From contig NZ_FMDN01000003.1 in assembly GCF_900090245.1 (NCBI RefSeq), positions 186,001-250,000 on the forward strand: 64,000 bases of DNA, in the 5' to 3' direction. Shown here in pieces: positions 1 to 64,000 of this stretch (the first letter of the stretch is position 1; each line of letters opens with the position of its first letter). A program made the translations under genes and the position numbers. The notes below the pieces were generated by a model. That model saw only the letters and a list, made by a program, of their open reading frames with translations. It did no database searches and was not told where the DNA came from. This stretch comes from Micromonospora halophytica (lineage in GTDB: Bacteria > Actinomycetota > Actinomycetes > Mycobacteriales > Micromonosporaceae).

Positions 1-455
1 CGTAGCGCCATGACCACGCCGCCGACACTGATGATCGGCGCGGCGACCAGCATGGTGCAGCTCATCAGCACGAGCATCTGCACCTGCTGCACGTCGTTGG
101 TGTTGCGGGTGATCAGCGACGGTGCGCCGAAGCGGGCCACCTCGCGCGCCGAGAAGCGGTTGACCTGCTCGAAGACGTCGCTCCGGACGTCGCGCCCGAA
201 GGCCATGGCGGTCCGGGCGCCCAGGTACACGGCGGCCACCGAGCAGACGATCTGCACCAGGCTGACCAGCAGCATCCAGCCGCCGGTACGCAGGATGTAG
301 TCGGTGTCGCCCCGGGCCACGCCGAGGTCGATGATGTCGGCGTTGAGGCTCGGCAGGTAGAGCGAGGCCATCGTGCCGACGAACTGGAAGAGCACCACCG
401 CGAGCAGTGGCCGGTGGTACGGGCGCAGGTGGCTGCGGAGCAGGCGGATCAGCAC
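1..455 (-). CDS. ABC exporter, fused permease/ATPase, N-terminal part
   Basis: Only the first 151 residues are in the window; the gene runs off the left edge. They show an amphipathic start (LIRLLRSHLRPY), membrane segments at about residues 17-36, 57-80 and 130-150, and the cytoplasmic coupling stretch (GRDVRSDVFEQVNRFSARE, ITRNTNDVQQVQ) typical of the MdlB/MsbA-type half-exporter family. The ATPase domain must lie outside the window. The GTG start at 455 overlaps the last 7 bases of the upstream marR gene, so translation is probably coupled. A MarR partner suggests a drug or toxic-metabolite exporter, but the substrate cannot be read from this fragment. Confidence 0.85.
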   Translation of the reverse strand, partial: MLIRLLRSHLRPYHRPLLAVVLFQFVGTMASLYLPSLNADIIDLGVARGDTDYILRTGGWMLLVSLVQIVCSVAAVYLGARTAMAFGRDVRSDVFEQVNRFSAREVARFGAPSLITRNTNDVQQVQMLVLMSCTMLVAAPIISVGGVVMAL

Positions 456-976
456 GGCGGGCTCCCCGGCGTCGGCTGGTCGGAATTGTGGAGTCGTGGG
501 TTCAACCGGCTGTCCTCCCCGTCGGACATGCTCACGATCAACTCGGTCAGGAACTCCCGGATCACCGCCTTCTTCGCCGGGTCGGCGTCGACGGAGGTGA
601 GCGGGGTGTCGCGGTGGATCAGGTCGACGAGCTGCCGCAGGTGCGCGCGCCCCCGGTCGGTCAGGGCGAGCTGCACCGAGCGGCGGTCGGTGGTGTCCCG
701 GCGGCGGACGACGAAGCCGTCGCGCTCGAGGGTGTCGACGATGCCGGTGAGGGTGGCCGGGCGGACGAAGCACTGCTCGGCGACCTGCCGGTGGGTGGCG
801 TCCTCCATGCCGGCCAGGGTGAACAGCACCCGCGCTCCGGCTGTGGTGAGGCCGTGGTGCTCGGCCAGGTAGCGCCCCCAGTGCTGGTCGACGAGGTGGC
901 CGGCGACCGAGACCAGTCGCCCCGTCGGCACCTGTCGCAGCGCGTCCGGAAAGCGGATCAGTGGGTCTCTCTGCAC
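449..976 (-). CDS. MarR-family transcriptional regulator
   Basis: A 175-residue winged-helix protein. The recognition region (HRQVAEQCFVRPATLTGIVD) is followed by the wing signature DTTDRRSVQLALTDRGR, which identifies MarR. It probably senses a small ligand and controls the ABC exporter that overlaps its 3' end. I chose GTG at 976 over ATG at 1012. The shorter form does not overlap doxX, and a -10-like TAACCT lies 7 bases upstream, which fits a leaderless transcript. That -10 begins on the TAA stop of doxX. No palindromic operator is obvious next to this start. Confidence 0.85.
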   Translation of the reverse strand: MQRDPLIRFPDALRQVPTGRLVSVAGHLVDQHWGRYLAEHHGLTTAGARVLFTLAGMEDATHRQVAEQCFVRPATLTGIVDTLERDGFVVRRRDTTDRRSVQLALTDRGRAHLRQLVDLIHRDTPLTSVDADPAKKAVIREFLTELIVSMSDGEDSRLNPRLHNSDQPTPGSPPC

Positions 977-986
977 GGCGTATAGG

Positions 987-1448
987 TTAGCCCCCGAATG
1001 GTAAGGGGCCAAACGAAATGGCGACGGCGACGGCGAGGAACAGGATCTGCAGCGCGGTGCGGGTCGCCAGCGGGGTGACCGGACGGCCGCCCAGGGTCAG
1101 GCGGCGTCGGGCTGCCGAGACGTTCGCGGGGAACATCGCCACCATCAGCAGGGCGAGCGCGGCGGCGGCCCATCGTGCGGCGCCCGGGGCCAGCAACGCC
1201 ACGGCGCCGGCCAGTTCCAGTACGCCGGTGACGGTGACGAGCAGGTCCGGGCGGGGGAGCCGGGGCGGGACCATGGCGATCAGGTCGGCGCGTCGGGGTG
1301 CCACGAAGTGCGCGAACCCGGTCACCGCGAACATGAGTGCCAGGCCGATCCGGAGCGCCGGGTGCCAGCCGTCGAGCGGGTCGACGCCGGCCAGGCCGGC
1401 CAGTCGGGCGAGGGCGGTGCCGACGACGAGGGCGATCAGTGGGGCCAT
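987..1448 (-). CDS. DoxX-like four-helix membrane protein
   Basis: About 153 residues with four hydrophobic segments (MAPLIALVVGTALARLAG; ALRIGLALMFAVTGFAHF; LLVTVTGVLELAGAVALL; and a C-terminal LQILFLAVAVAISFG). The layout and the motif GFAHFVAPRRADLIAMVP fit the DoxX/DUF4267-like family of small membrane proteins, whose biochemical role is poorly defined. ATG at 1448 is preceded by GGGAGG at good spacing. It diverges from a TetR gene across a 84-base gap with two CTTG-CAAG boxes, so it is the likely target of that TetR protein. It reads in the same direction as marR and the ABC exporter. Confidence 0.8.
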   Translation of the reverse strand: MAPLIALVVGTALARLAGLAGVDPLDGWHPALRIGLALMFAVTGFAHFVAPRRADLIAMVPPRLPRPDLLVTVTGVLELAGAVALLAPGAARWAAAALALLMVAMFPANVSAARRRLTLGGRPVTPLATRTALQILFLAVAVAISFGPLPFGG

Positions 1449-1469
1449 GCGAACCTCCCGAGAGGACAT

Positions 1470-1519
1470 CTTGATGATGACAAGATATGCTCGGCGGTGG
1501 TGGTCTTGTCAATGACAAG
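1470..1519. promoter_or_regulatory. Paired TetR operator between doxX and tetR
   Basis: Two 15-base boxes with CTTG(7)CAAG symmetry lie 35 bases apart centre to centre. Box 1505-1519 (CTTGTCAATGACAAG) is a perfect palindrome around one base. Box 1470-1484 (CTTGATGATGACAAG) keeps the outer four bases on each side. The perfect box abuts the tetR -10 (TACGAT, 1521-1526); the other lies just upstream of the doxX ribosome binding site. This is the expected layout for a TetR protein that represses itself and its divergent partner. Confidence 0.8.
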
Positions 1520-1532
1520 TTACGATCGCGGC

Positions 1533-2084
1533 ATGACGAGCAACCGGCCCTACCACCACGGCGACCTGCGCCGCGCCCTGCTCGCGACGACCGCGGAGGC
1601 GATCCGGGAGGCCGGTCCGGCGGCGCTCAGCCTGCGTGACCTCGCCCGGCGGGCCGGCGTCTCGCACGCCGCGCCGGCGCACCACTTCGGCGACAAGGCC
1701 GGCCTGCTCACCGCGTTCGCTGTCGAGGGGTACGACCTGCTCGCCGAGGAACTGGGCCGGGCCGGGGACGACCTGCTGGAGATCGGCGTGGCGTACGTCC
1801 GGTTCGCCGTCGAGCATCGGGCCCACTTCGAGGTGATGTTCCGCCCCGACCTCTACCGGCCCGACGATCCCGCCCTGGTCGCCGCCCGGGCCCGGTCCGG
1901 CGCGACGCTGCACGGCGGGGTGGCCGCCCACCCGGCCGCCTCGGCCCCCGACCGGGACGCCCTCGCCGCCTGGTCGATCGTGCACGGCTTCGCCACCCTC
2001 TGGCTGGCCGGCGCCCTGCCGCCCGGCGTGGGAGGCGACCCCGAGGCCACCGCCCGCCAGGTCATCCGCCGCCTCTTCGAGTGA
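1533..2084 (+). CDS. TetR-family transcriptional regulator
   Basis: A 183-residue regulator. The N-terminal helix-turn-helix is typical: YHHGDLRRALLATTAEAIRE, then LSLRDLARRAGVSHAAPAHH and FGDKAGLLTAFA. It is followed by an all-helical ligand domain resembling the TetR_C_33/WHG type (HFEVMFRPDLY, WSIVHGFATLWLAG). It probably represses itself and the divergent doxX gene through the paired operator in the gap. ATG at 1533 lies 6 bases after TACGAT, so the message is probably leaderless; an ATG at 1512 lies inside the operator and is less likely. Confidence 0.9.
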   Translation: MTSNRPYHHGDLRRALLATTAEAIREAGPAALSLRDLARRAGVSHAAPAHHFGDKAGLLTAFAVEGYDLLAEELGRAGDDLLEIGVAYVRFAVEHRAHFEVMFRPDLYRPDDPALVAARARSGATLHGGVAAHPAASAPDRDALAAWSIVHGFATLWLAGALPPGVGGDPEATARQVIRRLFE

Positions 2085-2091
2085 CCCGTGG

Positions 2092-2106
2092 GCCCCGGAC
2101 CGGGGC
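2092..2106. terminator. Hairpin between convergent tetR and marR genes
   Basis: GCCCCGG and CCGGGGC are separated by a single base, so the folded form has about five pairs and a small loop. It sits in the 24-base gap between two converging genes and could serve both strands. There is no U-tract. Confidence 0.45.
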
Positions 2107-2108
2107 GG

Positions 2109-2651
2109 TCAGTCCGGGCGCGGGCCGGAGCGCGGCTCGTCCGGTGCCGTCGCGACGTACTCGCGCATCACGGTGGCGACCTCGCGCAGGAACGCGGTCG
2201 TCGCAGCCGCCTGTTCGGGGGTGAGCCGGGCGACCGCCTGCTCGACCCCGGTGAGCATCGGCCGCAACGCCGCCAGCACCTCGTCGTAGGCCCGTTCGGT
2301 GACCTGGAGCGAGAGCCGGCGCCGGTCGCTCGGGTGCGGCCCGCGTTCCACGTGGCCGGCCTGCACCAGGCGGTCGACCAGGGTGGTGGCCGAGGCGGAG
2401 CGGATGCCGAGGCGGTTGCCCAACTCCACCGGACCGAGCGGCACGGGGGAAGAGATCAGGTGGTCGATGGCGGCCGCGTCGGTGGTCCCGATGCCGAGCC
2501 GGCGGGCCAGGGCGCCCCGGGTGTCGCCGGCGGCCCGGAGCACCTCGCGCAGGGCGCGGGCGGTCTCGCTGGTCGTCGGCGCCTCGCTGTACGGCCCGCG
2601 GTGCGACACGCCGGCCGTGCCACGCCCGCCGGTTGACGCCGCCCCCTCCAC
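2109..2651 (-). CDS. MarR-family regulator divergent from MFS pump
   Basis: A 180-residue MarR protein: helix-turn-helix GPVELGNRLGIRSASATTLVDRL, then the wing HPSDRRRLSLQVTERAYDE. It shares a control region with the DHA2 antiporter gene transcribed the other way, the usual arrangement for a MarR repressor of a drug pump. GTG at 2651 is chosen because TAGCTT lies exactly 6 bases upstream, the leaderless pattern seen throughout this window. A second GTG at 2609 would remove a Gly-rich, probably disordered N-terminus. A perfect inverted repeat at 2674-2692 is the likely operator. Confidence 0.85.
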   Translation of the reverse strand: MEGAASTGGRGTAGVSHRGPYSEAPTTSETARALREVLRAAGDTRGALARRLGIGTTDAAAIDHLISSPVPLGPVELGNRLGIRSASATTLVDRLVQAGHVERGPHPSDRRRLSLQVTERAYDEVLAALRPMLTGVEQAVARLTPEQAAATTAFLREVATVMREYVATAPDEPRSGPRPD

Positions 2652-2673
2652 GGGTAAAAGCTAGCACCTCAGG

Positions 2674-2692
2674 TAGCTAGAAAATCTAGCTA
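2674..2692. promoter_or_regulatory. MarR operator, perfect inverted repeat
   Basis: TAGCTAG-AAAAT-CTAGCTA is a perfect 7+5+7 inverted repeat between divergent marR and MFS genes. It lies upstream of the marR -10 (2658-2663) and just before the MFS ribosome binding site. It is an AT-rich island in GC-rich DNA. One dimer bound here could block both promoters. A further GCTAGC half-site occurs at 2660-2665. Confidence 0.85.
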
Positions 2693-2707
2693 GTCGAGGA
2701 GGCCCGG

Positions 2708-4336
2708 ATGCGCAGCGACGGACGCGGCCGCTGGTGGGGACTGCTGGCCATCAGCCTCGGTGTCGCGATGATCATCGTGGACGCGACGATCGTGAACGTC
2801 GCCGTACCGCAGATCATCCGGGACCTGGAGATCACCTCCGCCGACGCGCAGTGGGTGCAGGAGGCGTACACCCTGGTCTTCGCGGCCCTGCTGCTGGTCG
2901 CCGGACGCTTCGCCGACCGGGCCGGACGGCGGCGGATGTTCGTCGCCGGCGTGGTGGTCTTCGTCGCGGCCAGCGTGCTCGCCGCCGTCGCCGGCTCCGG
3001 CGAGACGCTGATCGCCTCCCGGGTGCTCCAGGGCGTCGGCGGCGCGATGATGCTGCCCACCTCGCTCTCCCTGCTCAACGCCAACTTCACCGGCCGGGAG
3101 AAGGGTGTCGCCTTCGCCGTCTGGGGCTCCACCATCGGCGGCGCGGCCGCCCTCGGCCCGCTGCTCGGCGGCTGGCTCACCACCGAGCACTCCTGGCGCT
3201 GGGCGTTCGGCATCAACGTCCCGGTCGGCGTCGCCGTCGTCGCGGCCACCCTCGTCCTGGTCCGCGAGTCCCGCGACGACCGGGCCGAACGCGGAATCGA
3301 CCTGCTCGGCGCGCTGCTCTCGGTGATCGGCATGACCGGCGTCGTCTTCGCCCTCATCGAGGGACGCACCTACGGCTGGTGGGAGCGGGAGCGGCCGTTC
3401 CGCCTCCTCGGCCTGGACTGGACCGCCACGATCTCCCCGGTGCCGGTCGCCGGGCTGCTCGGGCTCGTCGCGCTCGGCGTATTCGTGGCCCAGCAGCTGC
3501 GCCGGGGCCGGGCCGGCCGTCCCGCCCTGCTCGACCTGTCGCTGTTCGGCATCCGTTCGTTCCGCACCGGCGTTCTCGCCGCCGCGATCGTCAGCCTCGG
3601 CGAGTTCGGGCTGCTCTTCGCCCTGCCGCTGTGGTTCCAGAACGTCCTCGGCTACAGCGCCTTCGGCACCGGTGCGGCGCTGCTGCCGCTCGCCGTCGGC
3701 AGCTTCCTGGCCAGCGGGCTCGGCACGCCGTTCACCCGGCGCTGGGGCGCCGCCCGGATGGTCCAGCTCGGGGTCGCCGCCGAACTGGTCGGCGTCGCCG
3801 GGATCGGCCTGGTCGTCGCGCCGGACACCCGGTGGTGGGCACCGCTGGGCTTCCTCTTCGTGTACGGCGTCGGGGTCGGCCTGGCCACCGCGCAGCTCAC
3901 CGGCGTCTCCCTCGCCGACGTTCCGGTGCAGCGCAGCGGGCAGGGCTCCGGCATCCAGAGCACCGCGCGGCAGGTCGGCTCCGCGCTCGGCATCGCGGTG
4001 CTCGGCACGGTGCTCTTCGCCAGCCTGGGCGGCCTGCTCGGCGACCGGCTCGCCGACCAGCCGGGCCTTGACGGGGCGCAGCGCGACCAGGTGGTCGCCG
4101 CGGTCAAGGACAGTGCCGGCGCGGCCATCACCGGGCTGGCCGCCGACCCCCGTACGGCGCCGGTCGCCGACGAGGCGAAGGAAGCGTTCTCCGACGCCAC
4201 CCGGTACGCCGCGTTCGCCGCCGCCGGTTTCCTCCTGGTCGGCCTGCTCGCCTGCACCCGTCTCCCCCGACCCCACCCCACCTTGACGGACCCCGCACCC
4301 GCCCCCCGGCAGCCCACCCCGACCGCCTCCCGCTGA
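2708..4336 (+). CDS. DHA2-family MFS drug:H+ antiporter
   Basis: A 542-residue membrane protein with about 14 hydrophobic helices. TM1 carries the family motif IVDATIVNVAVPQI and the TM2-3 loop carries motif A (GRFADRAGRRRMFVAG). Motif C-like GSTIGGAAALGPLLGG and WRWAFGINVPVG complete the EmrB/QacA signature. The length matches 14-TM multidrug exporters. ATG at 2708 follows GAGGAGG. The C-terminus is a Pro-rich cytoplasmic tail. It is expected to export lipophilic drugs or an endogenous metabolite using the proton gradient, under control of the divergent MarR. Confidence 0.93.
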   Translation: MRSDGRGRWWGLLAISLGVAMIIVDATIVNVAVPQIIRDLEITSADAQWVQEAYTLVFAALLLVAGRFADRAGRRRMFVAGVVVFVAASVLAAVAGSGETLIASRVLQGVGGAMMLPTSLSLLNANFTGREKGVAFAVWGSTIGGAAALGPLLGGWLTTEHSWRWAFGINVPVGVAVVAATLVLVRESRDDRAERGIDLLGALLSVIGMTGVVFALIEGRTYGWWERERPFRLLGLDWTATISPVPVAGLLGLVALGVFVAQQLRRGRAGRPALLDLSLFGIRSFRTGVLAAAIVSLGEFGLLFALPLWFQNVLGYSAFGTGAALLPLAVGSFLASGLGTPFTRRWGAARMVQLGVAAELVGVAGIGLVVAPDTRWWAPLGFLFVYGVGVGLATAQLTGVSLADVPVQRSGQGSGIQSTARQVGSALGIAVLGTVLFASLGGLLGDRLADQPGLDGAQRDQVVAAVKDSAGAAITGLAADPRTAPVADEAKEAFSDATRYAAFAAAGFLLVGLLACTRLPRPHPTLTDPAPAPRQPTPTASR

Positions 4337-4368
4337 CCCGCACCCCGGTCCGGCCCAGCTCGGGTGGG

Positions 4369-5910
<1,542 letters not shown>

Positions 5911-7662
5911 TCAGGCGATGGTGCAGATGGCCGCGCCGGCGGTGATCACCGCGCCGACCTCGGCGGTGAGGCCGCTGACCGTACCGGACTTGTGGGCGTG
6001 CAGCGGCTGCTCCATCTTCATCGCCTCCAGCACCACGACCAGGTCGCCCTCGGCGACGGTGTCCCCGTCCGCCACGGCGATCTTGACGATGGTGCCCTGC
6101 ATCGGCGAGGCGAGCGCGTCGCCGCTGACCGTGGCGCCGGCCTTGGCGCCACCGCCCCGACGGGCCGGCTTACGGGCGGCGGGCGCGGCGGTGGTCGTAC
6201 CCCCGCCGAAGCCGGCGGGGAGGCTGACCTCCAGCCGCTTGCCACCCACCTCGACCACGACGGTCTCGCGCTCGGCCGGGCCCTCGACGGGGCCGGCGGG
6301 CGCGGTGAAGGCCGGCACGGTGTTGTCGAACTCGGTCTCGATCCACCGGGTGTGCACGGTGAACGGCGCGGCGGTGAACGCCTCGTCCCGGACGACCAGG
6401 CGGTGGAAGGGCAGCGCGGTGGCCATGCCCTCGACGACCATCTCGTCCAGCGCCCGGCGGGCCCGCTCGATCGCCTCGGTACGGGTCTCGCCGGTGATGA
6501 TCACCTTGGCCAGCAGCGAGTCGAAGTTGCCACCGATCACGTCGCCGGCCGAGATGCCGGTGTCGACCCGGACGCCGGGGCCGGTGGGCAGCCGCAGCGC
6601 GGTGATGGTGCCCGGGGCGGGCAGGAAGTTGCGACCCGGGTCCTCGCCGTTGATCCGGAACTCGATGGAGTGCCCGCGCGGGGTCGGGTCCTCGGTGAAA
6701 CGCAGCTTCTCGCCGTCGGCGATGCGGAACTGCTCGCGGACCAGGTCGACGCCGGCGGTCTCCTCGGTGACCGGGTGCTCCACCTGGAGCCGGGTGTTGA
6801 CCTCCAGGAAGGAGATGGTGCCGTCGGCGCCGACGAGGTACTCGACGGTGCCGGCGCCGTGGTAGCCGGCCTCCCGGCAGATCGCCTTGGCACTGTCGTG
6901 GATCTGCCGGCGCTGCGCGTCGGTGAGGAACGGCGCGGGGGCCTCCTCGACCAGCTTCTGGTGCCGGCGCTGCAACGAGCAGTCCCGGGTGCCGACGACG
7001 ACCACGTTGCCGTGCTGGTCGGCCAGGACCTGCGCCTCGACGTGGCGGGGCTTGTCCAGGTACCGCTCGACGAAGCACTCGCCCCGACCGAACGCGGCGA
7101 CCGCCTCGCGGGTGGCCGACTCGAACAGGTGCGGGATCTCCTCCATGGTGCGGGCCACCTTGAGGCCGCGCCCGCCGCCGCCGAAGGCCGCCTTGATGGC
7201 GACCGGCAGGCCGTGGTCGACGGCGAAGGCCATCACCTCGTCGGCGTTGCCGACCGGGTCGGGGGTGCCGGGGACCAGGGGAGCGCCGGCCCGCTGGGCG
7301 ATGTGCCGGGCGGTGACCTTGTCACCCAGGTCGCGGATCGCCTGCGGGGTGGGGCCGATCCAGGTCAGCCCGGCGTCGATGACGGCCTGGGCGAAGTCGG
7401 CGTTCTCGGAGAGGAATCCGTAGCCGGGGTGGACGGCGTCCGCGCCCGACTTCCCGGCGATGTCGATCAGCTTGTCGATCCGCAGGTAGCTGTCGGCCGC
7501 GGTGTCGCCGCCGAGGGCGTACGCCTCGTCGGCGAGGGTGGCGTGCAGGGCGTCCCGGTCGGAGTCCGCGTAGACGGCGACGCTGCCCAGACCGGCGTCG
7601 CGGCAGGCACGGATGACGCGGACGGCGATCTCGCCACGGTTGGCGATGAGTACCTTGCGCAC
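5911..7662 (-). CDS. accA: Acyl-CoA carboxylase alpha chain: biotin carboxylase plus biotin carrier
   Basis: A 583-residue protein that carboxylates biotin with ATP and bicarbonate and carries it to the beta subunit, making malonyl- or methylmalonyl-CoA. It begins [20 protein letters not shown], has the ATP-grasp Gly-rich loop ([14 protein letters not shown]) and catalytic core ([17 protein letters not shown]), then a low-complexity linker and a biotinyl domain with AMKM; the biotin Lys is residue 549. GTG at 7662 has GGGAGGAG 9 bases upstream. Its beta, epsilon and biotin ligase partners are at 20898-22481, 14390-14602 and 22567-23442, the same set that surrounds AccA3 in mycobacteria. Confidence 0.96.
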
Positions 7663-7918
7663 CTTGAGGGCTCCTCCCGGAAGGTCGTTGACCGGGAGTG
7701 TATCGGCCACGCCGGAGCCCCTAACGATCGCTCAGTGTGGGATGTGGCACTGTTCCGCCGGCCGCCGGTGAACTTGCTCATTACGCTTGGCCGGTGTCTG
7801 CGACTCGCATGACGATTCTCGGCCTGGTCCGCTGGATGCAGCCGGTGGAACGCGCCGTCCGGACGCCGTCCCCGAGGGAGAGTGGCCGGTGCGGCCAGCC
7901 GGACGACCAGGAGCAGAC

Positions 7919-8878
<960 letters not shown>

Positions 8879-8896
8879 GAAATCGGAGACCGCACG

Positions 8897-9652
8897 ATGA
8901 AGCTCGCCCGCGACACCTGGCTGATCTTCCAGCGCCAGTTCCAGCTGCTGATGCGCAACCCGGTCTGGGTCTTCGTCGGCGTCTTCCAGCCGGTGATGTA
9001 CCTGCTGCTCTTCGCCCCGCTGCTCAAGCCCGCGCTGAACGCCCCCACCCAGGCGGCGGCCTACAAGATCTTCGTCCCCGGCCTGCTGGTGCTGCTGGCC
9101 ATCTTCGGCGGCCTCTTCCAGGGCTTCGGCCTGATCGCCGAACTGCGCGCCGGGGTGATCGAACGCTCCCGGGTCACCCCGGTCAGCCGGCTCGCCCTGC
9201 TGCTCGGCCGCTCGCTGCGCGACGTCGTCTCACTGATCGTGCAGGCCGTCATCATCACCCTGCTGGCGCTGGCATTCGACCTGCGCGTATTCATCGGCGA
9301 CCTGCTGCTGGCCTACCTGATGCTCGCCCTGATCGCGCTGATGACCTCGGCCGTCTCCTACGGCGTCGCCCTCAAGGTCAAGAGCGAGGACGCGCTCGCC
9401 CCGCTGATGAACACCGTCGCCCAGCCGGTGCTGCTGCTCTCCGGCATCCTGCTGCCACTCACCTTCGCCCCGGGGTGGCTCCAGGGCGTCGCCGAGTGGA
9501 ACCCGTTCTCCTGGGCGGTCGACGGCACCCGCGCGCTCTTCGCCGGAGACCTCGGCAACGACAAGGTCTGGCAGGGGCTGACCATCATCGCGGTGCTCGC
9601 CGCCGCCGGCGTCTTCTGGGCCGCCCGGCAGTTCGCCCGCAGCGTCCGCTGA
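8897..9652 (+). CDS. ABC-2 type permease, DrrB-like
   Basis: A 251-residue integral membrane protein with about six hydrophobic segments. The N-terminus (LIFQRQFQLLMRNPVWVFVG) and the segment ending FAPGWLQGVAEWNPFSWAVD match the DrrB/ABC-2 permease family. It pairs with the ATPase encoded immediately upstream and forms the pore of an efflux complex in the cytoplasmic membrane. The last part (WAARQFARSVR) is a short positively charged tail. Transcription probably stops in the hairpin at 9920-9978. Confidence 0.92.
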   Translation: MKLARDTWLIFQRQFQLLMRNPVWVFVGVFQPVMYLLLFAPLLKPALNAPTQAAAYKIFVPGLLVLLAIFGGLFQGFGLIAELRAGVIERSRVTPVSRLALLLGRSLRDVVSLIVQAVIITLLALAFDLRVFIGDLLLAYLMLALIALMTSAVSYGVALKVKSEDALAPLMNTVAQPVLLLSGILLPLTFAPGWLQGVAEWNPFSWAVDGTRALFAGDLGNDKVWQGLTIIAVLAAAGVFWAARQFARSVR

Positions 9653-9841
9653 CAAGAGCCGGCTCCCACCTGGGGCGGGGCTCCGGCCGTCCGCTTGTTG
9701 CGTAAGGGTGGTGCCCCGCCTCACCCATGACAGGACCACCTGGCTGACCCACGCCCAGCTGGGCCTGTGGGGCTTCTCCCTCTACGGGTTCGGTCCGGTC
9801 GTACGGCGGACGACCCCGAACCCGTCCCCGCATGATCCCTC

Positions 9842-9925
9842 CGCCGGGGTGGCGGTGGTGGTCTCCGTGTCGCCGGGGTGGCGGTGGTTGTCTCCGTGTC
9901 GCCGGGGGCGGTGTTGTCGCCGTGT
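9842..9925. repeat. 29-base tandem repeat, about three units
   Basis: Unit 1 (9842-9870) and unit 2 (9871-9899) differ at one base. Each begins CGCCGGGGTGGCGGTGG and ends GTCTCCGTGT. Unit 3 (9900-9925) is shortened to 26 bases, and a fourth, partial unit starting at 9926 merges into the left arm of the hairpin at 9920-9978. There are no spacers, so this is not a CRISPR. The right hairpin arm reads as an inverted copy of the unit's start. Confidence 0.75.
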
Positions 9926-9978
9926 CGCCGGAATGGCGGTGGCAGCTGCTGTCCGACACCGCCATTCCGGCGACACGG
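9920..9978. terminator. 22-bp perfect inverted repeat, bidirectional hairpin
   Basis: The arms 9920-9941 and 9957-9978 are perfectly complementary over 22 bases, with a 15-base loop. The arm core is GTCGCCGGAATGGCGGTG. It lies between converging genes and ends 13 bases before the methyltransferase stop codon, so it could terminate both transcripts. Its arms derive from the neighbouring tandem repeat. Confidence 0.75.
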
Positions 9979-9991
9979 AGACGGCTGGCCG

Positions 9992-10645
9992 TCAGCGCAC
10001 CCGGGCCAGGGTGACCCCGTCGGCGATCGGGAGCATCACCGTCTCGACACGGACGTCGGCCAGCACCTCGTCGTTGAAGGCGGCGATCGCCCGGTCGTCG
10101 GCGTCGCGTGGGGCGAGCACCCGGCCGCCGCGCAGCGTGTTGTCCACCGCGATCACCCCGCCCGGACGCATCCGGGGCACCAGCTCGTCCCAGTACACCG
10201 GGTAGCCGGTCTTGTCGGCGTCGATGAACGCGAAGTCCAGGTGACGCTCCAGGGGCAGCTCGCGCAGCGTGTCCCCGGCCGGGCCGATCCGCAGCTCGAT
10301 CCGGTCGGCGACACCCGCCTGTTCCCAGTACCGCCGGGCGATGCCGGTGTACTCCTCAGAGATGTCGAAGCAGGTCAGCCTGCCGTCCTCGGGCAGGCCA
10401 CGGGCGATTGCCAGCGAGGAGAGCCCGGTGAACGTGCCCACCTCCACCGCCTGCCGTACGCCGAGCAGCCGGACGAGAAAGGTGAGGAACGCGGCCTGCT
10501 CCGGCGCCACCTGCATCACCGCCTGGTCGGGGAGGGCGGCGATCGTCTCCTCGTACAGGTCGCGGACGGTCCCGTCCGGCGACGACCCGTGGGCCACAAG
10601 GTAGGCGTGCAGTTCCGGTGTCAGCGGCAATGGCTTGGAGGTCAT
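9992..10645 (-). CDS. SAM-dependent O-methyltransferase, CCoAOMT-like
   Basis: A 217-residue class I methyltransferase. The SAM loop is VEVGTFTG (about 68-74), the metal/substrate motif is FIDADK (140-145) and VDNTL follows at 167-171, giving the Asp/Asp/Asn divalent-metal ligands of catechol O-methyltransferases. Proteins of this family methylate catechol-like hydroxyls in secondary metabolites; the substrate here is unknown. ATG at 10645 lies 6 bases after TAGCGT (10652-10657), whose first three bases are the TAG stop of maf. It can therefore be transcribed on its own as a leaderless message as well as by read-through from maf. Confidence 0.9.
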   Translation of the reverse strand: MTSKPLPLTPELHAYLVAHGSSPDGTVRDLYEETIAALPDQAVMQVAPEQAAFLTFLVRLLGVRQAVEVGTFTGLSSLAIARGLPEDGRLTCFDISEEYTGIARRYWEQAGVADRIELRIGPAGDTLRELPLERHLDFAFIDADKTGYPVYWDELVPRMRPGGVIAVDNTLRGGRVLAPRDADDRAIAAFNDEVLADVRVETVMLPIADGVTLARVR

Positions 10646-10654
10646 GTCCGGACG

Positions 10655-11311
10655 CTAGCCGAGATGGGCGATCTCCTGACCCCCCGGCGCGACCTTCGTC
10701 CACAGGTCCGTGATGTCGAGCTCCAGCTCACCGAGGAGCCGGCGCAGCATCGGCAGCGAGAGCCCCACCACCGTGCCCGGGTCACCCTCGATCCCGGTCA
10801 GGAACGCCCCGCCCAGCCCGTCGATGGTGAACGCCCCCGCCACCGCCAGCGGCTCCCCGGTCGCCACGTACGCGGCGATCTCCTCGTCGCTGATGTCGGC
10901 GAAGTGCACCACCGTCGACGCCACCGCCTCCGCCCGGGCTTCGTGCGTCACGTCCACCAGGCAGTGCCCGGTGTGCAGCACCCCGCTGCGCCCCCGCATC
11001 CGCCGCCAGCGGTCCGTGGCGTCGGCGGCGTCCGCCGGCTTGCCCAGGATCTCCCCGTCGAACGCCAACACCGAGTCGCAGCCCAGCACCAGCGTGCGCT
11101 CGTCCGGGGTGGCGCGCAGGCGGTCCAGCACCGCCAGCGCCTTCAACCGGGCCAGTTCCAGGCACAGATCCTCGGCCCGGTCGCTGACCACCTGGGACTC
11201 GTCGACGCCGCTGACCAGCACGTCGGGTTCGATCCCGGCGGCCTGGAGGAGCTTGCGGCGGGCGGGACTCTGGGATGCGAGGACGAGGCGCAGCGGCAGG
11301 GAGTTCGGCAC
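10655..11311 (-). CDS. maf: Maf-like nucleoside triphosphate pyrophosphatase
   Basis: A 218-residue Maf/Ham1-fold protein: N-terminal LVLASQSPARRKLLQAAG, then DESQV, LGCDSVLAFDGEILGKP and a GDPGTVVGLSLP tail, all family signatures. Maf enzymes hydrolyse non-canonical or modified nucleotides to monophosphates and are linked to division arrest. GTG at 11311 lies 7 bases after TAGCGT (11319-11324); the TAG of that hexamer is the stop codon of the mycosin gene. In mycobacteria maf lies beside accE5 and near accA3, so this is a core gene of the locus. Confidence 0.93.
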   Translation of the reverse strand: MPNSLPLRLVLASQSPARRKLLQAAGIEPDVLVSGVDESQVVSDRAEDLCLELARLKALAVLDRLRATPDERTLVLGCDSVLAFDGEILGKPADAADATDRWRRMRGRSGVLHTGHCLVDVTHEARAEAVASTVVHFADISDEEIAAYVATGEPLAVAGAFTIDGLGGAFLTGIEGDPGTVVGLSLPMLRRLLGELELDITDLWTKVAPGGQEIAHLG

Positions 11312-11321
11312 GCCGCCGACG

Positions 11322-12455
11322 CTACCGGCTGATCCGGGGCGGCGGGTCGTCGGCACGGCGACGTCGACGCCAGATCAGGTAACCCCCACCGGCGGCAACG
11401 ATCACGCCGAGGGTGACGAGACCGCGAGCGGTCGCCGCGTCGTCACCGTCGCTGTCGGCAACTGCCGTGGGTGGGGCACCGTCGGGCGGTGGGGTGACCG
11501 TCGACGACTCGAAGCCTAGGGGTGGTACGTCAGCGGTGAGCGCGGCGACGAGGTCGATGACTCCGTACCCGTACTCGTCGTCACGGCCGGGTGGGCCCTT
11601 GTCGACAGCGGTGGCGGTGAGCCGGTGCGCGACCTCGGAGGCGGGCAGGTGAGGGTACTTGGCTCGGATCAGTGCTGCAGCGCCCGCGACGATGGCCGTC
11701 GCACCTGAGGTGCCGGTTCCCCTTCGGTATCTGCCGTCATTGCTGGTGCTGAAGATATCGACGGCGGGTGCGACAACATCGATTTCCGGGCCAGTGACCG
11801 AGATCGCGGCTCGGGTTCCGGTCTGATCAATTCCGCCTACTGCGATCACTCCGGGCTCTGCTGCAGGATAGCCAACGCCGATCTGAGGCGGGCCGTTTCC
11901 TGCGGCGGCAACAACTACGATGTTGGCGGCGAGGGCCTCCTTGACTGCCTTCTGTAGCCGGACGCTAGCGGCAGCAACAGCGGAGACGCTAATAACATCT
12001 GCATGGTTTGCCGTCGCAAATTCGATGCCGGCGGCGAGTGCATCGGTCGTGCCATCTGCCTTGGGTGGCGATTCATAAATCGGTAGGATTTTAGCCTTGG
12101 GGGCAATGCCCATAGCGCCGGCGTCGCCTTCTTGTCCATGTGCGGCAATTAGGCCAGCCATGCCAGTGCCGTGACCATCCCGGTCTTGCCTCCCGTCGCC
12201 AGCCCCACCTGGGATGACGTCGGTGCCTGGCAGGAGGTTGCGAAGTAAGTCGGGATGAGGGTCTACTCCACTATCTGGAACTGCGACCGTGACGCCTTCG
12301 CCCTGGCTGGTCCGGTGGGCGTCTTCCGCTTTAAGGTAGCGCAGGTGCCACTGTTCATCCCGATTTCGGTCCCCCTGGGCTGGGGTTGCCGGAATTGCTA
12401 GGATGACTGTGAGGGCTAGCAGAGCTAATGTGGCCCTGGTTGAAGCTCGATTCAC
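11322..12455 (-). CDS. Mycosin-like membrane-anchored subtilisin protease (ESX/type VII associated)
   Basis: A 377-residue S8 protease. It has a signal peptide (residues 1-28), catalytic Asp61 (PDSGVD), His95 (DGHGTGMAG) and Ser250 (GTSGATAIVAGAAAL), oxyanion Asn187, one transmembrane helix at 344-361 and a short Arg-rich tail. This is the MycP layout: an extracytoplasmic protease tethered at the C-terminus. The GTG start overlaps the stop of the PPE-like gene in a GTGA junction, so the two are coupled. Residues 1 to about 270 are encoded by DNA clearly lower in GC than the rest of the window; the 3' end is normal. No EccB/C/D/E gene is present here. Confidence 0.9.
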   Translation of the reverse strand: MNRASTRATLALLALTVILAIPATPAQGDRNRDEQWHLRYLKAEDAHRTSQGEGVTVAVPDSGVDPHPDLLRNLLPGTDVIPGGAGDGRQDRDGHGTGMAGLIAAHGQEGDAGAMGIAPKAKILPIYESPPKADGTTDALAAGIEFATANHADVISVSAVAAASVRLQKAVKEALAANIVVVAAAGNGPPQIGVGYPAAEPGVIAVGGIDQTGTRAAISVTGPEIDVVAPAVDIFSTSNDGRYRRGTGTSGATAIVAGAAALIRAKYPHLPASEVAHRLTATAVDKGPPGRDDEYGYGVIDLVAALTADVPPLGFESSTVTPPPDGAPPTAVADSDGDDAATARGLVTLGVIVAAGGGYLIWRRRRRADDPPPRISR

Positions 12456-13825
12456 CGGCTGAAGCCAATTGCGGGCCCAGGGTCGATTGGTCCATCCTCG
12501 TCTGGTGGACGGACAACCGGATCTACGCCTTCCCGGGTAGCCCACGGATTATCTGGGTCCCAGCGGCCCGAATCCCCCTCCTGTTCTCTGCGGCTAGGCC
12601 GGCCTGGGATCCCCTGAGGACTTCCAAAGCCCGGCGAACCGCCAATCGGCGACATCCCATGGGCTGGACTCAAGGGGCTGGTCCGACCGGTTCCTGGTCG
12701 GGAGCCCGCTGCTCCCGTGGGCGCGGTCCCAGCGGCTCCTCCACCGATCACGCCACCCACGGGATTAATCCTGCGCGATTGCGTGCCATTTCCATGCTGG
12801 CCAGGTCCCGTCCCAGGTGTGCTTCCGATCAAACCTCCAGGCTGCATGAAGCGAGAGGGTGCGTTGTGTGGGGGTTGCCCTCCGCTTGAGGGGAGGTGAC
12901 CCGTTTGCCCACGGAGTGCAGCCGAGGAGCCTGGACGTGATGACGTAGACGGGGGCGGGGCGGAAGGCAATGTCGGCGGTAGCCCGACGCCTTGTTGAGG
13001 CATTGAGGGCAAGCCAGTGCCTGGCATGGGTGAAGGGGTGGAGGGCGTGATCACGGACGAGTTGGCTCCGCCTAAAACAGGGCCGACGTTGGGCGCAGTG
13101 GGTGCATGAGCCGAATGCAACGGAGTGGCGGAACGCTTCGCCGGCGATGTCGGGTTAGAGGTTGATATAGGCACCGGCATGATCGGTGGGATGATCGGCG
13201 GGGCTGCACCCGCTCCGCTGGACGATTCGAACTGTTGATCGGACTTCGGCGCTGCTCTCTGCGGGGGTTGGCGGAGCATGACCTGGGCCTGCTGCAGTTC
13301 GCCGCTCAACCCGAACATGATTCCTCGGGCCCGCGAGTTCAACTGCTCCAGATCCGCGTCCGTCACCGGCGGCTTCGTCGTGCGGTTGCCGGCCAACGCC
13401 TTCGGGTCGGTGATCATCTCCTCGTACGAGCGTTTCTGCGCCAGCTTCGTCGAGTACTGCTCGTAGAGGGTCTTCACCTGAGGCCGGGCGCTGTCGATGG
13501 CGCGGGTCGCGGCGGCGAGCGCGTCGTGGTTGGCGGCGGCGGTGTCGTGGGTGCGCTGCACCTTCTCGATGAGCTGGTCCAGCTCGGCCAGGTACGCCCG
13601 GGCGGCGGCGTTGGTCTCCGGCGGCCACGCCTCGGCCAGCCCGCGACGGTACTCGTGGAGCCGCCTCATGTGATTCATCGCCAGGTCGCACACCTTGCGC
13701 CAACCGGCGACCTGCTTCCAGTGCCCGCTGGTGTCGTGGTCCTGCAGGCAGGCCCACATGCTCTGCACGTCCATCAACTGCCAGTCGGTGAGGCCGGACG
13801 TCCGGCCGCCGCCCCGTTCGATCAC
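12452..13825 (-). CDS. PPE/EspB-like secreted-substrate candidate with Pro/Gly-rich tail
   Basis: A 457-residue protein. The first 190 residues are helical hairpins rich in Trp, Ala and Leu (DWQLMDVQSMWACLQDHD, RGLAEAWPPETNAAARAYL, a W-x-x-E motif between helices), resembling PPE/EspB/WXG100-type type VII substrates. Residues about 200-410 are low-complexity Pro/Gly/Ser/Thr. The C-terminus is an ordered acidic tail (NPWATREGVDPVVRPP, DPGPAIG). GTG at 13825 overlaps the upstream stop (GTGA), and its own stop overlaps the mycosin start. GC and codon use change from typical to low at about 13.2-13.4 kb, inside the gene. The family call is by fold logic, not close homology. Confidence 0.75.
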   Translation of the reverse strand: MIERGGGRTSGLTDWQLMDVQSMWACLQDHDTSGHWKQVAGWRKVCDLAMNHMRRLHEYRRGLAEAWPPETNAAARAYLAELDQLIEKVQRTHDTAAANHDALAAATRAIDSARPQVKTLYEQYSTKLAQKRSYEEMITDPKALAGNRTTKPPVTDADLEQLNSRARGIMFGLSGELQQAQVMLRQPPQRAAPKSDQQFESSSGAGAAPPIIPPIMPVPISTSNPTSPAKRSATPLHSAHAPTAPNVGPVLGGANSSVITPSTPSPMPGTGLPSMPQQGVGLPPTLPSAPPPSTSSRPGSSAALRGQTGHLPSSGGQPPHNAPSRFMQPGGLIGSTPGTGPGQHGNGTQSRRINPVGGVIGGGAAGTAPTGAAGSRPGTGRTSPLSPAHGMSPIGGSPGFGSPQGIPGRPSRREQEGDSGRWDPDNPWATREGVDPVVRPPDEDGPIDPGPAIGFSR

Positions 13826-14277
13826 GGCAGCACCACCGGCCCCCGGTTGTCCGGGCCGGTGGGGTCGGTGAGGGTGGCGCCGCGGTGCGGCCTCGCGGCG
13901 TACGGGCGGGCGAGCGCCTCGCGTACGTCGCCGACGCGGGCGGCGGCGAAGGCGTCCGTGCCCTCGTACTCGGCGGCGATCTTCCCGGCGGCGCCTGCCA
14001 GGTGGCCGGTCGCCCCGCCCAGGTCCCACACCGTGTTGGCGGTGGCCTGCTGGGTCTCGTGGTGGGCGCGCAGGAAATGCACCAGTTCGATGAACGCGTC
14101 ACACGGGTCGGGAATGGCTGCGGTCATGTCGTCCGCAATGTAGGACAGGTGCGGTGCGTAGTTGCGGTCGACCTCGGCCTGGAGCCGGTCGGCGAACTCG
14201 CGCATCTGGCGGATGTCGGCTTCGATGCGGTCGTTTTCGCGCAGCCAGGAAGCTGGGCGGTCCTCCTCAGGGATCAT
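13822..14277 (-). CDS. Helical WXG100-like protein of the orphan ESX module
   Basis: A 151-residue protein, mainly helical (EADIRQMREFADRLQAEVDR; FIELVHFLRAHHETQQATAN), with a W-D-L-G-G turn followed by a second helix, then a Pro/Gly-rich end. There is no signal peptide. Size, fold and its place just before a PPE-like gene and a mycosin suggest an ESX-type secretion partner or chaperone. ATG at 14277 has GGGAGG 6 bases upstream, so this gene starts the operon. Its stop overlaps the next start. Composition is normal high-GC, unlike the two genes after it. No defined family is recognised with certainty. Confidence 0.65.
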   Translation of the reverse strand: MIPEEDRPASWLRENDRIEADIRQMREFADRLQAEVDRNYAPHLSYIADDMTAAIPDPCDAFIELVHFLRAHHETQQATANTVWDLGGATGHLAGAAGKIAAEYEGTDAFAAARVGDVREALARPYAARPHRGATLTDPTGPDNRGPVVLP

Positions 14278-14389
14278 CGATCCTCCCTACCCGTCACGGC
14301 CCCGTTCCCCTGAGTGAGGTTAATGGGTCCCGTGTGATCTCGGCAGCCCCGACGAGGAGGCGGGACTCGGGTCGCGTACCCGGGGCAGG

Positions 14390-14602
14390 TCAGCGGGGCA
14401 GGCCGGAGGCGCGCCACGCGCCCGGACCGGCGGTGGGGGCCGCGACGGCCGGGCGGCTGCTGCGCGCCCAGGCGGAGACGGCCACCGGCGCGGGCGCGGC
14501 GACCGGCCGGGACCGGACGACGATCGCGCCCACCAGGGCGGCCAGTTCTTCGGCGGTCGGGACACCCCGGACGACCCGGAACAGCGGCTCTTCGGCAGAC
14601 AT
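14390..14602 (-). CDS. accE: Acyl-CoA carboxylase epsilon subunit
   Basis: A 70-residue protein with the family's two marks: VVRGVPTAEELAALVGAI at the start and WRASGLPR at the C-terminus. It stabilises the alpha-beta acyl-CoA carboxylase complex in actinobacteria. ATG at 14602 lies 6 bases after TACGCT (14609-14614), a leaderless arrangement. It is normally found directly after accD; here accD is 6.3 kb away with unrelated genes between. The linker is Ala/Pro/Val-rich. It was probably left in place when other genes entered the locus. Confidence 0.85.
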   Translation of the reverse strand: MSAEEPLFRVVRGVPTAEELAALVGAIVVRSRPVAAPAPVAVSAWARSSRPAVAAPTAGPGAWRASGLPR

Positions 14603-14693
14603 GCCGTCAGCGTACGCGTCGCGAACTTGACCTTCGCCGCACAGTGGCGTGCCGGCGGTGTCAGCGTTGGCGACGCCGGGTACCGTCTCAGCG

Positions 14694-16556
14694 ATGTCTG
14701 ACGCGCTTCCCCAACTCGTTGCCGACCGGTACCGGCTCATCTCGCCGCTCGGTCAGGGCGGCATGGGTCGGGTGTGGAAGGCGCGTGACGAGGTCCTGCA
14801 CCGGGACGTGGCGATCAAGGAACTCGTCCCGCCGCCCAGCCTCACCGACGACGAGCGCCGCGAGATGCGGGAGCGGTCGTTGCGGGAGGCCCGGGCCATC
14901 GCCCGGCTGAACCACGTCAACGTGGTCCGCATCTTCGACGTGCTGCGTACCGATGGCGATCCGTGGATCGTCATGGAGTACGTCGCGTCGAAGTCCCTCC
15001 AGGACACCCTCGCCGAGGACGGCCCGGTGCCGCCGTCGAAGGCCGTCGAGATCGGCCTCGGTGTGCTGGGGGCGTTGAAGGCGGCGCACAAGGCCGGCGT
15101 CATGCACCGCGACATCAAGCCGGGCAACGTGCTGCTCGGCACCGACGGCCGGGTGGTGCTGACCGATTTCGGTCTGGCCACGATCCCCGGCGACCCGAAC
15201 GTCACCCGCACCGGCATGGTGCTCGGCTCGCCCGCGTACATCGCGCCGGAGCGGGCCAAGGACGGCACCGCGGGTCCGGAGGCCGACCTGTGGTCGCTGG
15301 GGGCCACCCTCTACGCGGCGGTCGAGGGCAAGTCGCCGTACGCGCGGCCGTCGGCGATCGCCACCCTGGCCGCGCTGGCCACCGAGCCGCTGCCGCCGCC
15401 GAAGAACGCCGGCCCGCTGAAGCCGGTCCTGCAGGGGCTGCTCCGCAAGGACCCGAAGGAGCGGATCACCGCCGAGGTGGCCGAGCGCCTGCTGCGCCGC
15501 GCCGGCGGCAAGCGGGCGAAGCGGGTCCCGCTGCTCGACGGCGTACGCCGGCCGGGGCCGAACGGCCCGCGCGAGCCGCGCCCGCCGCTGGTCCCGGCGC
15601 CGCGCGCGGCCGAGCGGTCCGCCGGGTCGACGCCGAAGCCCACCGCACCACCCAAGGCTGCCGCTGCGGCGGCCACGGAGGACGCGACCGCCAAGGTGCC
15701 CGCGAACGCGGACGCCGCGCCGACCGCCAAGGTCGACCCGCTGAAGCCGATCGCCAAGGCCGAGGCGCCGAAACCGGCCAACCCCACGTCCGTGATGCCC
15801 GCCCCGGTCAGCCCGGCCGCCGCGCCCGCCGGGCGTCTTCCCGGTTCGGTGTACGACGGGACGAAGCACGATCAGCGCAAGCGGAACCTGCTGATCGGCG
15901 CGGTGGTGCTGGTGCTGCTGGTCGGTCTCGCGGTGCTCGTCCCGCTGCTCGGCCGCGGTGGCGACCCGGAGGAGGGCGGCGAGCAGGCCGGCCCGCCCAG
16001 CGCCGCCGCGATCTCGTCGTCCGCGCCGACGTCGGCTCCGGCCGCGCCCCCGCCGAGCAGCGCGGCACCGCCCAGCCCGACGCCCTCGGCCAGCCCGTCG
16101 ACCGACCCGAACGCGCTGCCGGCGGGCTGGACCCTGCACAAGGGCCCGACCTTCTCCATCCCGGTCCCGCCGGGTTGGCGAGTCGTTCGCACGGGAGGGG
16201 ACATCGTCGTCTTCTCCCAGCGCAACGGGGTCGGCGAGATGCTGGTCCAGTGGGGCAGCAACCCCAAGCCGGACGCGTACGCGGACTGGCGGGCACAGGA
16301 GCCGAACCGCAAGCGGTATGTGAACAACTACCAGTACCTGAGCATCGAGCGCTGCGACTGGTACCGGACCTGCGCCGACTGGGAGTGGCTGGAGAGCCGG
16401 GACGGCACCCGGATCCAGGTCCGCAACCGGGGCTTCGTGACGGCCAGCAACCGGGGTTACGCCATCCGGTGGGAGGTCGCGGAGAAGGACTGGCAGGCCC
16501 AGCTCTCCACCTTCGACCAGATCGTCAAGGGGTTCAAGCCCGACCGGGTGAACTGA
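14694..16556 (+). CDS. Transmembrane Ser/Thr protein kinase with extracellular sensor domain
   Basis: A 620-residue PknB-type kinase. The glycine loop is GQGGMG (20-25), ATP Lys42, HRDIKPGN with Asp140, DFG Asp158 and an SPAYIAPE substrate loop. A 120-residue Ala/Pro/Lys linker leads to one transmembrane helix at about 398-417, then an Ala/Ser/Pro stretch and a folded extracellular domain of about 130 residues (GPTFSIPVPPGWRVVR, then CDWYRTCADWEWLES with two Cys). There are no PASTA repeats. ATG at 14694 follows TACCGT by 7 bases. It probably phosphorylates cell-wall or regulatory proteins in response to an unknown extracellular cue. Confidence 0.93.
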   Translation: MSDALPQLVADRYRLISPLGQGGMGRVWKARDEVLHRDVAIKELVPPPSLTDDERREMRERSLREARAIARLNHVNVVRIFDVLRTDGDPWIVMEYVASKSLQDTLAEDGPVPPSKAVEIGLGVLGALKAAHKAGVMHRDIKPGNVLLGTDGRVVLTDFGLATIPGDPNVTRTGMVLGSPAYIAPERAKDGTAGPEADLWSLGATLYAAVEGKSPYARPSAIATLAALATEPLPPPKNAGPLKPVLQGLLRKDPKERITAEVAERLLRRAGGKRAKRVPLLDGVRRPGPNGPREPRPPLVPAPRAAERSAGSTPKPTAPPKAAAAAATEDATAKVPANADAAPTAKVDPLKPIAKAEAPKPANPTSVMPAPVSPAAAPAGRLPGSVYDGTKHDQRKRNLLIGAVVLVLLVGLAVLVPLLGRGGDPEEGGEQAGPPSAAAISSSAPTSAPAAPPPSSAAPPSPTPSASPSTDPNALPAGWTLHKGPTFSIPVPPGWRVVRTGGDIVVFSQRNGVGEMLVQWGSNPKPDAYADWRAQEPNRKRYVNNYQYLSIERCDWYRTCADWEWLESRDGTRIQVRNRGFVTASNRGYAIRWEVAEKDWQAQLSTFDQIVKGFKPDRVN

Positions 16557-16645
16557 CACCCGGGATTCGTACCGGTGCGAAGTCGATTCGCATGACTCTC
16601 CGTCGTACGGGGTATCTCCCCTCCGACGACGGAAGGGGGTACGAC

Positions 16646-16870
16646 ATGGGTTCCCGACGCAAGGACACCCGGCCCCGGCTGGCACTGTGGATGCTGGTCG
16701 CGCTCGGCGACATCGTCCTGCTGATGGTCAGTGTCGGCCTGTCGGTGCTGGTCGCGTCGCTCGCCGTCGTGGCGGTCACCGCTGCCGGGATCGGCGCCTG
16801 GCGGTTCACTCGACGCACTGCCGTGAACCGCGAGGCCGCCGTACCGGTGGTCGGTCGACAGCAGGCCTGA
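16646..16870 (+). CDS. Small two-helix membrane protein
   Basis: A 74-residue protein: a basic start (MGSRRKDTRPR), two closely spaced hydrophobic segments (LALWMLVALGDIVLLMVSVG and VLVASLAVVAVTAAGIGAW) and a basic C-terminus. A strong AGGGGG precedes ATG. It follows the kinase gene by 89 bases on the same strand, and a CCGTCG/CGACGG inverted pair lies in the gap. It has no recognised family. It could be co-transcribed with the kinase; any functional link is inference. Confidence 0.65.
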   Translation: MGSRRKDTRPRLALWMLVALGDIVLLMVSVGLSVLVASLAVVAVTAAGIGAWRFTRRTAVNREAAVPVVGRQQA

Positions 16871-16986
16871 ACCGGGCGGCCCGGGGCCACGGCAGCCCCG
16901 GACGCGACGGTGGCGGCAGCCGGACCAGTCATCGACCGTACGGTGATGATCGATCCCGCTGCCGCCGACGGAGTGTCGGGGCTGGC

Positions 16987-17739
16987 TCAGGTGTTGTTCG
17001 CCAGCGCGATCAGCCGGGTGCGGTCGCCGTTCCAGTAGTTGCGGTCGACGTTGCCGCTGATCCCGGAGACGCGGCCCGAGTCGGTGTACTGCCAGAAGCT
17101 CCAGAACGGAGCGCCGGCCGGCAGCGTGCCGGGGCTGCTCGCCCAGCGGGCGATCCAGAGCGGGTGGTTGGCCCACGGGCCGGTCCAGTAGCCGGTGCAC
17201 TGGTTCCACCAGCTGGTGGTGGTGTAGATGACCGCGTACCGGCCGGTGCGGGCGCGGTAGGTGTTGAGGAAGTCCTGGATCCAGCTGCGCATGCCGGCGG
17301 TGGACAGGCCGTAGCAGTAGCCGCCGCTGTAGGGGTTGCCCTCGACGTCGAGCGCGGCGGGCAGGGTCCGGCTGTCGGCCGACCACGCGCCACCGTTGCT
17401 CGCCAGGAAGTTGGCCTGGGTCGCGCCGGAGGAGATGTTCGGGCGGGCGAAGTGGTACGCCCCGCGGATCACCCCGGCGTAGTACGCGTTGGTGTAGTTG
17501 CTGTTGAAGTTCGGGTCCTTGTAGGTCGTACCCTCGGTGGCCTTGATGAAGGCGAACTGGATGCCCGAGCTGCGGACGCTGGTCCAGTTGATGGACCCCT
17601 GCCAGCGGGAGACATCGATGCCGGGGACGGTGGCCGCGGCCGCCGGTGCGGCGGTGACCACGAGGGCCGCGGCCGCGGTGGCGGCGGCGGTGAGGCCGGC
17701 GGCGAGGAGCCGGCGCAGCGAGAATCTGGTACGGGCCAT
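16987..17739 (-). CDS. Secreted GH25 muramidase (Chalaropsis-type lysozyme)
   Basis: A 250-residue protein with an Arg-rich, Ala-rich signal peptide cleaved near residue 36. The mature part is a single GH25 barrel: IDVSRWQG with Asp42, FIKATEGTTY, GAYHFARP, and LDVEGN with Asp131 and the catalytic Glu133. It cleaves peptidoglycan between MurNAc and GlcNAc. It has no binding module, so it is the minimal form. ATG at 17739 has GGAGG 7 bases upstream; the AT-rich 5' region (17765-17830) probably holds the promoter. It may act in wall turnover or competition. Confidence 0.93.
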   Translation of the reverse strand: MARTRFSLRRLLAAGLTAAATAAAALVVTAAPAAAATVPGIDVSRWQGSINWTSVRSSGIQFAFIKATEGTTYKDPNFNSNYTNAYYAGVIRGAYHFARPNISSGATQANFLASNGGAWSADSRTLPAALDVEGNPYSGGYCYGLSTAGMRSWIQDFLNTYRARTGRYAVIYTTTSWWNQCTGYWTGPWANHPLWIARWASSPGTLPAGAPFWSFWQYTDSGRVSGISGNVDRNYWNGDRTRLIALANNT

Positions 17740-17866
17740 GGATGCCTCCAGGGGGGTGCCGATCGATTGACGACAATCCTTGGAGTTACTTGCCCATGAG
17801 CGCAAGGGGGGTTAAGGAAATTTTCGTCGACGGCTTGCACGTCCTTGCAGGACTGATCGGGATCGG

Positions 17867-18417
17867 TCAGCGTAGTGCGGCCGGGTCGATCTGCCAGCGG
17901 AACGGCTCGGCCAGGGTCAGCGTCTCACCGGCCTTGGCCACCTGGTCCTCGGCGTAGTGTTCACCGTCGAGCCGGTACAGCCGCAGGGAGTGGGTCTCGC
18001 CGTCCTGCTCCACCAGCAGGTACCACGGGATCCGGGCGATGGCGTAGAGCTGCATCTTGAGCAACCGGTCTGCGGCGACGTTGCCCGGCGGGACGATCTC
18101 ACCGATGAAGAACACCTGGCCTGCGTCGAGAAACGTTCCCTCGTCGTCGGCATCGGTGACCACGAGGTCCGGAATGACGATCCGGTCCACACCGAGGCGA
18201 ACGTTGATCGCATCGAACACCGATAGTCCCCGCGGCTCTGCCGCTGCCTCGATGCTGTTCGCCAGGCGCCGCGCCACCCGCTGGTGCCGTCGACTCGGGC
18301 AGGGCTCACGATCAGGCTCCCGTCGAGCAGCTCGATCCGGTTCGGGGTTTCGCCCAGGGCGAAGTAGTCGGCCTCGGTCCAGAGGCCGACGTGGTGTTCC
18401 AGGGGAGCCGGGCTCAC
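17867..18417 (-). pseudogene. Uma2-family (DUF820) protein, frameshifted
   Basis: The N-terminal part from GTG at 18417 ([32 protein letters not shown]) and the C-terminal part ([47 protein letters not shown]) are in different frames. Together they make an ordinary PD-(D/E)xK-fold Uma2 protein. Adding one G/C to the GGG run at 18297-18299 restores one frame of about 183 residues. GGGAGG precedes the GTG start. It is either a recent pseudogene or a sequencing error. Uma2 proteins are abundant in actinobacteria and cyanobacteria, and their roles are unclear. Confidence 0.8.
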
Positions 18418-18516
18418 CGGCGTCCACCTCCCGCTCCGTTCGCCACCGATCAGTTTCACACTCCACGAGCCGCGGGTAGCCGAACGACACAGCACCGGGC
18501 GGTAGGCTCCCCGCCC

Positions 18517-19260
18517 ATGGTGTCGATCGACGGTCTGGGCGACCTCTGGGACAGGCTCTTCAGCGCCCAACCCGACCCCCCGCCCCTGCTCGTGCTCATC
18601 ACCGCCCTGGTCGCCCTGGTGGTGGTCGCCGCCCGGCTGCCCTGGCGGATCGCCCGCAACGCGGTGACCATCGCCCATGAGGGCGGCCACGCCCTGGCGG
18701 CGCTGCTCACCGGCCGCCGGCTGCACGGCATCCGGCTGCACTCGGACACCTCCGGCCTCACCCTCTCCGCCGGACGCCCCACCGGGCCCGGCATGATCCT
18801 CACCCTGCTCGCCGGGTACGTCGCGCCGTCACTGGTCGGGCTCGCCGGGGCGTGGCTGCTCGGCGGCAACCGGATCACCCTGCTGCTCTGGGTCGCGGTG
18901 GCGCTGCTGCTGGCCATGCTCGTGATGATCCGCAACGTCTACGGGGTGCTCTCCCTGCTGGTCACCGGGGGAGTCGTGCTCGCCGTCTCCTGGTACGCCT
19001 CCCCGCAGACCCAGGCCGCGTTCGCCTGGACCTCGGTCTGGTTCCTGCTGCTCGCCGGCGTACGCCCGGTGGTGGAACTGCAACGGCTGCGCAGCCGGGG
19101 CCGGATGCCGGAGTCCGACGCCGACCAACTGGCCCGGCTGACGCCCTTCCCGGCGCTGTTCTGGGTGGCTGTGTTCGGTCTGGTGAACCTGGCCGCGCTC
19201 GCGGTCGGGGCGATGCTGCTCGCCGGCCCGATCCTCGCCGACGCCGGCCTGACCCTCTGA
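18517..19260 (+). CDS. M50-like membrane metalloprotease
   Basis: A 247-residue integral membrane protein with 5-6 hydrophobic segments and a zinc motif [10 protein letters not shown] (His54, Glu55, His58) at the start of an intramembrane helix. That is the arrangement of M50 site-2-type proteases. No clear third zinc ligand motif is visible, so activity is not proven. ATG at 18517 lies 8 bases after TAGGCT, leaderless style. An ECF sigma factor and its membrane partner follow on the same strand, which raises the possibility that the protease acts on that partner. Confidence 0.75.
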
Positions 19261-19276
19261 CGGGTGCGGCCGAAGC

Positions 19277-19363
19277 CTCCACACCGGACTGATCGCCGCC
19301 CTCGCCCTCGGCGAGCGGGACGACGACTGGCCGCTGCCGGAGCCGGCCAGAATGATCGGCTGA
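19277..19363 (+). pseudogene. Possible 3' remnant of a lost gene
   Basis: An open stretch without a start reads LHTGLIAALALGERDDDW followed by PLPEPARMIG and a stop. It has protein-like composition and codon use and lies between the M50-like gene and the sigma factor. It could be the tail of a gene removed by deletion, or chance. No family is recognised. Confidence 0.25.
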
Positions 19364-19424
19364 GCCGGCAACCTGAACCGGGTCGCCGTGCGTGTCCCCT
19401 GCGACCACCACGGGGAGGTAGCAG

Positions 19425-19916
19425 GTGCCGGACGTCGACGGGTTCGACGAGTTCTACCGGAGCAGCCGACAACGGATGCTCGGCTTCGTCTACGTGCTGA
19501 CCGGCAACCTGGCCGAGGCGCAGGACGCCGTCCAGGAGGCGTACATCCGGGCCTGGCAGCGCTGGTCCACGGTGAGCGGGTACGACGACCCGGAGGCGTG
19601 GGTGCGGGTGGTGGCGAGCCGGATCGCGGTCAGCCGTTGGCGCAGCCTGCGCAGCCGGGCCCGGGCGTACCTGCGGCACGGGGTCCAGGAGAGCGTCCCC
19701 GGCCCCGGCACCGACACCGTCGAGGTGGTGGCCGCGCTGCGCCGCCTGCCGGAGGAACAGCGCACCGCCCTGGCCCTGTACTACCTGCTCGGCATGCCCG
19801 TCGCCGAGGTGGCCCGGGAGACCGAGGCGCCGGTCGGCACGGTGAAGGCCCGACTCTCCCGGGGGCGGGCCGCGCTGGCCGGACTGCTCGCCGTCGCCGA
19901 CCTGGAGGAGGCGTGA
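19425..19916 (+). CDS. SigE-type ECF RNA polymerase sigma factor
   Basis: A 163-residue sigma-70 family protein: region 2 (FDEFYRSSRQRMLGFVYVLT, AEAQDAVQEAYIRAWQRW) and region 4 (LRRLPEEQRTALALYYLLG, EVARETEAPVGTVKARLSRG). This is the actinobacterial SigE family (SACE-type). GTG at 19425 follows GGGGAGG. Its stop overlaps the ATG of the next gene (TGATG), so sigma factor and membrane protein are coupled, as usual for a sigma/anti-sigma pair. Target promoters are unknown. Confidence 0.9.
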   Translation: MPDVDGFDEFYRSSRQRMLGFVYVLTGNLAEAQDAVQEAYIRAWQRWSTVSGYDDPEAWVRVVASRIAVSRWRSLRSRARAYLRHGVQESVPGPGTDTVEVVAALRRLPEEQRTALALYYLLGMPVAEVARETEAPVGTVKARLSRGRAALAGLLAVADLEEA

Positions 19917-20809
19917 TGCGTGAGAATCTGCACTTCGTCGACCGGCTGCACCGGGACCTCGGCACGGTCCGCTGGGCCGAGCCGGCCCAGATCCGCGCCG
20001 TGGCCCGCCGACGCAGCCGGCGGACCGCCCTGCTGGCGGCCACCGCCGTGCTCGCCGTGGTGTCCGGTGCCGGGTACGCGGCGGCCGGACGGCCGGTGAC
20101 ACCCGTGCCTCCGATCGCGGCCACCCCGGCGTCGACCGTCGTACCGGCCGAGATTCCGCCGGAGGTCCTGCTCGCCCCGAGCGACGTGCCACTGAGGACC
20201 GGGGTGCGGCTCGGCGAGTCCGGACTCGGGGAGACGGTACGCGTCGACCCGCTGCTGGAGTCGTGCGGTCGCCATCGGGGTGTGCCATCGACCGGACCGA
20301 AGTCCCGGTCGTCCCGCTCCCGGACCATGATGCGCCCTGCCGTCGGCAGCCCGACGACGCCGGTGCTCACCCAGGACGTGTACCGCCTCGAGCCGCGGCA
20401 CGGTCGACTGCTCTTCGGCACCGTCTCGCTGCTGTTGAACGCCTGCGCCGAGTGGCAGTTCACCGACTCCGTGCCGCTGGCGGGCGGGACGACGCCGACC
20501 GTGCGTATCCACCGATGGGAGGCGCCGGTCAGCGGGTTCGCCGGCGACGAGTCCGTGATGCTGCGCCACACGTCGTTGCCGCCGCACGCCCGGGCCGCCG
20601 GGACGGCGGTGGACACCGCCCCGCGGAGCGAGGTCACCATGGTGGTGCGGGTCGGTGACCTGGTCACCGTGATCGCGACCGGCCCGGACGTCGTCGAGGA
20701 CACGGGCGAGGGCACCCGTTCCGCGCCCCGGCTCAGCCGCACCCAGTTGGAGACACTCGGCCGTACCGCCGCACGTCGGCTCTGCGTCGCCGCCGACCCG
20801 GGCTGCTGA
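19916..20809 (+). CDS. Membrane protein coupled to ECF sigma factor, putative anti-sigma
   Basis: A 297-residue protein: a short cytoplasmic N-terminus (MRENLHFVDRLHRDLGTVRW), an Arg-rich stretch, one transmembrane helix (about 40-60) and a large extracellular domain with two Cys-containing motifs (LLESCGR, LNACAEW) and a C-terminal RRLCVAADPGC. No zinc-binding anti-sigma motif is visible. The TGATG overlap with the sigma gene argues that it controls that factor. Middle residues about 115-140 are unusually Ser/Arg-rich but remain in frame with the C-terminus. Confidence 0.65.
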   Translation: MRENLHFVDRLHRDLGTVRWAEPAQIRAVARRRSRRTALLAATAVLAVVSGAGYAAAGRPVTPVPPIAATPASTVVPAEIPPEVLLAPSDVPLRTGVRLGESGLGETVRVDPLLESCGRHRGVPSTGPKSRSSRSRTMMRPAVGSPTTPVLTQDVYRLEPRHGRLLFGTVSLLLNACAEWQFTDSVPLAGGTTPTVRIHRWEAPVSGFAGDESVMLRHTSLPPHARAAGTAVDTAPRSEVTMVVRVGDLVTVIATGPDVVEDTGEGTRSAPRLSRTQLETLGRTAARRLCVAADPGC

Positions 20810-20852
20810 CGGGCCGGGCCGCGGGGAGGGCCGCAGGGAACAGGGTCAGCGC

Positions 20853-20888
20853 GCCGGGCCGCGTGACCCAGCGGTCGTGCGGCCCGGC
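20853..20888. terminator. Hairpin between convergent sigma/anti-sigma and accD genes
   Basis: GCCGGGCCGC (20853-20862) and GCGGCCCGGC (20879-20888) are perfect 10-base arms around a 16-base loop, in the short gap between converging genes. It can act as a terminator from either side. Confidence 0.65.
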
Positions 20889-20897
20889 CAGGTCGGG

Positions 20898-22481
20898 TCA
20901 GAGCGGGATGTTGCCGTGCTTCTTCGGCGGCAGGGTCTCCCGCTTGGTACGCAGCACCCGCAGCGCCCGGACGATCTGGGTGCGCGTCTCGTGCGGCGGG
21001 ATCACCGAGTCGACGTACCCGCGCTCGGCGGCGATGTACGGGTTGGCCAGAGTGTCCTCGTACTCGGCGATCTTCTCGGCGCGGACGGCGGCCGGATCCT
21101 CGGCGGCGGCGAGTTCCTGCCGGTAGAGGATGTTCACCGCGCCCTGCGCGCCCATCACCGCGATCTGCGCGGTCGGCCAGGCGAAGTTCAGGTCTGCGCC
21201 GAGGTGCTTGGAGCCCATCACGTCGTACGCCCCGCCGTACGCCTTGCGGGTGATCACGGTGACCTTCGGGACGGTGGCCTCGGCGTACGCGTAGATGAGC
21301 TTCGCGCCGCGACGGATGATGCCCTCCCACTCCTGGCCGGTGCCGGGGAGGAAGCCAGGCACGTCCACGAAGGTCAGCACCGGGATGTTGAAGGCGTCGC
21401 AGGTGCGCACGAACCGGGCCGCCTTCTCCGAGGCGGCGATGTCCAGGGTGCCGGCGAAGTGCATCGGCTGGTTGGCGACCACACCCACCGGGCGGCCCTC
21501 GACCCGGCCGTAGCCGACGATCAGGTTCTGCGCGTAGAGGGGCTGGACCTCCAGGAACTCGCCGTCGTCGAGGACGTGCTCGATCACCCGGTGCATGTCG
21601 TACGGCTGGTTGGCCGAGTCCGGGATCAGGGTGTCCAGCTCCCGGTCGGAATCCGAGATGTCGAGGTCGGCGGGGGAGTCGTAAACCACCGGCTCGTCGA
21701 GGTTGTTCGACGGCAGGTACGACAGCAGCGCCTTGACGTACTCGATCGCGTCGGACTCGTCGGTGGCGAGGTAGTGCGCGTTGCCGCTGCGCGAGTTGTG
21801 GGTGCGGGCGCCGCCCAGCTCCTCCATCGCCACGTCCTCGCCGGTGACCGTCTTGATGACGTCCGGGCCGGTGATGAACATGTGCGAGGTCTGGTCGACC
21901 ATCACGGTGAAGTCGGTGACCGCCGGGGAGTAGACCGCGCCACCCGCGCACGGGCCCATGATCAGCGAGATCTGCGGGATGACGCCGCTGGCCCGTACGT
22001 TGCGGAAGAAGATCTCGCCGTAGAGGCCGAGCGAGGCGACGCCCTCCTGGATCCGGGCGCCACCGGAGTCGTTGATGCCGACGACCGGGCAGCCGATCTT
22101 CATGGCCAGGTCCATCAGCTTGACGATCTTCTCGCCGAAGACCTCGCCGAGGGAGCCGCCGAAGACGGTGAAGTCCTGGGCGAAGACGCAGACCTGGCGG
22201 CCGTCGATGGTGCCGTACCCGGTGATGACGCCGTCGCCGTACGGGCGGGTGCGCTCCAGCCCGAAGTTGGTGGACCGGTGCCGGGCCAGCTCGTCCAGCT
22301 CGACGAAGGAGCCCTCGTCGAGCAGCAGCTCGATCCGCTCCCGGGCGGTCTTCTTGCCCCTCGCGTGCTGCTTCTCGACTGCGCGCGCCGACCCGGCGTG
22401 CACCGCCTCGTCGACCCGTCGCTCCAGGTCCGCCAGCTTGCCGGCGGTGCTGTGGATGTTGGTCCCGGTCTCGGTAGTCAC
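20898..22481 (-). CDS. accD: Acyl-CoA (propionyl-CoA) carboxylase beta chain
   Basis: A 527-residue carboxyltransferase. Two crotonase-fold halves are visible: acyl-CoA site [20 protein letters not shown] and biotin-site [20 protein letters not shown], with the oxyanion glycines in [12 protein letters not shown] and [13 protein letters not shown]. The C-terminus [14 protein letters not shown] is typical of actinobacterial AccD5/PccB. It transfers CO2 from biotin on AccA to acetyl- or propionyl-CoA. GTG at 22481 lies 6 bases after TATATT, the most canonical -10 in the window, so the transcript is probably leaderless and strong. birA diverges from it. Confidence 0.96.
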
Positions 22482-22487
22482 CCAGGG

Positions 22488-22493
22488 AATATA
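22488..22493 (-). promoter_or_regulatory. accD -10 element, leaderless
   Basis: TATATT on the minus strand, six bases before the accD GTG. No convincing -35 is seen. The divergent birA -10 is at 22555-22560, so about 60 bases separate the two -10 elements and each upstream region overlaps the other. Confidence 0.7.
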
Positions 22494-22566
22494 ACGATGG
22501 TTCAGGGCCGGGCCGCTGTGCAGTACGCCTCAATACCCTCCGTCGCGCCGGCCGTAGGCTGGCGGG

Positions 22567-23442
22567 ATGCCGGGCTCCCCGTACACCGATCTGGACCGAC
22601 CGCCGCTGTCGGCGGCGCGGCTGGCCCGCGCGTTGACCCCGCCGCACGGGCCGTGGCGCCGGCTCGACCTGCGGGTCGAGACCGGCTCGACCAACGCGGA
22701 CGCGGTGCAGGCGGCCCGCGCGGGCGAGCCGGAGGGCCTGGTGGTGGTCGCCGAACGGCAGACGGCCGGGCGGGGCCGGCGCGGCCGGGTCTGGCAGTCG
22801 CCGGCCAGGGCGGGCATCGCGACCAGCGTCCTGCTCCGGCCCGGTGCGGCCGTCGCGGACCGTGGCTGGCCGCCGGCCCCCGCGACGGGGTACGGCTGGC
22901 TGCCGTTGCTCGCCGGCGTCGCGCTGGTCGAGGCGGTGGCCCGGTTGGCCGAGCTGGAGGCCGGGCTGAAGTGGCCGAACGACCTGCTGGTCTCCGACGC
23001 CAAGTGCGGCGGCATCCTCGCCGAGGCGGTGCCGGGGGCGTCCCCGGCCCAGCCACCCGCGATCGTGCTGGGTATCGGTCTCAACGTCACGCTGCGCGCC
23101 GACGAGCTGCCGGAGAATCCGACCGGCCTGCCGGCGACCTCGCTGCGACTGGCCGGCGCCGTCGCCACCGATCGGGATCCGCTGCTGCGCGCGCTGCTCC
23201 GCTCCCTCGCCGAGTGGTACGACCGCTGGCGTGCCGCCGGGGGCGACGCGGTGGCCAGTGGCCTGCGCGACGCCTACCTGGCCTCCTGCGCCACCCTCGA
23301 CCGCCAGGTACGGGTGCTGCTCCCGGACGGGGCCGAGCTGACCGGCCGGGCCACCGGGGTGGACACCGACGGTCACCTCCTGGTCGAGACGGCGGCCGGC
23401 CGGCGCCACCTCGCCGCCGGCGACGTCCTCCACCTCCGCTGA
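22567..23442 (+). CDS. birA: Biotin--[acyl-CoA carboxylase] ligase
   Basis: A 291-residue ligase that activates biotin as biotinyl-AMP and attaches it to the AMKM lysine of AccA. It carries STNADAVQAARAGEPEG, the biotinyl-AMP loop GRGRRGRVWQSP, LKWPNDLLV, KCGGILAE and GIGLNV, then a C-terminal SH3-like domain. It lacks the N-terminal DNA-binding domain of E. coli BirA, so it is an enzyme only. ATG at 22567 lies 6 bases after TAGGCT. It is divergent from accD, as in mycobacteria. Confidence 0.95.
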   Translation: MPGSPYTDLDRPPLSAARLARALTPPHGPWRRLDLRVETGSTNADAVQAARAGEPEGLVVVAERQTAGRGRRGRVWQSPARAGIATSVLLRPGAAVADRGWPPAPATGYGWLPLLAGVALVEAVARLAELEAGLKWPNDLLVSDAKCGGILAEAVPGASPAQPPAIVLGIGLNVTLRADELPENPTGLPATSLRLAGAVATDRDPLLRALLRSLAEWYDRWRAAGGDAVASGLRDAYLASCATLDRQVRVLLPDGAELTGRATGVDTDGHLLVETAAGRRHLAAGDVLHLR

Positions 23443-23459
23443 TTTTGCCCGGCCGTGTC

Positions 23460-23514
23460 GATCATGAGGTTGGCGGCACTGAATCCGGCGAAACGCCCCG
23501 CCAGCTTCGTGATC
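23460..23514. repeat. REP-like hairpin, GATCATGAGGTT type
   Basis: Arms GATCATGAGGTTGGCGG (23460-23476) and CCGCCAGCTTCGTGATC (23498-23514) pair with three positions off; at least two can be G-U pairs in RNA. The loop is 21 bases. It lies just after birA. Related outer ends (GATCATGAAGTTAT) are found in the hairpin at 31210-31268. Confidence 0.6.
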
Positions 23515-23632
23515 GGCGGCCGGGGAGCGGGCCCGGGCGGAGGTGCCGGGGTGGGGTGGGTCGTGTGGGTGATAGGTCGCGGGGGTTCGAGAGGTTACGG
23601 TCGGCGCGTCTGATTCCGGCGAGGAGGTTCCC

Positions 23633-24205
23633 GTGGCGTTCCCCGAAGACGTGCTCACCGAGGACGAGCACGTCGTCCTGCACCTGCACCCGCACTGGAA
23701 GGCGCTGCTGCGGCCGGCCCTGGTGCTGGTGCTCGGCGTCGCCGCACTGACGGCGGCCTGGGTCCTGCTGCCCGAGGGCGTCGGCAGCACGATCGCGCTG
23801 TACGTCCTGGCCGGGCTGGTCGTGGCGTCGGCGCTGTGGTTGGCGCTCTGGCCGTTCCTGGTCTGGCGGACCACCCACTACCTGTTCACCAACGAGCGGG
23901 TGCTGCTCCAGCAGGGGGTGCTGTCCCGGGACCGCCGGGACATCCCGCTGACCCGGATCAACGACCACGCGATGAACCAGCGCTTCATCGAGCGGCTGCT
24001 CGGCTGCGGCACGCTCACCATCGAGTCGGCGGGGGAGCGCGGCCAGTCCGTGCTGCGCGACGTGCCGCAGGTGGGCAAGGTCCAGACCAAGCTCTACGAG
24101 TTGGTCGAGGCCCACCACGACAAGCACTCGCTGGGCGACGGCGAGATGCGCGAGATCCTCGCCGACATGCGCGACGGCAAGCCCCTCCGCGACTCCACCG
24201 CCTGA
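23633..24205 (+). CDS. PH-domain (bPH2/YdbS-like) membrane protein
   Basis: A 190-residue protein: N-terminal HVVLHLHPHWKALLRP, two transmembrane helices (about 25-75), then a bacterial PH domain with the hallmark THYLFTNERVLLQQG and GVLSRDRRDIPLTRIND, and GCGTLTIESAGERG. The C-terminus is cytoplasmic and helical. GTG at 23633 follows GGAGG. In M. tuberculosis a PH-domain gene (Rv3278c) lies beside birA and accD5, so it belongs to the conserved neighbourhood. Its function is not established. Confidence 0.88.
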   Translation: MAFPEDVLTEDEHVVLHLHPHWKALLRPALVLVLGVAALTAAWVLLPEGVGSTIALYVLAGLVVASALWLALWPFLVWRTTHYLFTNERVLLQQGVLSRDRRDIPLTRINDHAMNQRFIERLLGCGTLTIESAGERGQSVLRDVPQVGKVQTKLYELVEAHHDKHSLGDGEMREILADMRDGKPLRDSTA

Positions 24206-24257
24206 CCTCCGACCACCCACCCCGCGCTCCGGCACGCCGGACGGGCGGGGACGCGGG

Positions 24258-24283
24258 CGCCCCCGGGGGATTCCCCGGGGGCG
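24258..24283. terminator. Strong hairpin between convergent PH-domain and gtrA genes
   Basis: CGCCCCCGGGG and CCCCGGGGGCG form a perfect 11-base stem with loop GATT. An outer pair (CCACCCACC near 24212 and GGTGGGTGG near 24288) encloses it. It serves as a bidirectional terminator between two converging genes. Confidence 0.75.
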
Positions 24284-24297
24284 TCGTGGTGGGTGGG

Positions 24298-25014
24298 TCA
24301 GCGGCGGGGGCGGCGGGTGCCGGCGTGCAGCTCGGCGGCCAGTTCCGCCTCCAGGTCTGCGCCGACCGTGCTGCCCAGGCCCGCGTCCAGCGGTGCCGGG
24401 CGCACCTTGGGCTGCCGGAAGACCGGCTCGGTGACCGGGTTGCGTCGGCCCGTCTGCTGCTGGTGCTGGGCCTCCTCCAGCTCGCTGACCGACTCGGCCA
24501 GTTCGGCGATCGGATCCATCTCGGCCATCGTGTCCCACTCGTCGCGCGGGATGGAGTGCCAGGTCTCCTCGGCGTGCTTGGGGACCGGCTGGAAGACGAA
24601 GGTCCGGTAGGACCAGAACCGGAACAGGGTGGCCAGCAGGACGCCACCGGTCTTCGCCACGTTGAGCGCGAGCAGGCTGGTCATGCCCAGGCCGTACTTG
24701 GCGGCCGCGAGGACACCCAGTTCGATGAGCAGGCCGGCGCCGTTGAACAGGAAAAACAGGACGTATTCGCGCTGAACCGCTGCTTTCGGTCGATCACGGT
24801 ATGTCCAGTGCCGATTCATCAGATACGACGTGATCGTCGCCACGATGGTGGCGATGACTGTCGCCTTCAGCTGGCCGTCGACAAAAACGGTGAGTGCCAG
24901 GGCGTTGAACACCGCGTAATTGATGACGGTGTTGACGCCGCCGACGATGCCGAATTTGAGCGCCTCGTGGATGAACTTCTGCCAGCGCTCGGGCAGCAGA
25001 CGGACAAGACGCAT
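24298..25014 (-). CDS. GtrA-family membrane protein with long cytoplasmic tail
   Basis: A 238-residue protein. The first 145 residues form a four-helix GtrA domain (FGIVGGVNTVINYAVFNALA, TSYLMNRHWTYRD, LFFLFNGAGLLIELGVLAA, LFRFWSYRTFVF). GtrA proteins are thought to move undecaprenyl-phosphate-linked sugars across the membrane for wall or glycan assembly. Unusually, about 90 residues of acidic, Gln-rich, probably disordered tail follow. ATG at 25014 lies 7 bases after TAAGGT. M. tuberculosis has a membrane gene at the matching position (Rv3277), from memory. Confidence 0.87.
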   Translation of the reverse strand: MRLVRLLPERWQKFIHEALKFGIVGGVNTVINYAVFNALALTVFVDGQLKATVIATIVATITSYLMNRHWTYRDRPKAAVQREYVLFFLFNGAGLLIELGVLAAAKYGLGMTSLLALNVAKTGGVLLATLFRFWSYRTFVFQPVPKHAEETWHSIPRDEWDTMAEMDPIAELAESVSELEEAQHQQQTGRRNPVTEPVFRQPKVRPAPLDAGLGSTVGADLEAELAAELHAGTRRPRR

Positions 25015-25077
25015 GCGGAACACCTTAGGACAGTGGGCGGGGCCGGCAGGTTCCGGCCGGACGGGATGGGCGGCAGG

Positions 25078-25617
25078 TCACGCCTCTGGCGGCCGGTCGT
25101 CCGCCGCCTCCGGAACCGGGGGAGTTCCCGCTTCCACGAAGACGAACCGTCGATACGACCAGAACCGGAACAGCGTTCCGAGCCCGGTGCCGACGACGAA
25201 GCTGGCGATGTTGTCGGCCAGCGCGGTCTGGAACACCTCCGGCCAGACGCGGCCGAGGCCGTACCGGCTGATGACGAGGCAGGCCACCGCGATACCCAGG
25301 CCCACCGTGTTGAAGAAGAAGAAGAGTCCGTACTCCCGGGCGGGGTGCGAGCGCAGGCGGTGGCGCCACGTCCAGAACCGGTTGCCGAGGAAGGCCAGGG
25401 TGGCGGCCACCACGGTGGAGATCGTCTTCGCGGCGACCGGCGGGACGCCCCGGCCGACGGACAGGTAGTTGAAGAGCGCGAAGTCGACGAGGAACGCGAT
25501 CCCGCCCACGGTGGCGAACTTGCTCATCTCGCGGACGAGGTGACCGAAGCGGTCCGTCAGTGTGCGGACCAGACCCGGGCGGGTCTGCGGGGACCCTGGT
25601 GGTTGGTCCCCGGTCAT
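25078..25617 (-). CDS. Second GtrA-family membrane protein
   Basis: A 179-residue, four-helix GtrA protein (FATVGGIAFLVDFALFNYLS, FLGNRFWTWRHRLR, YGLFFFFNTVGLGIAVACL, LFRFWSYRRFVF) with a short tail. It is about as similar to its neighbour as diverged paralogs would be. The same RFWSYR and NRxW motifs show the shared fold. ATG at 25617 is chosen because the region before it is short and Arg-rich; the ribosome binding site is weak. The two gtrA genes are tandem, so they may act on different lipid-linked sugars. Confidence 0.85.
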   Translation of the reverse strand: MTGDQPPGSPQTRPGLVRTLTDRFGHLVREMSKFATVGGIAFLVDFALFNYLSVGRGVPPVAAKTISTVVAATLAFLGNRFWTWRHRLRSHPAREYGLFFFFNTVGLGIAVACLVISRYGLGRVWPEVFQTALADNIASFVVGTGLGTLFRFWSYRRFVFVEAGTPPVPEAADDRPPEA

Positions 25618-26081
25618 CGTCGCGGCCACTCGCCGAGCGTACCGGTTGGGCGCTCCCCGGACGCGCAGCAACGGCGAGCCGCCCGGGCGGCTCGCCGCGG
25701 GGCTCGCCGGGCCGGACGCCCACCGGTGGTCTCCAGTGAGCAGAGCGTAACTCCAGGTGGCGTATCGGCTCCACGGTTCCCCGATTCGTCGACGGCGTCA
25801 CCGGAAGTCCGGTTCCTCTGTCCCTCACCGTCCGTTCCCGCAGCCGTCGACAGTTCGCCGCAGGATTTGCGTGAAACTGCGCGCGAAAGCGGGTATTAGC
25901 TCGTGATGCCGCAGCCGGGCCGTACCTTGTGCAGTTCTTCACAACCAGTCCCACTGACTCGCGGGTCCGCCCGGTTTACGCTGAGCGCAATCCCAGGTTT
26001 CCACGAAGGCGACGCGGCCCGCGTCCGCCGTGACTCGTGCATCCCATAGATCGGTCAGCGTCGACCACAAGGAGATGTGAC
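25618..26081. other. Intergenic region, divergent promoters, no gene seen
   Basis: A 464-base gap between divergent gtrA and pckG. No plausible coding region is seen on either strand. The right half (25750-26030) is richer in A/T than its surroundings and should hold the pckG promoter. A TACGCT hexamer on the minus strand (about 25636-25641) may be the gtrA -10. The last bases carry the strong pckG ribosome binding site. Confidence 0.6.
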
Positions 26082-27926
26082 ATGGTTGCTCCGGCAGTTG
26101 TGCGGGGTATCGACCAGGCCCCGACGACCCACCCCAAGCTGCTCGCCTGGGTCAGAGAAGTCGCTGAACTGACCACCCCCGACCGGGTGGTCTGGGTCGA
26201 CGGGTCCGATGAGGAGTGGCGGCGCCTCACCGACGAACTCGTCGAGAACGGCACGCTGATTCGGCTGAATCCCGAGAAGAAGCCCAACTCGTTCTACGCG
26301 CGGACGGACCCGACGGACGTCGCCCGGGTCGAGGAGCGCACCTTCATCTGCTCCGCCGACGAGGCGGACGCCGGCCCCACCAACAACTGGATGGCGCCGG
26401 CCGAGATGAAACGGACGATGACCGAGTTGTACCGCGGCTGCATGCGCGGGCGCACCATGTACGTCATCCCGTTCTGCATGGGCCCCGTCGAGGCCGAGAA
26501 CCCGATGTTCGGCGTGGAGATCACCGACAGCCCGTACGTCGTCGCCTCGATGCGGATCATGACCCGGATGGGCGCCAAGGTCCTGGAGGCCATGGGCGAC
26601 GACGCGGACTTCGTGCACGCGTTGCACTCCATCGGTGCGCCGCTCGCCCCCGGCCAGCAGGACGTCGCCTGGCCGTGCAACGAGACCAAGTACATCTCGC
26701 ACTTCCCGGAGACCCGGGAGATCTGGTCCTTCGGGTCCGGGTACGGCGGCAACTCGCTGCTCGGCAAGAAGTGCTACTCGCTGCGCATCGCCAGCGTGAT
26801 GGGGCGCGACGAGGGCTGGCTCGCCGAGCACATGCTGATCCTCAAGATCACCTCGCCGGAGGGCAAGGTCTACCACATCGCCGGGGCGTTCCCGTCCGCC
26901 TGTGGCAAGACCAACCTCGCCATGCTGGAGCCGACCATCCCGGGCTGGAAGGTCGAGACCATCGGCGACGACATCGCCTGGATGCGCTTCGGCTCCGACG
27001 GCCGCCTCTACGCGGTCAACCCGGAGTACGGCCTCTTCGGCGTCGCCCCGGGCACCGACTGGAAGACCAACGCCAACGCCATGCGGACGCTGGACCGCGG
27101 CAACTCCGTCTTCACCAACGTCGCCCTCACCGACGACGGTGACATCTGGTGGGAGGGCATGGGTGAGCCGCCGGCGCACCTGATCGACTGGAAGGGCAAC
27201 GACTGGACGCCGGAGAGCGACAGCCTCTCCTCGCACGCGAACAGCCGGTTCTGCACCCCGATCACCCAGTGCCCCATCCTCGCCGAGGACTACTACGACC
27301 CGAACGGCGTGCCGATCGACGCCATCCTCTTCGGTGGTCGCCGCCGGGACACCATCCCGCTGGTCACCGAGGCCCGGGACTGGGTGCACGGCGTCTACAT
27401 GGGCGCCACGCTCTCCTCGGAGACCACCGCCGCCGCCTCCGGCGCGGTCGGCGTGGTCCGCCGCGACCCGATGGCGATGCTGCCGTTCATCGGTTACCAC
27501 GCCGGCGACTACTTCCGGCACTGGATCGAGATGAGCAAGGGCGTCGACGGCGACGAGTCCAAGCTGCCCAAGATCTACTACGTCAACTGGTTCCGCAAGG
27601 ACGCCGAGGGCAACTTCCTCTGGCCGGGCTTCGGCGAGAACTCGCGCGTGCTCAAGTGGGTCATCGAGCGGATCGAGGGTCGCGCCGACGCCGTCGAGAC
27701 CCCGATCGGCATGGTCCCCGCGCAGGACGCCCTGGACGTCGAGGGTCTGGACATGACCCCCGAGGACGTCCGGATCGCCCTGAAGGTCGACCCGGAGGAG
27801 TGGCGCCGGGAGCTCCCGCTGGTCAACGAGTGGTTCGAGAAGTTCGGCGACAAGCTGCCGGGCGTCCTCTGGGCCGAGCTGGACGCGCTGCGCGCCCGGC
27901 TCGACGCGGAGCAGCCGCAGAAGTAG
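26082..27926 (+). CDS. pckG: Phosphoenolpyruvate carboxykinase, GTP type
   Basis: A 614-residue gluconeogenic enzyme converting oxaloacetate and GTP to PEP, CO2 and GDP. It has the P-loop with active-site Cys274 ([12 protein letters not shown]), metal/kinase-2 motif [19 protein letters not shown], and the GTP-specific C-terminal [15 protein letters not shown]. Length is standard. AAGGAGATGTGAC precedes ATG at 26082. The window also encodes PEP carboxylase (53433-56222), so both directions of the PEP-oxaloacetate node are present. Confidence 0.97.
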
Positions 27927-27934
27927 GTGTGACG

Positions 27935-27953
27935 GTTGCCCGCACCGGGCAAC
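27935..27953. terminator. Short hairpin after pckG
   Basis: GTTGCCCG-CAC-CGGGCAAC is a perfect 8-base stem with a 3-base loop, starting 8 bases after the pckG stop and ending 10 bases before the next start codon. It can act as a terminator or attenuator. Confidence 0.6.
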
Positions 27954-27963
27954 ATCGGATCCC

Positions 27964-28827
27964 ATGAGGACGGCCGCCGCGACCACCGAGGTCCGGCGGC
28001 CGTCCGCCGTCCGGGCGCTCACCACACTGCTCGCCGTCACCGCCGCGGCCACCGTCGTGGTCGACCTGCTCAACTGGTGGTACGCCCCGGAGCAGGAGTT
28101 CGGGCTGGCCGTACGCACCGGCTGGGCGATGCTGCGCTCGCTGGGCTTCCTCCTGCTTATCGGCCACGTCAACCGGGGTCGTACGGTGGCCAAGCCGCTC
28201 GGGCTGATCCTCGCGGTCACCACCGTCTTCGCGGTCGCCCGGCTGGTGGTGCCCCGGCAGGGCGTGCCGCCGCTGCCCGGGCTGCTCGGTTTCGCCCTGC
28301 TCACCGGGCTCTGCGTCAGCGTGGTCTGGCTGCTCCACCGCTCCGAGGCGGTCGCCGGGCACCTGGTCCGGCACCGCAAGGGCCTGGTCGTCTCCGGCGG
28401 CACGATCTCCTGGCGGGAGGTCGCCCCGAAGCGACCCCCGGTCACCGGATGGCTGCTCACCAGCCGGGTCGCCGCCTTCACGTACAGCCCGCTGATGCTG
28501 GTGCCGGCGCTGGTGGCCGGCGGGGCCATCCTGGACGGCCGGCTCTCCGCCGTGCCGGCGGTGCTGTTCTGGTTCCTGGCCGGCATCGCCACCAGCTACG
28601 CCGTGCTCCTGTGCACCGCCTTCCTGATGCGCGGCAAGCGCTGGGCCCGCACCCTGCTGGTGGTGATCACCATGGGCGTGCTCGCCGTCGACCTGCCGCT
28701 GTGCTGGTGGCTGCTCGGCGTCGACGGGCTGATCCGCGACGGTGCCCCGCTGGTCGCCGCAGCCGTGCTGGCGCTGTACGGTCTCCGCCGCGCCGCCCGC
28801 GCCGCCACCCCACCCACCCCCGCCTGA
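27964..28827 (+). CDS. Polytopic membrane protein of unknown function
   Basis: A 287-residue protein with about eight hydrophobic segments spread over its length, a WW motif after TM1 (LLNWWYAPEQEFGLAV) and a basic cytoplasmic loop in the middle (HRKGLVVSGGTISWREVAP). There are no catalytic motifs I recognise. ATG at 27964 is 37 bases after pckG, behind the short hairpin; no good ribosome binding site is seen. It may be transcribed from pckG by read-through. The coding signal is good, the family unknown. Confidence 0.75.
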   Translation: MRTAAATTEVRRPSAVRALTTLLAVTAAATVVVDLLNWWYAPEQEFGLAVRTGWAMLRSLGFLLLIGHVNRGRTVAKPLGLILAVTTVFAVARLVVPRQGVPPLPGLLGFALLTGLCVSVVWLLHRSEAVAGHLVRHRKGLVVSGGTISWREVAPKRPPVTGWLLTSRVAAFTYSPLMLVPALVAGGAILDGRLSAVPAVLFWFLAGIATSYAVLLCTAFLMRGKRWARTLLVVITMGVLAVDLPLCWWLLGVDGLIRDGAPLVAAAVLALYGLRRAARAATPPTPA

Positions 28828-29173
28828 CCAACCTCGCCTGGCCGACCCCCGCGTTGTCCACCCGACCGGTCCATGGACCTGCCGCCCCGCCGGCCTGGCC
28901 GCTGGCCGAAGTCGCCGGCTGGCCACTGCCCGACCCACCCGCCCGGCTCGGCGTCCCGGCGGTCGGCCGCCGGTTCGCCACCCGGGGCCGCCTTGTTGAT
29001 CAAGAGGTCCCGGTCTGGGTCTGTCTCGGCGGGGACGCAACTCCCTGATCGCCGCAGCCGAGAGCAGGCGGGTGGGGCGGTGCGGTGTGGGAGGCGGGGT
29101 TGGTGGGGGTGGGCGGGGCAGGATGGGCGGGGTCGTCGCGGTGCGGGTCGGGCGGCGCGGGAGGGAGGGCCGG
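28828..29173. other. Intergenic region with degenerate REP-like hairpin
   Basis: A 346-base gap with no convincing gene. Around 28998-29050 an imperfect inverted pair (GATCAAGAGGTCCC and, downstream, ACTCCCTGATC) resembles the GATCATGA-type hairpins at 23460 and 31210. The final stretch is G-rich and ends in the ribosome binding site of the flavoprotein gene. Confidence 0.5.
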
Positions 29174-30301
29174 GTGAGCGACGAGTTCGACGTGATCGTG
29201 GTCGGGGCGGGACCGGCCGGTGCGGCCGCCGCGCTCGCCGCCCGCCGGGCCGGGACCCGGGTGCTGCTGCTGGACCGCGTCGACTTCCCCCGGGACAAGG
29301 CGTGCGGTGACGGCATCGCGGCGCACGCGCTGGACGTCCTCGCCGAACTGGGGCTTACCGACGCGGTGTCCGGGTACGCCCCGTTGCCGGCGTTGCGCCT
29401 GGTCGCCCCGGGCGGGGGCGAGGTGGCGCGGGCGCTGCCCCGGCCGGCGTACACGGTGCCCCGGCAGGTCTTCGACGCCCGTCTGGTGGCTGCGGCGGTG
29501 CGGGCCGGCGCGGTGCTGCGCCGGCACACGGTCCGCCGGTTGGAGGTCCGCGACGACCGGGTGGTGCTCGACGGCTCGCTGTCCGCCCGGGCGCTCGTGG
29601 GCGCGGACGGCGCCGGTTCGGTGGTCCGCCGCGCGCTCGGCCACCCGGTCAATCCGGACCGCCACCTGGCATTGGCCATCCGGGGGTACGCTCCGGCGCT
29701 GCCCGGCCCGCCCGAACAGTTCATCGTCACGTCGGGGCCGCGCTGGCCGGCGTACGCCTGGTCCTTTCCGATCGGCGACGGTCGGGCGAACGTCGGGTAC
29801 GGGGAGGTGCTGCGCGGCGAGCCGCTCAGCCGTGCGCACCTGCTAGACCGGCTCGCGGCCCTGCTGCCGTCGACCGACCCGGCGACGGTCACCGGGCTGC
29901 GGGCCCACCACCTGCCGCTGTCCACGCACCGGCCACCGCCCGGCCGGGGCCGGGTGGTGCTGGCCGGCGACGCCCTCTCGCTGATCAACCCGTTCACCGG
30001 CGAGGGGATCTTCTACGCCCTGCTCTCCGGCGCGCTGGCCGGCGCGGCGGCGGCGGGCTCGCCGGGCCGGGCGGCCGACCGTTACGCGGCGGCGCTGCGG
30101 ACGCGGCTCGGCACCCACCTGCGGCACAGTTCGGTGGCCGCCTGGCTGGCCCGCCGCCGCCGCGTGGTCGACGCCGCCGTCCGTGCGGCCCGCCGGGACG
30201 ATCGGGTCTACGCGACGGTCGTCGAGTTGGGGCTCGGCGACGGACGGCTGGACGCCCGCACCCTTGCGATGATCGGTGTCGGTCTCTCGGCGCGGAGTTA
30301 A
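29174..30301 (+). CDS. Geranylgeranyl reductase-family FAD-dependent oxidoreductase
   Basis: A 375-residue flavoprotein. The N-terminal Rossmann fold carries FDVIVVGAGPAGAAAALAAR, then LLLDRVDFPRDKACGDG, the family signature around the FAD. A GADGAGSVVRRALG motif and the C-terminal VLAGDALSLINPFTGEGIFY complete it. Members reduce isoprenoid side chains (geranylgeranyl groups, menaquinone, lipids). GTG at 29174 follows GGGAGGG. The next gene makes an isoprenoid diphosphate, so a role in prenyl saturation is reasonable but not shown. Confidence 0.88.
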   Translation: MSDEFDVIVVGAGPAGAAAALAARRAGTRVLLLDRVDFPRDKACGDGIAAHALDVLAELGLTDAVSGYAPLPALRLVAPGGGEVARALPRPAYTVPRQVFDARLVAAAVRAGAVLRRHTVRRLEVRDDRVVLDGSLSARALVGADGAGSVVRRALGHPVNPDRHLALAIRGYAPALPGPPEQFIVTSGPRWPAYAWSFPIGDGRANVGYGEVLRGEPLSRAHLLDRLAALLPSTDPATVTGLRAHHLPLSTHRPPPGRGRVVLAGDALSLINPFTGEGIFYALLSGALAGAAAAGSPGRAADRYAAALRTRLGTHLRHSSVAAWLARRRRVVDAAVRAARRDDRVYATVVELGLGDGRLDARTLAMIGVGLSARS

Positions 30302-30347
30302 CCTCCGAGGTCACCATCGCTCGTGGCGGTCGCTACCCTGCAAGGTG

Positions 30348-31118
30348 ATGACTCTGCGGAAACTTCTCTACTCCGTCTACGAGCGCCGGCTGACCGCGAA
30401 GCTCGCAGACCGGCCGGTGCCCCGGCACGTCGGCGTGATGTGCGACGGCAACCGCAGGTGGGCGCGGGAGATGGGCTTCGTCGACCCGAACGACGGGCAC
30501 CGGATGGGCGCCGAGCGGATCAAGGAACTGCTGCGCTGGTGCGACGCCGCGGGCGTCGGTCACGTGACGCTCTGGCTGCTCTCCACCGACAACCTCTCCC
30601 GGCCGGCGGAGGAACTGGACCCGCTGCTCCAGATCATCGAGGACCTGACCACCGAGCTGGCCGAGGAGGGCAACCCCTGGCGGCTGCGGATGGTCGGCGC
30701 GCTGGACGTGCTGCCGGCGCACCACGCCCAGGCCCTCAAGGCGGCCGAGGAGCGCACCCGGGACCGCGACGGCGGCGCCCAGGTCAACATCGCGGTCGGG
30801 TACGGCGGTCGGCGTGAGATCGCGGACGCGGTGCGCTCGCTGCTGCTGGAGCACGCGGCCAAGGGCGGCACGATCGAGGAACTGGCCGGCTCGCTGGACG
30901 TCGACCACATCTCCGAGCACCTCTACACCAAGGGCCTGCCCGACCCGGATCTGATCATCCGGACCAGCGGCGAGCAGCGACTGTCGGGCTTCATGCTCTG
31001 GCAGTCGGCCCACTCGGAGTTCTACTTCTGCGAGCTCAACTGGCCCGACTTCCGCCGCGTCGACTTCCTCCGCGCCCTGCGCTCCTACGCCACCCGCCAA
31101 CGCCGCTTCGGCGCCTGA
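30348..31118 (+). CDS. Cis-prenyltransferase, short-chain (Z-FPP synthase-like)
   Basis: A 256-residue Z-isoprenyl diphosphate synthase. Family motifs are HVGVMCDGNRRWAREMG with the catalytic Asp, LWLLSTDNLSRPAEEL, NIAVGYGGRREI, and LIIRTSGEQRLSGFMLWQS. The N-terminus (LRKLLYSVYERRL) and overall sequence pattern resemble M. tuberculosis Rv1086, which makes Z,E-farnesyl diphosphate, rather than the long-chain decaprenyl enzyme. ATG at 30348 lies 8 bases after TACCCT. It is 46 bases after the reductase gene on the same strand. Confidence 0.92.
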   Translation: MTLRKLLYSVYERRLTAKLADRPVPRHVGVMCDGNRRWAREMGFVDPNDGHRMGAERIKELLRWCDAAGVGHVTLWLLSTDNLSRPAEELDPLLQIIEDLTTELAEEGNPWRLRMVGALDVLPAHHAQALKAAEERTRDRDGGAQVNIAVGYGGRREIADAVRSLLLEHAAKGGTIEELAGSLDVDHISEHLYTKGLPDPDLIIRTSGEQRLSGFMLWQSAHSEFYFCELNWPDFRRVDFLRALRSYATRQRRFGA

Positions 31119-31209
31119 CTCGGAAGTAGACCTACTTCCTCCCGATTAGGGCCGCTTCGCGTAGCGGAGCGACAGGGACCAACCCCACCCCACCCCCGGC
31201 CACAGCCGG

Positions 31210-31268
31210 TGATCATGAAGTTATCGTCACGACACCCCCCGACGGCGGTGGTCATAACTTCATGATCA
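31210..31268. repeat. REP-like hairpin, GATCATGAAGTTAT type
   Basis: TGATCATGAAGTTAT (31210-31224) and ATAACTTCATGATCA (31254-31268) are perfect 15-base arms with a 29-base loop. It lies between converging prenyltransferase and otsB genes. The arms share GATCATGA and a following GTT with the hairpin at 23460. It can act as a terminator and looks like a member of a dispersed family. Confidence 0.7.
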
Positions 31269-31296
31269 ACGGAGGCGGGGGTGGGTGGGGTGTGGG

Positions 31297-32121
31297 TCAG
31301 GTGAGGTGGTGGACGGCTTCGGTGAGGAAGTCGCCGAGGGCGGCGGGCGAGTCGATCGTCAGGTCGGCGGCTTCGGCGACCTCGTGACCGGTCTCCGGGT
31401 TGGCCACCGCCACGCAGACGCCGAGGAAGTCCGGGTCGGCGGCGGACCGGGCGCGCAGCGCCGCGAACGCCTTGATGTCGGAGACGTCGTCGCCGAAGTA
31501 CCAGGCGCCGCCCACGTTACGGACGATCTCGCCGATGACCAGACCCTTGTCCCGGTCGACGGGGGGCTTCAGCTCCAGCACCATCCGGCCGGCCTGCACC
31601 TTCAGCCCGAGCCGCTCGGCCTGGGCCCGGCCCCACTGCTCGACCTGCGCCCCGAGGTGCGGCGCGGTACGCCAGTGCAGCGCGACGCTGAGCCGCTTGA
31701 ACTCCACCAGCGTGCCGGCCGGCAGTTCGGCGCGGGCCAGGTCGGCCAGCTCGGCCATGGTCGGCACCCAGGGCAGGGCAGCCGGCTCGGTCACCGTCTC
31801 GCCCCCGGAATGGCTGTGCTCCAGGCCGTACAGGCCGTAGAGGTCGATGCCGACGAGGCCGCCGAGGTGGTCGCGGAGGAAGTCCACCGGGCGGGCGGAA
31901 ACGATCGCCACCCGCTGCACCACCGGGGCGAGGGCCTCCAGCGCGGCCAGCACCTTCGGCGCGGGCTGCACGGCGGTGGGGTCGTCGTCGACCGGCGCGA
32001 GTGTCCCGTCGAAGTCGAAGAAGAGCACGGTGTCGGCCGCTCGTGCGGCGGTGGCACGCCAGGCGTGGTCGGCGTCCAAGGGGGTCTTCGGCTGCTGGTT
32101 GCCCAGATTCAACGGCGGCAC
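31297..32121 (-). CDS. otsB: Trehalose-6-phosphate phosphatase
   Basis: A 274-residue HAD hydrolase that dephosphorylates trehalose-6-phosphate, the last step of OtsAB trehalose synthesis. Motifs: FFDFDGTLAPVDDDP with the nucleophile Asp, AIVSARP, VVLHWRT-like SVALHWRT, and the metal motif WYFGDDVSDIKAF. GTG at 32121 follows TACGCT by 7 bases. No otsA is in the window. The C-terminal part carries the small cap domain typical of the family. Confidence 0.93.
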   Translation of the reverse strand: MPPLNLGNQQPKTPLDADHAWRATAARAADTVLFFDFDGTLAPVDDDPTAVQPAPKVLAALEALAPVVQRVAIVSARPVDFLRDHLGGLVGIDLYGLYGLEHSHSGGETVTEPAALPWVPTMAELADLARAELPAGTLVEFKRLSVALHWRTAPHLGAQVEQWGRAQAERLGLKVQAGRMVLELKPPVDRDKGLVIGEIVRNVGGAWYFGDDVSDIKAFAALRARSAADPDFLGVCVAVANPETGHEVAEAADLTIDSPAALGDFLTEAVHHLT

Positions 32122-32213
32122 GCGCGACAGCGTACCCCGGGGCGGGCGGGCTATTCGTGGCCGAGAGATGACGCCTTGACACCGCCCCGGTGCGCGCTCC
32201 TGTCCCCGACCGG

Positions 32214-32567
32214 TCAGCGTTCGGCGGCTCCCCGACCACGCCGTCCGAACGGCACCACCGCCGCCTCCTGGCCGTGGCTGAGCAGGTAGCCCTCCACGAA
32301 GCCGGTGTTCCGGTCGCCGGTGTGCGCCTCGATCTCGTTGAGCCGGGCCACCAGGAACTCGGTCAGCGCGCTGACCCGGTCGTCGAGCCGCTCGTGCAAC
32401 TCGGCGACCACGGCCAGCACGACCGCGGTGCCGGCGGTGGTGAGCGCGAAGAGGTTGACGACCAGGGGAAGCTGCTCGCCCTCGACCGCGCCGATCACCA
32501 CGTTGGCGGTCACGCATGATGTCACCGACACCGCCGCGACCACGACTGCCCACCATTTCAGGGTCAT
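32214..32567 (-). CDS. Small membrane protein of unknown function
   Basis: A 117-residue protein with two transmembrane helices (WWAVVVAAVSVTSCVTANVV; LVVNLFALTTAGTAVVLAVV), then a cytoplasmic amphipathic stretch (LHERLDDRVSALTEFLVARL) and a basic tail. ATG at 32567 follows GGAGGGG. It lies downstream of the Xre gene on the same strand, about 160 bases away. No family is recognised. Codon use is typical of the genome. Confidence 0.7.
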   Translation of the reverse strand: MTLKWWAVVVAAVSVTSCVTANVVIGAVEGEQLPLVVNLFALTTAGTAVVLAVVAELHERLDDRVSALTEFLVARLNEIEAHTGDRNTGFVEGYLLSHGQEAAVVPFGRRGRGAAER

Positions 32568-32729
32568 GGACAGACCCCTCCTTCTGTCCCGCAGGGCTTG
32601 GTTCGGCCTTGTCCCGTCCCCCCGCCGACGACGAGCCCAAGCAGTACGAATAGGGACGCTAGCGCGCCCGCCGCGACCCCGGGGCGAAACAATCAGGTCT
32701 GACCAGGCGTTCTTTCGCCATCTGAGGAA

Positions 32730-33170
32730 CTACCCGGCCTGTTCCTCTCGATTTCGGGCAGCAAGCGGCAGAGTGGGCCGGTATGCGAGGTATCGAATGG
32801 TTTCCCGGATGTGGAACTTCTCGGTGTCCGAGACGTCGGGGTCGACCAGGCGGCGCAGCAGCGCCTCGACGTCGGGGTCCATCGGGGGAGCCGTGGTGGC
32901 CTCCCGGGGGGTGGTCGCCCGGTCCCAGCCCAGGGCCGCGAAGGCGACGGTCGGGTTGAGGCCGAGCCCCTCGCAGAAGGCGACCACCCGGTCCACCTCC
33001 GGGTCGCTGGCCCAGTCACCGCGTACCCAGCGGTTGATGGTCTGGCGGGAGACCCCGGTGCGGCGGGAGACCTCGGTGCCGGTCCAGGCGCGCATGGCCC
33101 GGGCGTCGTCGAGGGCGCGGCGGACGAAGGCGGCGAAGGCGATCTTCCGTGCGGGGGCGGTCTCGTTCAC
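32730..33170 (-). CDS. Xre-family helix-turn-helix regulator
   Basis: A 146-residue DNA-binding protein. The N-terminal helix-turn-helix reads RAWTGTEVSRRTGVSRQTIN followed by RWVRGDWASDPEVDRV, a Cro/C1-type domain. The rest is helical (MDPDVEALLRRLVDPDVSDT) with no ligand domain recognised. GTG at 33170 lies 6 bases after TACGGT, leaderless style. It diverges from a pair of unknown genes across 264 bases that contain a repeated 20-base element, a candidate binding site. Confidence 0.85.
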   Translation of the reverse strand: MNETAPARKIAFAAFVRRALDDARAMRAWTGTEVSRRTGVSRQTINRWVRGDWASDPEVDRVVAFCEGLGLNPTVAFAALGWDRATTPREATTAPPMDPDVEALLRRLVDPDVSDTEKFHIRETIRYLAYRPTLPLAARNREEQAG

Positions 33171-33344
33171 GTTTCGACCGTACGGCGGAACGCTTCCGCG
33201 GCGGGGGGCGGGCACTCGGGTGTCACGCGGGCGGGACGGCACTTCCCGGGTGTCGGTAAACGATCCGGAACTACTCTTGAGGGGTGTCACCTGGGCAGAA
33301 TAGGCGGCCTTAGGTGTGGGGGTAACCGGACGAAAAGCTGATAC

Positions 33345-33392
33345 TGTCACGTTCATGGGACAATCTACGGTGTGTCACGTGCATGAGACGAT
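33345..33392. repeat. Two 20-base direct repeats upstream of 33435 gene
   Basis: TGTCACGTTCATGGGACAAT (33345-33364) and TGTCACGTGCATGAGACGAT (33373-33392) match at 17 of 20 positions with a 28-base period. A -10-like GATACT (33340-33345) overlaps the first copy, so a bound protein would sit on the transcription start. A weaker copy (TCACATGCGTCAC) follows near 33399. The Xre protein encoded next door is the obvious candidate ligand. Confidence 0.6.
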
Positions 33393-33434
33393 CGGTGCTC
33401 ACATGCGTCACGCCCCCAGCGCGAGGGGGGTGCG

Positions 33435-33779
33435 GTGACCGAACTCGCGACCCGTGCCCAGGCCTTCGGCCTGATCGCGGAGGGGGTGGCCGCAGGGCTG
33501 AGCGCGCCCTGGCGCCTCTACCTCGCCCGGGGATGCCGTTACCTGTCACTGAGCGTCGGGGACCGGGCCGAGTGGGACGCCTGGCGTACCCATCTCGGCT
33601 GCCCGGAGTTGAGCGTCCGGGTCTACGACGCCGGCGGCGAGATCCGCCGTTCCTCGGTCGCCGAGGTGGTCATGGACGGCTGCCGGATCAGTGTCGAACT
33701 GGTCGAGGAGGTCAGCACCGACGACCTGGACCGGCTCCTGGTCGTCGATCCCACCATCTCCGATCCGGAGGACCGGTGA
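33435..33779 (+). CDS. Unknown 114-residue protein
   Basis: A soluble acidic protein with alternating helix and strand character (ATRAQAFGLIAEGVAAGLSA; CRYLSLSVGDRAEWDAW; VVMDGCRISVELVEEVSTDD). No signal peptide or membrane segment. GTG at 33435 follows GAGGGGGG. It has no recognised family. It forms a likely operon with the next gene, 31 bases on. The direct repeats and divergent Xre gene upstream suggest repressor control. Confidence 0.65.
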   Translation: MTELATRAQAFGLIAEGVAAGLSAPWRLYLARGCRYLSLSVGDRAEWDAWRTHLGCPELSVRVYDAGGEIRRSSVAEVVMDGCRISVELVEEVSTDDLDRLLVVDPTISDPEDR

Positions 33780-33810
33780 GCAGGCCGGCGCGGCGCATCG
33801 GAGCCGCCGG

Positions 33811-34182
33811 ATGAGCCCCTTCCTCGCGGTCTTCCTCGTCCTCGTCCTCGGGGCCACCAGCTACGCGGCGGGCCGGTTGCACGGGCAGCTCAGCTACCGG
33901 ATCGGCTACCGCTTCGGTTACCGGCAGGGCTACTTCGACGGCGACCGGGGGGCGTGGAACCGCCGCCGCCGGGACGCCCAGGCCGCCATCGCCACGGCCC
34001 TGGCGGTGCCGGTGAACGGCCCGGTCGTACCGGTGAGCGGCGCCCCGGTGGTCACCACCGTCCGCGCCGGGGCGGTGCCCGCGCCGGTGGTCCGCCAGGG
34101 GACCACCTACACGGGCTCCTCCTTCACCGCCCCGGTCACCGGCCGGCACCCCACCGGGACCCTCGTCCGGCGGCCGGGCTGA
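33811..34182 (+). CDS. Unknown signal-anchored protein with GYRxGY motif
   Basis: A 123-residue protein: one N-terminal hydrophobic helix ([18 protein letters not shown]), then a Tyr/Arg/Gly stretch in which [18 protein letters not shown] repeats a YRxGY unit, then a Val/Pro/Thr-rich tail. The membrane helix near the N-terminus and the lack of a cleavage site suggest a membrane-anchored protein with a surface tail. It follows the 114-residue gene. No family is recognised; a hairpin terminator follows at 34199. Confidence 0.6.
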
Positions 34183-34198
34183 GCGCCGCCACCTGAGC

Positions 34199-34228
34199 CG
34201 GTGCGTCGTCCGCGGCGGACACGCACCG
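34199..34228. terminator. Hairpin terminator after the 33811 gene
   Basis: CGGTGCGT and ACGCACCG form the outer stem, and GTCCG/CGGAC continue it inside with one bulged C and a 3-base loop. It starts 17 bases after the stop codon. Nearly continuous 13-pair stem; no U-tract. Confidence 0.7.
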
Positions 34229-34261
34229 TCGGGACCACGTCAGACCGGTGGCGGTGGTCCC

Positions 34262-34302
34262 ACCGGCCGGGATGCGCGCAGGGGGCATGCATCCCGGCCG
34301 GT
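34262..34302. terminator. Second strong hairpin before phoH2 promoter
   Basis: ACCGGCCGGGATG (34262-34274) and CATCCCGGCCGGT (34290-34302) are perfect 13-base arms with a 15-base loop. It lies 72 bases upstream of the phoH2 leader promoter, so it may insulate that operon from upstream transcription. Confidence 0.6.
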
Positions 34303-34373
34303 CCGCCGCTGCCGTTCATCTCCCGGACGGGCGGGATCCACCGTCACCACTAGCCGCCGGGGCCGGACGCCGC

Positions 34374-34379
34374 TAGCGT
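34374..34379 (+). promoter_or_regulatory. -10 element of the phoAT-phoH2 operon
   Basis: TAGCGT lies exactly 6 bases before the ATG of the 47-codon gene, predicting transcription from that A. The same TAGCGT-N6-ATG arrangement with a nearly identical spacer is found at the methyltransferase gene (10652). Confidence 0.65.
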
Positions 34380-34385
34380 CTAGAC

Positions 34386-34529
34386 ATGGCGCGGGGTTCT
34401 CCCGGGCCAGCCGGTCCGCCCGGAACTGCGACCTCGCGCACGGGGTTCCGCATCCGACCCCGTGTCCCCGGGCACCGGAGGAGGCGGAACGCGGGTGGCG
34501 GGTGCCCATCCGTCGGAGCAGGCCTGTGA
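34386..34529 (+). CDS. 47-residue leader gene overlapping phoH2, phoAT-like
   Basis: A leaderless ATG reading frame of 47 codons, basic and Gly/Pro/Arg-rich (contains [13 protein letters not shown]). It follows a well-placed -10. Its TGA overlaps the GTG of phoH2 in a GTGA junction. In mycobacteria phoH2 has been described as the second gene of a pair with a short overlapping gene, phoAT, proposed to be the antitoxin. Position, size and overlap match; sequence relation to mycobacterial phoAT is not tested. It could instead be a non-functional coupling ORF. Confidence 0.55.
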
Positions 34530-35941
34530 CCACTCGCCGTACGACCGCCGGTGCCGACCCGATCCCGGCTGCGACTGCCACGACCCGCCGAGCCACCCGG
34601 AGCCGCCGGACGACGGCCGCTGCTCCGGCCGGCACCGAGGAGCCCCGACCAGCCGGCCAGGTCTTCGTCCTGGACACGTCGGTGCTCCTCTCCGACCCGG
34701 CGGCCTTCCACCGTTTCGCCGAGCACGAGGTGGTGCTGCCCCTCGTGGTCATCTCCGAGCTGGAGGGCAAGCGTCACCACCCCGAGCTGGGCTGGTTCGC
34801 CCGCCAGTCCCTGCGCATGCTCGACGAGCTGCGGGTCCGGCACGGGCGGTTGGACCATCCGGTGCCCGCCAACGACGCCGGGGGCACGCTCAAGGTCGAG
34901 CTGAACCACTCGGACGACGGCGTGCTGCCGCCGGGCTTCCGCAACGAGTCGAACGACGCGCGGATCCTCTCCGTGGCGCTGAACCTCGCCGCCGAGGGGC
35001 GGGACGTCACCCTGGTCAGCAAGGACATGCCGTTGCGGGTCAAGGCCGCCTCGGTCGGCCTGAAGGCCGACGAGTACCGGCACGGCCAGGCCAGCGACCC
35101 GACCTGGACCGGCATGGCCGAGCTGGAGCTCGGCGAGGACGAGATCAGCCGGCTGTACGCGGGCGAGGCGCTCGACGTGGACGGTGCCGCCGGGCTGCCC
35201 TGCCACACCGGCCTGGTGCTGCACTCGGCCAACGGCTCGGCGCTGGGCCGGGTGCTGCCGGACAAGACCGTGCGGCTGGTCCGCGGTGACCGGGAGGCGT
35301 TCGGGCTGCACGGCCGTTCCGCCGAGCAGCGGATCGCGCTGGACCTGCTGCTGGACGAGTCGATCGGCATCGTGTCGATGGGTGGTCGGGCCGGCACCGG
35401 CAAGTCCGCGCTGGCGCTCTGTGCCGGTCTGGAGGCCGTGATGGAGCGCCGCCGGCACAAGAAGGTGATCGTCTTCCGCCCGCTGTACGCCGTCGGTGGT
35501 CAGGAGCTCGGCTACCTGCCCGGTTCGGAGTCGGAGAAGATGTCGCCCTGGGCGCAGGCGGTCTTCGACACCCTCGGCGCGGTGGTGCACGAGAACGTGC
35601 TGGAGGAGGTCACCTCCCGGGGCATCCTGGAGGTCCTGCCGCTGACCCACATCCGGGGTCGCAGCCTGCACGACGCCTTCGTCATCGTCGACGAGGCGCA
35701 GTCGTTGGAGCGCGGGGTGCTGCTCACCGTCCTGTCCCGGATCGGGCAGGGTTCCCGGGTGGTGCTCACCCACGACGTCGCGCAGCGGGACAACCTCCGG
35801 GTGGGTCGGCACGACGGCGTGACGGCGGTGATCGAGGCGTTGAAGGGGCATCCGCTCTTCGCGCACGTCACGCTGAGCCGTTCCGAGCGGTCGCCGATCG
35901 CGGCCATGGTGACGGATCTGTTGGAGGACATCCCGCACTGA
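34526..35941 (+). CDS. phoH2: PhoH2: PIN ribonuclease domain fused to PhoH ATPase
   Basis: A 471-residue protein. After about 45 disordered residues comes a PIN domain ([13 protein letters not shown] with Asp50; [11 protein letters not shown]), then the PhoH ATPase with Walker [11 protein letters not shown] (Lys293), Walker B FVIVDEAQ (Asp389-Glu390) and [20 protein letters not shown]. PhoH2 proteins are reported as RNA helicase plus sequence-specific RNase and as toxins of a type II system. GTG at 34526 has GGAG at a good distance and overlaps the stop of the small leader gene. GTG at 34502 would lie inside that gene. Confidence 0.93.
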
Positions 35942-35993
35942 GTGGCGTTTTGTCGCTGTTCGTCCCCATTCACTTAGTGGCGGAAGTCACAAA

Positions 35994-36057
35994 GGGGCGT
36001 GGGCGTTTCCCATCAGCCTCACTGTGCGCGATGGTGTCCAACGAGCGCCCACGCCCC
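35994..36057 (+). ncRNA. Hairpin-structured leader upstream of transglycosylase gene
   Basis: GGGGCGTGGGCG (35994-36005) and CGCCCACGCCCC (36046-36057) are perfect 12-base arms around a 40-base loop, which itself contains CATC/GATG pairing. It lies 53 bases after phoH2 and 160 bases before the transglycosylase GTG. It could be the phoH2 terminator or a cis-regulatory RNA. The c-di-AMP riboswitch often found before such genes is not recognisable here. Confidence 0.4.
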
Positions 36058-36217
36058 GACAAGATCGTCGAGCATCGTTCGTCCCACCCCAGGACGGGCC
36101 CCGGCGAGGGTCGGTGCGTCGGTGGCGACCGGCTCCGGTCGGGGCGCTCGCGGCAACGACCGCGCCCGCACGGGCCGGCCGCCGCCGCGTCCTTGCCCCC
36201 GACGAAGGGACCACTTC

Positions 36218-36910
36218 GTGAGTCGGCTGTGGAGCCGGTTCGGCGCCCGTACGGCTGCTGTCGCGCTGCTCTCCGTGGGCGTTGCCGGCGGCTTCTACCT
36301 GGGCGAAGACCGCGAAACCCAGCAACAGGGCCTCACCGCGCAGGTCGGCCTGGTGGTCGACGAGGCCGAGTACGACTACCAGCGCGAGCGGCAGGCCGAG
36401 CACCGGGTGCAGTCCGCCAAGCAGCGGGCCGCCGAGTACCAGGCGAAGCTTCGCGCCGCCGCGGCGGCCAAGGAGGCGGCCGAGCGGGCCCGCCAGGCGG
36501 AGGCCGCCGCCGCGTCCCGGAAGAAGGCCCGGGAGGCGGCCGAGAAGGCAGCCAAGGAGGCCGAGACCAAGCCGTTCACCGGCCCGATCCCCGCCTCCTG
36601 CAACGAGTTCAGCGGCAACCGTGAGATCGGCTGCGCGCTGCTGCTCGACGCCGGCTTCAAGATCGACCAGATGCCGTGCCTGGACAAGCTCTGGACCAAG
36701 GAGAGCGGCTGGAACCACAAGGCCCAGAACCCGTCGTCCGGGGCGTACGGCATCCCGCAGGCGCTGCCCGGCAGCAAGATGGGCACGGTCGCGGACGACT
36801 GGCGGACCAACCCGGCCACCCAGATCAAGTGGGGCCTGGGCTACATCGAGGGCCGCTACGGCGACCCGTGCGGCGCCTGGTCGCACAGCCAGCGCGTGGG
36901 CTGGTACTGA
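36218..36910 (+). CDS. Secreted lytic transglycosylase-like protein
   Basis: A 230-residue protein with an N-terminal signal/anchor (FGARTAAVALLSVGVAGGFY), a long charged coiled coil (about residues 45-115, Ala/Glu/Lys/Arg) and a C-terminal SLT-like domain: LWTKESGWNHKAQNPSSGAY with the catalytic Glu, YGIPQALPGSKM, and a final YGDPCGAWSHSQRVGWY. This architecture is common in actinobacteria and would cleave peptidoglycan at the cell surface. GTG at 36218 follows GAAGGGA. It has its own upstream region with a hairpin. Confidence 0.88.
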   Translation: MSRLWSRFGARTAAVALLSVGVAGGFYLGEDRETQQQGLTAQVGLVVDEAEYDYQRERQAEHRVQSAKQRAAEYQAKLRAAAAAKEAAERARQAEAAAASRKKAREAAEKAAKEAETKPFTGPIPASCNEFSGNREIGCALLLDAGFKIDQMPCLDKLWTKESGWNHKAQNPSSGAYGIPQALPGSKMGTVADDWRTNPATQIKWGLGYIEGRYGDPCGAWSHSQRVGWY

Positions 36911-37025
36911 CCAACCACGGCGACGGCGGGGCGTGTGGGCAGCCACACACCCCGCCGTCGCCGTACCGGGCGCCGGTGGGCCGCTCAGGTGGCGGTCGGC
37001 CGGGATTGCTGGTAGCTCTGTTCAG

Positions 37026-37679
37026 GTGACCCTGCACCCGATGGGCGGCGACCCGAACCGGTTCGGCACCGAGGCGTTCTACGCCGCGCTCGGCCGGGCC
37101 TTCGTCGCCATGTGCGCGGTGGTGCCCTTCCTCTTCCTCATCGAGGCGCTCGACCAGGGGCTCGGCTTCGGCCTCGACGTCGCGGCCGGGATCATCCCGC
37201 TGCGTATCCAGGGGCTCGACGGGGTCTTCTTCTCACCGTTCCTGCACCACGGCTTCGACCACCTCTACAGCAACAGCATCCCGCTGATCCTGCTCGGCAC
37301 CTTCGTGCTGGCCGCCGGCACCCGGCGTTTCCTCTGGTCCACCTTGGTCATCATCGTGGTCAGCGGGCTCGGGGTGTGGTTCACCGGCGCGCCCAACTCG
37401 GTGGTGGTGGGCGCGAGCGGGGTCATCTTCGGCTACCTCGGCATCCTGCTCACCCGGGGCATCGTCGAGCGGAGCTGGTGGAACTTCGCCGTGGTGCTCC
37501 TGGTCGGCCTGCTCTACGGCTGGCAGTTGCTCGGCATCCTCCCCACCGACGAACGCATCTCCTGGCAGGGTCACCTGTTCGGGCTGCTCGGCGGGATCGT
37601 CGCGGCGATCCTGTTCCGGCGTCGCCGGCCCGAGCCGTACGGGTCGAACCACCCGGAGTCCCCGCTCTCCCTGCCCTGA
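37026..37679 (+). CDS. Rhomboid-family intramembrane serine protease
   Basis: A 217-residue membrane protein with six helices. The catalytic pair is Ser131 in GASGVIFGYLG and His183 in GHLFGLLGG, and the TM2 motif HHGFDHLYSNSIP carries the conserved His and Asn of the oxyanion region. It cleaves membrane proteins within or near the bilayer; the substrate is unknown. GTG at 37026 lies 7 bases after TAGCTC, a leaderless arrangement with a non-consensus last base. The C-terminus is Arg-rich and cytoplasmic. Confidence 0.92.
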   Translation: MTLHPMGGDPNRFGTEAFYAALGRAFVAMCAVVPFLFLIEALDQGLGFGLDVAAGIIPLRIQGLDGVFFSPFLHHGFDHLYSNSIPLILLGTFVLAAGTRRFLWSTLVIIVVSGLGVWFTGAPNSVVVGASGVIFGYLGILLTRGIVERSWWNFAVVLLVGLLYGWQLLGILPTDERISWQGHLFGLLGGIVAAILFRRRRPEPYGSNHPESPLSLP

Positions 37680-37797
37680 ACCGAGCCGACCCGCCGGCAC
37701 GCGGCGGGAGTGGAACATGCTTGCCCGGCCGGGGCGGCGGGCCTACCGTCGACATCAGCACACGTTGATCCGCCAAGCGGAAAGCGACGGTACGCCC

Positions 37798-38766
37798 ATG
37801 CGCGAGGTTGATGTCGCGGTGATCGGAGCCGGCCCGACCGGCCTCTTCGCGGCGTACTACGCCGGGTTCCGGGGGCTGTCGGTGGCGGTGGTCGACGCGC
37901 TGCCCGAGCCGGGCGGGCAGATCACCGCGATGTACCCGGAGAAGCTGATCCTCGACGTCGCCGGCTTCCCCGCCGTCAAGGGGCGGGACCTGGTGGCCAA
38001 CCTGGTCGCCCAGGCCGCTCCCTACCACCCGGAGTACCTGCTCGGCTGCCGCGCCGAGAAGCTCTCCCACGTCGACGGGCGACCGGTGCTCGGCCTGGCC
38101 GGCGGGGAGCAGCTGCGCTGCGGGGCGGTGGTGGTCACCGGCGGGCTGGGCAGCTTCAGCCCGCGTCCGCTGCCCGTGGCGGAGAGCTTCGTCGGCGGCG
38201 GGATCGTCTACTTCGTCCCGGAGCCGGCCGCGTTGGCCGGGCGGGACGTGCTGATCGTCGGCGGTGGCGACTCGGCCTTCGACTGGGCGGCGACCCTGCA
38301 ACCGCTGGCCCGCTCGGTGACCCTGGTGCACCGCCGGGAACGGTTCCGGGCGCATGCGGGCACGGTCTCCCGGGTGCTGGCGTCACCGGTCCGGGTGATC
38401 GTGAACGCCGAGGTGACGAAGCTGTACGGGGATGACGCGGTCACCGCCGCCGAGATCACCGTACGCGGCGGGGCCGCCGAGACCCTGCCGGTCGACGCGG
38501 TCGTCGCCGCGCTCGGCTTCACCGCCGACCTGGGTCCGCTCGCCGAGTGGGGGCTGCGGCTGGACCGTCGCCACATCGTCGTCGACAGCGCGATGGCGAC
38601 CAACCTGCCCCGGGTCTTCGCCGCCGGGGACATCACCGAGTACCCGGGCAAGGTGCGCCTCATCGCCACCGGCTTCGGCGAGGCGGCGACCGCGGTCAAC
38701 AACGCGGCCGTCGTGATCGATCCCACCGCCCACCTCTTCCCCGGTCATTCCTCCGACGCCGGCTGA
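37798..38766 (+). CDS. Ferredoxin--NADP+ reductase, thioredoxin-reductase-like
   Basis: A 322-residue flavoprotein with an FAD Rossmann motif (DVAVIGAGPTGLFAAYYAG), GGQITAMYPEKLILDVAGFP, an NADPH motif (VLIVGGGDSAFDWAATL) and the C-terminal FAAGDITEYPGKVRLIATGF. There is no CxxC redox pair, which separates it from thioredoxin reductase and fits YumC-type ferredoxin/flavodoxin reductase. ATG at 37798; the likely promoter TACCGT is about 50 bases upstream, so this message has a short leader. It is a single-gene unit before a converging TetR gene. Confidence 0.9.
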   Translation: MREVDVAVIGAGPTGLFAAYYAGFRGLSVAVVDALPEPGGQITAMYPEKLILDVAGFPAVKGRDLVANLVAQAAPYHPEYLLGCRAEKLSHVDGRPVLGLAGGEQLRCGAVVVTGGLGSFSPRPLPVAESFVGGGIVYFVPEPAALAGRDVLIVGGGDSAFDWAATLQPLARSVTLVHRRERFRAHAGTVSRVLASPVRVIVNAEVTKLYGDDAVTAAEITVRGGAAETLPVDAVVAALGFTADLGPLAEWGLRLDRRHIVVDSAMATNLPRVFAAGDITEYPGKVRLIATGFGEAATAVNNAAVVIDPTAHLFPGHSSDAG

Positions 38767-38807
38767 CCCGGGTCGGGCACCCCGGGTCGCGCCTGGTGGC
38801 CCGGCCG

Positions 38808-39497
38808 TCAGCGGGGCAGGCCGATGAGGTCGGCCATCAGTCCCGTCTGGTGGTCGAAGTACGCCTCCCGGTGCGGCACGGCCCGGTTCAGCCGGCCGAA
38901 GAGTTCGAAGCTGATCAGCCCGAACAGCTGCGTCCAGCCCGCCATGACCCGGGCCAGCAGTGACTCCGGCAGGCCGGGGAAGAGCCCGGCGGTGATCTCG
39001 GCCAGGTCGGCGCGGACCGGCTCGGGCAGGTCGTCGTCGGCCACGGTGACCCGACCGTCGGCGTACCCGTCACCGAGGATGCCGACCAGGGTCGTCGGGG
39101 GGCGCTGCGCCGGCAGGACGGTGTCGTCCGGGGCGGCGTACCCGGGGACCGGGCTGCCGTAGAGCAGGGCGTACTCGGCGGGGTGGGCCAGCGCCCAGTC
39201 CCGGGCGGCGCGGCAGGCGGCGTGCCACCGGCCGCGCAGGTCACGCGGGTCGACGGCGGCGTCGGCCGCCTCGACGGCGTCGCCGAGCGCGTCGTACGCC
39301 TCCAGGATCAGCGCGGTGAGCAGGTCGTCCCGGCTCGGGAAGTAGCGGTAGAGGGCCGAGGAGACCATGCCCATGTCCCGCGCGACCGCGCGCAGCGAGA
39401 GGTTGGCGCCGTCGGTGGCCAGGTGCCGCCGGGCCACCGCCTTGATCTCGTCGATCATCTCGGCACGGACCCGGGCGCGGATGGAGGCAGCGGGCAT
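38808..39497 (-). CDS. TetR-family transcriptional regulator
   Basis: A 229-residue regulator. The helix-turn-helix is ANLSLRAVARDMGMVSSALY followed by RYFPSRDDLLTALILEAY; the C-terminal domain matches TetR_C_13-like regulators (GLISFELFGRLNRAV). ATG at 39497. It diverges from an NAD-epimerase-like gene, and two palindromes (39539-39551, 39593-39609) lie between, so it almost certainly represses that gene and perhaps itself. The ligand is unknown. Confidence 0.9.
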   Translation of the reverse strand: MPAASIRARVRAEMIDEIKAVARRHLATDGANLSLRAVARDMGMVSSALYRYFPSRDDLLTALILEAYDALGDAVEAADAAVDPRDLRGRWHAACRAARDWALAHPAEYALLYGSPVPGYAAPDDTVLPAQRPPTTLVGILGDGYADGRVTVADDDLPEPVRADLAEITAGLFPGLPESLLARVMAGWTQLFGLISFELFGRLNRAVPHREAYFDHQTGLMADLIGLPR

Positions 39498-39538
39498 GCG
39501 GTCCACTCTGCCACGGATTGGAGCGGCAATCAAAAGAG

Positions 39539-39609
39539 AGAGCGCTGCTCTTGACGGCACGGTGGGATGACAGTCATGCTGTGGTGGCACGACGAGAGCG
39601 CTGCTCTCG
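39539..39609. promoter_or_regulatory. Two GAGAGCGCTGCTCTC operators of the TetR/epimerase pair
   Basis: Site 39593-39609 (CGAGAGCGCTGCTCTCG) is a perfect 17-base palindrome with central GCT. Site 39539-39551 (AGAGCGCTGCTCT) is the same core, 13 bases. Centres are 56 bases apart, near the two divergent starts. This is a textbook TetR operator pair. Confidence 0.85.
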
Positions 39610-39639
39610 GTTCGTACTGACGCTTCGAAAGGTGTTCCC

Positions 39640-40557
39640 ATGTCGCTGCATGTGATCGTCGGGGCCGGCCCGGTCGGCACCGCCACCGCCCGGCTCCTCG
39701 CCGAGCGGGGCGAGCGGGTCCGCATCGTCACCCGGCGCGGCACCGGTCCGGAGCACCCGGCCGTCGAGCGGATCGCCGCCGACGCCGCCGACCCCGGCCC
39801 GCTCACCGCCCGCACCGAGGGCGCTACCGCCCTGTACAACTGCGCGAACCCCGCCTACCACCGCTGGCCGACCGACTGGCCGCCGCTGGCCGGGTCGCTG
39901 CTCACCGCCGCCGAGCGGACCGGCGCGGTGCTCGCCACGGTCGGCAACCTCTACGGGTACGGCCCGGTCGACGGCCCGATGACCGAGACCACCCCGCTCG
40001 CCTGCACCGGCATCAAGGGGCAGGTCCGCAACCGGATGTGGGCCGACGCGCTCGCCGCCCACCAGGCCGGTCGGGCCCGGATCACCGAGGTGCGCGGCTC
40101 CGACTACCTCGGCGCCGGAGGCATGTCGCTGGCCATGATGGTGCTGCCGCGGGTGCTCGCCGGGCGGCGGGTGTACCTGCCGGTGAACTGGGACGCCCCG
40201 CACACCTGGACCTACATCGACGACGTCGCCCGTACTCTCGTCGCCGCCGCCACCGACGAGCGGGCCTGGGGACGCGCCTGGCACGTGCCCAGCGCGCCCG
40301 CCGAGTCGATGCGTGAACTGGCCGCCCGGGCGGCGGCCCTGGTCGGCGCGCCCGCGCCCAAGCTGACCCGGATGCCCTACCCGGTGCTCTGGCTCGGCGG
40401 CCTGGTCGACCCCACGGCGCGTGAACTGCGCGAGACCGCCTACCAGTTCGACCGGCCGTTCCTGATGGACTCGGCGGCGGCCACCACCACCCTCGGCGTG
40501 GAACCGACCCCGCTGGACCGGGCGGTCAAGGAGACCGTCGAGGCCCTGCGCCGCTGA
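39640..40557 (+). CDS. NAD-dependent epimerase/dehydratase family protein
   Basis: A 305-residue short-chain dehydrogenase-like protein. The N-terminal nucleotide motif is HVIVGAGPVGTATARLLAE; GNLYGYGPVDGP carries the Tyr of a YxxxK-like site, and VRGSDYLGAGG and HTWTYIDDVART are extended-SDR features. The catalytic Lys is not clear. It could act on a sugar nucleotide or a small carbonyl compound. ATG at 39640 lies after AAAGG. It is under the divergent TetR gene. Confidence 0.85.
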   Translation: MSLHVIVGAGPVGTATARLLAERGERVRIVTRRGTGPEHPAVERIAADAADPGPLTARTEGATALYNCANPAYHRWPTDWPPLAGSLLTAAERTGAVLATVGNLYGYGPVDGPMTETTPLACTGIKGQVRNRMWADALAAHQAGRARITEVRGSDYLGAGGMSLAMMVLPRVLAGRRVYLPVNWDAPHTWTYIDDVARTLVAAATDERAWGRAWHVPSAPAESMRELAARAAALVGAPAPKLTRMPYPVLWLGGLVDPTARELRETAYQFDRPFLMDSAAATTTLGVEPTPLDRAVKETVEALRR

Positions 40558-40569
40558 ACCGGGCGCAGG

Positions 40570-41541
40570 TCAGCGACGCGGCACCGGCCCGAGCGCCGCC
40601 ACCAGCACCGCGACCAGGGTCAGCGCCGCGCCGGCCAGGGTCGCCGGCCCCGGGCGCGAGGCCGCGGTCGGCAGGATCAGATCCAGCAGTACGGCCCCGA
40701 CGATCTGCCCGGCGATGGTGGCCAGGCCGAGCAGCAGCACCCCGGTGAAGCGGACGATCGCCGCCGCGATCGCGATGAAGACGATGCCGATCGTCCCGCC
40801 CAGATAGAGCCAGGGCTCGCCCGGGAAGGCGCCGGCCGGGCGGCCGCGTACCGCCACCTCGACGGCGAAGGTGGCGAGCAGGGCCACCGTACCGACGGTG
40901 AAGTTGACCAGCGTGGCGGTCAGGGCGCTGCCGGACGCCGCCCGGACCCGGCCGTTGACCGCCTGCTGCCAGGCGACGGCCACCCCGGCCAGCAGCGGCA
41001 ACGCGGCCAGCGCCAGGGTCTGTGGGTCACCGAGCCGGTCACCCACCGCCAGCAGCACGGCGAGCACGGTCAGCACCGCGCCGGCCAGCCGGGCGGTGGT
41101 GACCGGATGGCGGCCCGCCGGGCCCACCCCGGCCCGGTCGACGGCGAGGCTGCTCGCCGACTGGCCGGCGACCACGGCCACGGTGAAGACCGCCACCCCC
41201 AGGGTGCCGATGGTGAGCCCCTGGGTGGCGACCAGGAACGCGCCGCACAACCCGCCCAGGCACTGCCACGGGCGCAGCGCCCCCTCGCCCAGCGCCGCCC
41301 GCAGCGCACGCAGTCCCCGCCGCCCGCCCGGGGTGGCGGGGACCAGCACCAGCAGCACCAGCAGGCCCGATCCGAACGAGACCACCGCGGCGGCGATCCC
41401 GTCGGCCAGGCGTACCCCCAGCTCGCCGTTGATCCGGGACTGCACGGCCACGGCGACGCCCGACGCGGTCGCCAACCCGACGCCGGTGATCCGCCGGGAT
41501 GCCGGGACGGTCGGACGGACCGCCGTCCCGGTCGCGCTCAC
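40570..41541 (-). CDS. DMT-family transporter (YdcZ/DUF606-like)
   Basis: A 323-residue protein with about ten hydrophobic helices in two homologous halves: the first half has [17 protein letters not shown], the second [16 protein letters not shown], both with the QxxxNGxx pattern of DUF606 proteins. These are drug/metabolite-type membrane proteins of unknown substrate. The GTG start at 41541 overlaps the stop of glpX (GTGA), so translation is coupled to a gluconeogenic phosphatase. The reason for that pairing is unknown. Confidence 0.82.
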
Positions 41542-42569
41542 TCCTGTTCGGCCAGCGGCCGGCCGTCGAAGTCGACGGCCGAGTAGAGAGCCAGCTTCTC
41601 CAGCCGGTGGTACGAGTCGATCACCCGGATCGTGCCGCTCTTGGAACGCATCACGATCGACTGGGTGTACGCCCCACCGGCCCGGTACCGCACGCCGCGC
41701 AGCAGGTCGCCGGAGGTGACGCCGGTGGCGACGAAGAAGCAGTTGTCGCCGGTGACCAGGTCGTCGGTGCCGAGCACCCGGTCCAGGTCGTGCCCGGCGG
41801 CCAGCGCCTTCTCCCGCTCCTCGGCGTCGCGCGGCCAGAGCTTGGCCTGCATCGTCCCGCCCATGCACTTGAGCGCGCAGGCGGAGATGATGCCCTCCGG
41901 GGTGCCGCCGATGCCCATCAGCACGTCGACGTCGGACTCGCCCCGGGCGGCGGCGATCGAGCCGGCGATGTCACCGTCGGAGATGAACCGGATGCCCGCC
42001 CCGGTACGCCGGATCTGGCTCACCAGGTCGTCGTGGCGGGACCGGTCCAGGATGCAGACCGTGACCTCGGAGACGTCGGTGCCCTTGACCTTGGCGATCC
42101 GGCGGATGTTCTCCGCCGGCCCGGCGTTGATGTCGACCACGTCGGCGTACATCGGGCCGACGGCCAGCTTCTCCATGTAGAAGACCGCGCTCGGGTCGAA
42201 CATCGCCCCCCGCTCGGAGACGGCCAGCACCGCCAGCGCGTTCGGCATGCCCTTGCTCATCAGGGTGGTGCCGTCCACCGGGTCCACCGCGACGTCCACC
42301 TCGGGACCGCTGCCGTCACCCACCTCTTCGCCGTTGAAGAGCATCGGCGCGTTGTCCTTCTCGCCCTCGCCGATCACCACCACCCCGCGCATCGGGATCG
42401 AGTTGATCAGCTTGCGCATCGCGTCGACGGCTGCCCCGTCGCCGCCCTCCTTGTCGCCCCGGCCGACCCACCGGCCGGCGGCCATGGCCGCGGCCTCGGT
42501 GACCCGGACCAGGTCGAGGGCAAGGTTGCGGTCGAGATCCTGCGGGATCCGCGTCCTGGCGTTGGTCAT
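41538..42569 (-). CDS. glpX: Fructose-1,6-bisphosphatase class II
   Basis: A 343-residue GlpX protein that makes fructose-6-phosphate in gluconeogenesis. Motifs include [48 protein letters not shown] and [20 protein letters not shown]. Length is normal. ATG at 42569 is preceded by GAGGAGG. Its last bases overlap the DMT transporter start. GlpX is followed by a divergent DUF4245 gene, as in mycobacteria (Rv1099c/Rv1100). Confidence 0.95.
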
Positions 42570-42727
42570 ACGGCTTCCTCCTCGCGACGTTGCGGGGTGG
42601 ACCGGCAGGGTGCGGCGTCGCCGCTGCCGGCTGTGTCGCTGATCCTCACACGATGACAGGTCCGCCGTCGGAGCGGGGCGGAGGTGGGCCGGATCTCCCC
42701 AGCCGGGACGGCTGCGAGAATGGACCG

Positions 42728-43516
42728 GTGGAACCCGCACAGCCTGCCGACCGCGTACCCGCCGATCCGACCCCGCCGGACGGCCAGCCGCCGGTGACCC
42801 CGACCGGGGCGACCGACGCGGCGGCCGGGACCCGGCCCTCGACCGGCCCGGGGGCGTCGGACGCCGGCCCGGCCGGGGCGGAGGCTGCGCTGGTCGAGAC
42901 GCCGCCCGCCGCGGGCCCCGGGGAGCCGGCGCTGGTCGAGCCGGACCAGGCCGAGACGGACGTGCCGCCCGCGCGTCCGGGTGGTCGGCCGGCCGGTCGG
43001 GAGAAGGCCCGCTCCGAGCGCTCGCCCCGGGACATGGCGCTGTCGCTGCTGGTGCTGCTCGTGCCGATCGCCCTGCTGCTCGCCTTCTACCGGGGCTTCC
43101 TCGGTGGCGAGCAGCCGACCGTCGTCGACACCGCCCCCACCTACGAGCTGGCCCGCTCGGCGAACGCCTTCCCGGTCAGCGAGCCGGCCGGGCTGGACTC
43201 CGACTGGCGTACGGTCAGCGCCAGCTACCGCACCGTCGAGGGCGGCGCCAACCTGCGCGTCGGCTACCTCACCCCGGAGGGGCGGGGGGTCCAGCTCGTG
43301 CAGAGCAACGTCCCGCCGGAGAAGCTGCTCCCCAACGAGCTGACCGCCCAGGGGCAGCCCCAGGGCCCCACCGACGTCGGCGGGCGCAACTGGCAGCGGT
43401 ACACCGGCCGGGGCAACGACCAGGCGCTGGTGCTGCTCGAACCGGACCGCACCGTGATCGTGGTCGGTGACGCGCGGGAGAACGAACTGCGCCAGCTCGC
43501 CGGGGCGCTGCGCTGA
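42728..43516 (+). CDS. DUF4245 membrane-anchored protein
   Basis: A 262-residue protein: a long Pro/Ala/Gly-rich cytoplasmic N-terminus (about residues 1-90), one transmembrane helix ([20 protein letters not shown]) and an extracellular domain ([40 protein letters not shown]) typical of DUF4245. The function is unknown. GTG at 42728 lies 6 bases after GAGAAT; an ATG at 42653 would add 25 residues but has no promoter or ribosome signal. It is divergent from glpX, a conserved actinobacterial arrangement. Confidence 0.82.
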
Positions 43517-43736
43517 CGGGATCCACGGGTGGGCCCGGCATCGTGCCCCCACCGCCGTCCCACCACCGGGTGGTCCGGACAGGGATTGCCGAACGCGGCG
43601 TCAGGGAACAGAAGGTACGCGACCTCGCCGGCTCGCTCGCCTCGGCCGGACGGGACTCGTGCGCCGGGGCAGGAGCAGGGCCCCGACGCCACGCCTCCGG
43701 CGCCCGCGCGGGCCGGACGATCCTTGAGAGGTTCAC
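43517..43736. other. Intergenic region, nothing recognised
   Basis: A 220-base gap before the lipoprotein gene. No coding region, repeat or strong hairpin seen; only a GAGAGG ribosome site at its right end. Confidence 0.5.
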
Positions 43737-44582
43737 GTGACCATTCGGCGATTCAGCGCGGCGGTCTTCGCCGCGACGCTCCTCACCCCTGGTCTGGCCG
43801 CCTGCAACAGCACCGGGACCGGCGAGGCGGGGGCCTCCGCGTCCCCCACGGTCTCCGGCAGCGCCTCGCCCGGCGCGACCGGCGCGGTGAGCGGAGACGC
43901 CAGGCAGGCCCTGCTGAACTCCACGAACGAGATCCGCAACGGCAACTTCCGGTTCAGCATGTCCGGCGCCGGCTCGACCGCCGAGGGGCAGGTGCACGAG
44001 CCGAGCCAGAGCGCCGAGATGCGCGTCATGATCGGCGACGCGTCCTCGGACCTGATGATGAAGCTCGACCTGATCCACTACAGGCCGGACAGCTGGGTGA
44101 AGCTGGAACTCGGTGGCAGCTCCGCCAACAGCGTCCCCGGCGTGCAGAAGCTCAACCTCGGCAAGTACCAGCACCTCGACCAGAACCGGATCAAGGGCAA
44201 CAAGGCGTTGGGCTTCGACTTCGAGAAGATCGACCCGGCCGGCAGCGAGGTGCTGACCCAGGGGATCACCGAGGTCCGGCAGACCGGCGAGGGCAGCTAC
44301 GCCGGCACGCTCGACGTGTCGAAGGCGGCCGAGGCCGGGTCGGTGGACCAGTCGGTGATCACCGCCCTCGGCCAGCAGGCGAAATCGGTGCCGTTCACCG
44401 CGAAACTCGACCCGCAGGGCCGGCTCAGCGAGATGGTCGTCCGGATCCCGGCGGCCGGCCGGAACGCCGCCCAGGAGATCAAGGTCACCTACTCCGACTA
44501 CGGCAACGCCACCGCGGCCCGCAAGCCGCCGGCCGATCAGGTGGTCGAGGCGCCGCAGGAGTTCTACCACCTGTTCGACTGA
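43737..44582 (+). CDS. LppX/LprG-like lipoprotein
   Basis: A 281-residue lipoprotein with a signal peptide and lipobox LAAC (Cys23). A Ser/Gly/Ala-rich linker is followed by a folded domain (NGNFRFSMSGAG; HEPSQSAEMRVMIGDASSDL; LDLIHYRPDSWVKLEL; VPFTAKLDPQGRLSEMVVRI) that resembles the LppX/LprG family, which binds lipids or lipoglycans in mycobacteria. GTG at 43737 follows GAGAGG. It converges on xseB; the gap has a hairpin terminator. Ligand unknown. Confidence 0.82.
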   Translation: MTIRRFSAAVFAATLLTPGLAACNSTGTGEAGASASPTVSGSASPGATGAVSGDARQALLNSTNEIRNGNFRFSMSGAGSTAEGQVHEPSQSAEMRVMIGDASSDLMMKLDLIHYRPDSWVKLELGGSSANSVPGVQKLNLGKYQHLDQNRIKGNKALGFDFEKIDPAGSEVLTQGITEVRQTGEGSYAGTLDVSKAAEAGSVDQSVITALGQQAKSVPFTAKLDPQGRLSEMVVRIPAAGRNAAQEIKVTYSDYGNATAARKPPADQVVEAPQEFYHLFD

Positions 44583-44611
44583 CCGGCGTCGGGTGCCGGC
44601 CCACCCCGTTG

Positions 44612-44657
44612 CGCGCAGATGGCGGTGTCCCTGGACGCGGATACCGCCGTCTGCGCG
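44612..44657. terminator. Hairpin between convergent lipoprotein and xseB genes
   Basis: CGCGCAGATGGCGGT (44612-44626) and ACCGCCGTCTGCGCG (44643-44657) pair over 15 bases with one G-U in RNA; the loop is 16 bases. The arm core ATGGCGGTG also occurs in the 9920-9978 hairpin. Confidence 0.7.
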
Positions 44658-44690
44658 AAACGGAGTCGATCAAGAACCTGCCCGGCCTGA

Positions 44691-44903
44691 TCAGGAGGCC
44701 GCCGACTGGCGGGCGGCGTCGATCCGGGCCCGCGCCCCGTCCAGCCAGCGCTGGCAGATCGCGGCCAGCTTCTCGCCGCGCTCCCAGAGCGCCAGCGACT
44801 CCTCCAGCGACGTGCCGCCGGCCTCCAGCTTCTCGACCACCTGGGCCAGTTCGGCGCGGGCCTGTTCGTAACTGAGCCGCTCGTCCGGCTTCTCGTCCAC
44901 CAT
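44691..44903 (-). CDS. xseB: Exodeoxyribonuclease VII small subunit
   Basis: A 70-residue helical protein with the family pattern LSYEQARAELAQVVEKLEAG and LEESLALWERGEKLA. With XseA it degrades single-stranded DNA to oligonucleotides. ATG at 44903 overlaps the xseA stop (TGATG); GTG at 44906 is the alternative but is too close to AGGGA. The gene follows xseA directly, so the two subunits are made together. Confidence 0.93.
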   Translation of the reverse strand: MVDEKPDERLSYEQARAELAQVVEKLEAGGTSLEESLALWERGEKLAAICQRWLDGARARIDAARQSAAS

Positions 44904-46129
44904 CACGGTTCCCTCGGTTCGTCGACGGTCGCGGTCAACTCGCCCTCGGCGAGGCGTACCCGCAGCGGATCCCCCTTGGCGACCTCGCCGGCCGCGCGGA
45001 CCACGTGGCCGTCCGCGCGCTGCACGATCGCGTACCCACGGTCGAGGGTGGCGGCGGGGGAGAGGGCGCGCAGCCGGGCCAGGGTGTGCCGCAGGTCGTC
45101 GCCGGCCGCGCCGAGCCGATGGTCCAGGCAGCGGCCCGTCCGGTCACGCAGCGCGGTCACCTCGGCGGCACGCTGGTCCACCATCACCTGCGGGCGGGAC
45201 AGCACCGGGCGGGACCGCAGCAGGTCGAGACGGTGCCGCTCCCGGTCGACCAGGTTGCGGACCGCGCGTTCCAGCCGGGACCGGGCCTGGCCGATGAGGC
45301 GTACCTCCTCGGTGAGATCCGGGACGACCCGCTTGGCCGCGTCGGTGGGGGTGGACGCGCGCACGTCGGCCACGTAGTCGACCAGCGGCGCGTCCGTCTC
45401 GTGGCCGATCGCGCTGACCACCGGCGTACGACAGGCGAAGACCGCCCGGCAGAGCGCCTCGTCGGAGAAGGGCAGCAGGTCCTCGATGCCGCCGCCGCCC
45501 CGGGCGATGATGATCACGTCGACGGTCGGGTCGGCGTCGAGCACCTTGAGCGCGTCCACGATCTGCGGCACCGCGCCCGGCCCCTGCACCGCCACGTTGA
45601 CCGTGCGGAACTCGACCGCCGGCCAGCGCCGCCGGGCGTTGGTGAGCACGTCCCGCTCGGCCGCCGAGGCCCGGCCGGTGATCAACCCGATCCGCTGCGG
45701 CAGGAACGGTGGCCGGCGCTTGCGCGCCCGGTCGAAGAGCCCCTCGGCGGCGAGCAGCTTCTTGAGCTTCTCCAGCCGGGCCAGCAGCTCGCCGAGCCCT
45801 ACCTGGCGGATCTCGTCGGCGCGCAGGCTGAGGGTGCCCCGCGCGGCGTAGAACTCCGGCTTGGCGTGCAGCACCACCCGGGCGCCCTCGCGCAGCTCCG
45901 GCGCGCCGGAGTCGAGGACGTCCCGGTTGGTGGTGACGGTGAGGCTGAGGTCGGCCGACGGGTCGCGCAGGGTGAGGAAGACGGTGCTGGCGCCGGGCCG
46001 CCGGCTGATCTGCGCGACCTGCCCGTCCACCCACACCCAGCCGAGCCGGGCGATCCAGGCGCCGACCTTCTGGCTGACCACCCGGACCGGCCAGGGCTCC
46101 TCGGGGGTGCTGCGCGGGGCGTCGGTCAC
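44903..46129 (-). CDS. xseA: Exodeoxyribonuclease VII large subunit
   Basis: A 408-residue nuclease. The N-terminal OB-fold ([20 protein letters not shown]) is followed by the catalytic core: [36 protein letters not shown] and [20 protein letters not shown], then a coiled coil and a C-terminal domain [16 protein letters not shown] at 46129 lies 6 bases after TAGGGT (46136-46141). ispH diverges from it, the order found in mycobacteria. Length is usual. Confidence 0.95.
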
Positions 46130-46135
46130 CCGCCC

Positions 46136-46141
46136 ACCCTA
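46136..46141 (-). promoter_or_regulatory. xseA -10 element, leaderless
   Basis: TAGGGT on the minus strand, six bases before the xseA GTG, with no room for a ribosome binding site. The divergent ispH -10 is TACGAT at 46260-46265. Confidence 0.6.
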
Positions 46142-46271
46142 CGGTCAGGCTCCGACGACCTGCGGCAGGCCCGACCGGGCGTGCTGCTCGCCGGGGTGGC
46201 GGTGAGCGCCTCCTCCCGTACCCCGGCTGCGGCCTCCTGCCGGCGCGGACGCGGCCACGTACGATGGTCGG

Positions 46272-47261
46272 GTGACTCAGGCTGAGACGACTCCCCGGAC
46301 CGGCAAGCGCGTGCTCCTGGCCAAGCCCCGCGGCTACTGCGCGGGCGTGGACCGGGCGGTGCAGACCGTCGAGGAGGCGCTCAAGCTCTACGGCGCCCCG
46401 ATCTACGTGCGCAAGCAGATCGTGCACAACAAGCACGTGGTGCGGACCCTGGAGGCGCAGGGCGCGATCTTCGTGGAGGAGAACGAGGAGGTGCCGGAGG
46501 GCGCCACCGTCATCTTCTCCGCGCACGGCGTCGCCCCCGAGGTCTACGAGCAGGCGAAGGCGCGCTCGCTGAAGGCGATCGACGCGACCTGCCCGCTGGT
46601 GACGAAGGTGCACCAGGAGGCCAAGCGGTTCGCCGCGGAGGACTACGACATCCTGCTCATCGGCCACGAGGGGCACGAGGAGGTGGTCGGCACCGCCGGT
46701 GAGGCTCCCGCGCACATCCAGCTCGTCGACGGCCCCGAGGGCGTCGACAAGGTCACCGTGCGGGACCCGAACAAGGTCGTCTGGCTCTCCCAGACCACCC
46801 TGTCGGTGGACGAGACGATGGAGACCGTGGCCCGGCTCAAGTCGCGGCTGCCGCTGCTCCAGTCGCCACCCAGCGACGACATCTGCTACGCCACCTCCAA
46901 CCGGCAGCACGTGGTCAAGGAGATCGCCCCCGAGTGCGACGTGGTGATCGTCGTCGGCTCGCGCAACTCCTCCAACTCGGTACGCCTGGTCGAGGTGGCC
47001 CTGGACGCGGGCGCCCGCGCCGGTCACCTGGTCGACTTCGCCCACGAGATCGACGACGCCTGGCTGGCGGGGGCCACCACGGTCGGCCTGACCTCCGGCG
47101 CCAGCGTGCCGGACGAACTGGTGCAGGAGGTGCTGGCGCACCTGGCCGAGCGGGGCTTCACCGACGTGGACGAGGTGGTCACCGCCAACGAGCGGCTGAC
47201 CTTCTCGCTGCCGCAGGAGCTCAAGCGGGACATGAAGGCCGCGGCGGCGGTTCGGGGCTGA
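46272..47261 (+). CDS. ispH: 4-hydroxy-3-methylbut-2-enyl diphosphate reductase
   Basis: A 329-residue iron-sulfur enzyme, the last step of the MEP isoprenoid pathway, making IPP and DMAPP. The cluster ligands are Cys23 (PRGYCAGV), Cys107 (DATCPLV) and Cys205 (DDICYAT). [19 protein letters not shown] and SAHGVAPEV are substrate-site motifs. GTG at 46272 follows TACGAT by 6 bases, a leaderless start. Its products feed the prenyltransferase at 30348-31118. Position next to xseA is conserved in mycobacteria (lytB2). Confidence 0.97.
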
Positions 47262-47302
47262 CCATCCGGAACGGATCGGCGCCACGGCACGTCAGAGGGG
47301 GT

Positions 47303-47752
47303 ATGAAGACTCCTCGGATGGCTTTCGCCGCGCTGGTCGCCTGCGCGGCGCTGACCGCCTGCGGCGGCCAGGACGCGGGCGACGGAACGGGCACGCCCAG
47401 CCCTTCGGAAGGATCGCCGGTGACCAGCGCGCCCAGCACCGACCCGGCCGACCCGACCGGCCCCAGCGCGCCGCCGCCGAGCGACCCGGCGACCGCGCTG
47501 CCGCCGACGAAGCGGCCGACGCCCGGCCCCAGCCTGCCGCCCGGCCCCGGCGCGAACACGATCTCCGGCACCGTCGAGGCCGGGGTGGAGCCGGGCTGTC
47601 TCATGCTCGACGGCTTCCAGCTCATCGGCGGTCCCCGCGACGTGCTGACCCCGGGTGCGAAGGTGACGGTCACCGGCAAGCCGCAGCCCGACATGATGAC
47701 CACCTGCCAGCAGGGCACCCCCTTCACGGTCGAGTCCGCCCGCCGGTCCTGA
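47303..47752 (+). CDS. Small lipoprotein of unknown function
   Basis: A 149-residue protein with a signal peptide and lipobox LTAC (Cys20). A 65-residue Pro/Ser/Thr-rich linker leads to a small C-terminal domain (GTVEAGVEPGCLMLDGFQLI, GAKVTVTGKPQPDMMTTC) with two Cys, likely a disulfide. AGAGGGGG precedes ATG at 47303. It is 41 bases after ispH on the same strand. Such small beta-domains of unknown role are common in Micromonospora-type genomes; function cannot be assigned. Confidence 0.75.
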   Translation: MKTPRMAFAALVACAALTACGGQDAGDGTGTPSPSEGSPVTSAPSTDPADPTGPSAPPPSDPATALPPTKRPTPGPSLPPGPGANTISGTVEAGVEPGCLMLDGFQLIGGPRDVLTPGAKVTVTGKPQPDMMTTCQQGTPFTVESARRS

Positions 47753-47873
47753 CCGACCCCGCGTCCGCGACCGCACACACGACGGCAGGAGGCCCGCCCC
47801 CCGACGGGGATCCCCAGCGCGGGAGCCCGCCCCCGACATTCGGGGACGGGCTCCGGCGGGTGCTACGGACGGA

Positions 47874-50800
47874 TCAGTTCACGGCGCCGATGGAGACCGC
47901 GCTGCGGCCGACGACCGCGCCTTCGGTGGTCACCACGGCCAGTTCGCCGTAGAGCTCCCGGCCGTCGGCCGGGGCGGCCAGGGCGGTCACCGTACCGGTG
48001 AGGGTGGCGGTGGCGCCGTGGGCCAGGGTGAGCGGGGTGCTCGGGGCCGACAGGCTGCCCAGCGCCGACGACGAGAACGAGTCCCGGTAGTCGTACGCCG
48101 TGCTGCCGCCGGCACCGTCGACCGCGTAGCCCTCGACGACCACCCGGTAGGTGCCGGGCGCCGGATTGGCGAGGGTCACCGCCTCCTCGGAGTCACCGTC
48201 GGCGGACTGGCCGACCGCGGTGTCACCCCGGAAGACGTACAGGTCCAGGTCGGCGGCGGCGTTCGCCGGGTTGCCGATCCGGGCGGTGAACTGGCTGACG
48301 CCCTCCGGCACCTCGACGGTGAACTCCTGGGTGCCGAGCTCCGCGATCGTCGGCCGCTCGTTGCGCACGCTGGAGAGGGGACCGCCCTGGCCGGCCACCG
48401 AGACCGGGCCGAAGGTGTTGGTCAGGTCCCACGTCACCGGGGTGGCCTCACCGGCGTCGACCGCCGGCAGTTCGACCACGGCCGGCTCGACCGCGACACC
48501 CTGGATCCGCACCGTGAGCTGGAACGGGTTGTTCAGCGACGGCGAGGTACGACGCGACTCGACCTCGATCTCCCAGACGCCCGGGATCGGGTTCTGGTAG
48601 TCCCGCTCCTGCGGCTTGCAGGTCGCCGGGTTGGAGAAGTTGGTGAAGCAGGCCAGGCTGGAGGTGCTCTCCACCGGAACGCCGTACGGGTTGAAGGCGA
48701 TGAAGCGGGTCTGCGAGCCGGTGGCGATGCCGGAGAGGTTCACCTGCAGCGCACCGGTACCCGGCGGCACGGTCACGTAGTACGACGTGACGCCGTTGCG
48801 GTCCACCGAACCTTCGGCCGAGAACGCGTAGCTCGGCTCACGGGTGTCGACGGACGCGACCACCACGAGGGAGACCTCGAAGTCGACCGTGTTGGTCTTC
48901 GGGTCGTCGACCAGCATCAGGGCGCCGTGGGCACCGGCCGCCTTCGCCTTGGCGGTGACGGTGACGGTGACGGGCTTGTTCAGCGGCAGCGAGACGGTCT
49001 TCGGCGCCTTGAAGGTGCCGTCGTTGCCCCGCAGCGTGACGTTGTGCCTGACCGAGCCGGCCGGCCCGCTGGTGCGGGTGAGCGTGACCTGGTAGGTCTT
49101 GCTCTGGCCGACCTTCTGGCCGCCCTCGACCGAGGCGCAGCGGTTGTAGACGCCCGTGCCGCGGTTCGGGGTGGACAGCTGCTCCGACAGCACGGTGCAG
49201 ACCGGAGCCTCGGAGGTGTACGAGCGGGTCTCGACGCCCTTGCGCAGCAGCTTCCAGGCGCCCGGCACGTTGACCATGCCGTAGCCCTGGCCGTACGTCG
49301 GAACGCCCTTGATCGGCTTGGCCGAGCTGTAGATGGCCCGGCGCAGCGCGGCCGGGGTGACGCCCTTGTCGGTCGCCTTGGCGGCCGACAGCAGCAGCGC
49401 GGCGGCGCCGGCTGCCTGCGGGGAGGACATCGAGGTGCCGTTGAACATGCCGTAGCCCGGCGGCAGCGCGTAGCCGGCCTCGGGGACCGGGCTGCCCGCC
49501 TGCCAGACCGGGATGGTGGAGATGGCGGAGCCGGGCGCGGTGATGTTCGGCTTGAAGCCGCCGTCCTCACGCGGGCCGCGCGAGGAGAAGTTGAACAGCG
49601 CGTTCTTCGCCCGCACCACCGAGCCGTAGTTGGCCAGCCAGGTGTCCTTGCTGATGCTGGCCGCGGTGCTGATCACGTTGGCCGCGACCGACGGGTCGCC
49701 GACCGTGTTCAGACCCGGGCCGCTGTTACCGGCCGAGATGACCAGCTGCACGCCGTAGGTGGTGATCAGGTTGTTGTACAGCTCCGCGCGGGCGTTGTTG
49801 CCGTCGTTGAGCGCCGGCAGGCCACCGATAGACATGTTGACCACGTCGACCTTGCGGTTGATCACCAGGTCGGCCATGCCGGTGGTGAGCGCCGCGTAGG
49901 TGCAGCCGCCGCCCCAGGTGCAGGCGCGGGAGGAGACCACCTTGGCGCCGGGCGCGGCTCCGTCGAAGGCGTCGTTGCCCAGCATGTCGTTGGCGGCGGT
50001 GATGCCCGCGACATGGCTGCCGTGCGCGTCCTCGACGATGCCGATGTTGACGTAGTCGACCAGGCCCGGGCCGCCGAGCGGGGTGGTGTCGACGTCCTCG
50101 CGGTACTCGACCACGAACGGCATCTGCTCGCGGACCCCAGTCGCCGGGTTGTCGGTGCCGAAGTGCCCGACGTCGAACTTCTCCTTGTACGGCCGCATCA
50201 GGGCCTCGTCGGTGAAGTCCCGGTCCAGGTCGACGTCCACCCAGATGTCGTTGGTGGCGGGGTTGTAGAGCACGCCCCACACGTCGGTGGTGTCGCCGTC
50301 CCGGTTGACGTCGCCGCCCGGCTCGCTGCCGGCGGTGATCGACTCACGGAAGGTGCTGAACCGGTAGGTGCCCGCCGGAGCGGTCCAGGTCGCGCCGGCC
50401 GCGGTGAACGACGGACCGGTCACCTCGGTGATCATCGGACGCCAGGTCGCGTCCTCGAACGGGTCCGTTGCGGTGACCCAGTCGACGATCTTGCGCTCAC
50501 CGGTGGTGGTCCGCTGGAGAGCAGGGTGGTCGAGGTCCACACCGGAGTCCATGATGCCGATGGTGACGCCCCGGCCGTCCCACTCCGGGTGCTGCTCGAC
50601 GAAGCGGACGGCGCCAGTCTCGTTGGCCGGCATGTAGGGGTTGGCGGCGCGGGTGGCCTCGCCCGGCCCGGGGAGGGTCGTGCCCTGCTTCGCCGCCTTC
50701 CGTCCGGTGGGGGCGGCCTCCGGCTTCGGGTCCGGCCGCTGGATCTTCTCGTCGAGGTCGACTGCGGAGACGCCGGGCAGCGTGGCCGCCTTGACCACCT

Positions 50801-51140
50801 TGTCGGTGGGCACCTTGGCCAGGACGTAGCCGATGGTGTCGTACCGTTCGGTGACGGCGGCGCCCAGGCCCTTCAGGTCCTCGGCGACGTCCTTGGCCTC
50901 ACCCTTCTCGGTGGCGACGATGAGAGTGACGGTGGGGGCCTTCTCGGCCTCCGCCTCGGCGAGCAGCTTGGCGTCGTGCGACCCCAACGCCTCCACGGGG
51001 GTGGCCGGCGCGGCGCTGGGGCGGGAGGGTGCGGCGCTTGCGGTCGCGGCACCACCCGCGACGGTCACGGCGCTCGCCGCCACGACCGACGCGAAGAGCG
51101 CGGCGGAGGTACGCCGGCTCAGGTTTCGGGGTTTGCTCAC
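47874..51140 (-). CDS. Large secreted subtilisin-like serine protease
   Basis: A 1088-residue S8 protease with a signal peptide (cleavage near residue 37, TASAAP), an inhibitor-like propeptide (about 70-135), then catalytic Asp198 (IMDSGVD), His373 (DAHGSHVAG) and Ser570 (FNGTSMSSPQAAGA). An insert of about 175 residues separates Asp and His; residues 650-1088 form beta-rich domains including a pre-peptidase-like segment (AADLDLYVFRGD, NPAPGTYRVVVEGYAVDG). It resembles Streptomyces extracellular proteases. GTG at 51140 follows GGAGG. It is the largest gene here, probably for nutrient scavenging. Confidence 0.93.
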   Translation of the reverse strand: MSKPRNLSRRTSAALFASVVAASAVTVAGGAATASAAPSRPSAAPATPVEALGSHDAKLLAEAEAEKAPTVTLIVATEKGEAKDVAEDLKGLGAAVTERYDTIGYVLAKVPTDKVVKAATLPGVSAVDLDEKIQRPDPKPEAAPTGRKAAKQGTTLPGPGEATRAANPYMPANETGAVRFVEQHPEWDGRGVTIGIMDSGVDLDHPALQRTTTGERKIVDWVTATDPFEDATWRPMITEVTGPSFTAAGATWTAPAGTYRFSTFRESITAGSEPGGDVNRDGDTTDVWGVLYNPATNDIWVDVDLDRDFTDEALMRPYKEKFDVGHFGTDNPATGVREQMPFVVEYREDVDTTPLGGPGLVDYVNIGIVEDAHGSHVAGITAANDMLGNDAFDGAAPGAKVVSSRACTWGGGCTYAALTTGMADLVINRKVDVVNMSIGGLPALNDGNNARAELYNNLITTYGVQLVISAGNSGPGLNTVGDPSVAANVISTAASISKDTWLANYGSVVRAKNALFNFSSRGPREDGGFKPNITAPGSAISTIPVWQAGSPVPEAGYALPPGYGMFNGTSMSSPQAAGAAALLLSAAKATDKGVTPAALRRAIYSSAKPIKGVPTYGQGYGMVNVPGAWKLLRKGVETRSYTSEAPVCTVLSEQLSTPNRGTGVYNRCASVEGGQKVGQSKTYQVTLTRTSGPAGSVRHNVTLRGNDGTFKAPKTVSLPLNKPVTVTVTAKAKAAGAHGALMLVDDPKTNTVDFEVSLVVVASVDTREPSYAFSAEGSVDRNGVTSYYVTVPPGTGALQVNLSGIATGSQTRFIAFNPYGVPVESTSSLACFTNFSNPATCKPQERDYQNPIPGVWEIEVESRRTSPSLNNPFQLTVRIQGVAVEPAVVELPAVDAGEATPVTWDLTNTFGPVSVAGQGGPLSSVRNERPTIAELGTQEFTVEVPEGVSQFTARIGNPANAAADLDLYVFRGDTAVGQSADGDSEEAVTLANPAPGTYRVVVEGYAVDGAGGSTAYDYRDSFSSSALGSLSAPSTPLTLAHGATATLTGTVTALAAPADGRELYGELAVVTTEGAVVGRSAVSIGAVN

Positions 51141-51220
51141 GTTCTCTTTCCTCCAGAGAACAGGGCCCTGAGATGACAGGGCACGCGTGAGCGAAATCCT
51201 TTGTGCTGCGTAGCTCCGGT

Positions 51221-51279
51221 GTCACTACCGGCCGGTATGTTGTGACCCCATCGTGACATGCACGGGTGCGCACTGTCAC
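51221..51279. promoter_or_regulatory. Nested palindromes in the protease promoter region
   Basis: TACCGGCCGGTA (51226-51237) is a perfect 12-base palindrome flanked by GTCAC (51221) and GTGAC (51242). A second pair, GTGACA (51253-51258) and TGTCAC (51274-51279), follows. All lie 80-140 bases upstream of the protease GTG, where a regulator would bind. No matching regulator gene is adjacent. Confidence 0.5.
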
Positions 51280-51289
51280 ATGCGAACTG

Positions 51290-52453
51290 CTAGGCGGAGC
51301 GCTCCATGGTGGACGGATCGTCGAGCAGCTCGGGCGCCTGCGGCTGCCGGGGTGTCAGCTCCACCTGTGCCGGCGTCGTCAACTCCTGGTCGGAGACGCC
51401 CAGCTCGGCCAGCTTGCGGGCGCTGACCAGCACCCGCGCCTCCAGCGAGCCGACCGCCCGGTTGTAGGCGGTCACCGCCCCGCCCAGCGAGGCGCCCAGC
51501 TTGCCGACGTGCTCGCCCAAGGTGGACAGCCGGCCGTACAGCTCGCGGGCCAGCGAGTGCACCGCCACCGCGTTGCGGGCCAGCGCCTCCTGTCGCCACG
51601 AGTAGGCCACCGTGCGCAGCATCGCCACCAGGGTCGCCGGGGTCGCCAGCACCACGTTGCGGGCGAAGGCGTGCTCCAGCAGGGTCGGGTCGCGCTGCAA
51701 CGCCACGTCCAGGAACGGGTCGGCGGGCACGAAGAGCACCACGAACTCCGGCGTCGAGTCGAAGGCCGCCCAGTACGACTTCGCGGCCAGCGCGTCGACG
51801 TGCGCCCGCAGGTGCCGGGCGTGCGCGTCGAGATGGGTGTCCCGCCCCCGCTCGTCGCGCGCCTCCATCGCCGTCAGGTACGCGTCGAAGGGCGCCTTGG
51901 CGTCCACCACCACCGTTCGGCCGCCGTGCAGCCGGACCACCAGGTCGGGGCGTACCCCCTGGTGGTCGGTGGCGGCGGTGACCTGCTCGCTGAAGTCGCA
52001 GTGCTCCAGCATGCCGGCCGCCTCGACGATCCGGCGGAGCTGGTGCTCGCCCCACCGGCCGCGCACCTGCGGCGCGCGCAGCGCGGCGACCAGCTGCTTG
52101 GTCTCGGTGCGCAGCTCGCCGGAGACCGTGCTCATGGCGCGTACCTGCTCGCGCAGCTCGGCGTAGGCGTCCACCCGGTCGCGTTCCAGCTCACCCACCC
52201 GCTGCTCGTACCGGCGGAGGGTGTCGTGCAGTGGGGCGACCGCCCGGGCCACCGCCTCCTGGGACTGGGCGGTCGCCTCGTAGCTGAGCGCCCGCATCGA
52301 CTGCTCCAGCCGCCCCTCGCCCTCCCGGGTGGCCGCCAGGGTGGCCTCCAGTCGGGCGACCTCCGCCGCCGACCGGGCCCGGGCCAGGTGCCAACCCCCG
52401 ACGCCGCCGGCGGCGAGACAGACGACCACCACGGCCAGCGTCGACAGGTCCAT
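51290..52453 (-). CDS. rmuC: DNA recombination protein RmuC
   Basis: A 387-residue protein: N-terminal transmembrane helix (LAVVVVCLAAGGVGGWHLA), a coiled coil (about 25-120) and the RmuC nuclease-fold domain: RGRWGEHQLRRIVEAAGM, RPDLVVRLHGGRTVVVDAK, VVLFVPADPFLDVAL and TLVAMLRTVAYSWRQE. RmuC limits inversions at short repeats in E. coli. ATG at 52453. It diverges from the next gene. The C-terminus is Pro-rich. Confidence 0.93.
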   Translation of the reverse strand: MDLSTLAVVVVCLAAGGVGGWHLARARSAAEVARLEATLAATREGEGRLEQSMRALSYEATAQSQEAVARAVAPLHDTLRRYEQRVGELERDRVDAYAELREQVRAMSTVSGELRTETKQLVAALRAPQVRGRWGEHQLRRIVEAAGMLEHCDFSEQVTAATDHQGVRPDLVVRLHGGRTVVVDAKAPFDAYLTAMEARDERGRDTHLDAHARHLRAHVDALAAKSYWAAFDSTPEFVVLFVPADPFLDVALQRDPTLLEHAFARNVVLATPATLVAMLRTVAYSWRQEALARNAVAVHSLARELYGRLSTLGEHVGKLGASLGGAVTAYNRAVGSLEARVLVSARKLAELGVSDQELTTPAQVELTPRQPQAPELLDDPSTMERSA

Positions 52454-52507
52454 CCCCCGAGCATGCCAAAGGGGTACGACCAGCGCCCGGCGGGTACGTT
52501 CAGCGGC

Positions 52508-53293
52508 ATGGAACTTCTGCTCGTGGCGATCCTTGCCGTCCTGCTGGTCGGCGGGCTCGTGTGGTGGCGGCGGGAACGGGCCGCCCGGGAGGCGCGCAGC
52601 CTCGCCGACGTCCGGGCCGACGCCCAGCGCTGGTACGAGCGCCTCGGCGGCCAGGTGATGAACCTGCACGGCGACGCCCCAGCCGTACGCCAGGCGCTGG
52701 TCGACGCCGCCGAACGCTACAACGCCGCCGGCAGCCAGTTGGAGCAGGCACGCACGGTCCATCAGTACCGGCTGGCCCGGGAGACCGCCCTGGAAGGGCT
52801 GGCGTACGCGCGCGCGGCGCGGGTGGCGCTGGGCCTGGACCCGGGCCCGGAGCTGCCGCCGCTGGCCGCCGCGCAGGGCACCGGGGAGTTGACCAGGGAA
52901 CGCCAGGTGCAGGTGCAGGGGCAGACCTTCAAGGCCGGCCCGCAGCCGGGCCGGGACACGCCGTACTACTACCCGGGCGGGCGACTCCGGGGCCGGCCGG
53001 TGCCGGCCGGCTGGTACTCCACCCCGTGGTGGAAGACCGCGCTCGGCGCCGGTGCCGGGGTGATCGGCGGCATGCTGATCGCCGACGCGCTCTTCTCCCC
53101 GGCCTTCGCCGACCCGGGCTACGACGCCGGCAACCAGGAGGGCTTCGGCGACGGCGCGACGGACCAGGGCGCCGGCGGCGACCAGGGCGACTTCGGCGGG
53201 GCCGCCGGGGACTTCGGTGGCGGCGACTTCGGGGGCGGCGACTTCGGCGGGGGCGACTTCGGCGGGGGCGACTTCGGGGGCGGCGACTGGTGA
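52508..53293 (+). CDS. Membrane-anchored protein with DFGGG repeats
   Basis: A 261-residue protein: N-terminal helix (LLVAILAVLLVGGLVWW), a helical region (ADVRADAQRWYERLGGQ, YRLARETALEGLAYARAAR), a WYSTPWWKTALGAG segment with a second hydrophobic helix, and a C-terminus of five DFGGG units (about 53213-53290). The layout resembles actinobacterial membrane proteins with a Gly-rich tail; the function is unknown. ATG at 52508 lies 7 bases after TACGTT. It is divergent from rmuC. Confidence 0.8.
   Translation: MELLLVAILAVLLVGGLVWWRRERAAREARSLADVRADAQRWYERLGGQVMNLHGDAPAVRQALVDAAERYNAAGSQLEQARTVHQYRLARETALEGLAYARAARVALGLDPGPELPPLAAAQGTGELTRERQVQVQGQTFKAGPQPGRDTPYYYPGGRLRGRPVPAGWYSTPWWKTALGAGAGVIGGMLIADALFSPAFADPGYDAGNQEGFGDGATDQGAGGDQGDFGGAAGDFGGGDFGGGDFGGGDFGGGDFGGGDW
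53207..53290 (+). repeat. 15-base in-frame repeat encoding DFGGG
   Basis: Five near-identical units of the form GGCGACTTCGGNGGC encode consecutive DFGGG blocks at the end of the 52508 gene. Tandem coding repeats like this change copy number easily. Confidence 0.7.
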
Positions 53294-53388
53294 GCCGCCG
53301 CGGGTGGGCCTGCTGAGGGACGCCGGACCCGGCCCGTGCCCCGCCTCACCGCCCGACGACGCCGGCCCCACCGCACGACACGACGAGG

Positions 53389-53417
53389 AAGGCCCCGGTC
53401 ACGCGGACCGGGGCCTT
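53389..53417. terminator. Strong hairpin between convergent genes
   Basis: AAGGCCCCGGTC (53389-53400) and GACCGGGGCCTT (53406-53417) are perfect 12-base arms with a 5-base loop, with ACGACGA and TCGTCGT just outside. It terminates the DFGGG gene and PEP carboxylase from either side. Confidence 0.85.
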
Positions 53418-53432
53418 CGTCGTACCGGTGGA

Positions 53433-56222
53433 TCAGCCGGTGTTGCGCATGCCGGCGGCGATGCCGTTGACCGTGGTGAGCAGCGCCCGCTCCAGGGCGG
53501 TGCCGTCGCTCGGGGCACGCCGGCCGCCCGGCGCGGTCGCCACCGCGCGCCCGGCGGCGCCGGAGTCCCGGTACTGCCGCAGCAGCGCCACCTGGAGGTG
53601 GTGCAGCGGCTCCAGGTAGGTGTCCCGCACCGCGAGGGTGCGCTGGAGCACCGGGGAGTTCTCCAGCAGGGCCGGCGCGGAGGTGACCGCCAGCACCTCC
53701 TGCTTGGTCAGCTCGTACTCCTGCTCGATCTTGTCGAAGATCGGGTGCAGCTTCTTCGGGACCAGCGTCTCCACGTACCGGCGGGCGATGGTCAGGTCGG
53801 TCTTGGTCAGCATCATCTCGACGTTCGACAGGAACGTGCGGAAGAAGTGCCAGTTGCGGTTCATCTCGGCGAGGACGTCCTCCAGGCCGGCCGCCCGGGC
53901 CGCCGCCAGGCCGGAACCCACCCCGAACCAGCCGGGCACGATCTGCCGGGTCTGCGTCCAGCCGAACACCCACGGGATGGCCCGCAGGCCGGACAGCCCG
54001 GCCCCGGTGTTCGGCCGCTTCGCCGGCCGGGAGCCGATGTTCAGCGCGCCGAGCAGCTCGGTCGGGGTCGACGCCCAGAAGTAGGCCGGCAGGTCCGGGT
54101 CCTCCACCAGCGACCGGTACGACCGGTACGCCGAGGAGGAGACCACGTCCATCGTCGCGTCCCAGCGCTCCAGCATCTCGGCCGGCTGGCGGGGCGCGGT
54201 GTGCAGCAGCGTCGCCTGGAGCACCGCGGCCACGGTCAGCTCCAGGTTCTCCCGGGCCAGCGCGGGCAGCGTGTACTTGTCGGAGATGACCTCGCCCTGC
54301 TCGGTCACCTTGATCGCGCCGTCCAGCGTGCCGTACGGCTGGGCCAGGATCGCGTCGTGGGTGGGGCCGCCACCGCGACCCACCGTGCCGCCCCGGCCGT
54401 GGAAGAGCCGCAGGTGCACGCCGTGCCGGGCGGCCACGTCGCGCAGCGCGCGCTGCGCCCGGTGGATCGACCACTGGCTGGTGGTGATGCCGGCCTCCTT
54501 GTTGGAGTCGGAGTAACCCAGCATCACCTCCTGCACGTCGCCCCGGGCCGCGACCAGCGCCCGGTACGCGGGCAGGGACAGCAGCTCGTCCAACAGCTCG
54601 CCACCGGCGTTCAGCTCGGCCGGGGTCTCCAGCAGCGGCACGATGCCGATCCGGGCCCGGCCGCTGTGCACGTCGACCAGGCCGGCCTCGCGGGCCAGCA
54701 CCACGGCGGCGAGGATGTCGTCCACGCCCAGGGTCATCGAGATGATGTACGACTCGATGACCTCGGTGCCGAACCGGTCCTGCGCCTCCCGGATCGTCGC
54801 GAACACGTCGAACGTCTTCTGCGCGCTCTCGGTCAGCGGCGTGTCCAGGGTGGAGAGCGGCCGGCGGCCGGTCAGCTCGTCGGCGAGCAGCTTGGTGCGC
54901 TCCAGCCGGCTCAGCGACGGGTAGTCGGAGACCTCGCCGACGGCCGCGTAGAGCTGACTGAGCACCTCGTGGTGCTTCTCGGCGTGCTCCCGCACGTCCA
55001 TCGTCGCCAGGTGCAGGCCGAACGCGGAGACCGTACGGATGGTGGAGGCGAGCCGGCCGACCGCGGTGAGCTGCCCGGAGTTGCGGGCCAGCGAGGCGCG
55101 CAGCAGCTCCAGGTCGGCGATCAGCTCGGCCGAGCCGCGGTAGTCCCGCCCCGGCGTGTGCGCGGTGCCGGTGCGCAGCCGCTCCCGGGTGTTGGCCAGC
55201 TTCGCCTTCACGCACCGGGCCTTGAGCCGGTACGGCTCCTCGGCGTTGACCCGGCGGAACCGGGGAGCCACCTCGGGCAGCGCGTCCAGGTCGGCGGCGA
55301 GGCTGGCGGAGAGATCGAGGGAGACCGCGCGCAGCCGGCGGGAGACGGAGACCTCGCTGATGAGGTGGTCCATCGCCTTCTCGGTGGCAGCGATGCCGTG
55401 CTCGTGCTGGATGCGCAGCACCTCACGGGTGACCGTCGGAGTGACGAACGGGTTGCCGTCGCGGTCACCGCCGATCCAGGTGCCGAAGGTCAGCGGGCGG
55501 GACGTCGGCGAGGTCTCCACGCCCAGGGTGCGCAGCGTGTCGGCGAGGTCGTCGAGCACCTGCGGGGCGGCCTCGGCGTACAGGTCGCGCAGGTAGTAGA
55601 TGGCGTTGCGGGCCTCGTCGGTCGGGTCGGGCCGGTCCAGCCGCAGCTCGTCGGTCTGCCACATCAGGTCCAGCAGCTCGGCCAGGCGCCGGTTGGCGGG
55701 CCCCTCGTCGCTGGCCCCGTAGAGGATGGCGTTGCTGGTCTCGGTGTCCAGCTCGTCGGCGATGGCGCGCAGCTTGGACAGGATGGACCGGCGGGCCGCC
55801 TCGGTCGGGTGGGCGGTGAACACCGGGCGTACCGCGAGCCGGCGGGCCGCCGCCGCGATCTCCTCGGCCGGCACCCCGCGCTCGGCGATCATCTTGGCCG
55901 CCTGGTCCAGCCAGCCGCCGTGCATGGCCCGGCGACGGCGCAGGTCCCGCGCCCGGTGCACCTGCTCGGTGATGTTGGCCAGGTGGAAGTAGGTGGAGAA
56001 GGCGCGGGCCAGCTTCGTGCCGGTGGTCACGTCCAGCCCGCCGAGGCGCTGCGCGGCGGCCGGGGCGTCGGAGCGGACCTGGGCGCGGATCTCCTCGACC
56101 AGGTCGAGCAGGGGGCGGCCCTCCTGCCGGGCCAGGGTCTGGCCGAGCAGGGTGCCGAGGCGGCGGATGTCGGCCCGGAGAGCGGCGTCGGGCCCGTCGT
56201 GGTCGTGCTGGTCGGTCACCAT
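53433..56222 (-). CDS. ppc: Phosphoenolpyruvate carboxylase
   Basis: A 929-residue anaplerotic enzyme forming oxaloacetate from PEP and bicarbonate. Signature motifs: [13 protein letters not shown] with the catalytic His, [43 protein letters not shown] and the C-terminal MRNTG. Length and order are standard. ATG at 56222 has AGGAG only 3 bases away; GTG at 56219, one codon later, is better spaced and may be the real start. With pckG it sets the PEP-oxaloacetate balance. Confidence 0.96.
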
Positions 56223-56498
56223 GCGCTCCTTACGTGAGTACGAAGGACAGCGCTGTCCGACTCCATGGATCGTATCGGTGCAGACCCCCCGGCAAGGAGG
56301 GGGTCAGGGATGTCGCCTTCCCCACGATCATGGCCGGCCGGAGACCTTGACGGGGCGTCCGACGGCCTGCCGGCACTCATCCTCCACACCGCCAGCCTAT
56401 GGCCCGGGTCCGTCGGTGATGTGAGTTTCTGTCGCTCGACCCGGTCCGCCCTGCCGCCGGCCGGGAAAACCGGTGGTGGCCCTGGCTAACCTCCGGAC

Positions 56499-57540
56499 AT
56501 GACAGTGCCGAGCTATCCCCTCAAGCCGAAGCCGGGCGACCGGGTCGCGGTCGTCTCGCCCTCCGCCGGCCTGCCGGGCGTGTTCCCGGCCGTGTACGAG
56601 CTGGGCCTGCGCCGGCTGCGCGAGGAGTTCGGCCTGGAACCGGTCGAGTACCCGACCACCCGCCAGGTGGGTGCCGACCCACGCGACCGGGCCCGGGACC
56701 TCACCGCCGCCTTCGCCGACCCGACGGTCACCGCCGTGCTCGCCACCGTGGGCGGGGACGACCTGATCACCGTCACCCCGTACCTCGACGACGACGTGCT
56801 GCGAGCCAACCCGAAGCCGTACTTCGGGTACTCGGACAACACCAACGTCCTCAACCACCTGTACCGGCTCGGCATCGTGGCGTACCACGGCGGATCGGTG
56901 CTGGTGCACCTCGGCCGGCCCGGCAGGCCGCACCCGCTGACCTTCGACTCGCTGCGCGCCGCCCTCTTCACCTCCGGCTGGTACGAGCTGACCCCCGCCA
57001 CCGAGTGGGGCGACAAGCCGAACCCGTGGGACGAGCCGGAGACGCTGGCGTACGAGCCGGAGATGCTGCCGGGCGCCGGCTGGCGCTGGCAGGGGCCGGC
57101 ACGGGTGGTGCAGGGGCGGACCTGGGGCGGCTGTCTGGAGATCCTGCACTGGCTGATGGCCGTCGACCGGGTCCCGACGGCCGAGCAGCTGGCCGGGGTC
57201 GGTGCTGGTCGTCGAGACCTCCAACGAGCTGCCCGACGCGCAGGAGGTCTTCCGGATGGTGCGCAACATGGGGGAGCGGGGGCTGCTCGCCGCCTTCCCG
57301 GCGGTCGTGGTCGGCCGGCCCAAGGCGTGGGACTTCGACCACCAGCTCCCGGTCCCGGAGCGGCTGGCCTGGGCCGAGGCGCAGCGGGCGGCGATCACCC
57401 GCGCGCTCGCCCCCTACAACCCGGACGCGGTGGTGGTCTTCGATGTCGACCTCGGCCACACCGACCCGCAGCTCATCGTGCCGTACGGCGGGGAGATCCG
57501 GGTCGACGCCGTCGAGCGCCGGATCAGCGTCCGCTACTGA
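56499..57540 (+). pseudogene. S66 LD-carboxypeptidase, frameshifted
   Basis: The N-terminal 230 residues (VAVVSPSAGLPGVFP, YFGYSDNTNVLNHLY with the nucleophile Ser, and GRTWGGCLEIL) and the C-terminal part (LVVETSNELPDAQEVFRMVR with the catalytic Glu, FDVDLGHTDPQLI with His) are in different frames. Deleting one G from the GGGG run at 57195-57198 joins them into a full MccF/LdcA-like peptidase. ATG at 56499 lies 6 bases after TAACCT. It is either a sequencing error or a recent frameshift. The family cleaves murein L,D-bonds or microcin-like amides. Confidence 0.82.
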
Positions 57541-57765
57541 CCGTCGGGATCGCGGACGAAGACACCTTCCCTTGCCGGCCCTCGATCAGCCCTTCCGCCT
57601 TGAGGATCAGCAGGGCGGTGCGGATCGAGCCGTAGGAGACGCCGTAGCTCTCGATCAGCTCCTGCGTCGTGGGTAGCTCTGATCGCCCGCCTTCAGCTTG
57701 CCGGTGTGGAGCTGTTCTCGGATGGCTTGGTGGAGCGCTGGCGGTGTCTCCGCCCCATTTGACAC
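57524..57765 (-). pseudogene. GntR-family regulator, frameshifted and truncated
   Basis: From GTG at 57765 one frame reads PPALHQAIREQLHTGKLKAG, the next PTTQELIESYGVSYGSIRTA and ILKAEGLIEGRQGK, together a GntR winged helix. The frames join only if a 2-base AG duplication near 57677-57680 is removed. After EGRQGK the frame ends in SSSAIPTVSSGR instead of the usual GVFV wing end. The 3' end overlaps the LD-carboxypeptidase end by 17 bases on the other strand. It is probably a dead YtrA-type regulator. Confidence 0.65.
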
Positions 57766-57881
57766 CCATGGCGTTCCACTCACTGCTCAGCACGTCTGGA
57801 TCTTGGCGAGTTGTCGTTCGCTGCGAACAGTAGGTCGCCAAGATCTGGCCAGGGTCCCTGCGCGGGGCGCGGTGGGTCGGG

Positions 57882-58802
57882 TCAGGGGAGGGTGGCGAAG
57901 GCGCGGACGGGGAAGGTGCCCATGCCGGCCACCATCGGCGGGGCGGCGGTGAAGCGGAACCCCTCCGGGGGCAGGGCTTCCAGGCCGGTCAGGTGCTCCA
58001 CGATCGGGATGCCGGCGGCCAGCAGTGTGCTGTGCGCCGGGCGCTCGCCCCGCGCCGCCGGGCCCATGTCGTCGATGTTGACCGAGTCGATGCCGACCAG
58101 GGTGGCACCCGCGTCGGCCAGGGCCCGCGCCCCGTCGCCGGTCAGGTACGGCGCCTCCGGCGCGCCGTACCGGTCGGTGCCGAAGTGCGCGGACCAGCCG
58201 GTGTGCACCAGCACCGCCCGGCCGGCCACGTCGTACGGCGCCAGCAGCAGCCGGTCCACCGCCCGGGTCCCGGCCGGTACGCGGACCACGACCCCGGGCA
58301 GGTCGGCGAGGCGGTCCAGCGGGGTACCGGCGAGGTCCGCGCCGTCGGCGTACCGGTGCGCCGGGGTGTCCAGGTAGGTGCCGGTGTTGGCGATCATGTC
58401 GATCCGGCCCACCTGGAACTCGGTGCCCGGGGCGTAGTTCGCCCGGGACGCCTCCCGGGTCAGCCACTCGGTGATCCGCGGCGCCGGCCAGCCGGGCAGG
58501 GTGGTCATCCCGTCCGCGATGACGTGGCTCAGCTCGACCAGCCGCCGGGCCCCGGACCCACTGCCGGCGTCCGGCCCGGCGACGCCCCGGCCGCCCTTGT
58601 GCGGCTCCTCGACGACCGTCCTGTTGCTGATCCGCACCTCACCGACCATCAGCAGCCCGAGATGCCGGACGAGAAGTGCGGCGAGGTCGTCGTCGCCGAT
58701 CTCCCGCCCGGGAATGTCGAGCCGGAATCCGTCGGTCCGCAGACCGCCCCCGTTGGCGAACGTGATCTCGGCGTCGAACTGCGCCCGGTACTGCCCCGTC
58801 AT
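57882..58802 (-). CDS. Cyclase/formamidase-fold hydrolase with N-terminal extension
   Basis: A 306-residue protein. Residues about 87-306 form the cyclase (kynurenine formamidase-like) fold: LVELSHVIADGMTTLPGWP, NTGTYLDTPAHRYADG (metal-binding), VLVHTGWSAHFGTDRYG and GIDSVNIDDMG. Residues 1-70 are an extra domain (FDAEITFANGGGLRTDGFRL, LLVRHLGLLMVGEVRISN, EEPHKG) that I read as a separate small module fused in front, joined by a Gly/Ala linker. The substrate is not known. ATG at 58802. A hairpin lies between this gene and the AraC gene upstream. Confidence 0.83.
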   Translation of the reverse strand: MTGQYRAQFDAEITFANGGGLRTDGFRLDIPGREIGDDDLAALLVRHLGLLMVGEVRISNRTVVEEPHKGGRGVAGPDAGSGSGARRLVELSHVIADGMTTLPGWPAPRITEWLTREASRANYAPGTEFQVGRIDMIANTGTYLDTPAHRYADGADLAGTPLDRLADLPGVVVRVPAGTRAVDRLLLAPYDVAGRAVLVHTGWSAHFGTDRYGAPEAPYLTGDGARALADAGATLVGIDSVNIDDMGPAARGERPAHSTLLAAGIPIVEHLTGLEALPPEGFRFTAAPPMVAGMGTFPVRAFATLP

Positions 58803-59142
58803 GGGCCCACCCGACCACGCCGATCCGGTCCGGTCAAGATCCTTCCCGGTTCGCCCGGAGTGTCGCCGGACCCGGAACGTGGCACGGATCACGCAAGGAA
58901 GTTCGGTGGTGGAGACGCCGAACCTGGGGGGTTGGCGACGCCTCCACCACCGGGGCACCCGCAGGGCGCCGCCGTTGCCCGGTGGGGCGTCGGACCTCCC
59001 CGAACAGGTCCGCGTACCCCTCGGTCGCCGCCTGGTGGCGGCCCGGCCGGGCTGACGCGTTCCATCCTCGCGGCGGGGCCGCCCCCACTTCTTGAAGAAA
59101 ATTGCTCGAAACCGTGCCGGCCCGTCGGGTCCGCGCGCCGGG
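58803..59142. other. Intergenic region with bulged hairpin
   Basis: A 340-base gap between two minus-strand genes. No gene is seen. It holds the hairpin at 58904-58952 and an AT-rich stretch (59085-59110). Confidence 0.6.
58904..58952. terminator. Bulged hairpin between araC-like and cyclase genes
   Basis: CGGTGGTGGAG (58904-58914) and CTCCACCACCG (58942-58952) are perfect outer arms; CGCC/GGCG and AACC/GGTT continue the stem inside with bulges. It can terminate the AraC transcript or attenuate the cyclase gene. Confidence 0.6.
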
Positions 59143-60051
59143 TCAGGCGGCTTCGGTTTCGGGCGCGGTGAGCAGGCGGCGCAGCTGCGCCGGCGGATGC
59201 CCGACCTGGTCGCGGACCACCCGGGTGAGGTGGGCCTGGTCGGCGAAGCCGTGCTCGGCGGCGACCGAGCCCAGCGGCTGCCCGTCGTCGTCGGCGAGCG
59301 CGTCGAGCACCGCGCGGACCCGCAGCCGGTTCCGGTACGCGGTGAGGCTCTGCCCGGTCACCCGCTGGAACACCCGGCTCAGGTGGTGCGGTGAGCAGCC
59401 CACCTGGGCGGCCACCTCGGTCAGGCCCAGCCGGAAGTCGGAGCCGGCCAGCACCTCCCGGGCCCGGTCGGCCAGCCGGCGGTGCGCGGCCAGGGTGGCC
59501 GGGCGGCGGCCGACCGCCCGTTCGATCTCCGCGCCCGGTTCGCCCGCGCCGATCGGGCTGGCGGCGAGGAGCCGGCCGAGGAACCGGTGCAGCCGCTCGG
59601 CGAACTCGAACCCGTCCAGGCCCCGCACGCAGCGGGCGACCAGCATCCGGTGCTCCAGGTCGAGCCGTTCGTCGACGGTGCCGTCCCAGCCGCGTCGGTC
59701 CAGCCACCGGCCGGCGTCGGGGCGGTCGGCCAGCAGTTCCGGCGTGAACTCCAGGCAGGAGTAGACGTCACCGTCGCCGTACGGGTGGGCGACGTGCATC
59801 TCGTCGCCGGGACGGGTGAGCAGCACCGTGGTGGGGTCGGCCACGGTGACCTGCCCGTTGAGCCGCCGCAGGTAGGCGCCGGAGCGGCCGAGGAAGACCC
59901 GGTGCCCGAGGTGGGGGACGGGCCCGTGCCAGCCGGGATCGTCCACGACGCAGCGCACCTGGTAGACGAGCATCCCCTCGGCGAAGCCGAGCACCCGCCA
60001 CCGGGCCGGGGTGCTTCCTCCCCGGGGATCACTGCCGACCTGCTCCGGCAC
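59143..60051 (-). CDS. AraC-family transcriptional regulator
   Basis: A 302-residue protein with a cupin-like N-terminal sensor (VFLGRSGAYLRRLNGQVTVA; VLLTRPGDEMHVAHPYGDGD) and a C-terminal pair of helix-turn-helix units: LGLTEVAAQVGCSPHHLSRV, FQRVTGQSLTAYRNRLR, then LGSVAAEHGFADQAHLTRV. GTG at 60051 follows GGGGGAGG. It lies upstream of the cyclase gene on the same strand, a possible target. The ligand is unknown. Confidence 0.9.
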   Translation of the reverse strand: MPEQVGSDPRGGSTPARWRVLGFAEGMLVYQVRCVVDDPGWHGPVPHLGHRVFLGRSGAYLRRLNGQVTVADPTTVLLTRPGDEMHVAHPYGDGDVYSCLEFTPELLADRPDAGRWLDRRGWDGTVDERLDLEHRMLVARCVRGLDGFEFAERLHRFLGRLLAASPIGAGEPGAEIERAVGRRPATLAAHRRLADRAREVLAGSDFRLGLTEVAAQVGCSPHHLSRVFQRVTGQSLTAYRNRLRVRAVLDALADDDGQPLGSVAAEHGFADQAHLTRVVRDQVGHPPAQLRRLLTAPETEAA

Positions 60052-60179
60052 CGTACCTCCCCCTCAGCACACCCGTCGGGATCCGCCCCGACCTGCCGCC
60101 ACCCGGATCGTGCCCCGACCGTGCCGGGAGCGACGGAGGCATCCCGTCACGCGGGCACGGCCCGGGCCGGGTTGCGGCG

Positions 60180-60872
60180 TCAGAGGAGCCGGCAGCGACC
60201 GGCGCTGTAGTGCGCGACCGCCGCCAGGATCTCCGATTCCGGCCGGTCCGCGAAGTTCAGGGTCGCGACCAGCCCGGAGCCGTAGAAGGCGCTCAGCAGC
60301 CCGCTGTCCAGTGCGGTGAACGTACCGAGGTTCTGCAGGGCGCGTTGGTCGTAGGGCTTGACGACCAGCATCTTCTCCAGGCTCCACCGGCGGCGGGAGA
60401 TCTGGGCGACGGCCTCCCAGGGCAGCCAGACCGCCTGCCCTCGGGTCGGCCGGGTGCGGATCCAGAGCCCGGCCGGACCGAGCGCCAGCACCGGGCCCCC
60501 GGAACCGATCAGCCAGAGCTGGAGGCCGATCGGCAGAGCGATCGCGACCAGCAGGCAACCCACCAGGGCGAGGAGGCCGGCCACGGCGCTGCCGCGGGCC
60601 TGCTCGTCGGTGCCTCCCAGGAGGCCGACGCCGAGGATGCAGAGGATCGGGACGAGCAGCACCGCCACGACCCCGCCCATGACCAGGCCACGTTTGGCGA
60701 CGTTGGGCCGGACGACGAACGGCTGGTCCTCCGGGATGCGCTTGGTCACCGGCGCGGGCGGGGGCGGGGGCGGGTATCCCGGCGGCGGAGCGCCGTACGG
60801 GTGCTGCGGGGGCGGGCCGTACGGGTGCTGCGAGGGCTGGCCGGACGGCGGCCAGGGTGGCGGGGTGGTCAC
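60180..60872 (-). CDS. Pro-rich membrane protein of unknown function
   Basis: A 230-residue protein: a Pro/Tyr/Gly-rich cytoplasmic N-terminus with repeated HPYG and PPP units (about 1-45), two transmembrane helices (LVMGGVVAVLLVPILCILGV; VAGLLALVGCLLVAIALPI) and a C-terminal PH-like or beta domain (LALGPAGLWIRTRPTRGQAV, VWLPWEAVAQISRRRW). The last part resembles small bacterial PH-type domains but is not certain. GTG at 60872 has GGGAG 8 bases upstream; GTG at 60887 is an alternative. Confidence 0.7.
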   Translation of the reverse strand: MTTPPPWPPSGQPSQHPYGPPPQHPYGAPPPGYPPPPPPAPVTKRIPEDQPFVVRPNVAKRGLVMGGVVAVLLVPILCILGVGLLGGTDEQARGSAVAGLLALVGCLLVAIALPIGLQLWLIGSGGPVLALGPAGLWIRTRPTRGQAVWLPWEAVAQISRRRWSLEKMLVVKPYDQRALQNLGTFTALDSGLLSAFYGSGLVATLNFADRPESEILAAVAHYSAGRCRLL

Positions 60873-61089
60873 CGGGGGCGCTCCCACTGCTGCGCGGACA
60901 GGAGGGCCAGCCTACGGGCCGGCGGCCACCACGGGTGCCCCCGGATCCGTCGGCGCGGAGCCCGAGGCCCACGGGCGGGCGGCTGGAGCCCGGAATGTCC
61001 GGGCGGCGGGATAGTCTCGACGGGTGCACCCCCCGTCCGGCTGGACGCGGGGCCGTCGTCGTGTGTCGACTTCCTGGAAGTGATCACAG

Positions 61090-64000
<2,911 letters not shown>

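What the first reader, a model, noticed from the sequence alone, without database searches (positions are those of the whole stretch)
11322..14277. Orphan ESX-like module: helical protein, PPE-like protein and mycosin with no secretion machine
Three genes with GTGA overlaps encode a helical WXG100-like protein, a PPE/EspB-like protein with a long Pro/Gly/Ser tail and ordered acidic end, and a membrane-tethered mycosin with an intact Asp61/His95/Ser250 triad. Known ESX loci pair mycosin with EccB/C/D/E; none is here. The strict coupling suggests the protease acts on the PPE-like protein, so this may be a stand-alone processing or surface-display system, or a substrate set served by a machine elsewhere. 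This is my best candidate for an undescribed system.
Basis: partly seen in the sequence, partly recalled or inferred. Interest (0 to 1): 0.68.

Follow-up and report, generated by a model that had tools for sequence, protein, structure and literature searches.

The report
Detached type VII secretion substrate cassette
In Micromonospora and its relatives, a probable secreted protein pair resembling the PE/PPE proteins of tuberculosis bacteria sits in an operon with its own mycosin protease, hundreds of kilobases from the secretion machine that probably exports it; that machine's own locus has no such pair, so the system appears to be genetically split in two.

Summary
On the minus strand, a 151-aa helical protein (13822-14277), a 457-aa PPE-like protein (12452-13825) and a 377-aa mycosin (11322-12455) overlap by GTGA. 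The large partner's N-terminus models as a PPE fold (six PPE structures rank first). The small partner is PE-like rather than WXG100: no WXG motif, but an invariant YxxxD export motif. The mycosin has an intact triad.

The module is not machine-less. It is a conserved cassette of Micromonosporaceae, sitting between accE and Maf in most genera, and all 251 family genomes searched encode EccC. Homologous cassettes occur inside genuine ESX loci directly after EccC. One ESX type ('B', EccD-EccC-mycosin) has no PE/PPE-like pair; every trio-bearing genome classified carries B, and some show no other EccC. Two Micromonospora genomes without B also lack the trio, with an empty site.

Best reading: an export pair plus a dedicated mycosin, detached from an ESX locus and served in trans by machine B. 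Export, pairing and cleavage are inferred, and the B link rests on few independent evolutionary events. It is a new variant of a known kind, possibly with mycosin labour divided between machine and substrate.

The parts
13822..14277 (-). PE-like small partner (151 aa), helical, with T7SS export motif Y104-x-x-x-D108 after the second long helix; no WXG motif
   Evidence: Y104/D108/A109 invariant in 27 family sequences; low-confidence helical model; homologous by profile to the ESX-embedded small partner (E 1.9e-14)
13822..13825 (-). GTGA: stop of the small partner overlaps start of the PPE-like gene
   Evidence: GTGA/ATGA in 77 of 79 named loci
12452..13825 (-). PPE-like protein (457 aa): PPE-fold domain (residues about 13-190), Pro/Gly/Ser-rich tail, conserved C-terminal end
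   Evidence: AlphaFold2 pLDDT 87.7; PPE41/PPE15/PPE4 top hits, Z 12.7-13.5
13256..13825 (-). PPE-fold domain as modelled (residues 1-190); invariant W67 in the turn between the two long helices
   Evidence: alignment of 28 sequences; model
12452..12592 (-). Conserved C-terminal end of the PPE-like protein (W-DPD-PW...GV-PV...IDPGPAIG)
   Evidence: DPGPxIG found in 73 of 79 named loci
12452..12455 (-). GTGA: stop of the PPE-like gene overlaps start of the mycosin
   Evidence: 4-base overlap in 65 of 79 named loci
11322..12455 (-). Mycosin: signal peptide, subtilase domain (D61/H95/S250), C-terminal transmembrane segment
   Evidence: (TIGR03921 280.3 bits; PF00082 E 3.7e-47)
14390..14605 (-). 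Conserved upstream neighbour, small acyl-CoA carboxylase epsilon-like protein (called accE here); flank of the site, not part of the module
   Evidence: beside the trio in all 80 named loci; adjacent to Maf where the trio is absent. The gene name is from my own knowledge, not from a family search
10655..11356 (-). Conserved downstream neighbour Maf (nucleotide pyrophosphatase); flank of the site, not part of the module
   Evidence: named from its sequence, not from a family search

Best explanation
The trio is a type VII (ESX) substrate-protease cassette that has been separated from its machine. The small PE-like and the large PPE-like proteins most likely fold together as a PE/PPE-type heterodimer carrying a two-part export signal (W in the turn of the large partner, YxxxD at the end of the small one). 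EccC of an ESX system encoded elsewhere exports them. The most likely carrier is the 'type B' locus (in this genome G000:C34, EccD-EccC-mycosin), which has no PE/PPE-like pair of its own. The co-translated, membrane-anchored mycosin then acts on the exported pair outside the membrane, most likely trimming the Pro/Gly/Ser tail. Shown by computation: gene order, conservation, modelled PPE fold, invariant export motif, homology to ESX-embedded cassettes, lack of a pair in type B loci, co-occurrence. Inferred: export, dimer, choice of machine, cleavage, direction of the move.
For: (1) PPE fold: six PPE structures lead the list, Z 12.7-13.5, rmsd 2.3-2.9 over 160-168 residues, next unrelated fold 10.6. 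(2) YxxxD invariant in 27 family members and in the ESX-embedded homologues. (3) The same three genes, with both partners homologous by profile, lie directly after EccC in type C ESX loci; trio mycosins form one group next to these cassette mycosins and apart from the machine-linked type B mycosins. (4) No PE/PPE-like pair was found in any type B locus read, from Micromonospora and from other genera; gene lists of four were checked. (5) Of 38 genomes classified, 22 have trio and B, 3 have B only, 13 have neither, none has the trio alone (Fisher p 1.3e-6 on one per genus). (6) G037 has a complete trio and a single EccC, which is type B; G061, G051 and G045 likewise show one EccC. (7) The two Micromonospora genomes without B (G015, G206) lack the trio at the accE-Maf site. 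(8) The EccC of G069, placed beside the B group, still has a cassette next to it.
Against: On supported branches only two independent contrasts link trio and B, so the association is not significant once kinship is counted. Three genomes have B and no trio at the usual site or detected elsewhere (G056, G063, G073). EccB and EccE are not in the type B locus and were found here only in type A, so a shared or hybrid machine is possible. The small-partner model is poor (pLDDT 57.6) and no dimer could be modelled. Nothing shows that the mycosin cuts anything; in M. marinum MycP5 has no known substrate (PMC5082899).
Confidence: 0.6

Rival explanations
1. The pair is exported by the type A ESX machine (G000:C33, with EccB, EccC, EccD and EccE) or by whichever ESX is present, and type B has another role.
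For: Type A is the only locus here with EccB and EccE; many genomes carry several EccC types.
Against: Type A already has two pairs of its own; G037, G061, G051 and G045 have the trio or its small protein but one EccC, the type B one; type B has no pair.
Confidence: 0.2
2. The trio mycosin is mainly structural, a second cap or stabiliser for an ESX complex, and proteolysis of the PPE-like protein is incidental or absent.
For: In M. marinum MycP1 and MycP5 are needed for complex stability while their protease activity is dispensable for secretion (PMC5082899).
Against: Type B loci keep their own mycosin with intact triad (31 of 31); the trio mycosin is translationally tied to the pair and keeps its triad in 33 of 34.
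Confidence: 0.2
3. A stand-alone surface-display or processing system: the proteins act without any ESX machine.
For: No ecc gene near the trio in the window genome or in the relatives read.
Against: Neither partner shows a signal peptide in its sequence; YxxxD is invariant; all 251 family genomes searched have EccC.
Confidence: 0.07
4. A decayed remnant of an ESX locus with no present function.
For: It is a detached part of a known locus type and is absent from some genomes.
Against: 79 of 80 named loci hold all three genes, with triad, overlaps, export motif and C-terminal end conserved.
Confidence: 0.02

Closest known systems
Mycobacterial PE/PPE heterodimers (PE25-PPE41, PE8-PPE15, PE5-PPE4)
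   Same: PPE fold of the large partner, adjacent small helical partner with a YxxxD/E-type signal near its C-terminal end
   Different: No Pfam PE or PPE match; own mycosin in the operon; no EspG gene seen in the operon; a family without mycolic acids (general knowledge)
ESX-1 EspB with MycP1
   Same: PPE-like helical domain with a long low-complexity tail, and a mycosin linked to it; EspB is also among the fold matches (Z 9.6)
   Different: EspB carries both halves in one chain; EspB and MycP1 are encoded in the ESX-1 region (general knowledge), whereas the trio is hundreds of kilobases from any EccC
Type C ESX loci of Micromonosporaceae (L063-L066, L119, L124, L156, L165, L166)
   Same: Same three kinds of gene in the same order, both partners homologous by profile
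   Different: There the cassette lies directly after EccC, next to EccD
espACD operon of M. tuberculosis (from general knowledge)
   Same: ESX substrates encoded far from the machine that uses them
   Different: espACD has no mycosin and its proteins are of another family

Membership tests
Mycosin (T7SS serine protease, TIGR03921) | Score over the curated cut-off of the equivalog model | tested here: met
   280.3 bits against 278.75, a narrow pass
Mycosin (T7SS serine protease, TIGR03921) | Asp/His/Ser triad with signal peptide and C-terminal transmembrane segment | tested here: met
   signal peptide read from the sequence by eye
Mycosin (T7SS serine protease, TIGR03921) | Encoded with EccB/C/D/E and associated with that membrane complex | tested here: not met
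   No ecc gene beside it in the genomes read; physical association not testable. The claim is therefore 'mycosin-family protease', not 'machine mycosin'
PPE protein family | PPE fold (long helical hairpin plus further helices) | tested here: met
   model pLDDT 87.7; PPE structures Z 12.7-13.5 above a next-best 10.6; Foldseek E only 5e-3
PPE protein family | Pfam PPE (PF00823) sequence match | tested here: not met
   No Pfam match to E 10; homologues in ESX loci reach WXG100_2 and, weakly, PPE. Hence 'PPE-like', not PPE
PE protein family | Helical hairpin with C-terminal YxxxD/E signal, no WXG motif | tested here: inconclusive
   Motif invariant, no WXG; hairpin model too weak and no usable structural match
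WXG100 (ESAT-6) family | WXG motif and match to WXG100 models | tested here: not met
Type VII (ESX) substrate | Export that depends on EccC | not testable with these tools
   needs a secretion assay in an eccC mutant

The most novel reading that the evidence does not exclude
In Micromonosporaceae the two jobs of mycosins are divided between two genes: a machine-linked mycosin in the type B locus holds the ESX complex together, and the substrate-linked mycosin in the detached cassette is the processing protease for one exported PE/PPE-like pair. The ESX system is then a two-locus device whose substrate half has been fixed at a housekeeping site across most of a family.
Probability: 0.3. Interest if true: 0.7.

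Novelty: new variant of a known kind. Interest (0 to 1): 0.5.

Why it matters
The essential and the proteolytic roles of mycosins are hard to separate in mycobacteria, where one gene does both and targets are mostly unknown (PMC5082899). Here there may be separate genes: one mycosin with the machine, another co-translated with a single likely target, in a soil genus. It also places PPE-fold proteins in bacteria where published surveys list only ESX-4-type clusters and assign pe/ppe to later clusters (PMC4791881, PMC11217815), and it suggests what ESX loci without a substrate pair may carry.

Tried and rejected
Stand-alone system: rejected, because all family genomes searched have EccC. Small partner as WXG100: rejected. 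Sequence search against solved structures for the small and PPE-like proteins: nothing credible. Structural look at the small partner: nothing usable. Profile search of the small partner over 396 genomes of the phylum: matches only in two genomes of the window's genus, though few candidates were scored per genome. Genome searches with the full PPE-like protein failed technically. I first read G046, G050, G053 and G059 as lacking the trio; G046 has it at the usual site and the other three have it elsewhere. G016, G058, G062, G067 and G044 were left unclassified because of contig ends, missing Maf or partial matches. Literature searches for orphan mycosins gave no paper; the library lacks most subscription journals.

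Full report
What is there. Three minus-strand genes overlap by GTGA: small protein 13822-14277, PPE-like 12452-13825, mycosin 11322-12455. The mycosin passes the NCBIfam mycosin model narrowly (280.3 bits, cut-off 278.75) and matches Pfam Peptidase_S8; the other two match no family credibly. The window lies in a genome of 6.27 Mb in 64 contigs; the nearest named loci are Micromonospora. No EccC match lies on the window's 517-kb contig.

Conservation. The trio stands at the same site, between accE and Maf and beside a Ser/Thr kinase gene, in all 15 genomes of the genus first read and in nearly all of 20 genomes from other genera of the family. In 80 named loci, 79 hold all three genes, 80 have accE and the kinase beside them, 77 have Maf, and none shows EccB, EccC, EccD or EccE within about 5 kb; these loci were chosen by the small protein, so they speak for completeness, not frequency. 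Of 251 family genomes 196 match the small-protein profile (some of these are ESX-embedded paralogues). A search over 396 genomes drawn from the phylum found it only in two of the window's genus.

The proteins. The PPE-like N-terminus models well (pLDDT 87.7, pTM 0.73): helices 33-66 and 73-139 with invariant W67 in the turn. Foldseek and VIA-align put mycobacterial PPE proteins first (Z 12.7-13.5, rmsd 2.3-2.9, 160-168 residues; next fold 10.6; EspB 9.6). For helical proteins Z below about 13 can be chance, so the weight lies in six PPE entries leading as a group. The small partner models poorly, but Y104, D108 and A109 are invariant in 27 family sequences. This is the YxxxD form of the T7SS export signal (general knowledge); in mycobacteria the C-terminal signal sits on the PE partner (PMC11217815). 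The PPE-like tail is Pro/Gly/Ser-rich and ends in a conserved IDPGPAIG stretch. The mycosin triad is intact in 33 of 34 family members.

Where the machine is. The own genome has two ESX loci: type A on C33 (EccB, EccC, EccD, an EccE-like protein, WXG100 proteins, mycosins and two PE/PPE-like pairs) and type B on C34 (EccD, EccC, mycosin). All 251 family genomes have EccC over the cut-off. A third type, C, found in some genomes, has EccD, EccC, then the same three kinds of gene as the trio: small partner with YxxxD, PPE-like protein, mycosin. Profile comparison shows homology of both partners between the trio and type C (E 1.9e-14 and 1.3e-13).

Type B has no pair. None of the type B loci read from Micromonospora and other genera contains a PE/PPE-like pair detectable by profile; gene lists of four show mostly housekeeping-like genes around EccD-EccC-mycosin. 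In the EccC tree type B is one group, and the EccC of G069, beside it in the midpoint-rooted tree, still has a cassette next to it. In the mycosin tree the trio mycosins form one group (support 91) next to the type C and G069 cassette mycosins, while type B mycosins stand apart (quick tree). The simplest history is that a cassette next to EccC was moved or re-sited at accE-Maf, leaving B without a pair; the direction is inferred.

Trio and type B go together. Of 38 genomes classified, 22 have both, 13 have neither, 3 have B without the trio and none has the trio without B. B status of genomes whose EccC loci were not read (G033, G040, G042, G052, G070) rests on low identity to type B alone. 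G037 has a complete trio and one EccC, type B, 412 kb away on the same contig; G061, G051 and G045 also show a single EccC. G015 and G206, the two genomes of the genus without B, have no trio at the accE-Maf site. Fisher p is 1.3e-6 on one genome per genus, but on well-supported branches only two independent contrasts exist, so kinship could explain the pattern. Several genomes were left unclassified because the site lay at a contig end.

How it most likely works. The two partners pair as PE and PPE do, EccC of the type B system recognises the YxxxD end and the pair is exported; the mycosin, made from the same message and anchored outside the membrane, trims the PPE-like tail. In mycobacteria mycosins hold the ESX complex together while their protease activity is dispensable for secretion, and their targets are mostly unknown (PMC5082899). 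Type B keeps its own mycosin, so the trio mycosin may be a dedicated processing enzyme. Export, pairing, machine choice and cleavage are not shown.

Known or new. The parts are known kinds: PPE fold, YxxxD signal, mycosin. Published surveys describe ESX-4-type clusters in bacteria without mycolic acids and place pe/ppe in later clusters (PMC4791881). I found no paper on a mycosin-substrate cassette detached from its machine, in a library that lacks most subscription journals. I rate it a new variant of a known kind.

Noticed in passing
L021 (G000:C38:44000-56000), 4448-4828 + and 5313-6650 -: Another mycosin of the same genome without EccC nearby (316.9 bits), with a WXG100 protein about 0.5 kb away. 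It falls in a different mycosin group from the trio.
   Followed up: partly
L221 (G000:C33:71000-90000), 3143-6354 +: Beside EccB of the type A ESX locus lies a further small/PPE-like pair (YRTTE motif, 'PAWTG' turn) whose small partner is weakly similar to the trio's (E 1.5e-6).
   Followed up: partly
L023 (G000:C34:98001-118000), 6694-14392: The type B ESX locus contains only EccD, EccC and a mycosin, with a PAP2 phosphatase beside it in Micromonospora; EccB and EccE are not there.
   Followed up: yes
window 49254-50033 (-): A long reading frame (1115 aa) with a weak mycosin/subtilase match (45 bits).
   Followed up: no
window 16987-17805 (-): A secreted protein that reads like a glycosyl hydrolase family 25 lysozyme, close to the module.
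   Followed up: no
L106 (G068:C106:7000-23000), 4785-8045 and 11100-12944: In this genus the order of the trio is changed (PPE-like, mycosin, small partner) and a further mycosin lies about 3 kb away.
   Followed up: no
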